Positions 1-64,000 of a DNA stretch of 64,000 nt are shown here, piece after piece. The position numbers and the translations under genes were made by a program. The stretch comes from a gamma proteobacterium HIMB30 (GTDB lineage Bacteria > Pseudomonadota > Gammaproteobacteria > Pseudomonadales > Litorivicinaceae): the NCBI GenBank assembly GCA_000227525.2, contig AGIG01000028.1, forward strand, positions 558,001 to 622,000. The letters run 5' to 3'. The notes under the pieces were generated by a model. It worked only from the letters and a program-made list of their open reading frames with translations. It was not told the origin of the DNA and made no database searches. Every line of letters begins with the position of its first letter. The stretch's first letter is position 1.

Positions 1-834
1 CTTGTTTCTCGTGGCGCGCTTGCCTACATCGAGATTTTTAGAAACGTTCCACTGCTCTTGCAGATTATGTTCTGGAACTTCGCAATCTTTTTGCCGTCAC
101 TTCCTGCGCCAAAAAATTCGATTGAAATGGGCTCCTTCTATTTAAACGCTCGCGGCTTCCATACACCGTTGCCAGTGGTCGACGATTCGACTGGATTTAC
201 GATATGGATCGCGATGTTGGTGATTCTCTGTGCTGGATTAGTTGTATTCGCGAGACGTGCAAAAGCACGATTCGAGGAGACTGGAGAGCAGTTACCAATC
301 GGGTGGATCTCTTTGGGTGTCATCTTCGGTGGCGGCTATCTTCTTTATTTGATCGCTGGATCACCGCTGGTATTCGACGAACCGGTATTGGGACGTTTCA
401 ATTTCAAAGGGGGCGGACAGCTTCCGCTACCGCTCTTCTCGTTGTGGTTTGCGCTCACGCTGTACACGGCAGCCTTCATTGCGGAAAACGTACGAGCTGG
501 TATTCAGGCGGTATCACAGGGTCAGAATGAAGCTGCGCATGCGCTCGGGCTGTCTCGTAAAGACACTGTGCGTCTTATCACGATTCCACAGGCACTTCGC
601 GTGATTATTCCGCCAACGATCAGCCAATACTTGAACCTGACAAAAAACTCATCCTTGGCGGTTGCGGTCGGATACGAGGAATTGGTTGCTGTTTGGGCGG
701 GGATTACCCTCAACCAGACTGGGCAAGCATTGGTCATTATTGGAATGACCGTTGCCGTGTATGAATGTTTGAGTTTGTTTACCTCTTTTGTACTGAACTG
801 GTACAACAAGCGAATTCAGTTGACGGAGCGATAA
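1..834 (+). CDS. aapQ: General amino-acid ABC transporter permease, AapQ/BztB type (5' end cut)
   Basis: The reading frame is open from base 1 to the stop at 832-834, so the start lies upstream of the window. The protein is an inner-membrane permease of the polar amino-acid uptake family. It carries the EAA loop that docks the ATPase (ENVRAGIQAVSQGQNEAAHA, then ALGL and IPQALR) and several hydrophobic segments. It has the extra periplasmic insertion between membrane segments that is typical of the Q subunit of Aap/Bzt systems. The next two genes are the matching M permease and P ATPase, spaced by one base each, so this is one operon. The binding-protein gene (J) is expected just upstream. Substrate range (broad L-amino acids) is inferred from the family. 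Confidence 0.9.
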   Translation, partial: LVSRGALAYIEIFRNVPLLLQIMFWNFAIFLPSLPAPKNSIEMGSFYLNARGFHTPLPVVDDSTGFTIWIAMLVILCAGLVVFARRAKARFEETGEQLPIGWISLGVIFGGGYLLYLIAGSPLVFDEPVLGRFNFKGGGQLPLPLFSLWFALTLYTAAFIAENVRAGIQAVSQGQNEAAHALGLSRKDTVRLITIPQALRVIIPPTISQYLNLTKNSSLAVAVGYEELVAVWAGITLNQTGQALVIIGMTVAVYECLSLFTSFVLNWYNKRIQLTER

Positions 835-835
835 C

Positions 836-1957
836 ATGGCTGATGTAAAAACCTTTGTTCCTGCTCCTGACCGTGCCCCACCAAGTAATGCCGTTGGTGC
901 GTTTGCTTGGGTCCGTGACAACTTGTTTGGCTCGATCGGCAGTTCCGTTGCGACCTTATTGTTCTTTTATTTGTTCTTTAGTTACGTTCCGCCGTTCGTC
1001 GAATGGGCATTGATTAACGCAAACTGGACGGGCACTGATCGATCCGTTTGTGAAGCCAATACCGCTGGAGCCTGCTGGACGTTTATAAACGTGCGTTTTG
1101 AGCAGATTCTGTTTGGATTATATTTCGCCTCGAATCCGGATGAAATCTGGCGACCAACGTTGATATTCATCGTATTTTTTGCCTTATTGATCCCCCTGCT
1201 TTTTGAGAAAACACCCGGTAAGAAGTGGCTGGTGATCGGGATTTTGGGTGTGTTTCCTGTGTTGTTTTACTTCATCGTCTATGGTGGATATTTCGGGATT
1301 TCGCAGTCGAATACCACACAGTGGGGTGGATTCTTACTGACCTTTGCGCTCGCCTTTGTTGGGATTTTATTAGCATTACCAATCGGCATTTTGCTGGCTT
1401 TAGGGCGGCGGTCTGAGATGCCTGTGATCCGATCGATTTGTGTCGTTTACATTGAGTTCTGGCGCGGAACACCGCTGATCACGATTTTGTTTATGGCATC
1501 AGTCATGTTGCCGCTGTTTTTCCCGGCTGGAGTGGAATTCGATAAGGTGGTCCGAGCGATGATCGGGATCACGATGTTCCAATCTGCCTATACAGCGGAA
1601 GCTGTACGTGGCGGTTTGGCTGCAATTCCAAAAGGGCAGGCGGAAGCCGCGATGGCCCTTGGACTGGGATACTGGCGGCGGACAGTCTTTATTACTTTGC
1701 CGCAGGCGTTAAAAATTTCGATTCCATCGATTGTGAATACATTCATTGCGTTGTTCAAAGATACATCGCTCGTATCCATTATTGGTTTATTGGATCTTTT
1801 GAATATGGCGCAGACCGCGTCACGTTCCATGGAATGGAAAGGTTATGATATCGAAGCCTACTTGTTTGCCGGATTTATTTATTGGGCATTTTGTTATGGC
1901 ATGTCTCGATATAGTCAGAATTTAGAGCGCAAACTCGATACCAATCGGAGAAATTAA
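836..1957 (+). CDS. aapM: General amino-acid ABC transporter permease, AapM/BztC type
   Basis: 373 residues; second inner-membrane subunit of the transporter begun by the preceding gene. ATG 836 follows GGAG at about 825 and starts one base after the upstream stop. The N-terminal half has hydrophobic segments and a two-cysteine periplasmic stretch ([10 protein letters not shown]). The C-terminal half holds the permease fold with an EAA loop ([20 protein letters not shown], then LPQALK). The length and the long N-terminal extension are typical of the M/BztC subunit rather than a plain HisM-type permease. It should pair with AapQ as a heterodimer energised by the ATPase encoded next. Confidence 0.92.
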
Positions 1958-1958
1958 T

Positions 1959-2732
1959 ATGACCACAGAAACGCACATGGCGTCTGCTGAGCTGGGTGAC
2001 ACAATCATCAAGATTGATCGGCTGAATAAGTGGTATGGACAGTTTCATGTCTTGAAAGATATTGATCTCGATGTGAAGCGGGGTGAGCGAATCGTGATTT
2101 GTGGGCCATCAGGATCCGGCAAGTCGACCTTGATTCGGTGTATTAACCGGTTGGAGACTCACCAGGAAGGGTCGATTATCGTTGATGGGATTGAGCTAAC
2201 CGAAGATACCAAGCACATTAACGATGTTCGTCGCGAAGTCGGCATGGTGTTTCAGCACTTCAATCTGTTCCCGCATTTGACAGTATTGGAAAACTGCACG
2301 CTTGCGCCAATCTGGGTGCGTAAAACGCCGAAGCGTGAAGCTGAAGAAACGGCAATGCGTTATCTGGAGCGCGTGAAGATTCCAGAGCAGGCCAATAAAT
2401 ACCCAGGCCAGTTATCTGGTGGACAGCAGCAGCGTGTCGCGATTGCGCGTTCACTTTGCATGAACCCGCGGGTGATGTTGTTTGATGAGCCAACATCAGC
2501 GCTGGATCCTGAGATGATCGCTGAAGTACTTGACGTGATGGTCGGTCTCGCCGAAGACGGCATGACCATGTTATGTGTTACCCATGAAATGGGCTTCGCT
2601 CGTAAGGTCGCGAACCGCGTGATCTTTATGGATGGTGGTCAGATTGTCGAACAAAACGAGCCTGAAGAGTTCTTTAATAATCCTCAAAACGACCGGACGC
2701 AGTTGTTCCTTTCACAAATCTTGCAACACTAA
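1959..2732 (+). CDS. aapP: Amino-acid ABC transporter ATP-binding protein, AapP/BztD type
   Basis: 257-residue cytoplasmic ATPase that drives amino-acid import. Visible motifs are Walker A GPSGSGKS, the ABC signature LSGGQQQR, Walker [13 protein letters not shown] and the switch histidine in CVTHEMGFA. Length is normal for the GlnQ/HisP family. ATG 1959 follows the aapM stop by one base, with GGAG upstream. It is the last gene of the operon. The 75 bp after it contain a hairpin before hflK. Confidence 0.95.
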
Positions 2733-2753
2733 ACACCGAACGGTGGAAAACCC

Positions 2754-2783
2754 GATCACTGCCCCTATGATAGTGCAGTGATC
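2754..2783 (+). terminator. Hairpin between aapP and hflK, possible weak terminator
   Basis: A perfect 9-bp inverted repeat GATCACTGC/GCAGTGATC with a 12-base loop, followed by the AT-rich stretch AATTTATTT rather than a T run. Its place between two unrelated operons fits termination of the aap transcript. The missing U tract makes it weak or factor-assisted. Confidence 0.4.
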
Positions 2784-2807
2784 AATTTATTTGGCTAAGG
2801 AGTCTCC

Positions 2808-4019
2808 ATGGCTTGGAATGAGCCCGGAAATAATGGCCGTGACCCGTGGGGTGGCGGTAATCGAAATGATCAGGGTCCACCTGATCTCGACGAAGTTGTA
2901 AAGAAGCTTCAACAAGGCCTCAACGGCCTGTTTGGCAAGTCTGGTGGTGGATCTGGTGGAGGATCCGACTCTGGCGATGGTCCGGGCTTTGATTTTTCCG
3001 GGAAGGTCGTCGGTGTGTTCGCAGTCATTGCACTCATCGCATATGGTGCACTTGGTCTTTACAAAGTGGACGAACAGGAACGAGCCGTCGTGCTCCGCTT
3101 CGGACAGTTCTTGGAAACCAAGACGCCAGGTCTTCGGTGGAATGCGCCGATCATTGACGAAGTGAACAAAGTGAACGTCACGCGTGTTCGGACACATACC
3201 TCACAGGGTGTGATGTTGACTGAGGATGAAAACGTGGTTGACGTGACGCTAGCGGTTCAATATGTCATCTCTAACCCACGTGATTTCTTATTAAACGTCC
3301 GAGAGCCTGAAGTCACGCTGACGCATGCGACCGATTCTGCAATTCGTCACGTGGTTGGTTCATCGGAAATGACGGCGGTTATTTCTGAGGGTCGTGAAGC
3401 CCTTGGTGGCGAGGTTCAAGGGCGCCTTCAGGAGTATCTTGAAAACTACGTCGCTGGGCTCCGAGTGGTCAAAGTGAACCTTGAAAACAGCCAGCCGCCC
3501 AGTCAGGTGCAGGCGGCATTCGATGACGTGATCAAGGCTCGAGAAGACGAGCAGCGTCTTAAGAACCAAGCCGAAGCGTATTCGAACGGTGTGATCCCGG
3601 AGGCTCGTGGTCGTGCCCAGCGTGTGCTTGAAGAAGCGAACGCATATCGCGAACAGGTTGTTGCACAAGCGCAGGGTGAAGCTGACCGCTTCCTGAAGCT
3701 ACTGGCTGAATACCGGAAGGCCCCAGAGGTGACACGTCAGCGTCTCTACATTGACGCAGTTCAAGAGGTGATGCAGCGTTCTTCAAAAGTGATGGTCGAC
3801 GTCGATTCCGGGTCGAACATCATGTATTTACCATTGGATCGGATTGCGAGTCAGGCGGCACCATCCATTGCCAATCAAAATCGAAGCTCGTCGGTATCGA
3901 CTGTTCAGCAGGCAACCGCCGGTATGACACCGGGTGACATTCGGAGTTTGACCGATCAGGTCATTCAGGAACTTCGTTCACGTCAAACCGACGATTCACA
4001 GAGAGGGAGTATCCGATAA
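2808..4019 (+). CDS. hflK: HflK, SPFH/prohibitin protein of the FtsH-modulating HflKC complex
   Basis: 403 residues. The N-terminus is glycine-rich (WGGGNRN, then GGGSGGGSDSG), followed by one membrane segment at about residues 67-85 and then the SPFH domain starting YKVDEQERAVVLRFG. The long C-terminal helical region is rich in E/R/A/Q, as in the family. With HflC it forms a large periplasm-facing cage around the FtsH protease and limits access of membrane substrates. ATG 2808 has AAGGAG at 2797. Its stop overlaps the hflC start (TAATG), which indicates translational coupling. Confidence 0.95.
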   Translation: MAWNEPGNNGRDPWGGGNRNDQGPPDLDEVVKKLQQGLNGLFGKSGGGSGGGSDSGDGPGFDFSGKVVGVFAVIALIAYGALGLYKVDEQERAVVLRFGQFLETKTPGLRWNAPIIDEVNKVNVTRVRTHTSQGVMLTEDENVVDVTLAVQYVISNPRDFLLNVREPEVTLTHATDSAIRHVVGSSEMTAVISEGREALGGEVQGRLQEYLENYVAGLRVVKVNLENSQPPSQVQAAFDDVIKAREDEQRLKNQAEAYSNGVIPEARGRAQRVLEEANAYREQVVAQAQGEADRFLKLLAEYRKAPEVTRQRLYIDAVQEVMQRSSKVMVDVDSGSNIMYLPLDRIASQAAPSIANQNRSSSVSTVQQATAGMTPGDIRSLTDQVIQELRSRQTDDSQRGSIR

Positions 4020-4891
4020 TGTCAGGACGTCAAATGAGCATTCTGATTGGATTGGTAGTCCTGGTGGCTATCGTGTCCAACGCACTCTACGTAGTCAACG
4101 AGCGCGAACGTGCTGTGCTTCTGAAGTTTGGTGAGGTTGTGTCAACTGATATCGAGCCTGGACTGCATTTTAAAATTCCAATTGTTAACGACGTACGCCG
4201 CTTCGAGTCGCGTTTGATTACATTGGATTCGAGTCCGCAGCGGTATCTGACTGCTGAGAAAAAAGCACTGATCGTGGATTCTTTTGTGAAGTGGCAGGTT
4301 GCTGACGCAGGGAAGTACTACACCGCAACAGGTGGTGATGAGTTTTCAGCGAACAGCCTGCTTGCCTCGCGGGTGGATAACGGACTGCGTAACAAATTCG
4401 GTGAGCGGACGGTCTACGAGGTTGTGTCTGGCGAACGTGATGCGTTAATGGCGGAAATCACTGAAGAGTTGGACGGCATCGCACTCAATGAGCTTGGGAT
4501 TCACGTACTCGATGTTCGCGTGAAAGGAATTGACCTCCCTCCAGAGGTGTCAAACGCGGTTTACACTCGGATGAGTACCGAGCGTGAGCGTGAAGCACGT
4601 GATCATCGGTCGCGAGGACGTGAGCTCGCTGAAGGGATCGAAGCCGATGCTGATCGACAAAAGACAGTGATCGAAGCGAACGCGTATCGTGAAGCTGAAC
4701 AGATTCGAGGTGAAGGTGACGCAATCGCTGCCGAGATTTATGCGAATGCCTTTAACCAAGACCAAGAGTTTTACGCATTCTATCGTTCGATCTCTGCGTA
4801 CAAGAGTTCGTTTTCCGGTAAAGAAGATCTGCTGGTCATAGATCCTGAGTCAGACTTTTTCCGCTACCTGAAAAACCCAACCGGGAAGTAA
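4019..4891 (+). CDS. hflC: HflC, partner of HflK
   Basis: 290 residues with an N-terminal membrane anchor (about residues 6-25) followed by an SPFH domain beginning YVVNERERAVLLKFGE and a helical C-terminal part with the conserved stretch VIEANAYREAEQIRGEGDA. Length matches the family. It starts inside the hflK stop. In many gammaproteobacteria hisZ-purA or nsrR-rnr follow hflC; here psd and rsgA, on the other strand, lie between hflC and rnr. Confidence 0.95.
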   Translation: MSGRQMSILIGLVVLVAIVSNALYVVNERERAVLLKFGEVVSTDIEPGLHFKIPIVNDVRRFESRLITLDSSPQRYLTAEKKALIVDSFVKWQVADAGKYYTATGGDEFSANSLLASRVDNGLRNKFGERTVYEVVSGERDALMAEITEELDGIALNELGIHVLDVRVKGIDLPPEVSNAVYTRMSTEREREARDHRSRGRELAEGIEADADRQKTVIEANAYREAEQIRGEGDAIAAEIYANAFNQDQEFYAFYRSISAYKSSFSGKEDLLVIDPESDFFRYLKNPTGK

Positions 4892-4899
4892 GAATCGCC

Positions 4900-4925
4900 C
4901 TTGGGTAGCGTCAAGGCTGCCCAAG
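4900..4925. terminator. Hairpin between convergent hflC and psd
   Basis: CTTGGGTAGC and GCTGCCCAAG pair as a 10-bp stem with one G-T wobble and a 6-base loop. It covers the hflC/psd junction and the last psd codons. No clear T run follows on either strand, so it is at best a bidirectional or factor-assisted terminator. Confidence 0.35.
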
Positions 4926-5759
4926 TGATTCGCCCATCCTGACAGCTTGCCCATTCGTCATCTCTTCATGAAATCCCTTCATTGAATTCGGGATCACAGT
5001 GATCACCGTCGATCCATATTGGAATCGTCCGACTTCATCGCCTTGGATAAATTTATGATGCGCACCGCGGTGGTAGTTCCATTCCGTTATCCTTTGGCCT
5101 GGCGGGGTAATTAAACCGGCAAACGGCGTTTCCACTGACGCAACAAGCATCGCACCGACGAGAACCATCGAAAATGGGCCATGCGCGCTTTTGAAATGCA
5201 TGATCACACGCTCATTTCGAGCAAAAACAGCCGGGATCGCGGTTGTCGTGGATTCATTGACAGAGAATAAGCGACCGGGAACGTGCACCATATGCTTCAG
5301 TTCTGCATCCATTGGACAATGGACGCGATGGTAATCTTTGGGTGACAGATAGACAGTGAGATAATGACCGTCCTGGTAGGTTTTGTTGTATTCCTCGCTG
5401 CCAAATAGCTCAGCCAATGAAAAATGGTGTCCTTTTGCGGTGAGTCGGGTGTCTTCCGATAACTGTCCGCCGCTGAGCACAGTTCCATCCGCCGGTGAGG
5501 CGATATGTTCTTTTCCGGCAAGCGGTCGGATACCGTCTTTGAGTGCCCGAGTGAAGAATGCATTGAAATGTGGGTAGGCGTCGAGTGCAGGTTCGGCAAC
5601 CTCATCCATTTGAATATCAAAGCGTTGAATGAATTGCTGGATCAGAAAATTTTTGACCTTGCGGTTTTCACAGAACGCCAATCGCCCAACGGCCCGTGAG
5701 AGAAAATGTCCGGGTAGGCCATATTGGATCAGCGTATTGACGTTTTGCATGAGATTCAC
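4911..5759 (-). CDS. psd: Phosphatidylserine decarboxylase proenzyme
   Basis: 282 residues. It converts phosphatidylserine to phosphatidylethanolamine at the inner membrane. The self-cleavage site is visible as YGST at about residues 248-251; the serine becomes the pyruvoyl group of the alpha chain. Other family landmarks are SPADGTV near residue 89 with the conserved Asp, and YHRVHCP near 144 with the conserved His. Length is normal for the short bacterial type I enzyme. The start overlaps the rsgA stop (ATGA), so the two are co-transcribed, the rsgA-psd order common in gammaproteobacteria. Confidence 0.95.
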   Translation of the reverse strand: MNLMQNVNTLIQYGLPGHFLSRAVGRLAFCENRKVKNFLIQQFIQRFDIQMDEVAEPALDAYPHFNAFFTRALKDGIRPLAGKEHIASPADGTVLSGGQLSEDTRLTAKGHHFSLAELFGSEEYNKTYQDGHYLTVYLSPKDYHRVHCPMDAELKHMVHVPGRLFSVNESTTTAIPAVFARNERVIMHFKSAHGPFSMVLVGAMLVASVETPFAGLITPPGQRITEWNYHRGAHHKFIQGDEVGRFQYGSTVITVIPNSMKGFHEEMTNGQAVRMGESLGQP

Positions 5760-6796
5760 GCGTTTCCTCCACTGAGGGTGTCTAAAATTCGATGAAAGGA
5801 TTCGAGTCGTCGTTTGGACAGTTTGCCTTTTTGAACAGCATCAGTCACAGCACAACCCGGTTCCTGACGGTGTCTGCAATCTCTAAATCGACAGTGATCG
5901 GAAAATTCTCGGATGTCTATAAAACCCTGCTCGACATCAGTGCGTGAAATCTGTTCGAGGCCAAAATCGCGAATTCCGGGTGAATCAATAATGGACCCAC
6001 CTTGTGCGTATGCGTAAAAACGGGCGGTTGAGGTCGTGTGTCGGCCGAGTCGAGTTTGTTGATGGAGGTGGCCAACCCGAATTTGCTCGTTGGGCAGCAG
6101 TGCTTGCACCAAGCTCGATTTACCGACACCGGACTGGCCGATGAAGACTGAACTTTTATCAATGAGGTGTTCTGACAATGCATCGAGACCACCGGCCTCT
6201 CTGGTGGTTGCCTCAACGACTGTGTATCCGATGACCTCATAGAGATTTTTAATTGCAGCCAAGAAGTTACGATTGACCTCTGAGTCCTGTAGCAAGTCAA
6301 CTTTGTTAATCACAATCAACGGCGGTATCCCAGCCACTTCGGTGGCCACCAGATAGCGATCCAGGAGCTCGGGTTGTGGTGCAGGCTCAAGTGCAGTGAC
6401 GATCACCAGTTGATCAATATTTGCGGCCATTGCTTTGATGACACCGCGAGAGTCCGGTCGTTCGAGTACATTGCGTCTTGGCTCGCAAGCAATCACGATT
6501 CCGGCATCATCAGTCGTTTGGAAAACCACTTGATCGCCTGTCACCAATGCGGCGAGGTTTGCGCGCAGATGACAGTGGACAGGGTCAGCAGTGGGCTGGC
6601 CTTGTGTGTCTACAGCCACCACTTCAACTTGTTTACCAAAGCGCGCCACGATACGACCAGCTTGTTCTTGGCCAAGCCCTCCGGCCTCGAGAAGTTCTTC
6701 GACCTGCGCTTTGTGGCGCGATGCTCGGTCAAGACGCTCTTTTTGGATTTTTTCGATGCGCCACGCCTGCTGACGCGTGAGTTTCCGTTTGCTCAT
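5756..6796 (-). CDS. rsgA: Ribosome small-subunit biogenesis GTPase RsgA
   Basis: 346 residues. This is a circularly permuted GTPase: the G4 motif NKVD (about 164-167) comes before the G1 P-loop GQSGVGKSS (about 220-228). An OB-fold region precedes the GTPase domain, and a C-terminal zinc knuckle (HCRFRDCRHRQEPGC) follows. It acts late in 30S assembly near the decoding centre. The basic N-terminus MSKRKLTRQQAWRIEKIQ is typical of gammaproteobacterial forms. It is divergent from rnr across about 70 bp that must hold both promoters. Confidence 0.95.
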   Translation of the reverse strand: MSKRKLTRQQAWRIEKIQKERLDRASRHKAQVEELLEAGGLGQEQAGRIVARFGKQVEVVAVDTQGQPTADPVHCHLRANLAALVTGDQVVFQTTDDAGIVIACEPRRNVLERPDSRGVIKAMAANIDQLVIVTALEPAPQPELLDRYLVATEVAGIPPLIVINKVDLLQDSEVNRNFLAAIKNLYEVIGYTVVEATTREAGGLDALSEHLIDKSSVFIGQSGVGKSSLVQALLPNEQIRVGHLHQQTRLGRHTTSTARFYAYAQGGSIIDSPGIRDFGLEQISRTDVEQGFIDIREFSDHCRFRDCRHRQEPGCAVTDAVQKGKLSKRRLESFHRILDTLSGGNA

Positions 6797-6866
6797 GTTA
6801 TTTCAAAGCGATGCGTGACTTCCGTTAGATCGAACCTCATTATTACAGGCATTGAAAGGAGAAACT

Positions 6867-9209
6867 ATGTCTGATCCCTATGGAGATGCTGAAGCATCCC
6901 GTTATGACAACCCTGTGGCCTCAAGGAAGTGGCTTTTGGAATTGCTCGAAGAGGCCGGTCGGCCTCTTGATTACGAAGAGATGGCGTCGCTGACTCAGAC
7001 CACTGAGTCGAATCGCGAGGGTTTGTTTGCCCGGTTGTCAGCGATGTGTCGTGACGGTCAGATCATTACAGATCGGATTGGACGTTATGTGTTGGTGGAT
7101 CGCGCGGGATTGGTTTCTGGCCGCGTCAGTGCGCATCGCGATGGGTTTGGATTTTTTGAGCCAGATGACGATGGGGATACACTCTATTTGCATGATCGGC
7201 AGATGCGAAAAGTATTTCATGGCGATCGTGTACTGGTTGCCGTGATGCCACCATCCAGACACTCAAAAAGTAAGCGTGAAGCCCGGATCGTTGAGGTACT
7301 CGAGCGAACGCATCAACGCCTGATCGGGCGACTGAGAGAGCAAGCAGGGGTGAAATTCGTTACACCTGAGGATGATCGGTTTCTACACGAGATTTTGATT
7401 CCAGACGATCAATTGCATGGCGCTCAGTTTGGTCAATTTGTGGTTGTTCAGCTCGATACATTTCCTGAATCAAATCGCCAACCCGTTGGGCATGTGGTCG
7501 ATGTCGTCGGCGCAGCCTCTGATCCAGGGATTGAGGTTCAGGTTGCTGTCCGAACGCATGATTTGCCATATGAGTTTTCTGAGAAAGCGATTGATCAGGC
7601 ACGCGCGTTTGGCGAGTCCATCGATCCAGCAATCGCTGATACGCGAATGGACTTAAGAGATTGTCCATTCGTTACGATTGATGGCGAGGATGCACGCGAT
7701 TTTGATGACGCAGTCTATGCCGCACCACGGGGTAAGAATGGATGGACGCTTTGGGTGGCGATTGCGGATGTTGCAAATTATGTCACTGAGAATTCACCAC
7801 TCGATCAAACAGCGATTGAGCGTGGAACGTCTGTCTACTTTCCAAGTGAAGTGATTCCGATGCTACCCGAGACCTTGTCGAATGGACTGTGTTCTCTGAA
7901 TCCGCATGTCGATCGGCTGGCTCTGGCGGTCTGTTTAGAGATCGCCTCGACAGGTCGTGTGACAAGCTATCGATTCCATGAAGTCGTTTTCCAGTCGCAG
8001 CAACGGCTCACTTATCAACAAGTCCAAGATACGTTGGATGCAGTTGAGGCAGATCATCAATCGCCAGCTGCTCTAAGGACGGCTATCGTCGACTCAGGCT
8101 ATTTCAATACCAATGCGGTGGCGGAAAATGTGGCTGATTTGTTTTCGCTGTATCGAGTGCTGCGTGCAGCACGCGACGATCGCGGTGCTTTGGATTTCGA
8201 TTCAGTGGAGCCGAAATTTAGTTTCGATGACAAAGGTAAGATCAGCGGGGTTGTCCCACATCAACGCCTTGAGGCACATAAACTCATTGAGGAATGTATG
8301 TTGGCGGCCAATGTCGCTGCTGCTCGCTGTTTGAAAAAGTTTAAGTTGCCAACGTTGTATCGGATTCATGAAGGTCCGAGTGATGAGCGGTTAGCAGCCC
8401 TTCGGCAATTCTTGGGCTCGATGGCGCTGGGTTTAGGTGGTGGCGAGAAGCCAGAGCCATCTGATTACCAGGCGTTACTCGATCAAGCGCAAGCACGCCC
8501 AGACTTTCCTCTGATTCAGGCAATGATCTTACGTTCCATGCAACAAGCGAAATATGCCCCCGACCCAGACATTGGGCATTTTGGGTTGTCGTATGATCAT
8601 TACACGCACTTCACGTCTCCAATTCGTCGATATCCCGATTTAACAGTGCATCGACTCTTGAAGCGGATTGTGCAAACAGGTGCTCAAGATGATCCTGTGA
8701 GGCTCGTGAGAGATCACTTGCCAGACATGGAGCGGATGGTCGGGTTAGGAGAGCATTGCTCGATGACGGAGCGTCGTGCAGATGAAGCCAGTCGCGATGT
8801 CGGACAATGGCTGAAATGCCAATTCATGCGTGAAAAACTCGGCGAAGAGTATCAGGGTACGATCACCGGGGTGGCAGGGTTTGGTCTCTTTATTCTACTC
8901 GATGAACTCTTTGTTGAAGGGATGGTTCATGTGACCCAGTTGCCCCCTGATTATTGGGTGTTCAGCGAGCAACAGCACACCTTGACTGGTGAGCGGACTC
9001 ATCAAGTCTTCCGTTTGGCTGATTCAGTCCGAGTGACAGTGGCTCGCGTGGATTTAGATGCGCGTCGAATTGATTTTGCATTGGCAGGAAACGGTCCGAC
9101 TGGACGACCACGCCGAGCCAGCGTTCGGTCCCGATTGAAAGAAGGTAACATTCCCGGAAAGGGTCAATCGAGAGATTGGTCGAAAAAATCAGGGAAAAGA
9201 CGGCGATGA
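6867..9209 (+). CDS. rnr: Ribonuclease R
   Basis: 780 residues; processive 3'-5' exoribonuclease of the RNB family that degrades structured RNA. The N-terminal part holds a winged-helix-like region and cold-shock domains. The catalytic RNB motif VTIDGEDARDFDDAV carries the metal-binding aspartates. An S1 domain (YQGTITGVAGFGLFILLDEL) precedes a basic tail rich in R/K, as usual. I place the start at ATG 6867 because AAGGAG at 6856 is ideally spaced; an in-frame TTG at 6852 is less likely. rlmB follows with a 3-base overlap. Confidence 0.95.
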   Translation: MSDPYGDAEASRYDNPVASRKWLLELLEEAGRPLDYEEMASLTQTTESNREGLFARLSAMCRDGQIITDRIGRYVLVDRAGLVSGRVSAHRDGFGFFEPDDDGDTLYLHDRQMRKVFHGDRVLVAVMPPSRHSKSKREARIVEVLERTHQRLIGRLREQAGVKFVTPEDDRFLHEILIPDDQLHGAQFGQFVVVQLDTFPESNRQPVGHVVDVVGAASDPGIEVQVAVRTHDLPYEFSEKAIDQARAFGESIDPAIADTRMDLRDCPFVTIDGEDARDFDDAVYAAPRGKNGWTLWVAIADVANYVTENSPLDQTAIERGTSVYFPSEVIPMLPETLSNGLCSLNPHVDRLALAVCLEIASTGRVTSYRFHEVVFQSQQRLTYQQVQDTLDAVEADHQSPAALRTAIVDSGYFNTNAVAENVADLFSLYRVLRAARDDRGALDFDSVEPKFSFDDKGKISGVVPHQRLEAHKLIEECMLAANVAAARCLKKFKLPTLYRIHEGPSDERLAALRQFLGSMALGLGGGEKPEPSDYQALLDQAQARPDFPLIQAMILRSMQQAKYAPDPDIGHFGLSYDHYTHFTSPIRRYPDLTVHRLLKRIVQTGAQDDPVRLVRDHLPDMERMVGLGEHCSMTERRADEASRDVGQWLKCQFMREKLGEEYQGTITGVAGFGLFILLDELFVEGMVHVTQLPPDYWVFSEQQHTLTGERTHQVFRLADSVRVTVARVDLDARRIDFALAGNGPTGRPRRASVRSRLKEGNIPGKGQSRDWSKKSGKRRR

Positions 9210-10015
9210 GTCAGCACAGGCGACGCCAATCAAAAAAGCAAGATGCCCCCGGACAGGTTGCAATCGTGGGAATCCATCCGGTGCGCGTGGTACTTGGTCA
9301 AGCGCGTGTTTCTGAAGTATGGATTCGAGAGGGCGCGAGAGAACATCGCTTGAGGGATTTAACGATGATCGCCAAATCACAAGGTGTTCATGTGATTGAC
9401 GTCTCATCGCGTGATTTTGACGATGCGGTCTCTGCCGATATGAATCATCAAGGAGTGATGGCATTCACGAAGCCTCGGGACATGGAGCCTGAAAATGCAC
9501 TACCGGTTCTACTCGATGGGATCGAAAACCCATTGGTTTTGGTTCTGGACGGTGTCACCGATCCACATAATTTTGGCGCCTGTTTGCGTTCAGCTGAAGC
9601 CTTCGGAGCCGCTTGTGTGGTTGTACCGAAGGATAATGCGGCACCCTTGAATCAGGTTGCACGGAAAACCTCATCGGGAGCCAGTGAGCTGATTCCTGTG
9701 GTTAAAGTCACCAATCTTGCGCGGTGCTTGCGTGGACTTCAGCAAGATGGATTTTGGGTCGTGGGTGCTGCTGGTGAATCCACTGCGGGCCTCGAGCAGG
9801 CATCACACAATGGGCCACTGGCGTTAGTCATGGGATCTGAAGGTGCAGGCCTTAGGCGTCTGACACGCGAGGTGTGCGATGCGCTGGTAGCGATTCCGAT
9901 GAGCGGTCATATTGAGAGTTTGAATGTGAGCGTTGCAACCGGCGTGTTGCTTTATGATTTACAAAGTCGACGTGGTGCACTGGACGCATCACGTGCTTAT
10001 GAGGAGCGAGTGTAA
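9206..10015 (+). CDS. rlmB: 23S rRNA (guanosine-2'-O-)-methyltransferase RlmB
   Basis: 269 residues. SpoU-family enzyme that methylates G2251 of 23S rRNA. The N-terminal substrate-binding region is followed by the knotted SPOUT domain with its motifs: [20 protein letters not shown] (motif 1), [13 protein letters not shown] (motif 2) and [20 protein letters not shown] (motif 3). ATG 9206 overlaps the rnr stop; an upstream in-frame TTG at 9176 would lie inside rnr and has no advantage. The rnr-rlmB pairing is standard in this class. Confidence 0.94.
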
Positions 10016-10467
10016 TGCGCTGTCCCTTTTGCCAAGCCCTGGACACCAAAGTGATTGATTCAAGACTGCATGCTGAGGGCTCACAAATCCGCCGTCGCCG
10101 TGTTTGTCCTGATTGTGATCAGCGATTTTCGACCTATGAGAGCGCTGAGTTAGTAATGCCTCGGATTGTGAAGAGCAATGGGCAACGCGAAAACTTTGAT
10201 GAAGATAAATTGCGTCGAGGCCTCACGCGGGCACTTGAAAAGCGACCAGTGAGTACAGTGCAAATTGATGCGTGTATTCAACGAATTAAACGAGCGCTGC
10301 AATCGGAATCTGATAAGGAAATTGAATCTCGTCGCATCGGCGATCATGTGATGCGCGAGCTGAAAGCACTTGATCAGGTCGCTTACGTGCGCTTTGCATC
10401 CGTCTATCGAAGCTTTGGGGACGTCACAGAATTCATCGGTGAGATTGAGAAATTATCGGATGAATGA
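10015..10467 (+). CDS. nrdR: Transcriptional repressor NrdR
   Basis: 150 residues. The N-terminal zinc ribbon (MRCPFCQ, then CPDC) is followed by an ATP-cone domain starting [21 protein letters not shown]. It senses ATP/dATP and represses ribonucleotide reductase genes through NrdR boxes. Length is typical. It starts in the rlmB stop (TAATG) and its last 8 bases overlap ribD. nrdR at the head of the riboflavin cluster is a conserved gammaproteobacterial arrangement. Confidence 0.96.
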
Positions 10468-11584
10468 ATTCTCAGATCTTGAGCGCCTGGCGATGCGCCG
10501 CGCGCTGTTGATTGCAATGGGTGGCCTCTATTCCACAGGTGAAAATCCGCGCGTCGGTGCATGCTTCATCCGAGATGGTGTAATTTTTTCCGAAGGATTT
10601 CATCGAGCACCTGGGCAACCACATGCGGAAATTGAGGCGATTGGTGCGACTGACACTCAGAGACTCAAAGGATCCACCTGCGTGGTCACATTAGAGCCTT
10701 GTTCGCATCATGGTAAGACCGGGCCATGCACTGATGCCTTGATTGAGGTCGGTGTCAGTCGTGTGGTGGTCGCAATGGTTGATCCCAATCCGCTGGTGGC
10801 AGGGGAAGGGATTCGCCGGCTTCAAGAGGCGGGGATTGATGTTGTTGTTGGTCTTTATGCCCGTGAGGCCGAGCGTTTAAATCCAGGTTTTGTCTCGCGT
10901 ATGACTCGATCACGCCCCTATATTTGGGTGAAATCGGCAGCCAGTGTTGATGGCAAGATTGCGATGGCTGACGGTGAGTCACAATGGATCACTGGATCTG
11001 ATGCCCGTAACGATGTGCAGCACTTACGCGCCCGATGCCAAGCAATTGTGACAGGAATCGATACGGTGCTGATGGACAATCCACGGTTGACCGTTCGACA
11101 TCAGTCGGCAGGCATCCGATTGCCAGAGGACATTAAAGTCACTCAACCACTGCGAGTGATCCTCGATACACATGGCCGACTTCCGGAGACAGGCGCGTTA
11201 TTTGAAGCCGACGGCCCCATCCTTTGGATCACGGGAAGCCATTTTGATCATCCGCTGCTGCACTCCGGTCGTGTTGAGCAATGGGTTGCACCACTGAAAA
11301 ACCATCGGATTGATTTACAGGTTGTCGTGTCCGAGCTTGCCGATCGGAGGATCAACGAAGTGTTGGTTGAGGCGGGTCCACGATTGGTGGGTCAGTGTAT
11401 TACGGAGGAGTTGGTTGACCAGGGTGTTTTGTACCTTGCGCCGAAACTCCTTGGGCAGGCCGCACGATCCCTGTATGATATCGCCCCCGCACAACTGGCT
11501 GATGCGCCAGAGATTTTTATCGAGGAGATCCGGGAAGTGGGCAAAGATCTCCGATTGGATTGGACACTAAGGACGCGCGCTTAA
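10460..11584 (+). CDS. ribD: Bifunctional riboflavin deaminase/reductase RibD
   Basis: 374 residues. The N-terminal cytidine-deaminase-like domain has the zinc motif PHAEIEA and later [12 protein letters not shown]. The C-terminal reductase domain begins [15 protein letters not shown]. It catalyses deamination and then reduction of the pyrimidine intermediate of riboflavin synthesis. I chose ATG 10460, overlapping the end of nrdR by 8 bp; the frame is open upstream to 10370 but that part lies inside nrdR. The next gene is ribBA, with no riboflavin synthase between them. Confidence 0.95.
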
Positions 11585-11585
11585 T

Positions 11586-12692
11586 ATGGCTTTGGCATCT
11601 GTCGAGACCTTAATTGCGGATATTCGTGCTGGAAAGATGGTTATCCTGATGGATGACGAGGACCGCGAAAACGAGGGCGATCTTGTACTTGCTGGTGCGC
11701 ATTGCACGCCAGAACACATTAACTTCATGGCACGCCACGCGCGCGGCTTAATTTGTCTGACCCTGACTGAAGCACGTTGTCGGCAACTCGGGCTCCCACC
11801 GATGGTGGTCGAGAATACTGAGCGACATAAAACAGCCTTTACCGTGAGTATTGAGGCAGCAGAGGGTGTAACCACGGGTATCAGTGCCGCCGATCGCGCA
11901 CGGACCGTTCAAGCAGCGGTTGCGGCAAACGCGAAACCGGCTGATCTGGTGCAACCTGGTCATATCTTCCCAGTTCAAGCAAGGCCCGGTGGTGTGTTGA
12001 TGCGAGCTGGTCATACGGAAGCAGGATGCGATCTTGCGCGTCTTGCGGGTCTTGAGCCCGCGGCAGTGATTTGTGAAATCATGAATGATGACGGATCGAT
12101 GGCTCGTCGCCCTGAATTGGAGGCGTTCGCTGAGCAATACGGTCTTTCAATTGGAACCATTGCTGATTTGATCCAATATCGCGCGACCACAGAAACGACG
12201 GTTGAAATGGTGCGCGAGGAAGCGATCGAAACTGAATTTGGAGCCTTTCGCTTGCAGATGTTTCAGGACCAGATTTTGGGTGGTACCCATTTGTGCCTGA
12301 TTAAAGGTGAGCCGACTCCTGAGCGCCCATGTTTGGTCCGAGTCCATATACCGGATACGCTTCGAGATCTTGTGCAAGTATCATGGCATGGGCGCGGTAG
12401 TTGGCCCTTGCCTCAGGCATTGAAGAGTGTTGCCGAGGCTGGTGAGGGTGTGGTCGTGATTTTGGAGAACCGTGGTGACGAACCAATCGAAGAGCGGTTT
12501 TCGCAATATGTTGGCGATACATTACCGAAACCCGGAACGCGATTGGTCCCTTACCTCACGGTTGGAACAGGCTCACAAATCCTAAAACATGCGAATGTGG
12601 GTAAAATGCGTTTATTGTCGACGCCAATGAAATTTAGCGCGATCTCAGGGTTTGATCTTGAGGTTGTGGAATATGTGGAATACGAGGGGTAA
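11586..12692 (+). CDS. ribBA: 3,4-dihydroxy-2-butanone 4-phosphate synthase with a degenerate GTP cyclohydrolase II-like domain
   Basis: 368 residues. The first about 200 residues are a full RibB domain with [25 protein letters not shown] and the metal/substrate site [13 protein letters not shown]. It makes the four-carbon unit for lumazine from ribulose 5-phosphate. The C-terminal half has the RibA fold in outline ([14 protein letters not shown]) but lacks the three zinc cysteines, so it is unlikely to have cyclohydrolase activity. A separate, complete RibA is encoded at 15021-15626 and would supply it. ATG 11586 follows the ribD stop by one base. Confidence 0.93.
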
Positions 12693-12696
12693 ACCC

Positions 12697-13164
12697 ATGC
12701 AAATGATTGAAGGACAATACACTGATGCTGATGGCCGTTATGCCATTGTGGTCGGACGGTTTAACCAGTTTGTGGTTGATTCACTAGTCGAAGGGGCTGT
12801 GGATGCGCTCGTTCGTCACGGTGTTGACGAAGATAATATTACCGTCGTTCGTGTCCCTGGCGCCTATGAGATCCCGCTGGCTGCCCAGGCAGTCGCCGAA
12901 AAAGGTGACGTCGATGCCATCATTGCGTTGGGCGCTGTGATTCGCGGCTCAACCCCGCATTTTGATTATGTTGCCGGCGAATCAGCAAGTGGCCTGAACA
13001 AGGTACAGATGGATACAGGTGTTCCCTGTTCCTTTGGTGTGTTGACTGTTGATACGATCGAGCAAGCCATTGAGCGTGCTGGCACTAAGTCGGGTAATAA
13101 GGGCGCTGAGGCGAGTTTGGTTGCGATCGAAATGGTTTCCGTTTTGAGACAAATCAGTGAGTGA
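12697..13164 (+). CDS. ribH: 6,7-dimethyl-8-ribityllumazine synthase
   Basis: 155 residues. It condenses the RibB product with the pyrimidine from RibD to give lumazine; the enzyme usually forms icosahedral or decameric shells. Family motifs are [41 protein letters not shown] and the catalytic-loop His in TPHF. I chose ATG 12697, four bases after the ribBA stop, with GAGGGG just upstream. The frame is open to 12652 but that part lies within ribBA. Its last 8 bases overlap the nusB start. Confidence 0.94.
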
Positions 13165-13627
13165 TGAATCGTCCACTCAGCCAACAGCTTCACAACGTCA
13201 TCGCGCGCGCGAGGCGGTGATTCAAGCACTCTATCAGTGGGAGCTGTCGGGGTATCCGATGACACAGGTGGCGGCCATGTTTCGTGCGGATAACGATCTG
13301 AAACGTGCCGATATCGCGTTTTTTCATGATGCGCTGACAGCGATTGATCATACCCACCAAACGTTGGTCGATTCGTTGAAGCCTTATCTATCGCGTGAGC
13401 TCTCTGAGTTGACCCCAATTGAGCGCAATATTCTGTTACTGGGAGCTTATGAGCTCTCAGCACGGATTGATATTCCATTTAAAGTGGTCATCTCTGAGGC
13501 GGTTGCCTTGAGTAAAAAGTTTGGTGCGACGGATGGTCATAAATTCGTCAACGGCGTGCTCGATCAACTCGCCACCAATGCGCGCGCAATAGAGGTTCAG
13601 GCGCTCGGGGCTCGTGAACGAGTTTGA
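13157..13627 (+). CDS. nusB: Transcription antitermination factor NusB
   Basis: 156 residues, all-helical NusB fold with the family stretches [17 protein letters not shown] and [17 protein letters not shown], and near the end [20 protein letters not shown]. It binds boxA RNA with NusE/S10 in rRNA antitermination. The start is GTG 13157, overlapping ribH by 8 bases; thiL overlaps the 3' end by 14 bases. The ribH-nusB-thiL-pgpA order is conserved. Confidence 0.94.
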
Positions 13628-14543
13628 ACTGATTCGAACCTATTTTCAGCGGGATCCGTTAGATCCTTCGGTGACCCTTGGAAATGGTGACGATGCCGCA
13701 GTTGTCTCGCAACATAGCGATTTCGAGACGGTGGTTTCTGTTGATTCGGTCATTGCTGGTCGTCACGTTCCACTGATGTGTCCTCCTGATGGCTTCGCGG
13801 CAAGGCTTCTCGGTCGAGGGTTGAGTGACCTCGCTGCAATGGGTGCTGAGCCCCAAGCTGTGTTGTTATCACTGACCCTTCCGACGCTTGAGCCTGGGTG
13901 GATCGATCATTTTGCAAGTCGGTTTCATCAGTTGTGTGTTCGATTTGGTGTGGATTTGATTGGCGGCGACACAACCAAAGGCCCGTTGAGCGCGCATCTG
14001 ACAGTGCTTGGTCAGGTGCCAAAGGGGTCAGCAGTTACGCGGAGTGGACTGAAATCAGGTGATGATCTTTGGCTGTTTGGTCCTGACTTGGGTGGCGCTC
14101 GAGCCTATTTGGACGTATTAGATGGCCAACAGCCTGATCATGAAATCTGGGCCGAGCGTTATTGGCGACCTGAGCCACAGCTCGACGCGGGTGTATCGCT
14201 GAGAGGTGTAGCCAGCGCGATGATTGATGTCTCTGATGGACTGTGCCAGGACTTATTACATCTTCTCGATCATGCGGTCGGTTCAGCAAGCGTCAAATTG
14301 CAATCAAAATTGTTTCCGTTATGTCCGGATCTGGTGGATCGTTTTGGACAGGATAAGGCCTTGGAATACGCGCTCACCGGTGGCGATGATTATTGTTTGT
14401 TGGCTTCCATTCGGGGAGGAGTCACGATTCCAACTAGGGGTCGACGAATCGGAATGGTCGTGAAAGGAGAGACCGATCGAATCCTATTGGATGGCGAACC
14501 ACTTCCGGACGCGTGGCAACTTGGGTGGGATCACAGCCGATGA
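13614..14543 (+). CDS. thiL: Thiamine-monophosphate kinase
   Basis: 309 residues. It phosphorylates thiamine monophosphate to the active cofactor. AIRS-family signatures are LGNGDDAAVV near the N-terminus, GRGLSDLAAMGAEPQA, GGDTTKGP and DVSDGLCQDLLHL, plus a later GGDDYCLLA. GTG 13614 lies within nusB, and the stop overlaps pgpA by the ATGA pattern. Thiamine diphosphate is used by Dxs, encoded 1 kb further on, though no direct link is implied. Confidence 0.94.
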   Translation: MNEFELIRTYFQRDPLDPSVTLGNGDDAAVVSQHSDFETVVSVDSVIAGRHVPLMCPPDGFAARLLGRGLSDLAAMGAEPQAVLLSLTLPTLEPGWIDHFASRFHQLCVRFGVDLIGGDTTKGPLSAHLTVLGQVPKGSAVTRSGLKSGDDLWLFGPDLGGARAYLDVLDGQQPDHEIWAERYWRPEPQLDAGVSLRGVASAMIDVSDGLCQDLLHLLDHAVGSASVKLQSKLFPLCPDLVDRFGQDKALEYALTGGDDYCLLASIRGGVTIPTRGRRIGMVVKGETDRILLDGEPLPDAWQLGWDHSR

Positions 14544-15016
14544 ATGAGGTGAAGTTTTGGATCGCTGTTGGCCTTGGGAGTGGTTTATCGCCCAAAGCGC
14601 CAGGTACGACTGGAACCTTAGGTGTTCTACCGTTACTCGTATTGATGTGGGATGCATCAGTTTTTGCTTGGACTACTGGATTGGTGATTCTCTGTGCGTT
14701 ATCGATCTGGAGTATTCCTGAAGCGGGGCGGAGACTCGGCGAGCCAGATCATGGACAGATTGTGATCGATGAGTGGGCGGGGATGTGGCTCGCTGCATTT
14801 GGGCTCAATACCTTGACCGAGCTCACTGTATGGATGGGACTTTTGATTGGGTTTATTGGGTTTCGGATCTTTGATATTGCGAAGCCCTGGGCAGTGTCTT
14901 GGTGTGAACGCAAGATCCCAGGTGCCTGGGGTGTATTGATGGATGATCTCGCTGCAGGCGGATATGTTCTTATTCTTGCCTTGGTCTTTGGTATGCTTAG
15001 CGCCCACTCAGGATAA
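14540..15016 (+). CDS. pgpA: Phosphatidylglycerophosphatase A
   Basis: 158 residues, inner-membrane phosphatase of phosphatidylglycerol synthesis. The signature is GSGLSPKAPGTTGTLGVLP at the N-terminus, followed by DEWAGMW and the C-terminal DDLAAG; about four hydrophobic segments lie between them. I chose ATG 14540, which overlaps the thiL stop. ribA follows four bases after the pgpA stop. Confidence 0.93.
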   Translation: MNEVKFWIAVGLGSGLSPKAPGTTGTLGVLPLLVLMWDASVFAWTTGLVILCALSIWSIPEAGRRLGEPDHGQIVIDEWAGMWLAAFGLNTLTELTVWMGLLIGFIGFRIFDIAKPWAVSWCERKIPGAWGVLMDDLAAGGYVLILALVFGMLSAHSG

Positions 15017-15020
15017 GACC

Positions 15021-15626
15021 ATGACCATCAAACACATCGATAATTGCCAACTTCCGACCCAATGGGGCACTTTTGATATGCACGGATTCGAAGAGCTTGA
15101 CTCGGGTAAGGAGCATATCGCGCTTGTCATGGGCGACCCCGGACAGGAACAACCGGTTCTGATTCGTGTGCATTCGGAGTGTTTGACCGGTGATGCGCTG
15201 TTCTCGCAGCGTTGTGATTGTGGAGCTCAGCTCGAGCATGCGATGTCAGCAGTTGCAGCGAAAGGGTCTGGCATCATTTTGTACTTACGCCAAGAGGGTC
15301 GCGGTATCGGGCTACTCAACAAAATCCGTGCGTATCATTTGCAAGACGAAGGGGCTGACACAGTCGACGCCAATGAAGCTCTGGGATTTGCTGCGGACCA
15401 GCGCGACTATTCGATGGTTGGCCCAATGCTTGCTTACTTTGGCGTCACTGACGTTGAGTTATTGACCAACAACCCGAAAAAAGTCGAAGCACTTGAAGGA
15501 CTCGGCGTCTCCGTGGTGAAGCGTCATTCCATTGAAACGGGACTCACCCCGCATAATCAGAATTACTTGAAGACTAAACTCAACCGCCTGGGGCACTTAC
15601 TCAGCCAGTCTGAAAACTTTAGCTGA
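15021..15626 (+). CDS. ribA: GTP cyclohydrolase II
   Basis: 201 residues. It opens GTP to start riboflavin synthesis. The zinc site is complete: ECLTGDALFSQRCDCGAQL gives Cys-x10-Cys-x-Cys. The catalytic region RQEGRGIGLLNKI and the terminal TNNPKKVEAL are present. This intact copy explains why the RibA-like half of the upstream RibBA can be degenerate. ATG 15021 was chosen over an open extension inside pgpA. The end overlaps the convergent dxs end by 8 bases. Confidence 0.95.
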   Translation: MTIKHIDNCQLPTQWGTFDMHGFEELDSGKEHIALVMGDPGQEQPVLIRVHSECLTGDALFSQRCDCGAQLEHAMSAVAAKGSGIILYLRQEGRGIGLLNKIRAYHLQDEGADTVDANEALGFAADQRDYSMVGPMLAYFGVTDVELLTNNPKKVEALEGLGVSVVKRHSIETGLTPHNQNYLKTKLNRLGHLLSQSENFS

Positions 15627-17499
15627 GTCGTTTTTCAATTGCCGCCTCAATGCCATTCGCATCGAGTCCAACGCGCGCCAGCATCGCCTCGGGTTTGGCA
15701 TGTGCTTCATATCGATCGGGCAAACCGAGACTTAATAAATTGACGGTCATTCCCTGATCTGCAAAGTACTCACCCACCGCAGATCCAGCGCCACCCATAC
15801 GTTGATGTTCTTCAACGGTGACTACCAGTTTGGCATCGGCATATTGCTTGAGAACGGCCTCATCAAGTGGTTTGACCCAGCGCATATCGATCACTGTTGC
15901 GTCGAGTTTTTCTGCGGCTTTGAGCGCGGCAAAGACGCGCGAACCAAAGCCTAAGATGACAATTCCTGATTGGCCTTCACGGCGGATCAATGAGCGACCA
16001 ATCTCAACGGTATCCAAACTTGTATCGGGCAATTCGCCGGGACCCTGTCCGCGAGGATATCTAACGGCCGCTGGACCTTGGTGTTGATAACAGGTTGAAA
16101 GCAAAAGCCGACACTCAGTCTCACTGGATGGCGCTGCGATGATGATTTCGGGCAAGGTTCTTAAATACGCGTAATCATAGACGCCAGCATGCGTGGGGCC
16201 ATCCTCGCCAACAAGCCCGGCACGATCAATGGCAAAAGTGACATCGAGACCTTGAACACACACGTCATGAATGACTTGGTCATACGCACGCTGTAAGAAG
16301 GTTGAATAAATCGCGACGACGGGCTTGGTATTTTGTGTGGCAAAGCCAGCTCCGAGGCATACTGCATGTTGCTCTGCAATTGCTACATCATGGTATCGAT
16401 CGGGAAATCGTTTGGAGAATTCGATTAAATCAGACCCTTCTCGCATTGCTGGTGTGATCCCGACAAGTCGTGAATCGTTGTCCGCCATATCGCAGAGCCA
16501 CTGCCCGAAAATATTTGAATAGGAGGGCTTGGGTGTTGCTGATGCGTCAGATTTCGCCTCGAGTTTTCCGATTGCATGGTATTTGATTGGATCGTCTTCA
16601 GCTGGGACAAAACCACAGCCCTTTTGAGTCACCACATGCAAAAACTGTGGACCTGGGAGGTCCCTCATGTTTTGTAGGGTTGTCACAAGCCCGGATAAAT
16701 CATGTCCATCGATCGGTCCGATGTAGTTGAATCCAATTTCTTCAAAGAGAGTCGCTGGGCTCATCATCCCCTTGAGATGCTCTTCGGTTTTCTTGGCAAA
16801 TTGCGCCAGTGGTGGCAATGGCTCAAGCAACTTACGCGCTTCATCACGACTACGGGTGTATGTTTTGGATGAGAGCAACTTCGCAAGGTAGTCACGAATC
16901 CCACCCACGTTCCTCGAAATCGACATGTCATTGTCATTTAAGATCACGAGCATGTTCGCTTTTTCGCTCGCCGCATGGTTCAGCGCCTCAAAAGCAATTC
17001 CTGCCGTCAGCGCACCATCTCCGATGACTGCCACATGGCGACGACTCGAATGGTTGATTTTGGCATCCAGGGCCATCCCCAGAGCGGCACTGATTGAGGT
17101 GCTCGAATGGCCGACACCGAAGGTATCGTAAGGACTTTCCTTACGATCCGGGAAAGCAGCCAGTCCACCTTCTTTTCGAATCGTCGGCAGTTGTTCGCGA
17201 CGTCCTGTCAGGATTTTGTGTGGGTAAGCCTGGTGACCGACATCCCAAACCAACTGATCGAAGGGGGTGTCTAAGCAGAAATGCAATGCAACAGTCAGTT
17301 CAACAACACCGAGTCCTGCTCCAAAATGGCCGCCAGAGATACCGACTGAATACAGTAAGTATTCGCGCACTTCGTCAGCAACTTGACGCAGCTGATCACG
17401 ATTCAGTAAGCGTAAATCATGAGGCGACTGAATCCCTTCCAGCAGCGGAATCGTCGGGCGCTCGCCCGGAATGGTGTGGAAGAGTTTCATTGATGGCAT
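15619..17499 (-). CDS. dxs: 1-deoxy-D-xylulose-5-phosphate synthase
   Basis: 626 residues. First enzyme of the MEP isoprenoid pathway, condensing pyruvate and glyceraldehyde 3-phosphate. The thiamine-diphosphate motif is visible as VIGDGALTAGIAFEALNHAA with the metal-site NDNDMSIS. The transketolase pyrimidine domain includes AEQHAVCLGAGFA, and a C-terminal transketolase domain follows. The start at 17499 overlaps ispA; an in-frame ATG three codons in (MKLFHTIPG) is equally possible. Gene order xseB-ispA-dxs is the classic one. Confidence 0.96.
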   Translation of the reverse strand: MPSMKLFHTIPGERPTIPLLEGIQSPHDLRLLNRDQLRQVADEVREYLLYSVGISGGHFGAGLGVVELTVALHFCLDTPFDQLVWDVGHQAYPHKILTGRREQLPTIRKEGGLAAFPDRKESPYDTFGVGHSSTSISAALGMALDAKINHSSRRHVAVIGDGALTAGIAFEALNHAASEKANMLVILNDNDMSISRNVGGIRDYLAKLLSSKTYTRSRDEARKLLEPLPPLAQFAKKTEEHLKGMMSPATLFEEIGFNYIGPIDGHDLSGLVTTLQNMRDLPGPQFLHVVTQKGCGFVPAEDDPIKYHAIGKLEAKSDASATPKPSYSNIFGQWLCDMADNDSRLVGITPAMREGSDLIEFSKRFPDRYHDVAIAEQHAVCLGAGFATQNTKPVVAIYSTFLQRAYDQVIHDVCVQGLDVTFAIDRAGLVGEDGPTHAGVYDYAYLRTLPEIIIAAPSSETECRLLLSTCYQHQGPAAVRYPRGQGPGELPDTSLDTVEIGRSLIRREGQSGIVILGFGSRVFAALKAAEKLDATVIDMRWVKPLDEAVLKQYADAKLVVTVEEHQRMGGAGSAVGEYFADQGMTVNLLSLGLPDRYEAHAKPEAMLARVGLDANGIEAAIEKRLS

Positions 17500-18374
17500 T
17501 AATTCGTTCGCTCCACGCTCAATCGCGCTAATTGTTCTAACATGGTGGTGTCTCCTGCCACTCGCGCAAGGGCTTCCTGGGCAATTTCCACCAATGCATA
17601 GGCTTCGTGTTCGCTTGCTTCAAGCCCAAGAAGACCTGGGAATGTCGATTTTCCGAGCATTTGATCTCGACCTTGCGTCTTCCCGAGCGTCTCTGTCGGG
17701 GCGACTTCGTCGAGGATGTCATCCTGGATCTGGAAGGCAAGGCCAATGGCTTGACCGGCTTGAGTCAGCGCGTCCCAGTCATCATCGGATGGATTGCCAC
17801 AGGTAGCCCCCATGAGCACGCTTGCAGTGATTAATGCGCCTGTTTTCTTCGCGTGCATGGCTTTTAAAGCGTCCAGAGAGAGGGCTTTACCCTCGGATTC
17901 AAGATCAATTGCTTGGCCGAGTGCCATGCCCTGAAATCCAACGGCTTCACCGAGCAGGTTGAGCTGTTTGACTCGCATCTGATCGGTTCGGCTATCGGCT
18001 TCACCAAGAATTGAAAAGGCGAGTGCTTGTAATGCATCTCCAGCAAGGATCGCAGTCGCTTCATCAAATGCAATGTGTGTTGTAGGTTGACCGCGTCGGA
18101 GCGCGTCATCATCCATTGCGGGAAGATCATCGTGAATTAACGAATACGCATGCAGTAGTTCAACTGCGATGGCTGCTGCATCTGCTGCATCTGGGCTCGC
18201 ACCAGCCGCATCAGCGGCGGCATACACCAACGCTGGGCGTAAGCGTTTGCCACCACGAAGAACACTGTAGCGCGCAGCGTCTAATAATTTAGAGTCACCA
18301 AGATGCGTTCCAAGCGTATTATCGAGTGCTTGGTCGATCCGCATCCGGATCTGTTCGAGCCAGTTTTGATCCAA
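17499..18374 (-). CDS. ispA: Farnesyl diphosphate synthase (geranyltranstransferase)
   Basis: 291 residues. It makes farnesyl diphosphate from the products of the MEP pathway. The first Asp-rich motif is HDDLPAMDDD (about 81-90), the GGKRLRP substrate site is near 41, and the second motif QIQDDILDE lies near 217. The likely start is TTG 18374, with GGAGG about 10 bases upstream inside the 3' end of xseB. The exact 60-bp duplication just upstream gives a second copy of that xseB tail but leaves this ribosome-binding site intact. Confidence 0.93.
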   Translation of the reverse strand: MDQNWLEQIRMRIDQALDNTLGTHLGDSKLLDAARYSVLRGGKRLRPALVYAAADAAGASPDAADAAAIAVELLHAYSLIHDDLPAMDDDALRRGQPTTHIAFDEATAILAGDALQALAFSILGEADSRTDQMRVKQLNLLGEAVGFQGMALGQAIDLESEGKALSLDALKAMHAKKTGALITASVLMGATCGNPSDDDWDALTQAGQAIGLAFQIQDDILDEVAPTETLGKTQGRDQMLGKSTFPGLLGLEASEHEAYALVEIAQEALARVAGDTTMLEQLARLSVERTN

Positions 18375-18494
18375 TGCGTTTAAGCCTCCGGATCAAATGG
18401 CGCTTGTTCGCCAGATTGCTTGATTTCGGTCACTTGCGTTTAAGCCTCCGGATCAAATGGCGCTTGTTCGCCAGATTGCTTGATTTCGGTCACT
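18375..18494. repeat. Exact 60-bp tandem duplication at the xseB/ispA junction
   Basis: Bases 18375-18434 and 18435-18494 are identical, and the match runs one base further. Each copy holds the last about 18 codons of xseB plus its stop and the leader bases before ispA. The copy nearer xseB serves as its real 3' end. The other copy sits between xseB and ispA and carries the ispA ribosome-binding site. The perfect identity points to a recent slippage or unequal-exchange event, or to an assembly artefact. Confidence 0.95.
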
Positions 18495-18667
18495 TTTTGC
18501 GAAGCTGAATCGAGAATTGCGTGACATTCTTTGGCCAATTGAACACCTTTTTCAAATGCATCGAGCGATGTATCTAAAGGCATCGATCCCTGTTCCATTT
18601 GTCGAACCAGTGCCTCGAGCTCCGCAAGCTTTGCCTCAAACGATGGTGTGTTGTTTGCGTTAGACAT
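18440..18667 (-). CDS. xseB: Exodeoxyribonuclease VII small subunit
   Basis: 75 residues. Small helical subunit that binds XseA in single-strand DNA degradation. The family core FEAKLAELEALVRQMEQGS and SLDAFEKGVQLAKECH is clear. I chose ATG 18667 (MSNANNTPSF); a longer open frame upstream overlaps the neighbouring membrane-protein gene and is not homologous. Its final about 18 codons are repeated downstream by the 60-bp duplication without changing this protein. Confidence 0.93.
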   Translation of the reverse strand: MSNANNTPSFEAKLAELEALVRQMEQGSMPLDTSLDAFEKGVQLAKECHAILDSASQKVTEIKQSGEQAPFDPEA

Positions 18668-18669
18668 GG

Positions 18670-18906
18670 CTAACCCCCGATAAAAAACGTATGGTAAATC
18701 AACCGAACAATCACGCCTGCGATCATTAATCCAAGGCCCGTACGATTGATCATAAATTCCTGACGGGTCAATTGAAGGCGTTTCTGCCAGAAAAAGATCA
18801 CAGCTTTTATATTCCCAGTCCGTTTGATGTAAAGCACGAATGAAAAGATGACAATGAAAACGCCAATGCCTAGAGCGCCTTGCTCTAGCTGGACCAGCCA
18901 ATCCAT
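18670..18906 (-). CDS. Small two-TM membrane protein of unknown function
   Basis: 78 residues. I do not recognise a named family. Two hydrophobic segments are visible, at about residues 11-27 (GALGIGVFIVIFSFVLY) and 56-75 (TGLGLMIAGVIVRLIYHTFF), with a basic stretch between (KRLQLTRQEFMINR). The N-terminus MDWLVQLEQ and the charge pattern suggest a cytoplasmic loop. It sits three bases from slt on one side and two bases from xseB on the other, so it is in the same transcript as slt. No enzymatic motif is seen. Confidence 0.7.
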   Translation of the reverse strand: MDWLVQLEQGALGIGVFIVIFSFVLYIKRTGNIKAVIFFWQKRLQLTRQEFMINRTGLGLMIAGVIVRLIYHTFFIGG

Positions 18907-18909
18907 GGA

Positions 18910-20796
18910 TTATTCCTTACCCGTAATTTGCGGTACTGCGACCTGATTAAGTCGCGTCACCTCACCATTATAGCGCCACTCGTAGATGACTTGCGCGGTC
19001 AGCACGCGCTGCACATAGTTTCTGGTTTCGGTAAATGGAATTGAGGCAACCCAAACATCAAGCGGCATGGTTTCCTCTGGCATCCATTGTTTCACTCGAT
19101 GAGGCCCTGCGTTATAGGCCGCGGTTGCCAATGCTGGATGTCCGAAACGACTGAGTTGTTTCGCGAGATAGTAGCTACCGATTCGAATGTTCGTTGATGG
19201 ATTGACCAGGGTTCGATTACCGCGCCACTTCAGATTCAGCTCCTTGGCAGTCTGGCGACCGGTTCTTGGCATGACTTGCATCAAACCAAGTGCTCCAGCC
19301 GGACTTCGAATGTCGTGCATGAAGAGACTTTCTGATCGCATGAGGCCGGAAAGCCATGAGAGTGAAAGATCGTGACGTTTTGCGGCATTTTTGAGTGGTT
19401 TTTCGAATGCGCGGGGATAGCGTAATTCGTAGTCATCGGTGAGTCCCGATTGATGCGCTGTGACCGCAGAACGTGAATGCCAATTCCAGCGATTTGCCAA
19501 GATAGCGGCTGCTTTTTGCTCATCCTCAGTCAGCCGGCCGGTGACAAAATCCCATTGGCGTCTTGCCATGACCGTCAGCCCTTCTTCGAACAGTAAGCGG
19601 GCAACGGTCACATCTGTGCGTAGATTGACCCTCTCAATAAGTGTTTCGACAGGACGTTCTGATTTTGCACGCAGGTCATATGGCACACCGAGGTAATCAG
19701 CGGACAAAAAGCCATACCAGGAGTTGGACTGAGCGACTTTTTGGAATCCGTCCATTGCAAGATCGGCGCTGCCAGTCATTGTCAGTGCTCGCGAAGTCCA
19801 ATAGTTCCATTCGATTTCTCCGCGTTCTTCAGGTGGCAATTTGGAGATTGCCTGTAAGACATCAGGCCATTGTTGATAATGAATGAAATAGCGAACTCGC
19901 CAGTGGTTGAGAATTGGATGCGGCGGTAAATCCATACGCAGTAATGGTGCGGCGGCAGGGTCGAGATTGATCGCCATGGTCCGAGCCGCACCCAAGATGG
20001 CTTGTTGTCTGACAGCCTTGGGAATTTTTCGTTCTTTGATCAGTTTTAACAAGCGATCCGGATTTTTTCTGGCGAGGCGTGAAGCGGCCATATCGGTCCA
20101 TTTCGGAAATTTTTCGGCTTGTTTGGTCAGGAATTTTTCAGGGTGTCGGCGCGCTTGGGCCCACGCGTTGACGTGTTGTTTTGCCGATTGATCAAGTGGC
20201 TTGGCGAGCCAGCGAGCCAGTTGTAACTGCCTTTTCTCAAGTGCGTTATCGATTCGGCGCAAGCGCACTTCTTTGGTAATCAGTCCACGTTTTTTCATCA
20301 TCGAAAACAGCGTATCGCAGTCTTTTGGTTGGCTCTTACCATGAGTCCACAAACGCAATGCGTCACGATGATCGCGCTCGGTGTCCTGTTTGAGATGAAA
20401 TTTCGCTTCAAGTTTGAAGCAATTGAGCTTCACGTTATCTGTTTGGCGATAAAGAAATAAAAAATCGTTGTGCCAGTTTGCTCGACCCAACCGGAATAGT
20501 TTTTTCCAACGGAGGTTGGCGATTGCAGCACTGTCCGGGTATTGATCGATTAATTTTTCGAGATCTTGAGCGGAAATCGATCCCAGTCTTTTCTCGGTGG
20601 ATTCGGCAATGAGTTCTGGATACAGCTGCGAATCTTTCCATGCGTTTTTCATGGATCGACTGATTTTTCCAGTGCGCTCAACAGTGACCCAAGCCCGACT
20701 GAATGAGTCTGCAAAGGCGCTCGTGATGTGAGTGGCAGAAAGGCAGATTGCGATTGCAATTACCTTGAATATGTTACTGACGCCTTGCACATGCAC
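18910..20796 (-). CDS. slt: Soluble lytic murein transglycosylase
   Basis: 628 residues. A signal peptide (hydrophobic core FKVIAIAICLSATHITSAFA, cleavage near AFA) precedes a long superhelical U/L region. The C-terminal SLT catalytic domain contains LMRSESLFMHDIRSPAGALG with the catalytic Glu in SES, then GLMQVMP and ATAAYNAGPHRVKQW. It cleaves peptidoglycan to 1,6-anhydro products in the periplasm. The 5' end has GTG at 20796 and another GTG at 20790; AAGGGG is better spaced for 20790. It is divergent from the SDR gene. Confidence 0.94.
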   Translation of the reverse strand: MHVQGVSNIFKVIAIAICLSATHITSAFADSFSRAWVTVERTGKISRSMKNAWKDSQLYPELIAESTEKRLGSISAQDLEKLIDQYPDSAAIANLRWKKLFRLGRANWHNDFLFLYRQTDNVKLNCFKLEAKFHLKQDTERDHRDALRLWTHGKSQPKDCDTLFSMMKKRGLITKEVRLRRIDNALEKRQLQLARWLAKPLDQSAKQHVNAWAQARRHPEKFLTKQAEKFPKWTDMAASRLARKNPDRLLKLIKERKIPKAVRQQAILGAARTMAINLDPAAAPLLRMDLPPHPILNHWRVRYFIHYQQWPDVLQAISKLPPEERGEIEWNYWTSRALTMTGSADLAMDGFQKVAQSNSWYGFLSADYLGVPYDLRAKSERPVETLIERVNLRTDVTVARLLFEEGLTVMARRQWDFVTGRLTEDEQKAAAILANRWNWHSRSAVTAHQSGLTDDYELRYPRAFEKPLKNAAKRHDLSLSWLSGLMRSESLFMHDIRSPAGALGLMQVMPRTGRQTAKELNLKWRGNRTLVNPSTNIRIGSYYLAKQLSRFGHPALATAAYNAGPHRVKQWMPEETMPLDVWVASIPFTETRNYVQRVLTAQVIYEWRYNGEVTRLNQVAVPQITGKE

Positions 20797-20859
20797 CCCT
20801 TAGCCCAAACAGTGTCAGTGTGACGAAACCGAACGTCAGTCGCAATGGGGGGATCGGTC

Positions 20860-21759
20860 ATGGCGCAAATTCTTTTAACAGGTGCTACCGGATTTGTGGG
20901 CGATGCGCTCCTCCCCGCGTTAGTCAACGATGGGCATTCATTGATCTGTCTGACCCGAAATCCGGCGAAAGCTGCGAAACGATTCGCGACGCTTGGCGCA
21001 TCGATTCGCTGGATCACGTCGGTCACAGAAGTTGCTGTGATGCCGGATGCAGTGATTAATTTATCCGGTGAGGGGATTGCTGATTCGCGCTGGACCGATT
21101 CACGGAAACGTATCCTTCGTGCGTCTCGCATCACCGTGACAGAGCAGTTGGTTGCACAACTCAATGCGCTCGACGGTGAGCCTGATGTGGTTGTTTCCGG
21201 TAGTGCGATCGGATATTACGGACCGCAGACTGACACTGTGACAGAAGAGCAAGCGCCAGGGTCGGATTTTTCGGCGAGATTATGCGCAGATTGGGAAAAA
21301 GCGATCGGTGGGCTCGATGTGGATTCGACACACATCTACACGGTTCGCATCGGAGTGGTTCTCGGGCGCCCTGGCGGATTTCTGGGGCGATTGGAAATGC
21401 CGTTTCGATTTGGTCTAGGTGGCCCGCTGGGTAATGGGCAGCAAATGCTGTCTTGGATCCATCGCGATGACCTGGTCGCAATGATTCGTTGGATGTTATC
21501 GGGTTCACCAGACGCAGGGGCTTATAACGCAACCAGTGCTCAACCGGTGAGCAATGGCGAGTTCACCACGACATTTGGCGACATCTTGAAACGCCCAACC
21601 ATATTTCGTGTTCCGGAAATGCCCATGCGTTTGGCTCTGGGCGAATTAGCGGATCTGTTGTTTAAAGGCCAACCCGTGTATCCCAAGCGTGCGCTCGATC
21701 AGGGTTTTCAATTTGAATACCCCGATCTGCGGCGCGCATTAACCCAGCTATTCAGGTGA
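20860..21759 (+). CDS. NAD(P)-binding epimerase of the TIGR01777/YfcH family
   Basis: 299 residues with a Rossmann start ILLTGATGFVGDALLPAL and the family stretch INLSGEGIADSRWTDSRKR, then SGSAIGYYG with the active-site Tyr region. The C-terminal part is the DUF1731-type tail (KRALDQGFQFEYPDLRRAL). Substrate is unknown for the family; SulA and SDR39U1 are the common names. I chose ATG 20860, preceded by GGGGGGA, over ATG 20845. The 3' end overlaps the convergent lipoprotein gene by 12 bases. Confidence 0.88.
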   Translation: MAQILLTGATGFVGDALLPALVNDGHSLICLTRNPAKAAKRFATLGASIRWITSVTEVAVMPDAVINLSGEGIADSRWTDSRKRILRASRITVTEQLVAQLNALDGEPDVVVSGSAIGYYGPQTDTVTEEQAPGSDFSARLCADWEKAIGGLDVDSTHIYTVRIGVVLGRPGGFLGRLEMPFRFGLGGPLGNGQQMLSWIHRDDLVAMIRWMLSGSPDAGAYNATSAQPVSNGEFTTTFGDILKRPTIFRVPEMPMRLALGELADLLFKGQPVYPKRALDQGFQFEYPDLRRALTQLFR

Positions 21760-22215
21760 GACGCGAGCCAGTGCACCTTGCGTGAGTACCCGGACACGTT
21801 GTCCTTTGGCGAAAGCGTTGACGGAATCCACTTCTTGAACAATCGACAGTGTTTTTCCTGAGTCCATTTGGATGGTGAGTTCGAGACCTTGCGCACGGGT
21901 GGCTTGCTCTTCGATCATGCTGCCAACCACAGCGCCGCCAACAGCGCCCAGGATTGTAAAGATTTCCTGCCCTTTTCCTTGTCCGACGGATGAGCCAGCA
22001 ACGCCACCGATGATTGCTCCCGGTAACTGTCCGGCCTCTGATTGCCTGCCTTCGATAACAACAGGATTGGTGTTTAAGACCGTCCCAAATTCGACTTCCT
22101 GCACTTGCCGCGCTTCTGATCGCGAGTAAGTGCTCCCCTGGAGGCCTGAAACGCAACCAGTAAGGCCAAGCGTCAGTAGGCTGATTCCAGCGATAGTGAT
22201 GATTGATCGCTTCAT
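21748..22215 (-). CDS. SlyB/Pcp-like outer-membrane lipoprotein with glycine-zipper region
   Basis: 155 residues. The lipobox LTLGLTGC ends the signal peptide. The mature part contains a glycine-zipper stretch (PGAIIGGVAGSSVGQGKG, then GAVGGAVVGSMIEE) and a C-terminal domain typical of the SlyB/Pcp family. Such proteins sit in the outer membrane and help its integrity. I chose ATG 22215 because GGAG lies seven bases upstream; the frame is open to 22254. It is divergent from the PhoH-like gene. Confidence 0.88.
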   Translation of the reverse strand: MKRSIITIAGISLLTLGLTGCVSGLQGSTYSRSEARQVQEVEFGTVLNTNPVVIEGRQSEAGQLPGAIIGGVAGSSVGQGKGQEIFTILGAVGGAVVGSMIEEQATRAQGLELTIQMDSGKTLSIVQEVDSVNAFAKGQRVRVLTQGALARVSPE

Positions 22216-22332
22216 TTTTGACTCCGTAGTCATGGCGTTCTCTTTGATTGTCATATAGTGTCATTGCATCGTCATTTAAACGCGACACTCTTGAATGAAT
22301 ACTTTAACGACTTGCCTGAGGCCCGCCATTCC

Positions 22333-23721
22333 ATGAGCAAAAAAACCTTCGTCCTTGATACCAACGTTCTGCTGCATGATCCCATGAGTGTATTCAACTT
22401 TCATGAACATGCAGTGGTCATTCCGATGACCGTTCTTGAGGAACTGGACGACATCAAAGATCGCAAGAAAAACGTCGCGGCAGAAGCGCGGTCTGCGATT
22501 CGCATGGTTGATGAAGTATTAGGGCAGTCAACTCCAGAGGCGATTGCCCAAGGAGTCGAAATTCCAGTCGCGTTGAAGGGTGATAGTGGCAAGCTATTGG
22601 GTACCCTTGCGATTCAACGCTCACCACTCGCAGATGAATCCAGAGGCCGTCTGGATGATATCGAATCCAATGACAATCGAATCATTAACTGTGCTCTTGA
22701 GATTCAGAATCAAGATCCTGCCCTTGAAGTGATCTTGGTAACCAAAGACATCAACATGCGTCTGAAAGCCTTGGGTGCGGGTCTCAATCGGGTTGAAGAT
22801 TATCGCCGTGACCAGTTGGTGAGCGATGTAGAGCTTTTACCATCGGGGCATTTAGAGCTTGAGATGGAATTTTGGAAACTGGTGACCGATGTCGATAGTT
22901 GGAGTGAAGGATCAAAAACCTATCACCGAGTGCCGCGGTCGGTGTTCGCAGAGGAAATCTACGCCAATCAATACGTGATTGACTCAACCGATGAGTTTGC
23001 AGCCCGCATTAGTCAGGTCGAAGAGCAATCGGTTGTATTACTGGATATTGGGCGTCATCGCTTGGAAGACATGGAGGCATGGGGTATTCGGCCCCTGAAT
23101 GTCTATCAGGGGATGGCGATGCACGCGCTATTGGATACTGGGCTTGATTTGAATCTGCTGATCGGTGCAGCAGGTTCTGGTAAGACCTTATTGTCGCTTG
23201 CTTGTGCGTTGGAATTGGTGGTTGAACAAAAGCGGTATTCGAAAATTGTGGTCACGCGTTCAACACCGCCAGTTGCTGAGGATATTGGCTTTCTGCCAGG
23301 AACCGAAGAAGAAAAGATGATGCCTTGGCTTGCCGCGATTCACGACAATCTCGAGGCGCTTCATGAGCATGATGACAATCCGGAAGCCTCGATACGATTT
23401 GCACTCGAGAAAGGCAATATCCAGTTTAAGTCGCTTAACTTTATCCGTGGGCGCTCGATTCAGGATGCGATCATTTTGTTGGATGAATCACAGAATTTAA
23501 CACCACAGCAATTGAAGACCATCATTACGCGCTGCGGTAAAGGATCCAAGATTGTGTGTTTAGGTAATCTGGCACAGATCGACAGCAACTACTTGACCGC
23601 GTTAACCTCCGGGTTGACGTATGTCGTGGAACGATTTAAAGGATGGACCGGCGCGTCGACACAGCACCTTGAAGGGGTTGTTCGTTCACGACTCGCCTCC
23701 TATGCGGAGCAAAATCTGTAA
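22333..23721 (+). CDS. PIN-domain plus PhoH-type ATPase (YlaK family)
   Basis: 462 residues. The N-terminal PIN nuclease-like domain starts TFVLDTNVLLHDP and has later acidic residues (VLEELDDIKDR, DDIESNDNRIINCAL, TKDINMRLKA). The C-terminal PhoH ATPase carries Walker A LIGAAGSGKT and Walker B AIILLDESQNL. The family is proposed to couple RNA unwinding and cleavage. Length is typical. ATG 22333 was chosen as the first codon of the conserved region; an open extension to 22258 has no good ribosome-binding site. The following gene starts directly after its stop. Confidence 0.9.
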   Translation: MSKKTFVLDTNVLLHDPMSVFNFHEHAVVIPMTVLEELDDIKDRKKNVAAEARSAIRMVDEVLGQSTPEAIAQGVEIPVALKGDSGKLLGTLAIQRSPLADESRGRLDDIESNDNRIINCALEIQNQDPALEVILVTKDINMRLKALGAGLNRVEDYRRDQLVSDVELLPSGHLELEMEFWKLVTDVDSWSEGSKTYHRVPRSVFAEEIYANQYVIDSTDEFAARISQVEEQSVVLLDIGRHRLEDMEAWGIRPLNVYQGMAMHALLDTGLDLNLLIGAAGSGKTLLSLACALELVVEQKRYSKIVVTRSTPPVAEDIGFLPGTEEEKMMPWLAAIHDNLEALHEHDDNPEASIRFALEKGNIQFKSLNFIRGRSIQDAIILLDESQNLTPQQLKTIITRCGKGSKIVCLGNLAQIDSNYLTALTSGLTYVVERFKGWTGASTQHLEGVVRSRLASYAEQNL

Positions 23722-25182
23722 GTGCGCATTTGGATACTTTGTCTGGGATTGATCGGCCTCGTGGCTTTGAGCTTAGCTGCCGTTCCTGTTCACTTTGATG
23801 AGGCGCAGTACACCACCTGGCTCGCACACCAGGATTTAAGTTATCAAACCAAAGGGCCATTGGTCACAGCCGTTCAATCCGTTACCCATGGTTTCGAGTT
23901 TTTGCCGCAACTGGTTCAAGTCCGGTTACCGGCATGGATCGCTTGGCTTTTTTCTGGGATTTTACTTCTTTGGCTCGGCCGTCTGGCTGGGTTTAACCAA
24001 GACGCCAGTCGACGTCTACTGATTCTCTACGTGACAAGCCCGATGTTATTCGTCTTGGGCATGGTGCATACCACCGATATTTGGTTGTTGTTTTTTATGT
24101 TGCTGGCGCTTTGTGCATTTGCCTCAATCCTGCACTGTCGCCCGAATCAGCAAACCGAGTTGTGGTGGCTATTGATGGGTGCTGCCCTTGGATTTGGCGC
24201 GCTTGCCAAGCTTTCCATTGCCTTGGTGCCGCTGTCACTGGTTGTTTGGGTCATTTTGAGGACGCCTCGTCTGATCATGACGCCCGGACCCTACCTCGGC
24301 GCATTATTGTGCTGTTTTGTGATGACTCCCTGGATCCTCTGGAATGTGGATCATGATTTTGCACACTTGACTCACGAGTTCGGGCATGTGAACTCAGCAA
24401 ATGATCGCTGGTTTCATACGGTTGATTGGATACCGCTTTTGTTGCTCGCCTCGCTGCCCGTGATCCTTCTCTCAGTATTTGGTGGGTTACGAACGCGGCT
24501 TGATGACCTTGCCAACGAGGGCGAAGAAGCCGTTCGAGACATGTTGCGTTTCAGTTTCGGTGTATTGATTCTTGTGTTCGTCCTGAAGGGATTTTTCGGT
24601 CAGGTCCTCCTGAACTGGACCTTGCCCATGGTGCCTGTGCTGTTGATGATATTTGCCATGCGGATGCGTTGGTCTCCGGCAAACACTTTGATCGCTGGCG
24701 GTGTTCAAATCGCGATATTGGTTGTGCTGATTTATCCCTATGCAGTCGGCCTCAGTATCAAGCAAGATCCATTTCAGAAGATCCGCGGATGGGACCGGGT
24801 GGTACAGGACGCGGCCCGCCTGTCCGGACCAACCGACATCGTGACTACGGATCACTATTCGATGCAGGCATGGGCCCTGTATTTTTGGCCATCTGACCGT
24901 CATGGGATTGATCGATATGCTGCACCTGAAGGACAGGTGATCCCAACGGCCACACGTCGTCGCAATCAGTATGACAATTGGGACGTGCTGTCAAAGCCAA
25001 CGCAGTCTCTGGTGCATATTGGGCAATATTCTGAGGATCTGGCACAACGATGTGCATCATTTAACGAGCTCGGCACAGTGTCCCAAGTGATGCCGGACGG
25101 TACGATCCGTTCCACCCTGACTGTCTACCGTTGTCAAAACTTCAACCCTGAGCCTGCATGGCCTGTGATCAGCCGGCACTAG
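23722..25182 (+). CDS. GT39-like (PMT_2) integral-membrane glycosyltransferase
   Basis: 486 residues with about 10 hydrophobic segments. The first periplasmic loop has HFDEAQY followed by KGPLV, the Asp-Glu pair typical of GT-C enzymes such as ArnT and PMT that use polyprenyl-linked sugars. A further periplasmic loop has MVHTTD. The acceptor, probably lipid A, a protein or another envelope glycan, is unknown. GTG 23722 directly follows the PIN-PhoH stop, so the two are coupled. The C-terminal about 100 residues are soluble. Confidence 0.85.
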   Translation: MRIWILCLGLIGLVALSLAAVPVHFDEAQYTTWLAHQDLSYQTKGPLVTAVQSVTHGFEFLPQLVQVRLPAWIAWLFSGILLLWLGRLAGFNQDASRRLLILYVTSPMLFVLGMVHTTDIWLLFFMLLALCAFASILHCRPNQQTELWWLLMGAALGFGALAKLSIALVPLSLVVWVILRTPRLIMTPGPYLGALLCCFVMTPWILWNVDHDFAHLTHEFGHVNSANDRWFHTVDWIPLLLLASLPVILLSVFGGLRTRLDDLANEGEEAVRDMLRFSFGVLILVFVLKGFFGQVLLNWTLPMVPVLLMIFAMRMRWSPANTLIAGGVQIAILVVLIYPYAVGLSIKQDPFQKIRGWDRVVQDAARLSGPTDIVTTDHYSMQAWALYFWPSDRHGIDRYAAPEGQVIPTATRRRNQYDNWDVLSKPTQSLVHIGQYSEDLAQRCASFNELGTVSQVMPDGTIRSTLTVYRCQNFNPEPAWPVISRH

Positions 25183-25604
25183 TGCGTCATTAAACAGAGC
25201 GTTTGCGTGCTGCAATCTCGAGATGGATACCTGACGAGTTCGAGATGGGGTAGATGCTGGCGGCCGTGGGATATGACTGCATGCTTTGGATTATGGGTCA
25301 CAATCTGTAGGGCGATAGCACCAATCAGTGCATCATTGTGATCGGGCTTGAAAAGCGTCGGGTTTTTTGGGAGTCGGGTCATGATTCTGTCTGTCAGTGG
25401 TTTGAGCGTGCTTGGATGTCCTGTTCGATCATAAGCGTTGATCAGTGCCAGGATGGTTTCGTTACCCAAAAACAATGCATCGGTTATCGTGCTGAGCTCA
25501 AACGACCCTGGTCTGAGGCGTCGACTGCAGAGTGCACAGAGTAGTTTTCTGGTTGGATTCTGAAAAACCAGGCAGTCTCGCTCGTCAAGTCTTTTAACTT
25601 TCAT
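25179..25604 (-). CDS. Hypothetical protein, weak resemblance to a VapC-type PIN domain
   Basis: 141 residues. I do not recognise it firmly. The C-terminal stretch HNDALIGAIALQIVTHNPKHAVISH resembles, over its two halves, the D-x-x-I-A-A-x-A and VTxNxxHF parts of PIN toxins. The mid part FELSTITDALFLGN could be the alpha-helix with the middle acidic residue, but no clear N-terminal Asp motif is seen. It ends inside the last codons of the glycosyltransferase and has no antitoxin-like partner, so it may be decayed or unrelated. Confidence 0.45.
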   Translation of the reverse strand: MKVKRLDERDCLVFQNPTRKLLCALCSRRLRPGSFELSTITDALFLGNETILALINAYDRTGHPSTLKPLTDRIMTRLPKNPTLFKPDHNDALIGAIALQIVTHNPKHAVISHGRQHLPHLELVRYPSRDCSTQTLCLMTH

Positions 25605-25608
25605 TTAA

Positions 25609-25637
25609 TTGACGAGCCCTCACATTTGCTCTTCAAT
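25609..25637 (+). promoter_or_regulatory. Candidate sigma-70 promoter for bioY
   Basis: TTGACG at 25609-25614 and TTCAAT at 25632-25637 are 17 bp apart, about 30 bp before the bioY start codon. The match is moderate. No BirA-type operator is evident. Confidence 0.4.
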
Positions 25638-25670
25638 GCACCGATAGTTTTGAGTTTAGAAGGTATAAGT

Positions 25671-26258
25671 ATGTTGCAGGCAAACGGATTGGTATTAATT
25701 GATGCGCTGTTGGACAGGGGTCGTAGTCAGTTCCGAACTCTGTTTTTGGTTTTAGCAGGCTCTTTGTTGCTCACGCTATCAGCCAAAGTCCAGGTGCCGT
25801 TCTATCCAGTTCCGATGACTTTACAAACGTTAGTCGTGTTGTTGATTGGTGTCGCCTTTGGTTGGCGGATGGGTGTCGCTACAGTGCTTGCGTACCTTGC
25901 TCAAGGCGCGATGGGTTTACCTGTGTTTGCAGGAACGCCTGAGAAGGGGTTGGGTCTTTTGTACATGGCAGGGCCAACAGGTGGCTATTTGGTGGGTTTT
26001 GCGCTCGCCGCTGCGACAACAGGTTGGTTAGCTGAACGTGGTTTGGATCGTTCGATGATCGGGACAGCAATTGCGATGGTCGCTGGTAATGTGGTGATCT
26101 ATGCGTGCGGGTTAGTCTGGTTGTCGACCTTTGTTGGCATGGACAAAGCGGTGACCTTTGGTATGGCTCCATTTTTGTTCGGCGACTTGGTGAAGATTGC
26201 GTTGGCAACAGTCACGCTGCCGATGATCTGGAAGTTTTTAAACCGTCACCAACTGTGA
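25671..26258 (+). CDS. bioY: Biotin ECF transporter substrate-binding protein BioY
   Basis: 195 residues with about six membrane segments. BioY landmarks are AKVQVPFYPVPMTLQTLVVL, then YLAQGAMGLPVFAG, and AGPTGGYLVGF, which line the biotin pocket. It captures biotin; full activity in many species needs the EcfA/T module, which is not in this window, though solitary BioY proteins also work. I chose ATG 25671, preceded by AAGGTA, over an upstream start at 25626. It converges on the PfkB-type kinase gene. Confidence 0.93.
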   Translation: MLQANGLVLIDALLDRGRSQFRTLFLVLAGSLLLTLSAKVQVPFYPVPMTLQTLVVLLIGVAFGWRMGVATVLAYLAQGAMGLPVFAGTPEKGLGLLYMAGPTGGYLVGFALAAATTGWLAERGLDRSMIGTAIAMVAGNVVIYACGLVWLSTFVGMDKAVTFGMAPFLFGDLVKIALATVTLPMIWKFLNRHQL

Positions 26259-26264
26259 TGGCTC

Positions 26265-26287
26265 GAGGCGACTTAGCAGTTCGCCTC
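26265..26287. terminator. Hairpin between convergent bioY and the PfkB kinase gene
   Basis: GAGGCGA and TCGCCTC form a perfect 7-bp stem with a 9-base loop covering the junction and the last kinase codons. No T run follows, so a bidirectional terminator role is tentative. Confidence 0.35.
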
Positions 26288-27277
26288 AAATTCCTCGAGT
26301 AATACTGCATGGTTCGCGACTGCCACGCGCGGGCCATATTGCGTGATCAGATAACCGGATGTATGCACTCCAAAGCGTGCTGACTTTTCAAAGCCCCAAT
26401 CGTTCGATAATCCGTATAAAAATGCGCCAGCGAACATGTCACCAGCACCATTGGTGTCGACAGATGTGACGACACGGCCTGGTATATCAAACCGTTGCGT
26501 GCCATCGAAAACCGTTGCGCCATCTTTGCCACGTGTGCAGACCCATTGCGTTGCTGTATTCGATAATGCGGTCAAGGCACTTTCAATTGACTCTTCACCA
26601 GTCCAGGTCATGGCTTCTTGTTCATTACAGAACAATAAATCAACACCATCACCAACCATCTCAGAGACCTGGTCTTTAAAGTAGGTCACCATGGCAGGGT
26701 CTGAAAATGTCAGCGCCACTTGAATTCCTGCTTCTTTCGCGATTTGGTGTGCCCGAATGGCCGCCTCGCGAGCCTTATCGGAGCTTGCCAGGTAGCCTTC
26801 GATGTAGAGCATGCGTGATGCTTTTAGGGCATTTTCATCAATCTCATGGGCACCCAAATCACCGGTGATGCCGAGGAAGGTATTCATGGTGCGTTCGGCA
26901 TCATCTGTCACCATGACCAAACAACGTCCAGTCGTTCCTGGCTCGCGGATTTGATCGAGATTGGTTGCGACACCAGAATCCACAAGATCTTGATGATAAA
27001 AAGCTCCCAGCTCGTCATCTGCCACTTTGCAGCTGTAAAACACTTTGGCTCCGAAGTTTGCAGCTGCGATCAGCGAGTTGGCAGCTGATCCACCGGACGC
27101 TTGCTTTTTCAGCTCACCTTGATTGCGAAGTTGCTCTTCAAGCACGGCTAATTGTGCGTCATCGATCAAGGTCATCATGCCCTTCTCGACACCCAGTCCA
27201 ACCAACAGCTCGTCTGAAATGTGGTATTCGGTATCAACCAATGCGTTACCGAGCCCATACAAGTCAAAGTGCGCCAT
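26273..27277 (-). CDS. PfkB-family sugar/nucleoside kinase, adenosine-kinase-like
   Basis: 334 residues, ribokinase fold. The N-terminus DLYGLGNALVDTEY and the C-terminal signature DTNGAGDMFAGAFLYGL, with the catalytic Asp in GAGD, are clear. The substrate-lid region has GGSAANSLIAAANFG. Gammaproteobacterial proteins of this type are usually annotated as adenosine kinase or inosine-guanosine kinase-like; the substrate is inferred only. Its start overlaps the stop of the aminotransferase gene (TAATG), so they form one operon. Confidence 0.85.
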   Translation of the reverse strand: MAHFDLYGLGNALVDTEYHISDELLVGLGVEKGMMTLIDDAQLAVLEEQLRNQGELKKQASGGSAANSLIAAANFGAKVFYSCKVADDELGAFYHQDLVDSGVATNLDQIREPGTTGRCLVMVTDDAERTMNTFLGITGDLGAHEIDENALKASRMLYIEGYLASSDKAREAAIRAHQIAKEAGIQVALTFSDPAMVTYFKDQVSEMVGDGVDLLFCNEQEAMTWTGEESIESALTALSNTATQWVCTRGKDGATVFDGTQRFDIPGRVVTSVDTNGAGDMFAGAFLYGLSNDWGFEKSARFGVHTSGYLITQYGPRVAVANHAVLLEEFEANC

Positions 27278-28464
27278 TAAAGAACCTTGGTCACTGCATC
27301 ACACAGTGGGTCGATATTGGCAGGGGTGATACCCGCAACATTGATCCGGCCTGAACCGACAATGTAGATGTGATTGTCAGCGCGAAGTTTCAGCACCTGC
27401 TCTTGCGTGAGACCTGAAAAGCTAAACATCCCTTTTTGATGGTTAATAAAATCAAAATCGACCACTTGCTGACGATCGGTCATTCCTTGGACAAAGGCCT
27501 GACGCATCGCTTTTATCCGGGACCGCATCTCTGCAAGCTCCTCGATCCACAATGCTTTTAATGTTGCATCCCCAAGGATCGTTGCGACGATTTTTCCGCC
27601 ATGTGCAGGTGGGCTTGAGTAAATCGCTCGAATGGCTGCCTGCACATGGCTGAATGCATTGATCGCATCATCGGCTGTTTCTTCGACAACGGTGATTGCG
27701 CCGATTCGCTCGCTGTAAAGACCGAAATTCTTTGAGAAAGAGCTCGCAATCAGCACGGATAAGCCTGCATCAACTAATACATGAAGCCCAGCGCGATCTT
27801 CCTCTAACCCCTCGCCAAAGCCTTGATAAGCAAAGTCGACAAGGCAAATGAGATTTTTGGCTTTGGCTTGTGCTGCGATCGCTTCCCATGCCGTCTGATC
27901 AAGGTCGATCCCTGATGGATTGTGACAACAACCGTGCAGAATGACGATGTCGCCTTCAGCGACGCCTTCGAGATCTGCCATGAAGCCTTCGCCGTCGAGG
28001 CCCTGTGATGCTTTGTCATAGTAGCGGTAGTCTTTAACAGGAAATCCAGCAGCTTCAAAGATCGCTTGATGGTTGGCCCAGCTCGGGTTGGAGAGCCATA
28101 CGGTTGCTTTTGGCGCGGCACGTAAAAGGAAGTCCGCAGCGACTCGTAGCGCGCCGGTTCCACCGGGTGTTTGTGCGGTTTTCGCTCGAGCTTCTTGGAT
28201 GATCGCGTGGCCTGCTCCGAACAGAAGCTCTTGTGTGTGGGTTGCTAATTCAGGGACGCCTGGGATTGAAAGATACCCTTTGCTTGATTCGTTTTTCAGA
28301 AGATGAGTCTCAGCCTGTGTCACTGCTTTTAGGATCGGTGTCTTCCCTGTCGCGTCCTGATAGACACCAACCCCTAAATTAATTTTATCGGGATGAGTAT
28401 CAGCTTTGAACGTTTCAGTTAAGCCAAGGATTGGATCGGCAGGGGCCAAATCGAGTTGGAACAT
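27277..28464 (-). CDS. Aspartate/aromatic aminotransferase (AspC/TyrB family)
   Basis: 395 residues, PLP fold type I, class I. Family features are INLGVGVYQDATGKTPI near the N-terminus, HGCCHNPSGID, and the PLP-lysine motif ASSFSKNFGLYSERIGA. The terminal part with SGRINVAGI is typical. It transfers amino groups between glutamate and oxaloacetate or aromatic keto acids; the two substrate classes cannot be separated by eye. ATG 28464 has GGAG eight bases upstream; the frame opens at GTG 28473. Confidence 0.9.
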   Translation of the reverse strand: MFQLDLAPADPILGLTETFKADTHPDKINLGVGVYQDATGKTPILKAVTQAETHLLKNESSKGYLSIPGVPELATHTQELLFGAGHAIIQEARAKTAQTPGGTGALRVAADFLLRAAPKATVWLSNPSWANHQAIFEAAGFPVKDYRYYDKASQGLDGEGFMADLEGVAEGDIVILHGCCHNPSGIDLDQTAWEAIAAQAKAKNLICLVDFAYQGFGEGLEEDRAGLHVLVDAGLSVLIASSFSKNFGLYSERIGAITVVEETADDAINAFSHVQAAIRAIYSSPPAHGGKIVATILGDATLKALWIEELAEMRSRIKAMRQAFVQGMTDRQQVVDFDFINHQKGMFSFSGLTQEQVLKLRADNHIYIVGSGRINVAGITPANIDPLCDAVTKVL

Positions 28465-28538
28465 TGAAGTCACTCCAGAGACGTCATTCGGAAAGGGCGC
28501 GATTGTCGCACAATTTGGTTTTAAAACGCGAGATCGAC

Positions 28539-29495
28539 TCAGGTCTGAGGCAATCTGGCTCGGAGGGCAGCCCGTGTCGGCCGCTGCAATCCCTCAACGG
28601 TTAGTGCCTCGTTATCCGGATCAATTGCATATTCAAACGACTCAAATTGCATCCAGTCGGTTTTGCGCTGTTCTTCGGTGGTTGTTACGGACACATCGAG
28701 ACACTCGATTGACTCAAAACCGACGCGCTCGAGCCAGCGTGACAAGGCAGCCACTGAGGGAAGGAACCAAACATTATTCATTCGTGCGTAGCGATCGGGT
28801 GGAACCAAACAGGTAGTCTCGTCACCGTCGATCACCAGTGTTTCTAGAACGAGCTGTCCACCCGGTTTAATCCAGCGTTTTAACTGCTCAAGATGATGGA
28901 TTGGATCTTTCCGGTGGTACAGGACACCCATCGAAAATACCGTGTCAAAATCGAGAATTCCGGCATCAAACTCTTCGAGTGTCACTGGTAGGGACGCAGC
29001 GTTGGGGTGTCCCAGGATGCTTTTGACGGTCGCAAACTGACAATGGAATAACACGCTCGGATCGATTCCAAGCACTTCCTGAGCGCCTGCTTCGAGCATG
29101 CGCCAGAGGTGGTAGCCAGACCCCGATCCAACATCAAGTACACGGTGGCCTGTGAGATCAAGTGTTGCTTGCAAACGATCCCATTTCATATCACTGCGCC
29201 ATTCAGTATCGAGGTCAATGGGACCAAATTTGAATGGACCTTTGCGCCAGGGCATCAGACCACGAAGTGCGTTTTCGAGTGGTTGTTCAGCCGCTTCTGG
29301 AATGTGCGCGAGACCAACAGCACGACCCAATGTCCTGGATGCTGGGTCCATGCTCGGGATACGTGACATAACCTCTGACCAACGCTTTAGATCGCCGTGA
29401 CCGAGTCGTCGATCAATGATGGATTGATGTCGAGTGACAAGGTCAGGCAGCCATGGAAGCCTGGGGTGCGTCCATGCATCGTCGATTTGAATCAT
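28539..29495 (-). CDS. cmoB: tRNA U34 carboxymethyltransferase CmoB
   Basis: 318 residues. It transfers a carboxymethyl group from carboxy-SAM to 5-hydroxyuridine at tRNA position 34, giving cmo5U. The SAM-type motif is DVGSGSGYHLWRMLEAGA, and family stretches FQFATVKS-like (CQFATVKSI) and MGVLYHRKDPIHHLEQLK are present. The start ATG 29495 overlaps the cmoA stop (ATGA), so CmoA, the carboxy-SAM maker, and CmoB are coupled. Length is normal. Confidence 0.94.
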   Translation of the reverse strand: MIQIDDAWTHPRLPWLPDLVTRHQSIIDRRLGHGDLKRWSEVMSRIPSMDPASRTLGRAVGLAHIPEAAEQPLENALRGLMPWRKGPFKFGPIDLDTEWRSDMKWDRLQATLDLTGHRVLDVGSGSGYHLWRMLEAGAQEVLGIDPSVLFHCQFATVKSILGHPNAASLPVTLEEFDAGILDFDTVFSMGVLYHRKDPIHHLEQLKRWIKPGGQLVLETLVIDGDETTCLVPPDRYARMNNVWFLPSVAALSRWLERVGFESIECLDVSVTTTEEQRKTDWMQFESFEYAIDPDNEALTVEGLQRPTRAALRARLPQT

Positions 29496-30226
29496 GCGAT
29501 GGCAACCCACGCTTTGAAGTTCAGGCAGTGGAAGAACTCAGTCACCTCTGTAAATCCGACGCGTGTGAGTCGATTGATGTGAGTGTTTGCTGTTTCTGGG
29601 ATCAGAACATTTTCGATCGCCTGGCGTTTGCCAGCAATTTCGAGTTCGGAGTAGCCGTTGGCGCGTTTAAAGTCCAAATGCAAAGCGTCGAGAGTATCTT
29701 GCGATTTCAGATCCTCTTGCACAATTTTTTCCGCCAGAATCAGCGCCCCTCCGGGACACAGGGCGCGATGGATATTGCTTAATAATTGCTCGCGTTTGTT
29801 TTGCTCGATAAATTGCAATGTGAAATTCAGTGCGACCACTGAGCATGGCTCGAATGCCATGGTTGAAATATCGCCATACACCCATTCAATCGGTAAAGGG
29901 CCAACCAAGCGGTCGGTTAGGCTGGATTGTGCTTGGGCGAGCATGGCTTCCGAATTATCGACAGCGACGATTCGACAGCCGGGTGTTGTTACCTGATTCG
30001 CGATTGCAAGGGTTGTGGCGCCCAGTGAACATCCGAGATCGTAGATCACTGTATTCGGTTGTGCAAAGCGCTTGGCAATCAGTCCGCTTGATCCAACCAC
30101 ATGGCCGTAGCCTGGCACGCTTCGGCGAATCATGTCGGGAAAGACTTGTGCGACGTTTTCATCAAAACGAAACCCACCGATACTGCGAAAGGCCGTTTGA
30201 AATAAGTTGTCTTCACAGTCTGACAT
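29492..30226 (-). CDS. cmoA: Carboxy-S-adenosyl-L-methionine synthase CmoA
   Basis: 244 residues. It converts SAM and prephenate to carboxy-SAM. Visible are the SAM-binding IYDLGCSLGATTLAIANQV and the prephenate/Arg-binding region VALNFTLQFIEQNKREQLLS. ATG 30226 has GGAG five bases upstream; TTG 30229 is less likely. The family N-terminus FRFDENVAQVFPDMIRRSVP is intact. It is divergent from rmuC. Confidence 0.95.
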   Translation of the reverse strand: MSDCEDNLFQTAFRSIGGFRFDENVAQVFPDMIRRSVPGYGHVVGSSGLIAKRFAQPNTVIYDLGCSLGATTLAIANQVTTPGCRIVAVDNSEAMLAQAQSSLTDRLVGPLPIEWVYGDISTMAFEPCSVVALNFTLQFIEQNKREQLLSNIHRALCPGGALILAEKIVQEDLKSQDTLDALHLDFKRANGYSELEIAGKRQAIENVLIPETANTHINRLTRVGFTEVTEFFHCLNFKAWVAIA

Positions 30227-30290
30227 CAAGACTCCGGTGGTGAGGTTGGTTTCGGGATGTCATCATACCGGAGTGGAGGAGATCTGAGAC

Positions 30291-31448
30291 ATGGAAATCA
30301 CCTGGGTATTGGCAGCGATTGCAATCGCTGGGGCTGTATTGGCGGCTTACTTTGCAAAACTCTGGTTAGCAGCGAAGGCTGAATTGGCGGAGCTTCATGC
30401 GCGTTTTGAGGCCAATACCGAGATTGATCAGAAAACAGCGCTGATGAAAGCCGAGTTCGAAGCGCTGTCTCAGCGCTTGTTGAATGAGCGTTCCAAAGAA
30501 TTGACCTCACAGCACAGTGATTCGCTGACACAACTCTTAAAACCGTTGACCACAGAATTGGATGCGTTCAAAAAGCGAGTGAACGAAGTGTACGAAAATG
30601 AGACGCGTGATCGGGTATCGCTTCGTCAGGAAATCGTGTCACTGAAAGCGTTGAATCAAAAAATGTCTGAGGATGCGATCAACCTGACTCGTGCGCTGAA
30701 AGGTGAAAATAAAACCGCAGGGAACTGGGGTGAGTTGATTTTGGATCAGGTGCTGAGTGCATCGGGTCTTCGCGAGGGTCATGAGTATTCGCGTCAGCAA
30801 AGCTTCACTGGTGAAGAGGGCTCGCGCTTACAGCCTGACGTTGTTGTTTCGTTGCCTGATGACAAGTGTTTGATTGTTGATGCGAAGTTATCTCTGAAAG
30901 ACTACGAACGGGCCATGTCAGCTGTGGATGAGACAGAGCGATTGGATGCACTGAAAGCGCATGCCAATTCACTGAAGACCCACGTCAGAGGCTTGTCAGG
31001 TAAAAATTATTCAGGACTTCCGGGCATTACAACCGTTGATTTCGTGATCATGTTTGTTCCTGTTGAGCCGGCATTTTCTGCGGCCTTTGAGACTCAGCCA
31101 CAGCTCTTCACCGATGCACTGGCTCAGGGCGTTGTGATTGCATCTCCATCCACTTTGCTCGCGTTGTTACGCACCGTAGAGCATGTATGGAGAATTGAGC
31201 ACCAAAATCGGAATACGCGGCAAATTGCGGATTTGGGAGGCAAACTCTACGACCAATTTGTGCTGTTTGCGGAAAGCTTCCAGGATGTGGGCGATAAAAT
31301 CCGCCGATCACAGGAAGCATTTGAAAAAGCAGGCCAGCGGTTGTCCACGGGCCGCGGAAATTTGGTTCGTCGCGCTGAGCAGTTGAAGACCTTAGGTGTG
31401 TCGTCGACCAAGCAAATGCCTGGTGAGCTTCAAGACCTGGATGACTGA
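30291..31448 (+). CDS. rmuC: RmuC-family DNA recombination protein
   Basis: 385 residues. One N-terminal membrane segment (about residues 4-24) is followed by a long coiled-coil region and then the RmuC nuclease-like domain with GNWGELILDQVLSASGLREG, LQPDVVVSLPDDKCLIVDAK and DFVIMFVPVEPAF. E. coli RmuC limits inversion at short inverted repeats; the biochemical role is unsettled. GGAGGAG precedes ATG 30291. Its 3' end overlaps the convergent reductase gene by 19 bases. Confidence 0.92.
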   Translation: MEITWVLAAIAIAGAVLAAYFAKLWLAAKAELAELHARFEANTEIDQKTALMKAEFEALSQRLLNERSKELTSQHSDSLTQLLKPLTTELDAFKKRVNEVYENETRDRVSLRQEIVSLKALNQKMSEDAINLTRALKGENKTAGNWGELILDQVLSASGLREGHEYSRQQSFTGEEGSRLQPDVVVSLPDDKCLIVDAKLSLKDYERAMSAVDETERLDALKAHANSLKTHVRGLSGKNYSGLPGITTVDFVIMFVPVEPAFSAAFETQPQLFTDALAQGVVIASPSTLLALLRTVEHVWRIEHQNRNTRQIADLGGKLYDQFVLFAESFQDVGDKIRRSQEAFEKAGQRLSTGRGNLVRRAEQLKTLGVSSTKQMPGELQDLDD

Positions 31449-32617
31449 AGCAGACTGAATACCGAACCGGCTTGCAGTAGCGCCTGACGACTGATCGGTC
31501 CTTGTTCAAATAGGCGGCGAGCCGCCATGAATTCTTTGGCTGCGTTCACAGCCTCGATTGCCGTGACATGATCACTGTTATGGCGAATGACCACGCGTTC
31601 TGTTTGGGTGTTGATGAGACAAGTTTCGTCATCATTTCGCGCAGCAAGGCCTGCGATTTGTAATTTCAACTGGCCTTGATCGGACCAGAACCACGGTGTT
31701 GCCTTAAAGGGTTCGGGGGCGCCGAGTAACCGTTTTGCGAGCGTACTGGCTGAGTCATTGGCTTCGGAGATTGATTCGATCCGCATCACCTTGTTGAGAT
31801 GCGGTTGTGTATGCAGGCTCACTTCTCCGATCGCCGAAACACGTGGATGTGTTGTCTGCATCAAAGCATCCGTTGGGATCCCTTCGGATGTCCCAAGACC
31901 GCATGCGCTTGCGAGTTCAGTATTCGGTCTAGCGCCAATCGCGACAATGACCAGGTCAGCAGGGACAGGCCCATGATTGGTGATGAGTGAAGCGCTGTCT
32001 TGGTCATACCGTTCGATTGTGACACCAACGCGGATTGACGCGGGTGTTTCCTCGAGAAGACGGTCTGCTGCTTTGACAGAGATTTGTGGAAGCGCGCGAA
32101 CCCCTTTGGCCAAGACCCGGATTGTGCGTTCTGGATGGTCGAGGCTGGAAGCGAGTTCAAACGCTAAAAACCCGGCGCCGATAATGACGATATTGTGTGC
32201 TGCATCAAGTGCTTCATGTAAGTGAATCGCATCACTCAGTGTGCGGATGACATGCACTTGATCCGCGGGAAGTCCGTCGATTGCGAGTGTCTTTGCCCGC
32301 GTGCCTGTGGCCAGGACGATATGATCCACTGTACGGCGAGCATTGTTGGTGGTGATCACTCCTTGATCCGGTTCGATCGAGACCACCTTGTCATGAATCC
32401 ATTCGATCGACGCATGGGTTTCGATCGGCTCTGGAAGTAAGCGAATTGATTCGGTGTCGGTTGGGTTGTGTAGCCAGGTTTTCGATAATGGGGGACGCTG
32501 GTATGGCCGATGCGATTCGCCGTTAAAAACGAGTATCTTGCCAGCAAACTGCCCTCGGACGAGCTCTGCGATCAGAGTACAGGCAGCCTGACCAGCCCCG
32601 ATAATCCCAATATTCAT
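31430..32617 (-). CDS. FAD/NAD(P)H-dependent ferredoxin reductase (putidaredoxin/rubredoxin-reductase type)
   Basis: 395 residues. Two Rossmann motifs are visible: IGIIGAGQAACTLIAEL for FAD and NIVIIGAGFLAFELASSL for NAD(P)H. YQRPPLSK near the N-terminus and LATGTRAKT are typical of this oxygenase-linked reductase group. The late FAD motif reads SAIGEVS, where most members have GD. It starts in the stop of the ferredoxin gene (ATGA), so the pair likely forms a short electron-transfer chain. No P450 or ring-hydroxylating oxygenase is nearby. The C-terminus is of usual length. Confidence 0.85.
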   Translation of the reverse strand: MNIGIIGAGQAACTLIAELVRGQFAGKILVFNGESHRPYQRPPLSKTWLHNPTDTESIRLLPEPIETHASIEWIHDKVVSIEPDQGVITTNNARRTVDHIVLATGTRAKTLAIDGLPADQVHVIRTLSDAIHLHEALDAAHNIVIIGAGFLAFELASSLDHPERTIRVLAKGVRALPQISVKAADRLLEETPASIRVGVTIERYDQDSASLITNHGPVPADLVIVAIGARPNTELASACGLGTSEGIPTDALMQTTHPRVSAIGEVSLHTQPHLNKVMRIESISEANDSASTLAKRLLGAPEPFKATPWFWSDQGQLKLQIAGLAARNDDETCLINTQTERVVIRHNSDHVTAIEAVNAAKEFMAARRLFEQGPISRQALLQAGSVFSLLQSSRS

Positions 32618-32937
32618 CAATACTGACGTTTTGCGACTGTGAGCGTGAGCCCGTCGTGTTGCTCATTGAGTTGGACTTGACAGGCAAGGCGTGACTGAGG
32701 AGTTGGGTCGACTGCGAATGACAGCATGTCAGCCTCCTGCGGGCTTGCCGCATCGAGTGTTCCATCCCAATCTGAAGTCAACATCACATGGCAGGTCGCA
32801 CAAGAGCAGCCCCCGCCACATTCTGCCAGAATGCCATCAACACCCGCTCGATATGTGGCTTGAAGGATGGTTTCCCCAGGTTCAAATGCCACCTCGATGG
32901 CTTGTTCATTGGGATCGATACAGGTCAGTTGGGGCAT
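32617..32937 (-). CDS. [2Fe-2S] ferredoxin, adrenodoxin/putidaredoxin type
   Basis: 106 residues. The cluster ligands are in ECGGGCSCATCHV (Cys-x5-Cys-x2-Cys) with the fourth cysteine in RLACQVQL, the pattern of the Isc-Fdx/putidaredoxin group. The order ferredoxin-reductase with translational overlap suggests direct electron transfer from NAD(P)H. It is not in an isc operon, so an oxygenase partner is more likely than Fe-S assembly. It is divergent from the pirin gene. Confidence 0.92.
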   Translation of the reverse strand: MPQLTCIDPNEQAIEVAFEPGETILQATYRAGVDGILAECGGGCSCATCHVMLTSDWDGTLDAASPQEADMLSFAVDPTPQSRLACQVQLNEQHDGLTLTVAKRQY

Positions 32938-33048
32938 CAGGGTTCCTCAGTATTCGTGCCAATACGGATCGAAATTGATGGCCGCACAGCACTTTGAAAC
33001 ATGAATTTAGGCATTAGAGTATGGGCAAACGGAAAAAAGGAAAGAGTC

Positions 33049-33897
33049 ATGCGTTCAATTGCACGAGTCATCAATGGCCAGCGAGTTTCAGATGGAGCCG
33101 GTGTCGATATACGGCGCGTGATTGGTTTAGCCGGTGCCGATTATGTGGATCCGTTTCTCATGTTCGACGATTTTCGAAACGATGATCCGTCGGGATATGT
33201 GGCGGGATTTCCGCCACATCCGCATCGCGGTTTTGAAACAATTACCTACATGCTGAAGGGTAAGATGCGACATCGGGATTCCAATGGTAACGCGGGTCTT
33301 CTTGAGGATGGCGCCGTGCAATGGATGACGGCGGGCCGTGGGATTTTGCATTCTGAAATGCCAGAGCAGACGGATGGAAGTCTCTGGGGTTTTCAGATTT
33401 GGTTGAACCTTCCTCAGCGTCTGCAGATGGCAGATCCCGGCTATCAGGACATTCCGTCATCGGAGATCACTGAATTCGAAGAAGACGGCGTGAGTTATCG
33501 ATTGGTTGCTGGTGAACTGTTTGGGCAGACAGGTCCCGCGCAGACGCACTTGCCTGTCCTGATGGTGGATATTGCGCCGCACGGGGGGCAGACAACGATA
33601 CCTTTGACTGATGGCGAAACAACCATCTTATTTTGTTTCGAAGGCCAATTAACCATCGCTGGGAAGACAGTGATCGACGGCGATTTAGCGGTTCTTACTG
33701 GTGATGGCGGGGTGACGATACAGGGTGATGGGCGTGGCCTTGTCTTGTCATCACCACCATTAAATGAGTCGATCGCACGCCACGGACCCTTTGTGTTGTC
33801 AACCGAAGGTGAGCTGAAAAAAGCGTTTATTGACTACCAACTGGGTCAACTAGCTCCGAATCAGGCTGCATTTCTGGCGTCAGGTGGCCGCGGGTAA
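33049..33897 (+). CDS. Pirin family bicupin protein
   Basis: 282 residues. The N-terminal cupin has the metal-ligand set PPHPHRGFETITYMLKG, RHRDS and GILHSEMPE. The second cupin (LFCFEGQLTIAGK, then a beta-rich tail) completes the fold. Bacterial pirins include quercetinase-like dioxygenases; a redox-sensing role is also proposed. ATG 33049 has AAGGAAAG upstream; an in-frame ATG at 33001 is possible but outside the family alignment. Its last 71 bases overlap the MarR gene on the other strand. Confidence 0.9.
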   Translation: MRSIARVINGQRVSDGAGVDIRRVIGLAGADYVDPFLMFDDFRNDDPSGYVAGFPPHPHRGFETITYMLKGKMRHRDSNGNAGLLEDGAVQWMTAGRGILHSEMPEQTDGSLWGFQIWLNLPQRLQMADPGYQDIPSSEITEFEEDGVSYRLVAGELFGQTGPAQTHLPVLMVDIAPHGGQTTIPLTDGETTILFCFEGQLTIAGKTVIDGDLAVLTGDGGVTIQGDGRGLVLSSPPLNESIARHGPFVLSTEGELKKAFIDYQLGQLAPNQAAFLASGGRG

Positions 33898-34366
33898 CTT
33901 CGCCTGTGTCCAGTAGCGGTGCAGCATCGATGTGGCGCGCGCCCATCATTTCTGCGACTTGTTTGAGGACAAAGACAAGCTGATGCTGCTCCCACTCACG
34001 TAAGCGCTCAAAGCGATGCAGGAAGTTCTCTTGCAAGGGCTTTGGTGCTTTCATGAGCAGTTCTTTACCGGCCTCCGTGATGACCAAAAACACTTTGCGA
34101 CGATCAGTCCCCGACCGCTGTCTTTCAAGAAGCCCTCGTCGTTCTAAGCGGTCAACGATCGAGGTGACGGTCGCTTGCGACAGATTGACTTCCGCGCTAA
34201 TCGCCCGGATCGGTTGTTCTTGCGTGTTCGCGACTGTTTGCAGGACCAATAATTGCGGCGTCGTCAAACCGAACTCTTTGCCAAGGCGGCTTGAGTGCTG
34301 ATCGATTGCCTGCACGATGCGGCGTAGAGCAACTAACACTTCTGTTTCGAGATTGTGTGCTTGCAC
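33827..34366 (-). CDS. MarR-family regulator, CosR/EctR-like
   Basis: 179 residues. The winged-helix core includes LGKEFGLTTPQLLVLQTVA, the recognition region VNLSQATVTSIVDRLERRGL and the wing RQRSGTDRRKVFLVITEAG. The N-terminal VLVALRRIVQAIDQHSSRL resembles CosR/EctR, MarR-type regulators of ectoine and betaine genes in Vibrio and methylotrophs. It is divergent from a betaine-type ABC transporter, which supports an osmolyte role. The C-terminal about 24 residues run into the convergent pirin gene and look like a poorly conserved tail. The osmotic assignment is inference. Confidence 0.85.
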   Translation of the reverse strand: MQAHNLETEVLVALRRIVQAIDQHSSRLGKEFGLTTPQLLVLQTVANTQEQPIRAISAEVNLSQATVTSIVDRLERRGLLERQRSGTDRRKVFLVITEAGKELLMKAPKPLQENFLHRFERLREWEQHQLVFVLKQVAEMMGARHIDAAPLLDTGEVTRGHLTPEMQPDSELVDPVGSQ

Positions 34367-34400
34367 GCGCGTTGATCACTCCTTGGTGGTGACGTTTGGA

Positions 34401-34419
34401 TTGTGTGTCGAGTTCACAA
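34401..34419. promoter_or_regulatory. Inverted repeat in the MarR/osmolyte-transporter intergenic region
   Basis: TTGTG-N9-CACAA, a short palindrome about 35 bp upstream of the MarR gene start. It could be an operator for autoregulation. The half-sites are short, so chance is possible. Confidence 0.3.
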
Positions 34420-34529
34420 TTAAAGCAGTATATATTTCACAACTTAAATTTTGACGTCAAAGTAATTTTTTTACGAATTGACAGGTAAATTATTCCAAAA
34501 AATTTATAAATTACTGTTTTTATTGATAT

Positions 34530-34558
34530 TTGTTAAAAAGTATTCAATTCTGTACACT
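34530..34558 (+). promoter_or_regulatory. Candidate sigma-70 promoter of the osmolyte transporter operon
   Basis: TTGTTA (34530-34535) and TACACT (34553-34558) are separated by 17 bp. They lie in a very AT-rich, 254-bp gene-free stretch between the divergent MarR and binding-protein genes. A further TTGACA occurs at 34478 but its -10 spacing is poor. Transcription would begin near 34565, at the start of the inverted repeat. Confidence 0.55.
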
Positions 34559-34564
34559 CTAAAA

Positions 34565-34584
34565 ATGTTTCGTAGATGAAACAT
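34565..34584. promoter_or_regulatory. Perfect inverted repeat, candidate operator
   Basis: ATGTTTC-GTAGAT-GAAACAT, 7-bp perfect arms with a 6-base spacer (20 bp in all). It begins six bases after the predicted -10. Size and position fit a dimeric MarR-type repressor that blocks RNA polymerase. The divergent MarR product is the obvious candidate ligand, by inference. Confidence 0.6.
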
Positions 34585-34620
34585 AATTTGAAAAAAATTG
34601 AAAAAACCTTTGGGGGTTAT

Positions 34621-35622
34621 ATGAAACAGCTGATTGGTGCAGCACTGACAGCGGGTGCGCTACTGTCAGGTGCGCAAACGTTTGCAGCTGATTGCGGAAA
34701 AGTCGTGATTGGTGAGATGAACTGGGCGAGTGGAGAGTTCCTGGCGCGGTTGGATGGATTCATCATGAGCGAAGGCTACCAGTGTGATGTTGAATATCTG
34801 ACTGCGGGCACAATGCCACAGATCACGTCAATGAACGAAAAAGGGACGCCTGATATCGCGTCTGAAATGTGGGCGAACGCTGCAGCGGTGGCGATCGATG
34901 CGGCAGTGAAAGAAAATCGTTTGGTGAAACTCAACCCATCACCAATTACTGGAGCAGGTGAAGGCTGGATGATGAGCGCAGCTGCAGCTCAAGCACATCC
35001 TGAGTTGAAAACAATTGACGACATCATTGCACGTCCTGATTTGTTCCCACATCCTGAGGATCCATCAAAGGGTGGACTGCACACCTGCCCATCGGGCTGG
35101 GGCTGTCAGTTAGCGACCAACAACTTGTTCCGTGCGTTTGATATGGAAGCGAAAGGCTGGAAGCTCATTGATACGGGCTCAGGCGCTGGTTTGGATGGTT
35201 CAATCGCAAAGGCGAGCGAGCGTGGTGAGAACTGGCTCGGGTATTACTGGGCGCCAACAACACTTGCTGGCAAGTACAACTTGAAGCTTGTTGACTTCAA
35301 TTCAGGGTTTGACCAAGAGCATTGGGATAACTGCATTGTGAAGCCTGTCGAAGAGTGCGATTCACCGAAGCGCAGTACATGGACAGTTTCTGAAGTTGTC
35401 TCGCTTGCGCAGGTTGATTTTACAAAGCGCGCTCCTGGTGCAGCAGCGTATGTCAAGCAACGGACTTTTGAATCAGATTTGCTGAATAAGTATCTGAGCT
35501 ACATGCATGATAATCAGGCATCAGGCGAAGAAGCTGCAGTCGAATTTATGCTCAATGAAGAAGCGACATGGTCGACTTGGGTCACCAAAGAGGCGGCTGC
35601 GCGCATTAAGAAAGCGCTTTAA
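34621..35622 (+). CDS. Glycine betaine/choline-type ABC transporter substrate-binding protein (OpuAC family)
   Basis: 333 residues. The signal peptide MKQLIGAALTAGALLSGAQ-TFAA precedes the mature start DCGKVVIGEMNW. OpuAC-type features include IGEMNWASGEFLARL with its Trp, AGTMPQITSMNEKGTPDIAS and EMWANA; several Cys residues are present (CPSGWGC, DNCIVKPVEEC). It likely binds betaine, choline or a similar quaternary solute in the periplasm. ATG 34621 has GGGGG five bases upstream; an open extension to 34576 lies over the inverted repeat. A terminator-like hairpin follows the gene. Confidence 0.88.
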   Translation: MKQLIGAALTAGALLSGAQTFAADCGKVVIGEMNWASGEFLARLDGFIMSEGYQCDVEYLTAGTMPQITSMNEKGTPDIASEMWANAAAVAIDAAVKENRLVKLNPSPITGAGEGWMMSAAAAQAHPELKTIDDIIARPDLFPHPEDPSKGGLHTCPSGWGCQLATNNLFRAFDMEAKGWKLIDTGSGAGLDGSIAKASERGENWLGYYWAPTTLAGKYNLKLVDFNSGFDQEHWDNCIVKPVEECDSPKRSTWTVSEVVSLAQVDFTKRAPGAAAYVKQRTFESDLLNKYLSYMHDNQASGEEAAVEFMLNEEATWSTWVTKEAAARIKKAL

Positions 35623-35637
35623 ATCGTGATAAAGAAA

Positions 35638-35668
35638 AACGGCTGAGTCTTTGGCTCAGTCGTTTTTT
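35638..35668 (+). terminator. Rho-independent terminator/attenuator between binding-protein and permease genes
   Basis: AACGGCTGAG and CTCAGTCGTT pair as a 10-bp stem (one G-T wobble) with a 7-base loop, followed by TTTT. It lies inside the operon, 16 bp after the binding-protein stop. Partial termination here would give more binding protein than permease and ATPase, as in many ABC import operons. Confidence 0.75.
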
Positions 35669-35685
35669 CGTGTACAGAGACAGGT

Positions 35686-36573
35686 ATGGACTGGTTAACA
35701 GAGTTCCCTGAATTGGGTCGGCGCGACATGCGCGACTTTCGAAAAGGAATCGATCAGGGATTTAAAGACTTCACCCGAACTTACGGTGAAGACATCGAAT
35801 CGTTTTTTGAACCGCTACTGCAATTTTTGATCTGGCTTGAGAAGCTGTTATTGGCAACGCCTTGGCCTTTATTTATCGCCATCGTTTGTGTTTTAGCCTG
35901 GTTCGCAAGTCGCAGCTTGAAAATCGTCATCGGTTCAGCAATCAGTTTATTTCTCATCGGTTTTCTCGGAATGTGGGAAGACACGATGAGTACTGTCAGT
36001 ATCATTGTCGTCTGCACCATGCTGTGTATCGGGCTCGGGTTGCCCATTGGTATTTTGATGTCGAGATCTGATCGGGCTCAGGCGATTGTCACCCCAATTC
36101 TCGATGTCATGCAGACGATTCCCAGTTTTGTGTACCTCATTCCAGTGGTGATGTTGTTGGGGATCGGTAAAGTTCCGGGCTTGATCTCAGTCGTCATTTA
36201 CGCGATTCCACCCATGATCCGATTGACCAACTTGGGTATTCGATTGGTCGATAAAGAAGTGCTGGAAGCTGCTGACGCGTTCGGCGCAAGTCCATGGCAA
36301 AAGTTGGTTCAAGTGCAAATCCCGCTTGCACTGCCGAATATCTTTGCTGGTGTTAACCAGACAATCATGATGTCGCTCGCGATGGTCGTCATTGCCTCGA
36401 TGATTGGCGTGACAGGTCTCGGTCAGCCCGTTTTGAAGGCGATTTCGAATCAATACCTGGCGATGGGTCTGTTGAATGGTCTTGCGATTGTGGCGCTCGC
36501 GATTATTTTCGACCGGATCAGCCAGAGCTACGGGAAGCGTCTACAGAGCTACCGTGGAGGTCAGGGTGAGTAA
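35686..36573 (+). CDS. Quaternary-amine ABC transporter permease (ProW family)
   Basis: 295 residues. A cytoplasmic N-terminal region of about 55 residues precedes several membrane segments. The EAA-type loop is ...LVDKEVLEAADAFGASPWQK followed by VQIPLALPNI. PIGILMSRSD and QTIPSFVYLIPVVMLLGIGK are typical of ProW/OpuAB. It should form the membrane channel for the preceding binding protein. The ATPase gene starts inside its last codons (GTG 36566). Confidence 0.92.
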   Translation: MDWLTEFPELGRRDMRDFRKGIDQGFKDFTRTYGEDIESFFEPLLQFLIWLEKLLLATPWPLFIAIVCVLAWFASRSLKIVIGSAISLFLIGFLGMWEDTMSTVSIIVVCTMLCIGLGLPIGILMSRSDRAQAIVTPILDVMQTIPSFVYLIPVVMLLGIGKVPGLISVVIYAIPPMIRLTNLGIRLVDKEVLEAADAFGASPWQKLVQVQIPLALPNIFAGVNQTIMMSLAMVVIASMIGVTGLGQPVLKAISNQYLAMGLLNGLAIVALAIIFDRISQSYGKRLQSYRGGQGE

Positions 36574-37615
36574 TTCAGAAACCAAGATTGAAATTAAACA
36601 CCTCTACAAGATCTTTGGCGATGATCCAGACACGATGCTTCAAAAGGTTCGTGATGGTGTTACCAAGGATGAATTGAACGACCAATACAACCATGTCCTC
36701 GGTTTAAGTGATATCAACCTGAAAATGCCGGCAAAGGGAATTCAGGTGGTGATGGGCTTGTCTGGCTCTGGTAAATCGACACTGATTCGTCATATCAATC
36801 GATTGATCGAGCCGACCACCGGTGAAGTATGGATTGATGGCGAGAATGTCCTTGAGATGAACGACAAAACGCTGAGGGAGTTTCGTCGCAACCGTGCATC
36901 GATGGTCTTTCAGAAATTCGCACTGCTTCCACACCGGACCGTTATGGAGAACACGATTTACGGTCTTGAGATCCAAGGCATGGGCGAGAAAGAGGCCGAG
37001 AAACAGGCAGCGTATTGGATTGATCGCGTTGGTCTTGCCGGTTACGAAGAAAATTATCCCGGCCAATTATCGGGCGGCATGCAACAACGAGTGGGTCTTG
37101 CCAGAGCACTCGCCACGGATGCCGATATTTTGCTGATGGATGAGGCATTCAGTGCATTAGATCCTTTGATTCGGACTGACATGCAGAATATTCTTTTGGA
37201 TCTGCAGCAAGAGCTTCACAAAACCATTGTCTTTATCACCCACGATCTGGAAGAGGCGCTTCGTATCGGAGATCAGATCGCGATCTTAAGAGACGGTGAG
37301 GTGATTCAGCAGGGCACGCCACAGCAAATTGTGCTGAGGCCAAAAGATGATTATATTGCCGACTTCACCAAAGATATTAACCGCGGCCGAGTGATTCAGT
37401 TGAAAACCATCATGAAGGCGCCGAACGACACAGCCGGCCCTGAGTTGTCAGGGGAAATGCTGGTCGAAGATGCGGCACAATTGGTGACAGAATCACCATC
37501 ATCTCAAGCACGCGTGACCAATGATGCAGGGGATGTGATTGGTGTGGTTGGTATTAACGATTTGATTCGCGCGATGGCCCGTCCGGATATCGAATCTCGA
37601 CTCGAAGAACTGTAA
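36566..37615 (+). CDS. Quaternary-amine ABC transporter ATP-binding protein (ProV family)
   Basis: 349 residues. The ProV-type N-terminus IEIKHLYKIFGDDPDTMLQ precedes Walker A GLSGSGKST, signature LSGGMQQRVGLARAL and Walker B ILLMDEAFSALDPL. The C-terminal part has a CBS-like segment (MLVEDAAQLVTESPSSQARV, then GDVIGVVGINDLIRAM), possibly ionic-strength sensing as in OpuA. I chose GTG 36566 with GGAGG upstream because the conserved region starts there; the longer open frame overlaps proW. Confidence 0.92.
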   Translation: MSNSETKIEIKHLYKIFGDDPDTMLQKVRDGVTKDELNDQYNHVLGLSDINLKMPAKGIQVVMGLSGSGKSTLIRHINRLIEPTTGEVWIDGENVLEMNDKTLREFRRNRASMVFQKFALLPHRTVMENTIYGLEIQGMGEKEAEKQAAYWIDRVGLAGYEENYPGQLSGGMQQRVGLARALATDADILLMDEAFSALDPLIRTDMQNILLDLQQELHKTIVFITHDLEEALRIGDQIAILRDGEVIQQGTPQQIVLRPKDDYIADFTKDINRGRVIQLKTIMKAPNDTAGPELSGEMLVEDAAQLVTESPSSQARVTNDAGDVIGVVGINDLIRAMARPDIESRLEEL

Positions 37616-37942
37616 ATGCCCAAAAATACTCGGCTCGTGTATTCAACCGAGTCGGGTCGTATCCGATCTGACTCAGATTCCGTGCATTCCGCTAACCTGG
37701 ATGACTCTGTATGCCGCGTGCGCAGAGAAACCAAGGGTCGCGGAGGCAAAGAGGCAACGGTCATCTGGGATGTGCCAGGTGGAGACGCTGAGTTGAAATC
37801 CTTAGGTAAAGCCATCAAACAACGTATCGGGACCGGAGGTTCCGTCAAGAACGGCCAGATCGTGATTCAGGGTGATCACGTTGAGACCATTCTTACTTTT
37901 CTCAAAGACAAAGGATTTCAGGCCAAAAAGGCAGGTGGATGA
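37616..37942 (+). CDS. yciH: YciH, SUI1/eIF1-like translation factor
   Basis: 108 residues. The C-terminal SUI1 domain is clear: GRGGKEATVIWDVPG, LGKAIKQRIGTGGSVKNGQI and IVIQGDHVETILTFLKDKGF. The N-terminal part is the usual short YciH leader. It may influence initiation fidelity, especially under stress. ATG 37616 directly follows the ATPase stop and its last bases overlap the next gene, so it may be co-transcribed with the transporter. Confidence 0.92.
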   Translation: MPKNTRLVYSTESGRIRSDSDSVHSANLDDSVCRVRRETKGRGGKEATVIWDVPGGDAELKSLGKAIKQRIGTGGSVKNGQIVIQGDHVETILTFLKDKGFQAKKAGG

Positions 37943-38433
37943 CAGTTTCTAAAGATTTGTTTAAACAAACTGTGGGTTCGTTTCCAACTGGCGTCACGGT
38001 CACCACAGCCTATGCTGCAGATGGCCAAGTGGTTGGAATGACAGCCAGCGCATTCAGCTCTGTATCGCTTGATCCGTTGTTGGTGCTGATGTGTCCCGCT
38101 AAAGACGCCGAATGTTATTCAGCATTAACTGAAGCTGACTATTTCAGCATCCATTTACTCGCCGGCGATCAAGGGCCGCTGGCTTGGCAGTTTGCGAAAT
38201 CGGACGTGGATAAGACCCAAGGGCTGTCGTTGGACAAAGGCCCGAATGGAAGTCCAAAAATACAAGGATGTCTTGCCTATTTGGAGTGTCGTCACCATGC
38301 ACTCTATGACGGAGGTGATCATGGCATTCTTGTTGGCGAAGTTAGGCATATCGAGCTCCCTGAGACAGACAGAGAGCCATTGGTTTACTGCAAGAGTACC
38401 TTGGGTCCTCTGCCTCGGATTGACGCTCAATAG
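37939..38433 (+). CDS. Flavin reductase-domain protein
   Basis: 164 residues. The flavin-reductase-like fold is shown by FPTGVTVTTAYAADGQVVGM, TASAFSSVSLDPLLVLMC and the late GDHGILVGEVRHIE. Such proteins use NAD(P)H to reduce FMN for a partner monooxygenase, or act as stand-alone flavoproteins. No monooxygenase is adjacent. It starts within yciH by four bases, and the next gene probably starts inside its 3' part. Confidence 0.87.
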   Translation: MTVSKDLFKQTVGSFPTGVTVTTAYAADGQVVGMTASAFSSVSLDPLLVLMCPAKDAECYSALTEADYFSIHLLAGDQGPLAWQFAKSDVDKTQGLSLDKGPNGSPKIQGCLAYLECRHHALYDGGDHGILVGEVRHIELPETDREPLVYCKSTLGPLPRIDAQ

Positions 38434-38926
38434 CGTTCTCTATCCAACGAATGCCAGAGCCTCAGGTCCTGATTGTGACCGGCTCGCTTCCATCGCAGCC
38501 GATCCCGATCACCAAGCCACTCCCGTGACTTATGCAGAAATCGATGGTTTAGGCGTGATTAGTGCGTGTCGTCAGGCGCTGTCACAAGATCCCGATAATG
38601 GGCGTTACTGGGTGCAACTTGGCCGTGGATTTCTGAAGCAAGAGCAAGGTGAGGCCATGCTTGATGCCTTTCAGAAAGCGCAATCGTTAGATTATCCGGT
38701 AGCCTGGTTTGCACTCGCAGTGGTCTATCACACAGGCAATGGAATCGTTGAGGCGGATTTGGAACGAGCAGAAACGCTTTACAAAGAAGCCTATCGGAGG
38801 GGCGTTGGTTATGCAGCCTTAGGTCTTGCACGCTTGTATGATGAATCTGGGTCCCCATTCTTTGATCAAGAGAAATCTGATCTCTGGCAGTCGCGTTTTG
38901 ACACGCTGATTGACCGGTTGGGGTAG
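38321..38926 (+). CDS. Exported TPR/Sel1-repeat protein
   Basis: 201 residues. After a hydrophobic signal-like stretch (VPWVLCLGLTLNSVLYPTNA, ending ARA) comes a region of helical repeats: GRYWVQLGRGFLKQEQGEAM and AWFALAVVYHTGNGIVEADL are Sel1-like. Function is unknown. The start is uncertain: ATG 38321 has an ideal GGAGGTGA but lies within the flavin reductase gene, giving a long N-region; no start codon is nearer the signal except TTG 38424. It runs into the next gene with 4 bases between them. Confidence 0.65.
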   Translation: MAFLLAKLGISSSLRQTESHWFTARVPWVLCLGLTLNSVLYPTNARASGPDCDRLASIAADPDHQATPVTYAEIDGLGVISACRQALSQDPDNGRYWVQLGRGFLKQEQGEAMLDAFQKAQSLDYPVAWFALAVVYHTGNGIVEADLERAETLYKEAYRRGVGYAALGLARLYDESGSPFFDQEKSDLWQSRFDTLIDRLG

Positions 38927-38930
38927 CACC

Positions 38931-39686
38931 ATGCGGAATACAATCTGGTTTTTGATCGTTGGTCTGAGCTCATCCAGTGTTGCCTTTGACGGACAACCGC
39001 TTCAGTACGAAATCGACTGGGGTCCTGTGACCTTGGCCGATGCAACTGTTGAATTATTGGATTCTGGCGATATTCGGAGCGTCTCGGCTGATATTTCATC
39101 GCGTGGCGTAGGCGCTTGGTTTTCTGACTTTCAGTCGACGCTTGAAATCATGCGAACTCGTGATGGAACGCAAATCCTCAATGGTGGCAGTACATGGGAT
39201 GATACGCTCAGCAATATCACGGTAATGTGGTTGCCTGATGAGTCGAAGCCCAGTGTGGATCTGTATCGATCAAAGCCCCGTGACTACGAATTGACACCGG
39301 TCCCCGAGACGTCCATCGCTGATACGGTTGATCCGTTTACACCGGTGTTTGAGATTGGTCGTCGCCTGGATGAAACGCAGCGCTGTGAAGGATCGTATCG
39401 CGTGTTTGATGGTGTTCGTCGTTACGATCTGCAGATCCAAGATGGTGGCCTGACGACTCTGACATCAGATGATGCTGCGGACTTTAATGGCCCTGCGCGC
39501 CGCTGTGATATCACGCTGACTCGCATTGGTGGATTTTCGACAAAGAAGGGGCTATTTAAATTTGGAGAGTCAGAAATCACGCGTACGCTCTATTTGGGGC
39601 AGATTCGAGGACATTGGTTGCCAGTGCGATTTGAGGTATCTGCACCGATCGGCTCTGCAGTGGCGCGCTTGGCCGTGAGTCACTAA
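38931..39686 (+). CDS. Exported protein resembling DUF3108
   Basis: 251 residues with an N-terminal signal peptide (MRNTIWFLIVGLSSSSVAF). The mature part is beta-rich: PLQYEIDWGPVTLADATVEL, a late CEGSYRVFDGVRRYDLQIQ, and a C-terminal FEVSAPIGSAVARL, matching the outline of DUF3108-type periplasmic proteins. Two cysteines (RCEGSY and RRCDIT) may pair. Function is unknown. ATG 38931 was chosen because it begins the signal peptide; the frame opens earlier. It converges on the YdcF-type gene with a 4-base overlap. Confidence 0.75.
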   Translation: MRNTIWFLIVGLSSSSVAFDGQPLQYEIDWGPVTLADATVELLDSGDIRSVSADISSRGVGAWFSDFQSTLEIMRTRDGTQILNGGSTWDDTLSNITVMWLPDESKPSVDLYRSKPRDYELTPVPETSIADTVDPFTPVFEIGRRLDETQRCEGSYRVFDGVRRYDLQIQDGGLTTLTSDDAADFNGPARRCDITLTRIGGFSTKKGLFKFGESEITRTLYLGQIRGHWLPVRFEVSAPIGSAVARLAVSH

Positions 39687-40447
39687 GGCTTTTGTGTCAA
39701 TCGATAGACAGTGATTCCGATCCATTCATGCATCAGGATTTTGAGTTGGCTGGCGCCCTTGGCGAGGTTCCAGCGGAAACCGCTATCTGAGTGATTTGAG
39801 CGAAAATCGGTTGGATAAGGCGTGATGTAGATTTGATGGTCGGAGAATATTTCAAATGCACGTGGCATGTGAAACGCCGAAGTGACTAAAAGCCAGGGAC
39901 CTGTCTCGGTGAAGGTTGTCAGCTCTTTGGTGTATCGCGCATTTTCGATGGTATTTCGTGACCTGTTTTCGAGAAGGATTCGCTCAGTTGACCCGATGGT
40001 TTCCTTAAAAAATCGCAAGGCCACGTCACTTTCCGACAATTTTCCACGAACCAAGCGGCCGGAAAAGCCTGTAAAAATCACTGGTGCATTTGGATACAAC
40101 CGCATGAGTCCGAGCGTTGCTGTCATGCGCTCGGCAGCATTACCCAGAGTGACATCATCGTGTGCTTCAGTCGTCAGTTCATCGATCGCTCCGCCCAGTA
40201 AGATGATTCCGGAAATTTGATCTGGAGCTGCCCGTTTGATCTGGGTTTCAAGATCGAACAGCAGCGTATTCCAAAGCGGTGTGACACCGAGAAGGACTGT
40301 CCATAGAAGTAGCATGGTGTTCGCCAGCCTCCGTAATCGACCGAGCCAATTGCAGAGTGCGGCGAGACCAACCAATACTGCGAGGATGTGCAGAGGATCG
40401 AGAAAAAATCCGATTAGCTTTGAGGCGATAAAATAAAAATCTGACAT
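39683..40447 (-). CDS. YdcF/ElyC-type DUF218 membrane protein
   Basis: 254 residues. Two N-terminal membrane segments (about residues 10-50) precede the DUF218 domain starting GIILLGGAIDE, with later ERILLENRSRNTIENARYT and WLLVTSAFHMPRAFEIF. ElyC and SanA of this family act in envelope and peptidoglycan homeostasis; the reaction is not known. ATG 40447 follows GAGGAT. Upstream is about 145 bp without genes. Confidence 0.88.
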   Translation of the reverse strand: MSDFYFIASKLIGFFLDPLHILAVLVGLAALCNWLGRLRRLANTMLLLWTVLLGVTPLWNTLLFDLETQIKRAAPDQISGIILLGGAIDELTTEAHDDVTLGNAAERMTATLGLMRLYPNAPVIFTGFSGRLVRGKLSESDVALRFFKETIGSTERILLENRSRNTIENARYTKELTTFTETGPWLLVTSAFHMPRAFEIFSDHQIYITPYPTDFRSNHSDSGFRWNLAKGASQLKILMHEWIGITVYRLTQKP

Positions 40448-40539
40448 GCAGTTGGCATCCTCGAGATCCACAGATAGCGGAGAAAACTCCGCTACTCAAG
40501 CAGACCACTGGTTGTGTTGCAAGAGTCTTACCCTATCAA

Positions 40540-40568
40540 TTGGTGTGTGGACTGGTCTGCAGTAGACT
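40540..40568 (+). promoter_or_regulatory. Weak candidate promoter before the two small genes
   Basis: TTGGTG and TAGACT are 17 bp apart, about 24 bp before ATG 40592. An 8-bp inverted repeat GCAGACCA/TGGTCTGC (40500-40507 and 40553-40560) surrounds the upstream part. Both matches are modest. Confidence 0.3.
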
Positions 40569-40591
40569 AAGGGAAACCGCAAGGAGTTGTA

Positions 40592-40810
40592 ATGTTTCAG
40601 TTTGGCGGACCGAATTGCAAAGTTTGTCGACTCATCAGAGTCTACCTCCTCGTCGCGATACCCGTCTTGATGATGATGTGGATTCGTCCGGATTTTCACA
40701 TTCCAGCTGGTGTAGATGGAAGGGCCGTAGTTGGCTATGCGTTTGGTTTGGGAGCGGTTGCCATGCTGATGTTTAAGTACTACACAGACATTTATAAGAA
40801 GAAAAAATGA
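40592..40810 (+). CDS. Small two-TM membrane protein of unknown function
   Basis: 72 residues. An AAGGAG site precedes ATG 40592 at normal spacing, so it is likely translated. The short N-terminus FGGPNCKVCR has a CxxC, followed by two hydrophobic segments (about 15-30 and 43-62) and a lysine-rich end (DIYKKKK). I know no function. Its end overlaps the next small gene by four bases (ATGA), so the two are coupled. Confidence 0.65.
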   Translation: MFQFGGPNCKVCRLIRVYLLVAIPVLMMMWIRPDFHIPAGVDGRAVVGYAFGLGAVAMLMFKYYTDIYKKKK

Positions 40811-41031
40811 GCGAATCGCCGAATTGTTGGAACTGTCGGTTTTTCAAAATCAGTTGGGATCCCAAATTCCCATATGAATGCCAGGCCATGGACTTTAAGA
40901 GTCTGGGATTGCCATGTGCACAGGTACTCAGCATTGATGGGCACGAATGCCAGTCGTTTTCCCGAAAAACGGATAAAAAGTCTCGGCAACGCGCCTCAGG
41001 TACTCATCGATCCACTGATCGTCTCGCGTGA
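40807..41031 (+). CDS. Small cysteine-rich cytosolic protein
   Basis: 74 residues. The N-terminal part has CWNCRFFKISWDPKFPYEC, then LPCAQV and HECQSF; five cysteines are placed as a likely metal-binding knuckle. Similar short proteins occur in Shewanella and Pseudomonas without known function, as I recall. The C-terminus is basic and polar. It starts inside the previous membrane-protein gene and abuts the convergent lipoprotein gene with no spare bases. Confidence 0.65.
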   Translation: MSESPNCWNCRFFKISWDPKFPYECQAMDFKSLGLPCAQVLSIDGHECQSFSRKTDKKSRQRASGTHRSTDRLA

Positions 41032-41538
41032 TCAATCTTTAATCAGCAAGATCGGCAAGTTGATATTTGATGGCTGTCGGCAAAAACTTGAGCCTTGAAG
41101 AATGTACATTGAGCACGCAAATCGACTGCCATGCCACGAATCTTCCTGTAACCAATAATTATTGACTTCCACGTTCGGAAACACATTTGGATTCAGCGCC
41201 GGATTATCGCAATCTTCTTCGAGGATTCTTTCGAATTCCTTGCGTTTGGGTAGCCGCCATCGTTGACCGGATTTGTCCGAAAACTCTCGGATGTACCCAT
41301 CGGCCTGAGCTCGTGTGACACGGACAGGCTCGCCAATGCACTTTTTACCACGGAATGATTGTCCTGCAGCGCAGCGATACCACACCGTGCCGGAGATGTG
41401 CTGGGCGATCCCTTTCTCTCCATCAACGACAAATTGTCCGTAGTCTTGGGGAGAGGTGACATCACCACAATACGGTTGGCCGATTTCCCGATCGCAGCCG
41501 ACTAACATGAGAGCGATTGCGAGAAGACATACCCTCAT
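41032..41538 (-). CDS. DUF1566-like lipoprotein
   Basis: 168 residues. A signal peptide ends in the lipobox ALMLVGC. The mature part has DUF1566-like features (W-R-L-P-x-x-x-E-F in RWRLPKRKEFERIL, later NYWLQEDSW) and several cysteines (YCGD, RCAAG, KKCIG, DCDN, ACSM, FCRQ) that may form disulfides. Function is unknown; such proteins are often surface or periplasmic. ATG 41538 starts the signal peptide; the frame opens at 41562. Upstream lies the pomA promoter region. Confidence 0.72.
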   Translation of the reverse strand: MRVCLLAIALMLVGCDREIGQPYCGDVTSPQDYGQFVVDGEKGIAQHISGTVWYRCAAGQSFRGKKCIGEPVRVTRAQADGYIREFSDKSGQRWRLPKRKEFERILEEDCDNPALNPNVFPNVEVNNYWLQEDSWHGSRFACSMYILQGSSFCRQPSNINLPILLIKD

Positions 41539-41624
41539 TTGAATTGCTCCATACAGTGTCATTGTGTGTTTTCAATTTAAGCTATTTAATGTATCGGTAT
41601 AAAGCATAAAACTTTTATTTCGCT

Positions 41625-41650
41625 TAAAATTTTTGGGGTATTGCCGATAT
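41625..41650 (+). promoter_or_regulatory. Candidate sigma-28 (FliA) promoter of pomA
   Basis: TAAA at 41625-41628, then 14 bases, then GCCGATAT at 41643-41650, close to the FliA consensus TAAA-N15-GCCGATAA (seven of eight in the -10, spacer short by one). It lies about 48 bp before pomA, in a 159-bp gene-free stretch. Confidence 0.65.
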
Positions 41651-41697
41651 ACGGGAGTACGTTGTGGGTTTAACGTCCTGTCCAAAGGGGATTATTC

Positions 41698-42456
41698 ATG
41701 GATATCGCAAGTGTAGTTGGCCTGATTGGTGCCTTGGTACTCATTGTTATGGCGATGGGCGATCCGGGTCCTTTCGTCGATACAGCTTCGATTTTGATCG
41801 TATTCGGTGGTTCGATTATGGCCACATTATATCGCTCGACACTCCCTGAATTCCTCGGATTTACCAAAGTCATGGGTAAGGCGTTTGGCGGTTACCCAGA
41901 TAAGCCCGATGATTTGATTGTGCAATTGGCGGAGTTGGCGACGATCGCCCGAAAGGACGGCATGATTGCGCTTGAAGGACAGGAAATTAAAAACAAGTTC
42001 CTCGCCAAAGGTATCGCAATGCTGGTTGATGGAACTGACGGAAAGCTGATCCGAACATCGTTGGAACGCGAGAATGATCAAATGAAAGCGCGTCACGGTG
42101 CGGGGGCTGGATTTTTTGAAGCCTGGGCGGAAATTGCACCAGCTATGGGAATGATCGGAACGCTTGTGGGATTGGTATTGATGCTTGGAAACATGTCAGA
42201 TCCAAAGGCGATCGGTCCCGCGATGGCGGTTGCCTTGTTGACGACTCTCTACGGAGCGTTGCTTGCAAACGTGATTCTGATTCCGTGTGCCATGAAACTG
42301 AAGACCAAGTCATCGATGGAGTCGTTGAATAACGAACTGATTATCGAAGGTGTGATGTTTATCAATGACGGCGGTAACCCACGCATTATGGGCGACATGC
42401 TCGGATCGTTCTTGGATTCGAAAGCACGTGAACGTGCTGTTGCAGCGCTCGGATAG
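41698..42456 (+). CDS. pomA: Flagellar stator subunit PomA (MotA family, Na+-type)
   Basis: 252 residues. Four hydrophobic segments are visible, with the large cytoplasmic loop between segments 2 and 3 carrying the charged torque residues (region around ARKDGMIALEGQE and LERENDQMKARH). The last two segments include PAMGMIGTLVGLVLMLGNM and MAVALLTTLYGALLANV. Length and sequence fit PomA better than enteric MotA (about 295). It forms the five-subunit ring around two PomB. PomB follows 19 bases later. Confidence 0.93.
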   Translation: MDIASVVGLIGALVLIVMAMGDPGPFVDTASILIVFGGSIMATLYRSTLPEFLGFTKVMGKAFGGYPDKPDDLIVQLAELATIARKDGMIALEGQEIKNKFLAKGIAMLVDGTDGKLIRTSLERENDQMKARHGAGAGFFEAWAEIAPAMGMIGTLVGLVLMLGNMSDPKAIGPAMAVALLTTLYGALLANVILIPCAMKLKTKSSMESLNNELIIEGVMFINDGGNPRIMGDMLGSFLDSKARERAVAALG

Positions 42457-42475
42457 GTAGTAAGGCGGCGAAATC

Positions 42476-43705
42476 ATGGCTGATGATGACGAACTACTCG
42501 ACGACGAAGCCGGCGAAGCGTCCGAGGGCGGTGGCTCCGAAGCACCTCTAATCGAGGAAGAGCCACCCGTTAAATGTGAAGAGTGTGCCCCCTGTAAAGG
42601 TGGTGCACCCGCGTGGATGGCGACCTTCGCCGATATGGCCACGCTGCTGATGGCATTCTTCGTATTGATTCTCTCATTTGCTGAAATGAATGTACCGAAA
42701 TACAAGCAAATTACGGGATCCTTAAAGTCTGCCTTTGGTGTCCAGCGATTAATTCCAATTGTGGAGCCTCCCAAGGCCCAGAGTATTATCGCAAGGGAAT
42801 TCTCTCCTGCTGTTGCAAAGCCAACGCCACAACAGACTGTCAAGCAAGATACGACAGATGCAATGAAGCGTGAGGTCGAGCCACAGACCGAAAATAAGAC
42901 TGAAGACTTCAAGAATAATGAAGATTTTCAAGCGATCGAGAAAATCCTCGCGCAAGAAATTGCAGAGGGTCAGGTCGAAGTGAAAGTCGAAGACGAGAAG
43001 ATTGTCGTTGAGCTCGTGTCTCCTGCCAGTTCTGGCGCTGAGGGTGAAGTCGACAATGGATCGAAAGAATCCGGGATTATCGATCAAAAGACGGTTGAGA
43101 TGTTTGCTAAAGTTGCTGAAGCGCAATCACAAATTGAAAGCGAAATCGTTGTCAAAGACACCACTGCTGATCAGGCAAAATCGGGTGAACGAGAGGGTGA
43201 CGTCGCAGATTCAGGGTCTGTTGGTGAAGCCACTGGTGGCCCTGGTGAGAAGCAAAACGTGGATGAACAGTTGGCCCGGATCCGTATGGAGCTGTCTGAA
43301 GACATTGAGAAGGGGTTGGCTGAGGTCGAACGTGAAGGCGATAAGATTATTGTGCGGCTTGCCGAACAGGGATCTTTCCGATCAGGTTTCGCTGATATTC
43401 AGCCAGGGTTCGAGCCCTTGTTGAATCGAGTCGGTAATGCATTGAGTTCCACAGAAGGGCCGGTGACGGTCGAGGGGCACACAGACAACGTGCCGATCGC
43501 GTTCAGTGACCGTTTCCAATCCAATTGGGATTTATCAGCAGCACGGTCTGCAGCCGTTGCCGATTATCTGCTCGGAAATACTGAGATTCAGCAGGGTCGA
43601 TTAACTGTTGCTGGGTATGCCGATACCAAACCACTGGAGTCGAACGAAACTGCTGAGGGGCGCGCGAAGAATCGTCGAATAGAGATTATCGTGAATGGTG
43701 GCTAG
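42476..43705 (+). CDS. pomB: Flagellar stator subunit PomB with an internal repeat
   Basis: 409 residues, about 90 more than usual PomB. An acidic cytoplasmic N-terminus with CEECAPC precedes the membrane segment ATFADMATLLMAFFVLILSF, with the ion-binding Asp at about 53. The C-terminal OmpA-like peptidoglycan-binding domain has TVEGHTDNVP and NWDLSAARSAAVADYL. Between them a segment is present twice: about 154-227 (EIAEGQVEVKVEDEKIVVEL) and about 266-331 (DIEKGLAEVEREGDKIIVRL), each followed by a similar helix. The second copy is the normal one. Sel1 starts in its last codons. Confidence 0.92.
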   Translation: MADDDELLDDEAGEASEGGGSEAPLIEEEPPVKCEECAPCKGGAPAWMATFADMATLLMAFFVLILSFAEMNVPKYKQITGSLKSAFGVQRLIPIVEPPKAQSIIAREFSPAVAKPTPQQTVKQDTTDAMKREVEPQTENKTEDFKNNEDFQAIEKILAQEIAEGQVEVKVEDEKIVVELVSPASSGAEGEVDNGSKESGIIDQKTVEMFAKVAEAQSQIESEIVVKDTTADQAKSGEREGDVADSGSVGEATGGPGEKQNVDEQLARIRMELSEDIEKGLAEVEREGDKIIVRLAEQGSFRSGFADIQPGFEPLLNRVGNALSSTEGPVTVEGHTDNVPIAFSDRFQSNWDLSAARSAAVADYLLGNTEIQQGRLTVAGYADTKPLESNETAEGRAKNRRIEIIVNGG

Positions 43706-44396
43706 GGCTTTCATCGGTGTCTTACTCAGTTTAATCAGCTCATGGTCGTTTGCCGAAGTCGATCGCGGTGTTGATGCGTATGAACAAAACAAGCACTCAG
43801 TGGCATTACGCTATTGGATTCCTCTAGCGCGCGATGGAAACGCGCTGGCGCAAAATAATCTTGGCGTCATGTATCAGCGGGGGCTTGGTGTTGCACAAAA
43901 TTTTCAAAAAGCACTCTCCTGGTTTGAAAAAGCGGCTGCACAAAATCTAGCTGAAGCCAATGTAAACCTCGGCTTATTGTATTTTGACGGGCTCGGTGTC
44001 ACACAGGACCATCAGAAAGCATTTCGCCTGTTTTCGATTGCCGCGCGCGACAAGCTTCCTGAGGCTCATCACATGTTAGGTCTTCAGCTCTATGAAGGAA
44101 TCGGTGTTCCGACTGACCTTCAAGAAGCGCTTCAGCATTTCAAAGACGCTGCGGTGCTCGGATATCCGGAGTCACAGTACATGCTTGCCTTTCTCTATCA
44201 ATCTGGCGATTTAGGTGAAGTGCGTGCTGATCTGGCGTATGTTTGGTCGAAAATCGCGGCCGATTATTACAATCTCGAAATCGCGCCTGATCTCAATTAT
44301 CTGACGACCCTATTACTCGATGACGATGAGCAGGCCGAACAAGCGTTAAAGGCTGATGCATGTTATTCCAGCAATTTTGGCGATTGTCCCTTCTAA
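43695..44396 (+). CDS. Exported Sel1-repeat protein linked to the stator genes
   Basis: 233 residues. The signal peptide (ARAFIGVLLSLISSWSFAE) is followed by about four Sel1 repeats, e.g. AQNNLGVMYQRGLGVAQNFQ and ANVNLGLLYFDGLGVTQDHQ and HHMLGLQLYEGIGVPTDLQ. Sel1 proteins act as periplasmic scaffolds. ATG 43695 overlaps the pomB stop by 11 bases, so it is translated with the stator and may serve motor assembly in the periplasm (inference). The mature end has CYSSNFGDCPF, likely a disulfide. Confidence 0.85.
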   Translation: MVARAFIGVLLSLISSWSFAEVDRGVDAYEQNKHSVALRYWIPLARDGNALAQNNLGVMYQRGLGVAQNFQKALSWFEKAAAQNLAEANVNLGLLYFDGLGVTQDHQKAFRLFSIAARDKLPEAHHMLGLQLYEGIGVPTDLQEALQHFKDAAVLGYPESQYMLAFLYQSGDLGEVRADLAYVWSKIAADYYNLEIAPDLNYLTTLLLDDDEQAEQALKADACYSSNFGDCPF

Positions 44397-44400
44397 AACC

Positions 44401-44427
44401 TAAAGAGTTTCTGAGTTCGCCCGATAG
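44401..44427 (+). promoter_or_regulatory. Candidate sigma-28 (FliA) promoter of fliS
   Basis: TAAA at 44401, exactly 15 bases, then CCCGATAG at 44420-44427, six of eight matches to the FliA -10 GCCGATAA. It is about 39 bp before the fliS start. Late flagellar genes such as fliS are often FliA-dependent. Confidence 0.5.
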
Positions 44428-44465
44428 TTAATGTATCGCACATGACAACAATCGAGGATGAACTG

Positions 44466-44882
44466 ATGGCATTTCGAAAAAAAGGTTTGGCGAGTTACGG
44501 TGAGGTTGAAGTTCAGTCTGGAACGGCTTACGCCGACAGTGTTCAACTGATCCAAATGTTGTTTGATGGATTAATCGACTCCCTGGCAGCAGCCGAAGGT
44601 CAAATCGAACGAAATGAAATTCAGGCAAAAGGCGAGTCACTCAGCCGGGCGACACGAATCGTGTTGGGATTGCAGGGATCATTGGATATGGAGAAGGGTG
44701 GTGAGATCGCTGGAAATCTTGCTGACCTGTATGACTACTGCACGCGTCGACTGATGCATGCCAACCTGAAAAATGATCTCGAAGCCGTTCGCGAAGTCAA
44801 AAAGTTGATGGGTGAAATCAGAGACGCCTGGGCTCAAGTTCCGGATCTCATCGACGGCCAGTCAGTGGCAAACGTTGGCTGA
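44466..44882 (+). CDS. fliS: Flagellin export chaperone FliS
   Basis: 138 residues. A helical bundle with the family stretches VQLIQMLFDGLIDSLAAAEG, GESLSRATRIVLGLQGSLD and GEIAGNLADLYDYCTRRLM. FliS binds flagellin C-termini in the cytoplasm and delivers them to the export gate. I chose ATG 44466 with GAGGA seven bases upstream; ATG 44442 is also in frame. The usual upstream neighbours fliC/fliD are absent here; stator genes stand there instead. Confidence 0.92.
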   Translation: MAFRKKGLASYGEVEVQSGTAYADSVQLIQMLFDGLIDSLAAAEGQIERNEIQAKGESLSRATRIVLGLQGSLDMEKGGEIAGNLADLYDYCTRRLMHANLKNDLEAVREVKKLMGEIRDAWAQVPDLIDGQSVANVG

Positions 44883-44891
44883 TCGCGGGTT

Positions 44892-45101
44892 ATGATCGAA
44901 CTCGACACATTGGCAGAGCACGAGGCTGATAATACCGAGCAACTGTCGGTGGACGCGATCTTGCCATATTCTGTTCCCTCGACAGCAATCGAAACCATTC
45001 AGTTGTTTGACATACTGCACCAACCGCAACGGCGGTTGGTTCAGGGAACTGCTCGCAAATACCACTGGTACTCCCAATCAGTTGCCATGCTTCAGAGCTA
45101 G
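44892..45101 (+). CDS. Short ORF in the fliT/fleP position, doubtful
   Basis: 69 residues. It sits where many gammaproteobacteria have fliT or fleP, between fliS and the fleQ-type gene, but I see no FliT-like helical pattern. The ribosome-binding site is weak. An 8-bp perfect hairpin (ACCAACCG/CGGTTGGT, 45019-45040) lies inside it, without a T run. It may be a species-specific gene or noncoding spacer. Confidence 0.3.
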   Translation: MIELDTLAEHEADNTEQLSVDAILPYSVPSTAIETIQLFDILHQPQRRLVQGTARKYHWYSQSVAMLQS

Positions 45102-45119
45102 GGTGATCGCAGATCAACC

Positions 45120-45147
45120 TTGAGCTATTTGCATAGTCTTTTATACT
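45120..45147 (+). promoter_or_regulatory. Candidate sigma-70 promoter of the fleQ-like gene
   Basis: TTGAGC (45120-45125) and TATACT (45142-45147) are 16 bp apart, about 35 bp before the predicted start. The -10 matches five of six. A housekeeping promoter fits the top position of the regulator in the flagellar cascade. Confidence 0.6.
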
Positions 45148-45181
45148 CAAGCCTCGATACCATAAGCGCTTGAGGGAATCA

Positions 45182-46270
45182 TTGAGTACAACATCCGATA
45201 TGATCATCGGCAGTAGTCGTGCGATCAATGAACTCCGAGCACTGATCAGTCAAGCGGCTTCAAGCGATGCAAGCGTGCTGATTCTCGGAGAAAGCGGCAC
45301 TGGTAAAGAGCTTGTCGCGCGAGCCTTGCATACTGAATCCAATCGTGCTGCTTCGAATTTTGTGCCGGTGAACTGTGGTGCAATCCCCCGCGAGCTACTC
45401 GAGTCCGAGTTATTTGGGCACAAACGAGGGGCTTTCACGGGTGCCATTGCTGACCGAACAGGCCGATTTCAATTAGCGGACAACGGCACCCTATTCCTTG
45501 ACGAAATTGGCGACATGCCCACTGAGATGCAAGTGAAGTTGCTGCGAGTTCTGCAGGAGCAGAAAGTTGATCCAGTGGGCTCTACCAAATCCGTCGATGT
45601 CGATGTTCGGATCATTGCAGCAACGCATAGGAATCTGGATTCGTATATCCAAGCAGGCGATTTCCGTGAGGATTTGTATTATCGACTCAACGTGATTCCC
45701 GTGATTCTGCCGTCGCTGCGAGAGCGCCAAGAGGATATCCCTGAGTTGATTCAGTTCTATCTCGAAAAGCATACGCAGGACGGCCAGATATCGAGCTTCG
45801 ATGGCGCGCTGATGGATGCTTTGTGTCAGTATCCATGGCCGGGCAACATTCGCGAATTAGTGAACCTGGTTCACCGGTTGTGCTGCTTTTTCCCGGGTCA
45901 ACCGGTCAGACTGTCAAAGATCCCTGCGGCCCTTCTTCCGAAAGGGATCGCAGAGTTTGGTGCGGGTGGTGCAATCAGCTTTGACCAAAGTTCCCCGCAG
46001 CAAAGTGAAATGGACTTGACTGTCTTTGATGGTGGCGACAATCCTGTCGAGGACATTATTCTGCGCGCACAAGGCAGTGCACCTGCTCCAGATGCGACTT
46101 TGCCGCTTGATGGATTGAATCTAAAAAATCATCTTGCTGAGATTGAGAAGCAATTGATTGTTGATGCACTCTCAAAGTGTGACGGCAATGTTTCGCAGTC
46201 TGCGAGGCTCTTGAATCTCCAACGGACCACGTTAATCGAAAAAATTAACAAGTACGAAATCCAGTCCTAA
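45182..46270 (+). CDS. FleQ/FlrA-like sigma-54 activator without a receiver domain
   Basis: About 362 residues. The AAA+ domain has Walker A GESGTGKE (about 36-43), the sigma-54 contact GAFTGA (83-88) and Walker B GTLFLDEIGD; the Fis-type HTH is at the C-terminus (NVSQSARLLNLQRTTLIEKI). FleQ and FlrA are about 490 residues with an N-terminal receiver-like domain; here the protein begins where that domain ends. The FleQ motif LFRS, which binds c-di-GMP, is not present at the equivalent place. TTG 45182 has GAGGGA upstream; ATG 45200 is possible. Confidence 0.82.
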   Translation: MSTTSDMIIGSSRAINELRALISQAASSDASVLILGESGTGKELVARALHTESNRAASNFVPVNCGAIPRELLESELFGHKRGAFTGAIADRTGRFQLADNGTLFLDEIGDMPTEMQVKLLRVLQEQKVDPVGSTKSVDVDVRIIAATHRNLDSYIQAGDFREDLYYRLNVIPVILPSLRERQEDIPELIQFYLEKHTQDGQISSFDGALMDALCQYPWPGNIRELVNLVHRLCCFFPGQPVRLSKIPAALLPKGIAEFGAGGAISFDQSSPQQSEMDLTVFDGGDNPVEDIILRAQGSAPAPDATLPLDGLNLKNHLAEIEKQLIVDALSKCDGNVSQSARLLNLQRTTLIEKINKYEIQS

Positions 46271-46367
46271 TCGACCCTGTCGGATTTTCGGCAGCCGGTG
46301 ATTGAACTCCAGGTCGGCTTGCTTTTGCCGGCTCTGAAACTCCCATGTGACAAATGGTTGCCGCCAT

Positions 46368-46383
46368 TGGCATGATGCTTGCT
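46368..46383 (+). promoter_or_regulatory. Candidate sigma-54 promoter of the fleR-like gene
   Basis: TGGCATG-ATGC-TTGCT matches the RpoN consensus TGGCACG-N4-TTGCW at all but one base, with the GG/GC dinucleotides 10 bases apart. It lies about 38 bp before ATG 46421, in a 150-bp gap. The FleQ-like activator encoded just upstream is the likely activator. Confidence 0.8.
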
Positions 46384-46420
46384 GAGTCGAGCGTATTCCA
46401 ATGTGAGCAGGTAACTGACA

Positions 46421-47842
46421 ATGACACAAAGCAATACGAATCGTTTATTGGGCATCGCTGATCCGAGTTGGCCCACCACGAGTCTTATTGAGAAACGCGC
46501 GATCGAACTTGGCTATGAGGCGGTGGTGACGTCGACTCCTGGCAACCTTGAATCTCAAGCATCTGAATTTGGAATGGTTGTTGTTCATTTGCCAAAGGGT
46601 GGATCGATCCAGTCAATCATTGAGTCGATGAAATTGTTTGACGATGCGATTCAATTCATTGTCTTAACCGATACAAGCGACCAACAGTCTGTGAAAACAC
46701 TCGAACGGATCCCTGGTGTGTCGGTGTTTTGTGTCTCAACGATCGATACGATTTCTTGGAATGAACTATTTGCGCAGTATCTCGAGAGATCTGCCGAGTC
46801 GACAGAAGAGGATCAACCGACGTCAGAAGCACAGTATGTGTTTGTCGATCCAAAGTCCCAGCATCTGCTGGCTCTTGTCGAGCGACTTGCAACAACAAAA
46901 GCTGCTGTGCTGCTTCAAGGCCAGACGGGTACAGGAAAAGAAATCGTTGCGCGAACATTGCATGCGTTGTCAGACCGCGCCAATGCGCCGTTTGTTGCGT
47001 TGAATTGTGCCGCGATGCCTGAGCACTTAGTCGAGGACATGTTGTTTGGCCATGAAAAAGGTGCATTTACCGGCGCGACACGTGAGCTTCAAGGCATTTT
47101 TGAGCAGGCAAAATCGGGGACTGTGTTTCTCGATGAGATTGGAGAAATGCCAATTCAACTGCAAAGCAAATTACTTCGCGTATTGCAAGAGAAAGAAGTG
47201 GTCAGGCTTGGTGGCCGCGACACCATTCCATTGGATTTTCGTTTAATTGCGGCGACCAACAAAGATTTGAAAGAAGGGATTGCTGAGAAGACATTTCGGG
47301 AAGATCTGTATTACCGAATCAGTGCCTTTAAGTTACAGATTCCAAATCTCGCTGAGCGCAAAGGTGACATCTTACCTCTCGCCAATACGCTCGCGACTCG
47401 GCATGGCCTTGATCATCCAGAGTTTACAGAATCAGCCCTGCGGGAACTCTATCGATACAGCTGGCCTGGTAACGTTCGTGAGCTAGATAACGTGATTCAG
47501 CGTGCTGTGGTTTTCGCTAATTACGGACGGATTGATACGCAACATCTGTTCTTTGATGAACCTGTAGTGCGTGAAGAGCAGGAATTTGGTCATCACATGC
47601 TAGGGCAAGATTATTATTCGGCACGTCTCGGTCAGCCGCTACCGTCGGCGCCGACACCGCCGCGCCATCGTGATCTGCAGTCTGCAGTTCGTGAGAGCGA
47701 ATACGACGTCATCATGGATGCAATCAATTCGACACGCACCCGTGAAGAGGCTGCACGAAAGCTCGGAATCAGTCCGCGCACTCTCCGTTACAAAATGGCT
47801 AAGTTGCGTGAATCGCGTCTTGGCATGTCGCATTGTGCCTAG
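46421..47842 (+). CDS. FleR/FlrC-like sigma-54 activator with a degenerate receiver
   Basis: 473 residues. The N-terminal about 120 residues have the receiver outline, but the acidic pocket and phospho-acceptor Asp are absent: the first strand ends GIADPSW and the acceptor strand reads MVVVHLPKGG. The AAA+ domain is complete: Walker A GQTGTGKE (about 167-174), GAFTGA (214-219), Walker B GTVFLDEIGE. A Fis-type HTH (REEAARKLGISPRTLRYKM) ends the protein. FlrC normally needs phosphorylation by FleS/FlrB, whose gene is missing from between the two activators. Confidence 0.88.
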   Translation: MTQSNTNRLLGIADPSWPTTSLIEKRAIELGYEAVVTSTPGNLESQASEFGMVVVHLPKGGSIQSIIESMKLFDDAIQFIVLTDTSDQQSVKTLERIPGVSVFCVSTIDTISWNELFAQYLERSAESTEEDQPTSEAQYVFVDPKSQHLLALVERLATTKAAVLLQGQTGTGKEIVARTLHALSDRANAPFVALNCAAMPEHLVEDMLFGHEKGAFTGATRELQGIFEQAKSGTVFLDEIGEMPIQLQSKLLRVLQEKEVVRLGGRDTIPLDFRLIAATNKDLKEGIAEKTFREDLYYRISAFKLQIPNLAERKGDILPLANTLATRHGLDHPEFTESALRELYRYSWPGNVRELDNVIQRAVVFANYGRIDTQHLFFDEPVVREEQEFGHHMLGQDYYSARLGQPLPSAPTPPRHRDLQSAVRESEYDVIMDAINSTRTREEAARKLGISPRTLRYKMAKLRESRLGMSHCA

Positions 47843-47853
47843 GAGATTGATCG

Positions 47854-48195
47854 ATGATTGACCCAACAGCGAGTGGCAGTGCGCAGATGATCATGGATCA
47901 GATTAAGGCTTATCAGACGCGTGTTGAGCAAACACATCAACCAGAAACTGCAATTCCGCCGACCGAGGTCAATAAGCCTCAGTTCAACGAAGCAGTTCGG
48001 GCGCTTGTGAATTCAGTCAATGAGGCACAAATGGAATCGGCAGAGATGCGAGCCGCTTTTGAACGTGGGGACGATATCCCGCTGACTGACGTTGTCTTAA
48101 GTATGCAGAAATCCTCATTAGCGTTCGAAGCCACGCTTCAAGTGCGTAATAAGGTTCTGAAAGCGTATGAAGACATTATGAATATGCCGGTATAG
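47854..48195 (+). CDS. fliE: Flagellar hook-basal body protein FliE
   Basis: 113 residues. FliE joins the MS ring and rod. Family features: FNEAVRALVNSVNEAQMES, then GDDIPLTDVVLSMQKSSLAF and TLQVRNKVLKAYEDIMNMPV at the C-terminus, all typical. GGAG precedes ATG 47854. It heads the fliEFGHIJ run; I see no good sigma-54 site directly before it, so it may be read through from the fleR-like gene. Confidence 0.95.
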   Translation: MIDPTASGSAQMIMDQIKAYQTRVEQTHQPETAIPPTEVNKPQFNEAVRALVNSVNEAQMESAEMRAAFERGDDIPLTDVVLSMQKSSLAFEATLQVRNKVLKAYEDIMNMPV

Positions 48196-48213
48196 ACAGG
48201 GTAGATTAGAGAT

Positions 48214-50139
48214 ATGGCAACATCGACTACAGAGATGCAGGAAATGCAGGCAGCTGAGCGAAGCGCTGAGACGAGCCTGTCGACTACCGGGCCGTCAGGG
48301 CAGGCTGGTCCGCTTGGGCTCGCCAAAGGCGCATCGTTACCCAACCTGAACGAGATTCTCGCTCAACCTGCGGTGAAAAAGGCAACCCCCGCGATCATGA
48401 TCGCGGTGTTGTTGGTCTTCCTGGTTGCAAGCTATATGGCGATGCAGGATCCTGTCTACCGTCCGATTTTCCCAGGAATGACAGATGCCGATCGGCAGGT
48501 CGCCTCGGAAACACTCAAAGAAGGGGGTTTTTCGCCACGAGTGAACCGATCCACGGGTCAGTTGGAAGTTGACGCGAGCTCCTATCACGAAGCACGGATT
48601 TTCTTGGCTTCTAAGGGACTGCCATCGGAAGGAACCGCCTCGGGGTTTGAGGCCTTATCAAGCTCTGCTTCAATCACCACCTCGCAGTTCATGGAACAAG
48701 CCAACTATGCAGCTGCCGTTGAGCAAGAGCTCGCAAAATCAATTATTCGGATCTCGAGCATTAAGCATGCAAGAGTCCACCTTGCGCTACCTAAGCAGTC
48801 AGTTTTTGTTCGCGACCGAACACCTCCTAAAGCATCCGTCGTGGTGACGCGGTTCGCAGGCCGTCATATCGATCGAGAGCAGGTGAATGCAATTATTAAT
48901 CTGGTGGCAGCAAGCATCCCTTATTTGAATCCGACGGATGTGGTTGTGGTTGACTCATTGGGTAACCTCTTAAGTGATGAGACACGTGAGAGCCCATTGG
49001 GCCTGACCAGTGCTCAATTGGCTCATAAGCAACGTTTTGAGACGACCTATCGCAACCGGATCTATGAGCTATTGGGTCCAATTTATGGCGAAAACAATGT
49101 CCGCGCTCAGGTGGATGTTGAATTGGACTTCACCGAAGTTGAAAGTACTTTCGAGACCTATGATCCGAACGAAAAAGGTGAAAGAACCCGGTCAGAAGTC
49201 CTGTCACTGGATCGAACAGCGACCGCAGATGCCGAGGGTGTGCCTGGGGCAACAACCAATCAGCCTCCAGCAGAGTCTGAATTCAATTTGGATGGACGTG
49301 CAACGGCAGAATCTTTTTCAAATATGGGCGAGACAGTAAGTTCTCGAACTACAAGAAATTACGAGTTAGACCGTATTGTACGGACCGTGAAAGACGCAAA
49401 TGGCCAGGTTCTTAAAGTGTCAGTTGCGGTTGCCGTGAATCGGTTTGCGCCTGGAGAATATCCGCAACCACCAGAAGGTGTTGCACCTGAGGATTTTGAA
49501 GGTCCAGCATTGCCAGAGATTTCAGAGAATGAATTGACACGTGTGAATAATTTGGTGCGCGGTGTTGTGAATTTCGATGCCGAGCGTGGCGATCAGGTGA
49601 CAGTCGTGGCGACGCCCTTTGATCCACCTGCAGCTTTGGAGGACCTTATGCCTTGGTATGAAAACGTTCTGTTACTGAATATGATCAAAGGCGTCTTCGC
49701 GATGACCGTGTTCTTAATGATTGCATTCATCTTGATTCGTCCGGTCGCGTACAAGCTGATGGGTATTCCGTTACCGCATGAGCGCAAAGCTGCTGAAGCA
49801 GCGGCACAAGCGGCTGCAGCCGAGCAGTTGGCGGCACAACCGGTGCTGGGTCCAGATGGAACACCACTTCCAGCCGGTGCGGTGGGTGTCAATGAAAATG
49901 GTGAGCCTGTTGACGCGAATGGAGAGGTCGTCGTACCAGAGGAAGAGATTGAGATTGGTGAAGGTGAGAGCCTTGAGGAAATTCGTGCGAAATTGAAGCC
50001 GAAGAAATCAGCAATCTCAGCAGATTTGCTGGATACTGCAAACACCTATGAGGACAAGGTCGCTTTGATTCGAATGCTCGTGCAGGAAGATTCTGGACGT
50101 GTAGCGAACGTGCTCAAAGGTATGGTGAGGCAACGATAG
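48214..50139 (+). CDS. fliF: Flagellar MS-ring protein FliF
   Basis: 641 residues. Two membrane segments, near residues 50-72 (TPAIMIAVLLVFLVASYMAM) and about 490-510 (MIKGVFAMTVFLMIAFILIR). The periplasmic ring-building part has SFMEQANYAAAVEQELAKSI-like (TTSQFMEQANYAAAVEQELA) and HARVHLALPKQSVF. A proline/alanine-rich and acidic cytoplasmic loop precedes the short C-terminus (YEDKVALIRMLVQEDSGRVA) that binds FliG. Length is slightly above the usual 560-600 because of the loop GENGEP.. (NENGEPVDANGEVVVPEEEI). Confidence 0.95.
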   Translation: MATSTTEMQEMQAAERSAETSLSTTGPSGQAGPLGLAKGASLPNLNEILAQPAVKKATPAIMIAVLLVFLVASYMAMQDPVYRPIFPGMTDADRQVASETLKEGGFSPRVNRSTGQLEVDASSYHEARIFLASKGLPSEGTASGFEALSSSASITTSQFMEQANYAAAVEQELAKSIIRISSIKHARVHLALPKQSVFVRDRTPPKASVVVTRFAGRHIDREQVNAIINLVAASIPYLNPTDVVVVDSLGNLLSDETRESPLGLTSAQLAHKQRFETTYRNRIYELLGPIYGENNVRAQVDVELDFTEVESTFETYDPNEKGERTRSEVLSLDRTATADAEGVPGATTNQPPAESEFNLDGRATAESFSNMGETVSSRTTRNYELDRIVRTVKDANGQVLKVSVAVAVNRFAPGEYPQPPEGVAPEDFEGPALPEISENELTRVNNLVRGVVNFDAERGDQVTVVATPFDPPAALEDLMPWYENVLLLNMIKGVFAMTVFLMIAFILIRPVAYKLMGIPLPHERKAAEAAAQAAAAEQLAAQPVLGPDGTPLPAGAVGVNENGEPVDANGEVVVPEEEIEIGEGESLEEIRAKLKPKKSAISADLLDTANTYEDKVALIRMLVQEDSGRVANVLKGMVRQR

Positions 50140-50148
50140 GAGCTGGAG

Positions 50149-51198
50149 ATGGCTGAGGCACCTGATATATCAAATCTACCGGAAGTTCTCCGTGAGGAGA
50201 TCGAAGGCCTTACACAAGCGGATCGTGCTGCGGTCTTGTTATTGCTCCTCGGAGAGGAAGAGGCTGCCAATATCCTGAAGTATATGAATCCGGCCGAAGT
50301 TCAGCGACTGGGAGCCGCCATGGTCGGTGCTGCTGACTTGTCACAAGAAGCCATTAACTACGTGCTTGATGAGTTTGTCTCGACCCTAAAAGGACAGAGT
50401 AGCTTAGGTCTTGGTGCGACCGACTATGTTGAGTCGGTCCTGAACAAAGCGCTGGGCGAAGATAAAGCGGCTTCAGTCATGGGGCGGATCCTTCCAGGTC
50501 AAAGCTCTAAAGGCCTTGAAATTCTGCGTTGGATGGATGCCCGGGCGATTGCTGACATGGTCTCGAATGAGCATCCTCAGGTGATCGCAATCATCTTATC
50601 TGTTCTCGAACATGCGGTTGCCGCAGACGTTTTGTCTTATCTTCCATCGGATGTACGACCTGAAATTGTTCAGCGGGTTGGTGCACTGGAAACTGTGCAA
50701 CCAGCAGCGATGCAAGAACTCGAAGCAATCATGAAGAAGCAGTTCAGTAATAATTCTTCGGCGCGTTCTTCAAACGTGGGTGGTGTTCAGGCTGCCGCTA
50801 AGATCATGAACTTCGCAAAAGTCGATATGGAAACCCAGGTCATGGCCGGTTTGATGGGCCTTGATGAGGAAATGGCACTGCAAATCCAGGATCAGATGTT
50901 TACCTTCGATAATCTTTTGGATGTCGATAACAAGGCGATTCAGGTCATTATGCGCAATGTCGATCAAGATCTATTGATGACGGCGTTGAAAGGTGCCAGT
51001 GATCCGGTGAAGGAGAAGTTTTTCGACAACATGTCGTCGCGTGCACGTGTCATGTTCATTGACGATATGGAGGCAAAGGGCCCGATGCGAATTACCGATG
51101 TGGAGGAAGCGCAAAAAACGATCATGCGGACGGCACGAAAGCTATCGGATGCGGGGGAACTGGTACTAGCTGGCGGTGGCGGCGATGGCTTCGTCTAA
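50149..51198 (+). CDS. fliG: Flagellar motor switch protein FliG
   Basis: 349 residues. Three armadillo-like domains: N-terminal AAVLLLLLGEEEAANILKYM binding FliF, the middle EHPQVIAIILSVLEHAVAAD with its EHPQ motif, and the C-terminal charged torque helix with EKFFDNMSSRARVMFIDDME. It transmits torque from PomAB to the rotor. ATG 50149 follows GGAG by six bases. The tail is slightly longer, and fliH begins inside it. Confidence 0.95.
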   Translation: MAEAPDISNLPEVLREEIEGLTQADRAAVLLLLLGEEEAANILKYMNPAEVQRLGAAMVGAADLSQEAINYVLDEFVSTLKGQSSLGLGATDYVESVLNKALGEDKAASVMGRILPGQSSKGLEILRWMDARAIADMVSNEHPQVIAIILSVLEHAVAADVLSYLPSDVRPEIVQRVGALETVQPAAMQELEAIMKKQFSNNSSARSSNVGGVQAAAKIMNFAKVDMETQVMAGLMGLDEEMALQIQDQMFTFDNLLDVDNKAIQVIMRNVDQDLLMTALKGASDPVKEKFFDNMSSRARVMFIDDMEAKGPMRITDVEEAQKTIMRTARKLSDAGELVLAGGGGDGFV

Positions 51199-52486
51199 AG
51201 TTGCTTATGTGGCATATGGTGAAGATGCCTCGATTGGATTTGCCGGCGATGATGTTTTAAATCGCCCCAGTCAGCGTTCGTTTGAAGATCCGCCATGGAA
51301 GGTCATTGATACAGATATTCACTTTAAGCCGATGTTCGTTGACGGTTTTGAACCTGTCGATGGAATTGGTGGAGTCTCAGAGGAGACGACTGACACCGAG
51401 AATCCAAATGATACCGAGGGTGAGGGTGGTTCCGACACTCGAGAAACTGAGGGTGATGCATCCGATGAGTCCATGCAAACGGATGACGAACCGTCTGAAT
51501 GGGCAGAAGTCGCTGACGTTGAAAGTCTGGTGACTGGGGTTTCAGAGGAAGAGGTCGGCAATCGGATTGAAGAGGCTGTTGCCAATGCGCGAGCCGAACT
51601 GATTGATGAATATTCTCAAAAAATCAGTGAGCTCGAAGCAAGTATCGCATCGTTGAAGAGCGATCATGAAACGGAGTGCCAGCAAATTCGAGAGCAAACG
51701 AAAGCCGAGGCAGAAGCGAAAGTTGATAAAACAATCGAGCAGTACCGTGAGCTGACACAGAAAATCCGAACGGCCTCGACACGCGTATCCGAGTTCTTTG
51801 AGCCGGTATCTCGGCTATCAGTACATATTGCCGAGCAGCTGGTTCGAGGTGAATTGACGGTTGGTCCGGTCGCGATTACCCGTCTTGTGCAAGGGTGTCT
51901 TGATGCGATCGAGGAGCGCGCGTCGAAACAAGAGCCAGTGTTGAAGATGCATCCGGCAGATTTGGAGATGTTTTTAAACGGGTTTGATGGTGAGCCAACG
52001 GGTGTCTCTTTGGTGGCAGATGACCGACTCGCGCGCGGCGACGTGTCGTTACAAATGGATCACTCGGTCATTGATGACTTGCTGTCACACCGATTAGAGG
52101 AAATTGCGCAATACATCTTTGGACGCTCGACCGGTGATGATGATCTATTACTCGATGAGGACAACGATTCCATTTCTGCTGAGGATTCAATGCCTGCGGA
52201 CGCTATCGAGGTAGTAGTGCCTGATCCGAGCGAGCTTGCCGAGAACCCGAGTGACGATGAGCTCGAATCGCCAGAGATCGAATCACAAGTGGATGATCTG
52301 GTGTTTGCTAATGAACCAGAAGATCAGGTGTTGGACGATTCAACAGAGACACAAGCAGATCTTGATGCGGACTCAGTCGCAGACTCCAGCGATATTGACG
52401 TTTCGCCAGCTTCAGATGATCTGAGTGAGGATCAAATCGGCGAAAACGACACTGAAATTGACGATACGGATCACTCAGAACAATGA
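51185..52486 (+). CDS. fliH: Flagellar export regulator FliH with long acidic extensions
   Basis: 433 residues; usual FliH is about 230-270. The normal central part has coiled coil (NARAELIDEYSQKISELEAS) and the C-terminal FliI-binding domain (RLSVHIAEQLVRGELTVGP, LKMHPADLEMFLNGF, LARGDVSLQMDHSVID). Before it lies an acidic stretch (residues about 60-115) and after it about 105 residues very rich in D/E/S with no aromatic pattern. I see no second domain in the tail. ATG 51185 lies in the fliG end; its stop overlaps fliI (ATGA). Confidence 0.85.
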   Translation: MASSKVAYVAYGEDASIGFAGDDVLNRPSQRSFEDPPWKVIDTDIHFKPMFVDGFEPVDGIGGVSEETTDTENPNDTEGEGGSDTRETEGDASDESMQTDDEPSEWAEVADVESLVTGVSEEEVGNRIEEAVANARAELIDEYSQKISELEASIASLKSDHETECQQIREQTKAEAEAKVDKTIEQYRELTQKIRTASTRVSEFFEPVSRLSVHIAEQLVRGELTVGPVAITRLVQGCLDAIEERASKQEPVLKMHPADLEMFLNGFDGEPTGVSLVADDRLARGDVSLQMDHSVIDDLLSHRLEEIAQYIFGRSTGDDDLLLDEDNDSISAEDSMPADAIEVVVPDPSELAENPSDDELESPEIESQVDDLVFANEPEDQVLDDSTETQADLDADSVADSSDIDVSPASDDLSEDQIGENDTEIDDTDHSEQ

Positions 52487-53808
52487 ATACGTCATTGGAC
52501 TTTGAATCCTTTGCCGATTCGTTAATGTCGAATCTCAAAATCGCACCACCTCAGCGAGTCGGTACAGTTGTCCGTGTGGTTGGTATGACACTTGAAGCGA
52601 AAGGGTTAATCGCGCCTGTAGGTTCATTGTGCAGTATAGCCAGCGAAGGACACGGTGACTTTCATGCTGAAGTCATCGGATTCGATAATGAAACACTCTA
52701 TTTGATGCCATTTTCCGAGCCGGTAGGTGTCCATCCTGGATCTCACGTCAGACTCCTTAGTACGACTGCAAAAGCAGAGCTCGGGGATGCTCAACTGGGC
52801 CGTGTCCTTGATGGGCTGGGTCGCCCACTCGATGGTAAGCCAATGCCACTGGCCAATCGTACGCTTGGACTTCAAGGTCTGATCATTAATCCGATGGAAA
52901 GGGGCGAGATTACCGAAGCCTTAGATGTTGGGATTAAAACGATCAATGGCTTGTTGACACTGGGCCGTGGGCAGCGGGTTGGTTTGATGGCGGGATCTGG
53001 TGTCGGAAAAAGCGTGCTGTTAGGCATGATGTCGAAATACACCGAAGCCGACGTCGTCGTGATTGGATTGATCGGTGAACGGGGTCGGGAAGTCAAAGAA
53101 TTCATCTCCAATAGTTTGGGGCGACAGGGATTGGAAAAGTCGATCGTCATCGCGTCCCCAGCCAATGAGTCTCCGGTTTTACGATTACGAGCCACTTTGC
53201 TGGCGCATCTGATCGCTGAATACTGGCGGGATCAGGGAAAAAATGTGTTGTTACTGGTGGATTCGATTACACGGGTTGCGCACGCACAACGCGAGATTGG
53301 TTTAGCGGTGGGTGAGCCGCCAACATCCAAAGGATATCCGCCTTCAGTGTTCGCACTGATTCCTCGGCTGATTGAGCGGGCAGGTGTGGGTCGCCACGGT
53401 CACGGCTCGATTACAGCAATTTATACGGTACTCGCTGAAGGTGATGACCGTTCTGATCCAATTGTTGATATTGCGCGAGCGTCTTTAGATGGACAAGTCA
53501 TGCTGTCGCGTCGATTGGCTGATGCAGCGATGTATCCGGCGATTGATCTTGAAGGTTCCGTGAGTCGGGTTGCCGATCAGATTGTCTCGACGGACTGGCT
53601 GAAGCGTGCGAATCGATTCAGACGCTTGTGGACGCTCTATCAGCAAAATAAGGATCTCATTCAAATTGGTGCTTACGAACAAGGCTCCAATCCAGAAATT
53701 GATGAGGCCATTCAAAAACGGGCTGCCCTTGAGGCATTTATGACGCAGGGGTCCACAGAGCGTTTCACCGTCCAGCAAACTGAACAGTTGCTTTCAGGAA
53801 TTGTGTAA
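52483..53808 (+). CDS. fliI: Flagellum-specific ATPase FliI
   Basis: 441 residues. F1-ATPase-beta-like. Walker A AGSGVGKSV is at about 170-178, then GLIGERGREVKEFI and Walker B VLLLVDSITRVAHAQREIG; the tail RLWTLYQQNKDLIQIGAY is typical. It unloads export substrates at the cytoplasmic face of the secretion system, in complex with FliH. It starts in the fliH stop and its stop overlaps fliJ (TAATG). Confidence 0.96.
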   Translation: MNTSLDFESFADSLMSNLKIAPPQRVGTVVRVVGMTLEAKGLIAPVGSLCSIASEGHGDFHAEVIGFDNETLYLMPFSEPVGVHPGSHVRLLSTTAKAELGDAQLGRVLDGLGRPLDGKPMPLANRTLGLQGLIINPMERGEITEALDVGIKTINGLLTLGRGQRVGLMAGSGVGKSVLLGMMSKYTEADVVVIGLIGERGREVKEFISNSLGRQGLEKSIVIASPANESPVLRLRATLLAHLIAEYWRDQGKNVLLLVDSITRVAHAQREIGLAVGEPPTSKGYPPSVFALIPRLIERAGVGRHGHGSITAIYTVLAEGDDRSDPIVDIARASLDGQVMLSRRLADAAMYPAIDLEGSVSRVADQIVSTDWLKRANRFRRLWTLYQQNKDLIQIGAYEQGSNPEIDEAIQKRAALEAFMTQGSTERFTVQQTEQLLSGIV

Positions 53809-54239
53809 TGGCGAACTGGCAGGTGATGGTCCAGCGAGAGCAAGCTGCACGTGATCGTGAAGGTAAAAAGTTAGGTCAATTACTCAGTCGTCACGCTGAA
53901 TACACTGAGCTACGGTTGAAAACCCGCTCGATATTGATGCAGTACGAAGAACAGCTTGAATCGGTACAAGATCAGTCACGCTCGCTGACAGACACCCAGT
54001 TGTATCGGGTATCAATTGCGCAGATGCGAACTGCCCTTCAGCAAATTGATGGGCAAATCTATCAGCTGGCGATGCAGATTAGTCAGGCTCGGGCAAAATT
54101 GGGGCTCATCGAGCGAGAGCGCCAGAAGTATCAATTACTCTTGGACCAGCAAATCGACCGGGCGCGAGCCGAGGTACTGAGAGACGAAGCACGCGTGTTG
54201 GACGAGTACTCCATCCAACGGTTTAATCAGCAAAACTAA
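53808..54239 (+). CDS. fliJ: Flagellar export protein FliJ
   Basis: 143 residues, one long antiparallel coiled coil. Family features are the N-terminal QREQAARDREGKKLGQLL and the late RAEVLRDEARVLDEYSIQRF. FliJ links FliI to FlhA and escorts chaperones. Sequence is weakly conserved in the family, so assignment rests on position and coiled-coil pattern. A sigma-54 site for fliK follows four bases after its stop. Confidence 0.88.
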   Translation: MANWQVMVQREQAARDREGKKLGQLLSRHAEYTELRLKTRSILMQYEEQLESVQDQSRSLTDTQLYRVSIAQMRTALQQIDGQIYQLAMQISQARAKLGLIERERQKYQLLLDQQIDRARAEVLRDEARVLDEYSIQRFNQQN

Positions 54240-54242
54240 AGT

Positions 54243-54258
54243 TGGCTCAAACTTTGCT
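54243..54258 (+). promoter_or_regulatory. Candidate sigma-54 promoter of fliK
   Basis: TGGCTCA-AACT-TTGCT, with GG and GC separated by 10 bases, 41 bp before fliK. The -12 part is perfect and the -24 part has two mismatches after TGGC. It may start a fliKLMNO transcript. Confidence 0.6.
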
Positions 54259-54298
54259 CCTCTCCCTAGTACTTGAGATAGGGTGAGGATCACAGCGC

Positions 54299-55588
54299 AT
54301 GCCTGCGGGATTAAATCTTCCAACAAATATCAGTCTGCAAACCTCTGTCAATGCTGAAAATTCTGAGACGAAAGGACAATCGGAGCTTTTGGTAGCAGAA
54401 AAAGACACGTCAGGATTTGCGAGTGTAATCAACAAAATCTCTCCTGAGACGAACAATATCGGCAAATTGTTGCCGGAGGACGGGTCTGCAATGGCCGAAA
54501 ATCAGCAAAACTTGGACCCAAGTGACCTACTTCAAGAGGTCACGGAGTCAATTGCGATTCCAATCACGGGAGATATTCAACTGGTCACTGGTAAGAACCA
54601 AGTCTCCGAAGAATCGCTACTGGAGTTTATGAACGAGCAGGGATTGTCGCGTTCAGAAATACTCGAGGTATTGTCGAATGCTGACGGCATCCGAGTCGTT
54701 GAGCCAAAAATAGAGATGGGGATTGTCACGACGGATGATTGGCTACAGACAAAAGTCAAAGCGGAAAGTCTCCTTGGTGATGCGGTGATTGAAACGTCAG
54801 ACGCTGAGCAGGTCAACACACCCGCACTGGTGCTTAAAGAGCTTCTCGAGATACAACTGAAGACGCAGCTGGGTCAGACACAGCCATCGCATGTTGTGGA
54901 GATCGTCGCCAGTCAGGCCGCGATTCAGCAACTGACACACACCGCGAGCCAACAGGAGGCTGTCACTGAGCCAGTCTATGATGTATTCGAATCAATCAAT
55001 TTGAGTCGTTCGAGTGGTGATTCCGAGTCATCCTCTCAAAATCAACGAGATCCTGGCTCACTATTTGCCGCATCGGCTCGCGCACCTACCGAGACTGCGA
55101 TGACTCAATCCGAATTGAAGGATTTCCGTTCGTTTCTTGCTGATCATTTGCGACGCGCAGAAACGATTCAGCAATTGACTGATCGCTTGGGGGTCTTTGT
55201 TGCAAAGCAAGTGACAGCACAGATGAGTCAAGGTCGGTGGAGTATTGACTTGACCTTGCATCCGGCTGAGCTTGGCAGTATTAAAGTGGATATGGAAATG
55301 ACAGAGCGTGGGCTTGAGGCCACGTTCCGAGCCAGTCAGGGTGTGACCCGCGACTTACTGATGGAATCCATGCCTCGTTTGAAACAGTGGTTTGAAGAAG
55401 GTGGCATCAATGTTGCTTACTCAGGATTATCGCAAGATTCAGGGATGAATCAGTCAACAAGCGACGAGCAGACCAATGAAACTGCTCAGTTGACAAACGA
55501 CGGGGCATCGACAGAAGAGTCTGGCGAGCCAACAGAGACAAATGATGTGACGGGGATCGATCCCGGACGATTGGACATACGAGTGTAA
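54299..55588 (+). CDS. fliK: Flagellar hook-length control protein FliK
   Basis: 429 residues. The N-terminal about 270 residues are low-complexity and rich in E, Q, S and T, as usual for the secreted ruler part. The C-terminal hook domain is clear: QGRWSIDLTLHPAELGSI and VDMEMTERGLEATFRASQGV, then MESMPRLKQWFEEGGINV. It is secreted and measures hook length, then switches FlhB specificity. GTGAGGA lies before ATG 54299. The very C-terminal tail is acidic. Confidence 0.9.
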   Translation: MPAGLNLPTNISLQTSVNAENSETKGQSELLVAEKDTSGFASVINKISPETNNIGKLLPEDGSAMAENQQNLDPSDLLQEVTESIAIPITGDIQLVTGKNQVSEESLLEFMNEQGLSRSEILEVLSNADGIRVVEPKIEMGIVTTDDWLQTKVKAESLLGDAVIETSDAEQVNTPALVLKELLEIQLKTQLGQTQPSHVVEIVASQAAIQQLTHTASQQEAVTEPVYDVFESINLSRSSGDSESSSQNQRDPGSLFAASARAPTETAMTQSELKDFRSFLADHLRRAETIQQLTDRLGVFVAKQVTAQMSQGRWSIDLTLHPAELGSIKVDMEMTERGLEATFRASQGVTRDLLMESMPRLKQWFEEGGINVAYSGLSQDSGMNQSTSDEQTNETAQLTNDGASTEESGEPTETNDVTGIDPGRLDIRV

Positions 55589-55600
55589 AGAGGATTAAAG

Positions 55601-56179
55601 ATGGCAGACGAACAAGTTGATGGTCAGGAAGAAGGTAAGAAAGGCGGTCTGATTAAGATCGTACTGCTTGTCGTTGGTATCGTCTTTGTTGTGATGCTGA
55701 CGATTGGTCTGACATTGTACTTCACTGGATTTTTTGATCCTGGAGCTGAAGAGGCTGCGGAGCAGCAGATTTCGGCGTTGGAATCAGAAGCTGCGCAAGC
55801 GGCTGAAGAAGCCGCTCAGCAACCGGCGAAGATTCAATTGGAAGCGCCAGCAGTGGAGAAATTCGAGACTGTTTACTACGAGCTTGACCGGGAATTTCTG
55901 GCAAACGTAGCTGACTCGCGGAAAGTCATGCAAATCAAGCTCGCGATCATGACGCACTATGATGAGCAGGTGATCGCCAATATTGAAAAGCATGTGTTCG
56001 CGGTGCGCTCTGAAGTGCTGGACATCATGCGGCAGGTGACAGAAAACGATCTGGTCAGTCCAGATTTCAGAACCAACCTTGCCGAAAATATTCGTATCGC
56101 GATGAATGCAACCTTGGAAGAAGCGGAAGACTTCGGTGGAATCGAGAAAGTGTATTTCGTCGAATTCATCGTTCAGTAG
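55601..56179 (+). CDS. fliL: Flagellar basal-body-associated protein FliL
   Basis: 192 residues. One membrane segment (about residues 18-40, IKIVLLVVGIVFVVMLTIGL) is followed by an Ala/Glu/Gln-rich spacer and the stomatin-like periplasmic domain with the FVLKL-type strand MQIKLAIMTHYDEQVIANI and the end VYFVEFIVQ. It rings the stator. AGAGG precedes ATG 55601. Confidence 0.93.
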   Translation: MADEQVDGQEEGKKGGLIKIVLLVVGIVFVVMLTIGLTLYFTGFFDPGAEEAAEQQISALESEAAQAAEEAAQQPAKIQLEAPAVEKFETVYYELDREFLANVADSRKVMQIKLAIMTHYDEQVIANIEKHVFAVRSEVLDIMRQVTENDLVSPDFRTNLAENIRIAMNATLEEAEDFGGIEKVYFVEFIVQ

Positions 56180-56190
56180 GAGACGATCCT

Positions 56191-57186
56191 GTGGCTGAAA
56201 CAACACTGACATCTGAAGAGCTCGACGCGTTAAATGCGGGCGTGCGCTCAGGAGAGATTGAGGTCGACACGGGTCTTAACGTGCACGCGAATGTGGTGAA
56301 GCACGATCTCACTGCCGAAGACTCGACACTTGGTATTAATCTCTCGGCCATTGATATGGTCAATGAGCGCTTTGTCCGAATGTTTCGCCTTGGGTTACTT
56401 GAGGTGTTACGGACCAGCCCTCGAGTGAATTTGACCAAAGCGAAGATCGTGAAGTTTGGTGAGTATTTGCCGGATTTGAAACCGCCATTGTCGGTCACAA
56501 CGATCCGGGCAAACCCGCTGCGTGGTTCATCGATGGTACTGATTGAACCGAATATCATTTTTTCTGCCTTGGATAACTTTTTTGGTGGGTTTGGTCGTGG
56601 TATCGGAACGCTACCACCAGGACGATTATTCACTCCGACTGAAAGCCGGATCATTAAGTTGATGTTGGATCAGTTATTTATGTCTCTGCAGGAGGCGTGG
56701 TCACCCTTGTTACCGATGGAGATTGAGGCTGTCGGGTCAGAAATTAACCCACAGTTCGCGCAAATTGTTGATGAAAACGAATTGGTCATATTGACCCGAT
56801 GCGAAATCGAAATTGGACAAAACGTGAATGGATTCATTGACATTGTGTATCCATATGCGGCGGTTAAACCGTATCGGGAGATGTTGAAGAGCCGGCTTCG
56901 CACCGGGGAAAGTGATGATGAGAAAGATCGTACCTGGATCCACAATATGGAACTCGCTGCCGGTGACGCATCGTTAGGGGCCAAAGTCGAGTTAGCCAAG
57001 GTAAAGATTCCAGTGAGCGCATTTGAACAGCTTGAAGAAGGTCAAGTATTGTTCTTCAAGAAACCTGACTTTGCGCGGCTATTGATTAATGAAATCCCCG
57101 TCTATGAGGTCGCTGTGGGTACGCACGGCACTCAGGTCGGGGTGCGGATTGAAAACCCAATTAAACCTGATGATTCGAACGAATAA
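56191..57186 (+). CDS. fliM: Flagellar motor switch protein FliM
   Basis: 331 residues. The N-terminal EIDALL-like motif TSEELDALNAG binds CheY-P; the middle domain has GSSMVLIEPNIIFSALDNFF with FGG, and the C-terminal SpoA part ends with FARLLINEIPVYEVAVGTHG. It forms the C ring with FliG and FliN. The start is GTG 56191 with AGGAG upstream. Confidence 0.95.
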   Translation: MAETTLTSEELDALNAGVRSGEIEVDTGLNVHANVVKHDLTAEDSTLGINLSAIDMVNERFVRMFRLGLLEVLRTSPRVNLTKAKIVKFGEYLPDLKPPLSVTTIRANPLRGSSMVLIEPNIIFSALDNFFGGFGRGIGTLPPGRLFTPTESRIIKLMLDQLFMSLQEAWSPLLPMEIEAVGSEINPQFAQIVDENELVILTRCEIEIGQNVNGFIDIVYPYAAVKPYREMLKSRLRTGESDDEKDRTWIHNMELAAGDASLGAKVELAKVKIPVSAFEQLEEGQVLFFKKPDFARLLINEIPVYEVAVGTHGTQVGVRIENPIKPDDSNE

Positions 57187-57204
57187 TCAGCTAATGACAG
57201 GAGA

Positions 57205-57561
57205 ATGACAGTGAGCGAATTTGAAACCGAAGAAAACACAGAAGGTACAGTCGAAGCTGAAGCCACTGAGGAAAAAAGTCAGGAGGGTTCCGAAGCCAAG
57301 CCATCAATGAATCGCGAGGTGATCCAGAATATTCCGATTACGCTTGCGATCGAGGTAGGACGAGCCTCTCTAAAAATTCGTGATTTGATGCGTCTGACGC
57401 AAGGCAGTGTCGTCGAATTGGATCGCTTGGCAGGAGAGCCACTGGATATTGTTGTGAACGACACAGTCGTTGCACAAGGTGAGGTGGTTTTGGTGAATGA
57501 TCGATACGGTGTCAGGTTGACCAAAGTTGTCTCTGCGGCGGACCGAATCAAAAACTTATGA
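57205..57561 (+). CDS. fliN: Flagellar motor switch protein FliN
   Basis: 118 residues. An acidic N-terminal about 35 residues precedes the SpoA domain NIPITLAIEVGRASLKIRDL, then GSVVELDRLAGEPLDIVVND and GEVVLVNDRYGVRLT. It completes the C ring and binds FliH. The start is probably GTG 57211 or ATG 57205. fliO starts 11 bases after its stop. Confidence 0.95.
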   Translation: MTVSEFETEENTEGTVEAEATEEKSQEGSEAKPSMNREVIQNIPITLAIEVGRASLKIRDLMRLTQGSVVELDRLAGEPLDIVVNDTVVAQGEVVLVNDRYGVRLTKVVSAADRIKNL

Positions 57562-57572
57562 TGGATTATTAA

Positions 57573-57893
57573 GTGGAATACGTTGACTGGGCATCATTTG
57601 CCGCCAGTTTTGGCTTGGTCATCGGGTTGATCCTCGTGACGTTATGGGGTTTCAAGCGATACGGGCAAATGCAGTTCCCGAAAAAGCATGGTGACGCAGC
57701 CATTCAAGTTGTTGAGTCGCATGTGATGGGACCACGACAGCGTATCGTTCTGATTCACTGCGACAATCAGAGAATACTTGTTGGTTTGTCACCTCAAGGT
57801 TTCGCGCACCTCGGACAATGGACGTCTGATGCAACGCCACCAGCCCCTTCATTTGCGGAAACTCTGAAAGCGGTGGATCCAGCTTCGGAATAA
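57573..57893 (+). CDS. fliO: Flagellar protein FliO
   Basis: 106 residues. One membrane segment at about 8-27 (SFAASFGLVIGLILVTLWGF) and a small cytoplasmic domain with VVESHVMGPRQRIVLIHCDN and LVGLSPQGF, the FliO pattern. It helps FliP assembly. The start is GTG 57573. A 132-bp gap with a sigma-54 site follows. Confidence 0.9.
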   Translation: MEYVDWASFAASFGLVIGLILVTLWGFKRYGQMQFPKKHGDAAIQVVESHVMGPRQRIVLIHCDNQRILVGLSPQGFAHLGQWTSDATPPAPSFAETLKAVDPASE

Positions 57894-57939
57894 AATCCCT
57901 TTTATTACGCGATACCAAGACGGCAGCGTCAGTGCTGTC

Positions 57940-57955
57940 TGGCATTCTATTTGCA
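57940..57955 (+). promoter_or_regulatory. Candidate sigma-54 promoter of fliPQR-flhB
   Basis: TGGCATT-CTAT-TTGCA matches the RpoN consensus with GG and GC 10 bases apart. It lies about 70 bp before fliP. A small imperfect hairpin (57918-57940) overlaps its upstream edge, perhaps ending the fliO transcript. Together these separate fliP and later genes from fliK-fliO. Confidence 0.72.
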
Positions 57956-58025
57956 GTTCCTAATATCAGTGCTTTGATTCTCGATCAAAATGGATCTAAG
58001 TAATTGAAATTAGGGAATTAATTTG

Positions 58026-58817
58026 ATGTCAATTTGTCGTCACAAGAACTTTTGTCGGTGGTTTCGATCTCTCCGAGTCATTGGCCGGAGTCTTTATGTT
58101 CTCGCGGCTTCGTTAATCTTTTCAAGTTCGGCGCTAGCCGAAGCCTTGCCGATCATGACAGTCATCGAGCAAGAAGGGGCGACACAATACAGTCTCACAC
58201 TGCAGCTTCTTGCATTAATGACGCTACTTTCACTGTTGCCGGCATTACTGCTTGGTATGACGTCATTTATCCGAATTATTATCGTGTTGTCCTTGTTGAG
58301 ACAGGCGCTTGGCACCATGCAGACGCCACCGAACCGTGTTTTGCTGGGAATTGCTTTGTTTCTCACCCTCTTCGTGATGGAACCTGTGTTAACAGCTGTC
58401 TATGACACTGCCATCTTTCCATATCTGAATGAAGAGATATCGATTGAAGCAGCAATTGCAGCAGCAGAGTCTCCAATTCGTGGGTTTATGCTGAATCAAA
58501 CCCGCCAGGAAGATATCGCAATGTTTACTGAGATTGCCGGTAATGGTCCGATTGCGAGCCCAGAAGATGTTCCTTTTTCGATACTCGCACCAGCGTTCAT
58601 TACTTCTGAGCTGAAAAGCGCTTTTGTGATTGGTTTTATGATTTATATCCCTTTTGTCGTGCTCGATTTGATTGTGGCGAGTGTTTTGATGTCGATGGGT
58701 ATGATGATGTTGTCGCCGATGATGATCTCGATGCCATTTAAGTTGATGTTATTTGTCTTGGTCGATGGTTGGACTCTGATTATGGGTTCTCTCGCATCAA
58801 GCTTCGCGATGCCTTAG
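58026..58817 (+). CDS. fliP: Flagellar export gate protein FliP
   Basis: 263 residues. A cleavable signal-like N-terminus (basic, then VLAASLIFSSSALAE) precedes four membrane segments; ALLLGMTSFIRIIIVLSLLR and QALGTMQTPPNRVLLGIALF are the family signature, with late MMMLSPMMISMPFKLMLFVL. It builds the FliP5 core of the export channel. ATG 58026 with AGGGAA upstream; TTG 58023 is in frame. Confidence 0.95.
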   Translation: MSICRHKNFCRWFRSLRVIGRSLYVLAASLIFSSSALAEALPIMTVIEQEGATQYSLTLQLLALMTLLSLLPALLLGMTSFIRIIIVLSLLRQALGTMQTPPNRVLLGIALFLTLFVMEPVLTAVYDTAIFPYLNEEISIEAAIAAAESPIRGFMLNQTRQEDIAMFTEIAGNGPIASPEDVPFSILAPAFITSELKSAFVIGFMIYIPFVVLDLIVASVLMSMGMMMLSPMMISMPFKLMLFVLVDGWTLIMGSLASSFAMP

Positions 58818-58826
58818 GAGGTCAAT

Positions 58827-59096
58827 ATGGATACAGCAATGGTTGTTGACTTGGGTCGAGAATCTTTATTGGTCGCAGTGATGATTGCTTCGCCGATGCT
58901 GGGCGTTGCTTTAGCAGTTGGTCTACTCATCGGTATTGTGCAGGCTGCAACCTCGATTAATGAAATGACCCTCTCTTTTATCCCGAAAATTGCAGCACTG
59001 GTGATTGTGATGATAGTACTGGGGTCATGGCAAATTTCTGTTCTTGTCGATTTCACTCGTCGTATCTTCGAGCGAATCCCTACGTTTTTCATGTAG
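58827..59096 (+). CDS. fliQ: Flagellar export gate protein FliQ
   Basis: 89 residues, two membrane segments (about 16-38 and 50-72) with the signature LLVAVMIASPMLGVALAVGL and QAATSINEMTLSFIPKI. It wraps the FliP-FliR core. AGGAG precedes ATG 58827. Confidence 0.95.
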   Translation: MDTAMVVDLGRESLLVAVMIASPMLGVALAVGLLIGIVQAATSINEMTLSFIPKIAALVIVMIVLGSWQISVLVDFTRRIFERIPTFFM

Positions 59097-59105
59097 GAGT
59101 CTGAT

Positions 59106-59885
59106 TTGGAACTTTTTGTCGCTGATTTGATTGAACGGTTTTATACGGCTTTGTGGCCGTTTCTTCGGATCGGCGCAATGTTGGTTGCTGTTCCGATTTT
59201 ATCGATTGATGCGGTGACGGTCAGAATTCGGGTTTTTCTCACATTATTATTGACGATCTTGGTTTATCCCTTGGTGGATTGGCCTGTCATTGATCCTATT
59301 TCAGCCGAAGGACTGCGTGAGATTTTCAATCAAATACTCATCGGTTTAGTGATGGGATTTTTCCTCCAAATTGTGACAGCAGCTGTCGTTCTCGCTGGTC
59401 AGGCGATCTCCAACTCAATGGGACTCGCAATGGCAACCATGGTTGATCCGAGCATGGGAAACGTGCCTTTGGTCTCTCAATTTATGGTGATCTTGGCGAC
59501 ACTGATATTCTTAGGTGTGGGTGGTCATATGTTGCTCATCGGTATCTTACTGCGCAGTTTTGAGACGTATCCTGTCGGTCTGGCATTCATTGGTCAAAGT
59601 ACCTATGGAATATTGATTGAATGGAGCGCAATGATATTTGTTGGCGGCGTTTTACTTGCCTTGCCAATCATGGTCGCACTACTACTCGTAAATATCGGAG
59701 TTGGCGTGATCACCCGAGCGGCACCGAGCCTCAATATTTTTGCAGTTGGTTTTCCCGTGTTTTTCATGACCGGTTACGCCGTTTTGATCCTATCGTTGGC
59801 TGGTATCGGCTCTCGAATGCAATGGTTATGGATGGAAGGCGTTGACCAAGTGAAGAGCTTTGTCATGGTGCCAGGGGTGCTGTAA
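59106..59885 (+). CDS. fliR: Flagellar export gate protein FliR
   Basis: 259 residues with about six membrane segments. Signatures are FLRIGAMLVAVPILSIDAV near the N-terminus, GLVMGFFLQIVTAAVVLAGQ, SNSMGLAMATMVDPSMG and LGVGGHMLLI. The start is TTG 59106 with AGGAG eight bases upstream. Its stop overlaps flhB (TAATG). Confidence 0.95.
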   Translation: MELFVADLIERFYTALWPFLRIGAMLVAVPILSIDAVTVRIRVFLTLLLTILVYPLVDWPVIDPISAEGLREIFNQILIGLVMGFFLQIVTAAVVLAGQAISNSMGLAMATMVDPSMGNVPLVSQFMVILATLIFLGVGGHMLLIGILLRSFETYPVGLAFIGQSTYGILIEWSAMIFVGGVLLALPIMVALLLVNIGVGVITRAAPSLNIFAVGFPVFFMTGYAVLILSLAGIGSRMQWLWMEGVDQVKSFVMVPGVL

Positions 59886-61036
59886 TGGCTGAAGATACTC
59901 CAGACGACGATCAGAAAACCGAAGAGCCCACCGCCCGGCGGTTACAAAAAGCCCGTGAGGACGGGCAAGTTCCGCGATCGCAAGAACTTGGGATTGCGGC
60001 TGTTATGATTAGTTCGATGGCCTTTCTGTATTTATCAGGTGGGTGGTTAATTGGTCACCTGTCGCAGTTATTTGCGTCGGGTTTTGTCATCGAGCGTCGC
60101 GATATTTTCTCTCCTTATGTTGGATTGATGCATTTTCGGGATATTGGTCGAGATGGGTTTTTACTGATTATTCCATTGCTTCTCCTGACTTTTGTGATCG
60201 CAATTCTGTCTTCATCGGCAATGGGTGGCTTGAATTGGTCTTGGAAGGCAGCAGCCCCGAAAGCGAGCAAGATGAACCCGTTGAATGGATTGAAGCGGAT
60301 GTTTGGTTTGCGCTCTTTAGTCGAATTAGTCAAATCCATTTTGAAATTTTCGTTAGTGGCAGCCGTGCTTGCCTATATGGTTTACGACTTTTCTGATGAG
60401 CTGATTGTTTTGTCCGCGATGAATTTTGAGCCGGCAATGGAAGCGGCCGGGCATATGGTAGGACTGACCTCAGTTCTAGTGACCGTTACATTGGTGTTCA
60501 TTGCAATGATCGATGTACCGTTCCAAAGCTTCGAATTCACCAAGCGTATGCGAATGACCAAACAAGAGGTCAAGGACGAGTTCAAAGATGTTGAAGGTCG
60601 ACCAGAAGTGAAAGCACAGATCCGTCGGAAGCAGCGAGAAATGGCTGAATTACGCATGATGGATGCTGTCAAAGAAGCCGATGTTGTGATTACAAACCCA
60701 GAACATTTCGCTGTCGCTTTGGTTTATGATCCAGAATCAGATGGCGCGCCAATTGTGGTTGCAAAAGGGCTTGATCACGTTGCACTGCGGATACGAAATG
60801 AGGCAAAAGAGCATGGAGTTGTCCAAGTTGAGATCCCACCTTTGGCCCGTGCACTGTATTTCACCACCGATCTTGATCAAGCGATTCCAGAGGATCTGTA
60901 TTACGCGGTGGCTCAGGTGATTGCCTATGTCTTCAGTCTCGCGAGTTTGCGTCGCGATGGTCGAACAGGTCAGGTACCGAATCCGGAGATCCCGGAACAA
61001 TATCGCTTCGATACTGATGGTAATCTAAGCGACTGA
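59885..61036 (+). CDS. flhB: Flagellar export switch protein FlhB
   Basis: 383 residues. The N-terminus KTEEPTARRLQKAREDGQVP, four membrane segments and the cytoplasmic domain ending in the autocleavage site NPEH (about 271-274; enteric forms have NPTH) are clear. NPEHFAVALVYDPES and KGLDHVALRIRNEAKEHGVV follow. FlhB closes the export gate and switches from hook to filament export. flhA usually follows within a few genes; here three unassigned genes do. Confidence 0.95.
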   Translation: MAEDTPDDDQKTEEPTARRLQKAREDGQVPRSQELGIAAVMISSMAFLYLSGGWLIGHLSQLFASGFVIERRDIFSPYVGLMHFRDIGRDGFLLIIPLLLLTFVIAILSSSAMGGLNWSWKAAAPKASKMNPLNGLKRMFGLRSLVELVKSILKFSLVAAVLAYMVYDFSDELIVLSAMNFEPAMEAAGHMVGLTSVLVTVTLVFIAMIDVPFQSFEFTKRMRMTKQEVKDEFKDVEGRPEVKAQIRRKQREMAELRMMDAVKEADVVITNPEHFAVALVYDPESDGAPIVVAKGLDHVALRIRNEAKEHGVVQVEIPPLARALYFTTDLDQAIPEDLYYAVAQVIAYVFSLASLRRDGRTGQVPNPEIPEQYRFDTDGNLSD

Positions 61037-61047
61037 GAGGGAGTGTG

Positions 61048-62691
61048 ATGCAAGAATCTCAAGACATACCGACAAATTTATTATTCGGGGAAGCCGGAGA
61101 GATTTTCTTTCGAGAAAGTGACAACAGTCGGATGAATCGGTTGTTTGAGACCGTCGTTAACGACGGCCTTCATCTCCTCATGACGAGTCAATTGAATGGG
61201 CCTGTCGATCACTATGGCAAACTGTTCCTCAACCGGCTGAAGATGCGTTCAGGTCTCGCTGTCGAGACGTTCATGCCAGTCAGTACAGACGCTCTGATTG
61301 CCCGATTTAACTCGATGTTGAGTGACGTCTCTGTCGAGGAGGCGAGAGATGACAAGGCTCCGATGCCAGGTCGTGTCATCGTGGTCAACGATTTACATGC
61401 AATCGATGGGGAAAACCTTTCACTGCTGATGCGTCTCATTTCTGATTTTCCGAGCCTCAATGTGCGGTTGGTGTTCTTGGCAGATCAGATCCCAAAAGAG
61501 ATGGAGCGGATACTCGAGCGTCTTGGGTCCCGCTTGGTCCGATGGGATGTAGTACCGCCATCACCCGATGAGCAAATGAAATTACGCAAAGAATCAATGC
61601 AAATTGGGCTCGAGTTTCAGGTTGAACGTGTACTCACCCGGATTAATCAATCTGTGGCAGATCAGTTGGAACCCAGTCTTGATTTTGACGATGGGCAGCC
61701 ATCGCTCCAGTTGGATGCGAATCGTGCCCTCGAATCTGGTACTGAGGCAGGGGAGCGTGAAGCTGAGGACATGAAGGCATTGTTTGAAGAGGATGAGGAT
61801 CCTCCTCGATCAAAGGGCCGTTTTCGCTTGGTGCTAATGTTATTGGTCTTTTGCATTATTGGAGTTGTCGGTGCAGCGACAATTTATCCAGATGTGGGTC
61901 GGCAGCTGAACCGTGCGCTTGTATTGATTGGTGTGGATGTACCATTCTTTGATCGACACGAAAAGGAACGCAGCGTCGTCGACGCTGCCTATGACACCGA
62001 GTCTGCCACAATCCCAGTGGAAACAAATACCCAGCCGTTGTCTGAAGAGACCATTGAGATCAAGCAGCCCGAAACAACAGAGCCTCAAGTCAATGAAAGG
62101 CTCAATGTCGCGACAGAAATTGCCGCAGCAGAGATGGCTGCCGATGTGCAGGAAGAAGCGCCAGCCAGCGACCCTCCTGCCAGCCTCCCAGAAAGCGCTC
62201 AGAGTACTGATCCTCTTGCAACCAATCAGGAATCCACTCAAGTTGCGAACGCTGATGGAGACCAGTCGCCAAGTTCGGAGGAGCAGGTCGCATTGGCTGA
62301 ACCAGTCGCCGATCAAGTGACCTCGGATCCTTCGGTTACGGCTGAATCGAGTGAAGATCAAGAGGCACCCCAACCCTCGAGTAATGACGCGATTGAGAAT
62401 CCTCTGATCGCGCGCGTTGCGAATGCGAATCCCACCAGTCAGTTCGTTCAGCACATTGTGCTTGCGTCAGCTGCACGCGCTGAAGAATGGGTGAGTACGC
62501 AGAACGGTCTAGATCGCGCAATTGTGGTTCCTGTTTCGATCAATAATGCGCGGCGATTTGCTGTGGTGAGTGGGCCATTCGAAACGCGGACTGAGGTCAG
62601 GGATTATATTCAAGGAATGGACCAAACAGCCGATTACTGGGTGAGAACAGCAAGATCTTTGCAAAGAATTGCGTTAATCGGGGATGAATGA
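61048..62691 (+). CDS. SPOR-domain membrane protein with a degenerate ATPase-like cytoplasmic domain (DamX-like)
   Basis: About 547 residues. N-terminal about 200 residues look like a GspA/DamX-type AAA domain that has lost its P-loop: the A region reads SQLNGPVDHYGKLFLNRL and a Walker B-like strand reads RVIVVNDLHAIDG. One membrane segment lies at about 261-281 (LVLMLLVFCIIGVVGAATIY). A long low-complexity acidic linker follows, then a SPOR domain at about 470-547 (QFVQHIVLASAARAEEWV, ARRFAVVSGPFETRTEVRDY). SPOR domains bind denuded septal peptidoglycan. It begins 11 bases after flhB. GAGGGAG precedes ATG 61048. Confidence 0.8.
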   Translation: MQESQDIPTNLLFGEAGEIFFRESDNSRMNRLFETVVNDGLHLLMTSQLNGPVDHYGKLFLNRLKMRSGLAVETFMPVSTDALIARFNSMLSDVSVEEARDDKAPMPGRVIVVNDLHAIDGENLSLLMRLISDFPSLNVRLVFLADQIPKEMERILERLGSRLVRWDVVPPSPDEQMKLRKESMQIGLEFQVERVLTRINQSVADQLEPSLDFDDGQPSLQLDANRALESGTEAGEREAEDMKALFEEDEDPPRSKGRFRLVLMLLVFCIIGVVGAATIYPDVGRQLNRALVLIGVDVPFFDRHEKERSVVDAAYDTESATIPVETNTQPLSEETIEIKQPETTEPQVNERLNVATEIAAAEMAADVQEEAPASDPPASLPESAQSTDPLATNQESTQVANADGDQSPSSEEQVALAEPVADQVTSDPSVTAESSEDQEAPQPSSNDAIENPLIARVANANPTSQFVQHIVLASAARAEEWVSTQNGLDRAIVVPVSINNARRFAVVSGPFETRTEVRDYIQGMDQTADYWVRTARSLQRIALIGDE

Positions 62692-63128
62692 TGAGTGGTG
62701 ATGAGTTATTCCGTCAGGACAACGGTGGTCAATCCGAGACTGCAGTCGTCGGTAACGGGCCCTCATCCAAGCATCAATCATCGCGTACGCGGGGTCCCAG
62801 TGTTGGAGTCGACCAGTATAACGATCGTTTAGTCCGCGTAACCGATGATGCAACACTCGGAACTGCGCATCTCAGTGGTCAGAGACAACGCACTTCGAAA
62901 GACTTGAAAGCCGAACTTCAGGCGGTGGCTGAGTTGACTCCTGTGAGTTGGAGTCTCAAACCCTGGAAGCCAGGATCACTGAGTCGCGATCTCCAGATTC
63001 GTATTCAAGACGCTGAGTCTGCTGTTGAAAAAATGCAAACAATGATTGACGGTCTGTCAGAACAAGTCGCCGTGTTATGCGGCGAAGTTGATTTAACCGA
63101 TTCAGATGATGATTCGGAAGAGGATTAG
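62688..63128 (+). CDS. Small acidic soluble protein of the post-flhB cluster
   Basis: 146 residues. No known domain. The N-terminal half is polar, glycine/serine-rich and probably disordered. A central stretch with Trp and Pro (LTPVSWSLKPWKPGSLSRD) leads into a likely helix (LQIRIQDAESAVEKMQTMID, then GLSEQVAVLCGEVDL) and a run of acidic residues at the end (DSDDDSEED). The start overlaps the SPOR gene stop (ATGA), so both are coupled. No membrane segment is present. Confidence 0.72.
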   Translation: MMSGDELFRQDNGGQSETAVVGNGPSSKHQSSRTRGPSVGVDQYNDRLVRVTDDATLGTAHLSGQRQRTSKDLKAELQAVAELTPVSWSLKPWKPGSLSRDLQIRIQDAESAVEKMQTMIDGLSEQVAVLCGEVDLTDSDDDSEED

Positions 63129-63139
63129 GAGGCAATACA

Positions 63140-64000
63140 ATGAGTGGCGAAGATCCAGAAGACAAAAAGGTTGAGAATCCCGCAGCTGATGATGACTCCA
63201 TTGACGATGATTCTTTGGATGATGTGTTCGAAGTTGATGAGACTTTTGACGTTGACGGTGATTTTGAGGTGGATCCGGAGGCTGCCGAAGCCCTCGCTAC
63301 GATGGCTGAAGCATCTGATGTCGCAGTCGGAGAATCAGCCGGCCAACAGCCAACGCTCGATGCAACACTATCGGATTCAATACGCTTAGCTGATGAGCTC
63401 GTGAAAACCCGAATCGAGAAAATTCATGAGGCGGGTGAGAAGTCAGTTTCACAAGCGGTCGAATCGATGGAAACGCTCATCGGTTCGGTACTGGATGCAA
63501 CTGAGGCCGCAACACGCGCATCGGCAGCAGCCAGTACGTCGACCACTAATCTTGTGAAGTCTGCAGGTCGTTTGACCCAAACAGCTGATCGCAGTTCGCG
63601 AATTTCCACGATCGTGCTATCCGTTGGTGGAGCGATGTTATTTATTTCGGTTGCGGTGTTCGGCTTTATGGCTGCGCAGCTTGCACAGCGAACAAGCGAG
63701 CTCGAATCGATGGTGATGGCTGTCGGTAAACGGGTTGTCGAAATGAATGTGGCGTTCGGGGAGTTCACCGCTGTGACTGATTCGCTTGATCAGTTACGAC
63801 TGACTCAGGAAACGTTTCGTGACAGCGTGTATCAATTGACGGAGCGTGTGAATGGAATGACAGAAACACTCCAAGCCGTCAGAAGTGAAGTTCCTGTCAC
63901 GACAGCTGAATCTGTTGGACGGCAGAGTGAGGTCTTCACAGCTCGCGTGTCAGATGTTGAAGGTCAGATTCAAGCGCAACAGAAAATTACAGGAGATCTT
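63140..64000 (+). CDS. One-TM acidic/coiled-coil protein, 3' end cut by the window
   Basis: Open from ATG 63140 to the window end, 287 codons without a stop. A perfect AGGAGG lies seven bases upstream. Residues 1-60 are strongly acidic (SIDDDSLDDVFEVDETFDVD), then a helical, chemoreceptor-like stretch (ELVKTRIEKIHEAGEKSVSQ). One membrane segment lies at about 158-179 (IVLSVGGAMLFISVAVFGFM). After it comes a heptad-like coiled coil with periodic hydrophobics. No known family is recognised. It is the third gene of the post-flhB cluster. Confidence 0.78.
   Translation, partial: MSGEDPEDKKVENPAADDDSIDDDSLDDVFEVDETFDVDGDFEVDPEAAEALATMAEASDVAVGESAGQQPTLDATLSDSIRLADELVKTRIEKIHEAGEKSVSQAVESMETLIGSVLDATEAATRASAAASTSTTNLVKSAGRLTQTADRSSRISTIVLSVGGAMLFISVAVFGFMAAQLAQRTSELESMVMAVGKRVVEMNVAFGEFTAVTDSLDQLRLTQETFRDSVYQLTERVNGMTETLQAVRSEVPVTTAESVGRQSEVFTARVSDVEGQIQAQQKITGDL

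Follow-up and report, generated by a model that had tools for sequence, protein, structure and literature searches.

Results

Three conserved genes follow flhB

The window analysed here, a stretch of 64,000 nucleotides from the gamma proteobacterium HIMB30, ends within a group of three genes, here termed P1, P2 and P3, that lies directly behind the flagellar export gene flhB (Table 1). P1 starts 11 bases past the flhB stop codon, P2 overlaps the end of P1 by an ATGA, and P3 follows P2 after another 11 bases with an AGGAGG in front of it. An earlier note on this DNA, made from its letters alone, had described the same arrangement, and its coordinates, both gaps, the overlap and the ribosome binding site all hold. 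Reading frames, gene order and spacing are kept across the genus (Litoricola/Litorivicinus, OM252 clade). Between close species pairs, dN/dS amounted to 0.027–0.029 for P3, 0.033–0.048 for the AAA part of P1, 0.07–0.11 for its SPOR domain and 0.43–0.49 for the linker, compared with 0.035–0.048 for flhB. Thus, P3 and the head of P1 are constrained like a core export protein. The conserved frames, order and spacing together with the low dN/dS values establish P1, P2 and P3 as real genes and not as a chance join with flhB. They are probably transcribed together with flhB; promoter and terminator scans revealed no excess. We found no description of the three genes in the open-licence literature.

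Table 1. Positions of flhB, the three genes behind it, their domains and the two orphan genes facing them.
Feature	Position	Strand	Description
flhB	59885..61036	+	First gene of the conserved unit; TIGR00328, 383 bits
P1	61048..62691	+	547 aa; pseudo-AAA+, one membrane helix, fast-evolving linker, SPOR
P1 pseudo-AAA+ domain	61099..61668	+	aa 18-207; no Walker A; from AlphaFold model and fold search
P1 membrane helix	61828..61884	+	aa 261-279; hydropathy maximum 2.88
P1 SPOR	62425..62688	+	aa about 460-547; PF05036; match to DamX SPOR profile, E 1.6e-9
P2	62688..63128	+	Small, acidic end, no membrane helix; ATGA overlap with P1
P3 ribosome binding site	63127..63132	+	AGGAGG, from sequence; overlaps P2 stop
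P3	63140..64000	+	Cut by the window end; full gene to 64249, 369 aa
P3 membrane helix	63611-63667	+	aa 158-176
Y234	L002:6246-6950 (window equivalent 64246-64950)	opposite to P3	234-aa membrane protein
X176	L002:6965-7495 (window equivalent 64965-65495)	opposite to P3	176-aa protein

The source contig runs on past the window end and carries further flagellar genes there. On the opposite strand and facing P3 lie Y234, X176, fliA, fleN, flhF and flhA, in this order. The product of fleN matches the MinD family, and the FlhF match stays under its cut-off. The earlier note had pointed out that flhA, flhF and fleN do not come next within the window and had placed the new genes where flhA would be expected. 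Indeed, none of the three follows P3 within the window, but all of them, together with fliA, are encoded just past its end. As a statement on gene order the replacement is true throughout this flagellar lineage, although flhA itself is present nearby in inverted orientation. The sequence beyond position 64000, which might have exposed an ordinary cell-division locus, is flagellar. Further along we found flgP-like and flgT-like genes (borderline Pfam matches), followed by the gene of a 159-aa protein, LysM-like in our reading though without a Pfam match, and by a fliK-like gene. P3 and Y234 are convergent and their ends overlap by four bases (L002:6246-6249). Y234 and X176 are orphan genes behind fliA that are conserved in the genus.

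Anatomy of the proteins

The AlphaFold model of P1 (mean pLDDT 58) is good mainly over residues ~21–190, and its best matches among solved structures are almost all AAA+ proteins. The place of the P-loop reads DHYGK or similar; a Walker A motif occurs neither in the genus alignment nor in 24 homologous P1 frames from Burkholderiaceae. The assignment as a degenerate ATPase proposed from the window is thereby borne out. The SPOR domain, likewise proposed at the outset, is weak in P1 of the window (17 bits against a cut-off of 21). With the complete reading frame, the score narrowly exceeds the cut-off (21.1 bits), and the domain holds in the relatives, being recognised by PF05036 in 11 of 13 members from the genus (best E 1.9e-5). 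It is missing in 7 of 23 P1 proteins from Burkholderiaceae, one additional frame being truncated where its contig stops.

P3 combines an acidic N-terminus, a single membrane helix and a long coiled coil. Its model is all-helical with one membrane span, at a mean pLDDT of 60 and, as for everything outside the AAA part of P1, with low confidence. A motif near the C-terminus, ALVTLQRER, is almost invariant, and the Pfam models that P3 matches describe generic coiled coils. One strong helix each in P1 and P3 agrees with the initial description of two single-span membrane proteins; the distribution of charges gave no clear membrane orientation. PDB sequence searches with P1, P3, Y234 and X176 returned no match.

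Distribution in the genus

Among 22 genomes of the genus, P1 was found in 16 and P3 in 15, the contig of one genome (G007) ending before P3. Fifteen of the 16 genomes with P1 contain flhB proper; in the sixteenth (G008) the contig begins just before P1. The other six are devoid of P1, P3 and flhB alike. Wherever contigs allow, the gene order is fliR-flhB-P1-P2-P3 facing Y234-X176-fliA-fleN-flhF-flhA, whereas the sister genus has the ordinary order fliR-flhB-flhA. For the OM252 group, flagellar genes in 18 genomes have been reported, and strain LSUCC0096 has yielded evidence that its flagellum is polar (PMC8269220). This cultured member of the genus (G001) carries all three genes.

In one genome, G006 (L083, L267), frameshifts and stop codons break fliF-fliI and flhB-P1-P2 but leave fliL-fliR, P3 and the flhA operon largely intact. 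We dropped this case as a natural experiment on flagellar decay, because the breaks hit fliF-fliI as well as flhB-P1 and decay is inseparable from assembly error.

A second group in Burkholderiaceae

A scan of 84,980 species with two conserved P3 peptides yielded nine P3 loci outside the genus, mostly in records labelled Burkholderiales (Rubrivivax, Hydrogenophaga, Comamonadaceae); one labelled Fonsibacter is taken to be a mis-binned record. flhB lies just upstream of P3 in all nine, with P1 in between in six. By profile search, P3 was present in 18 of the 401 members sampled from one such family, amounting to 4–5% of the sampled Burkholderiaceae. In this second group, flhB directly precedes the cassette at 24 of 24 loci with readable upstream sequence, P1 adjoins flgP instead of flhB in three genomes, motB-motA commonly follows P3, and flgP-flgT are found nearby. 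Proteins resembling Y234 and X176 (25–40% identity) follow fliA in several P3-bearing Burkholderiaceae. The association with X176/Y234, motB-motA and flgP-flgT indicates that the unit exceeds three genes.

Proteins similar to those of two additional window genes also occur in P3-bearing Burkholderiaceae. One of these genes (41035-41562, minus strand) encodes a 176-aa, lipoprotein-like product bearing an Lcl_C domain and adjoins motA, as does a relative in several P3-bearing Burkholderiaceae. The other, for a sigma-54 activator lacking a receiver domain (45221-46267), precedes fleQ; in P3-bearing Burkholderiaceae, similar proteins are encoded next to mot and flgP.

When 369 genomes were sampled across the class, P3 was matched solely in the genome of the window itself and, marginally, in G279 (E 1.3e-6), by a chemoreceptor-like 565-aa frame that was rejected. 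Two weak candidates were likewise discarded: a match near flhB in G033 (E 1.6e-4) is the acidic start of FliN, and one in G029 is a chemoreceptor-like frame of 676 aa. Class-wide matches to the P1 profile were SPOR domains only, from DamX and further proteins of the envelope. Within our samples the three genes thus occur nowhere besides the genus and some Burkholderiaceae. Homologues were seen only in flhB-bearing genomes and in none of the six genus genomes without flhB. The flagellar link, which the earlier note was ready to abandon if homologues lived mostly without flagella, therefore persists in two distant groups, both tied to flhB.

Phylogeny of the export proteins

In an FlhB tree from a quick search without bootstraps, the proteins of the genus group with those of P3-bearing Burkholderiaceae (SH-aLRT 99, stem 0.66), and this clade stands apart from P3-negative Burkholderiaceae, Pseudomonadales and the sister genus. 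An FlhA tree of the same kind, which lacks the sister genus owing to the early end of its contig, gave the same split from ordinary Burkholderiaceae (100, stem 1.27). In P3-negative members of the family, flhA is directly next at 25 of 27 flhB loci. Judged from these sequences, the flagella accompanied by P1–P3 are a distinct flagellar lineage. The simplest reading is that the cluster probably spread between the groups by horizontal transfer in one direction or the other; the alternative would be an old, vertically inherited system that was lost many times. As the flagellar block is not set apart by its base composition, the transfer reading rests on the trees.

Discussion

Very probably, P1, P2 and P3 serve this flagellum in some way. 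Like other accessory parts of flagella, they are found only together with the machine itself: in the genus exclusively in genomes with flhB, and in Burkholderiaceae behind flhB at 24 of 24 loci. FlgP, FlgT, MotX/MotY and PflA/PflB are likewise periplasmic or membrane parts limited to some lineages, and flgP-like and flgT-like genes share the cluster. However, P1–P3 match no Pfam or NCBIfam model for any of these proteins.

As to what the three proteins do, we favour, with a probability of about 45%, an inner-membrane scaffold of this motor type that reaches the peptidoglycan and the periplasmic rings. P1 and P3 would be inner-membrane components located around the export gate and the motor base. 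The pseudo-AAA+ domain of P1, devoid of an ATP-binding loop, might serve on the cytoplasmic side as a fixed platform for docking, with P2 as a small adaptor. The coiled coil of P3 and the periplasmic linker of P1, together with the SPOR domain in those P1 proteins that have one, could extend to the peptidoglycan and to rings of the FlgP/FlgT type, and rings and stators would thereby be held at the motor. In support of this, linkage to flhB is exclusive and the FlhB and FlhA trees track the cassette. Moreover, the neighbours are motor parts, with motB-motA behind P3 and P1 beside flgP in three genomes. The anatomy, an AAA+ fold without Walker A, membrane helices, a SPOR domain of the DamX type and a coiled-coil P3, is consistent with such a role, as are dN/dS values as low as for flhB and the evidence of a polar flagellum in LSUCC0096. 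What counts against the scaffold is the missing SPOR domain in 7 of 23 P1 proteins from Burkholderiaceae, the low confidence of the models outside the AAA part and a charge distribution from which no clear membrane orientation emerges.

The scaffold might work in a way resembling the GspA/GspB anchor or the motor scaffolds of Campylobacter, while belonging to neither. GspA/GspB (ExeA/ExeB) likewise combine an AAA-type domain with a membrane helix and a part that binds peptidoglycan, next to a machine spanning the envelope. GspB/OutB is reported to anchor the secretin of the type II secretion system to the inner membrane and the peptidoglycan (PMC9239104). P1 differs from these proteins by its lack of Walker A, by a SPOR domain in place of the usual peptidoglycan-binding domain and by its flagellar locus. 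We found no sequence match between them, and no GspA-type peptidoglycan-binding domain was among the Pfam matches of P1.

An accessory envelope complex anchoring the export apparatus or motor, or a system marking the pole or septum, had been proposed from the window. The flagellar link and an anatomy fitting an envelope role have stood up, but 7 of 23 P1 proteins from Burkholderiaceae lack SPOR, which excludes marking of the peptidoglycan or septum as a core function common to all. This absence also weighs on the idea of a pole-targeting landmark, in which the SPOR domain of P1 would read the peptidoglycan of the new pole, recruit the machinery and aid FlhF and FleN in placing a single polar flagellum. 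In favour of a landmark are the binding of SPOR domains to denuded septal glycan, the proximity of the flhF and fleN genes, and the evidence of a polar flagellum in LSUCC0096. On the other hand, FlhF and FleN are already there. FimV/HubP and FipA are inner-membrane proteins linked to polar flagella, yet P1, P2, P3 and Y234 gave no match to FimV or to DUF2802 (FipA), nor did X176 to DUF2802. Altogether, we regard a landmark function as unlikely.

Somewhat more doubtful still is a transient assembly factor that would help the export gate or periplasmic rings to be inserted across the peptidoglycan and would be absent from the finished motor. The location directly behind flhB, or of P1 beside flgP in some genomes, and the GspA/ExeA-like layout of AAA domain, membrane helix and peptidoglycan binder are compatible with such a factor. 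However, no P1 has a Walker A motif, which makes an ATP-driven step unlikely, and ordinary flagella assemble without the three proteins.

Finally, P1 has the order of AAA domain, membrane helix and SPOR domain in common with the division protein DamX, and its SPOR domain belongs to the same subfamily. In contrast to DamX, P1 lacks an intact Walker A, is located behind flhB and tracks flagella, and the same genomes have a separate damX in the aroB-damX-gltB locus; the AAA parts of both proteins show no significant alignment. The damX genes of the genus (L140:3012-3839 in G000, beside gltB; also L134, L135, L137-L139, L141 and L142) encode proteins of ~260–290 aa that possess Walker A and a membrane helix yet are devoid of SPOR, whereas the sister genus has a full DamX. 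As the SPOR-less damX occurs in species of the genus both with and without flhB, P1 did not simply take over the role of DamX; it is DamX-like in layout and not a DamX. That P1 is a displaced copy of DamX merely residing in a flagellar operon, with P2 and P3 as passengers, is highly improbable despite its DamX-kind SPOR domain and the SPOR-less damX between aroB and gltB, because flhB-less species have the same SPOR-less damX and no P1, showing P1 to be dispensable for division, and because P1 of Burkholderiaceae stays beside flhB or flgP and its AAA part does not align significantly with that of DamX.

In a wider sense, we tentatively propose that P1–P3 and the two orphan proteins encoded behind fliA make up a motor substructure unseen in characterised flagella, with a pseudo-AAA+ membrane assembly next to the export gate as its core, and that this separate flagellar lineage moved as a cluster between Burkholderiaceae and OM252/Litoricola. 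Marine OM252 bacteria and some Burkholderiaceae possess a separate lineage of polar flagella with several uncharacterised proteins that are lacking from ordinary polar flagella. As LSUCC0096 is in culture and has evidence of a polar flagellum, which extra motor parts can be acquired is directly testable. If the proposal is true, a pseudo-AAA+ domain fixed by the export gate would represent a novel type of motor part.
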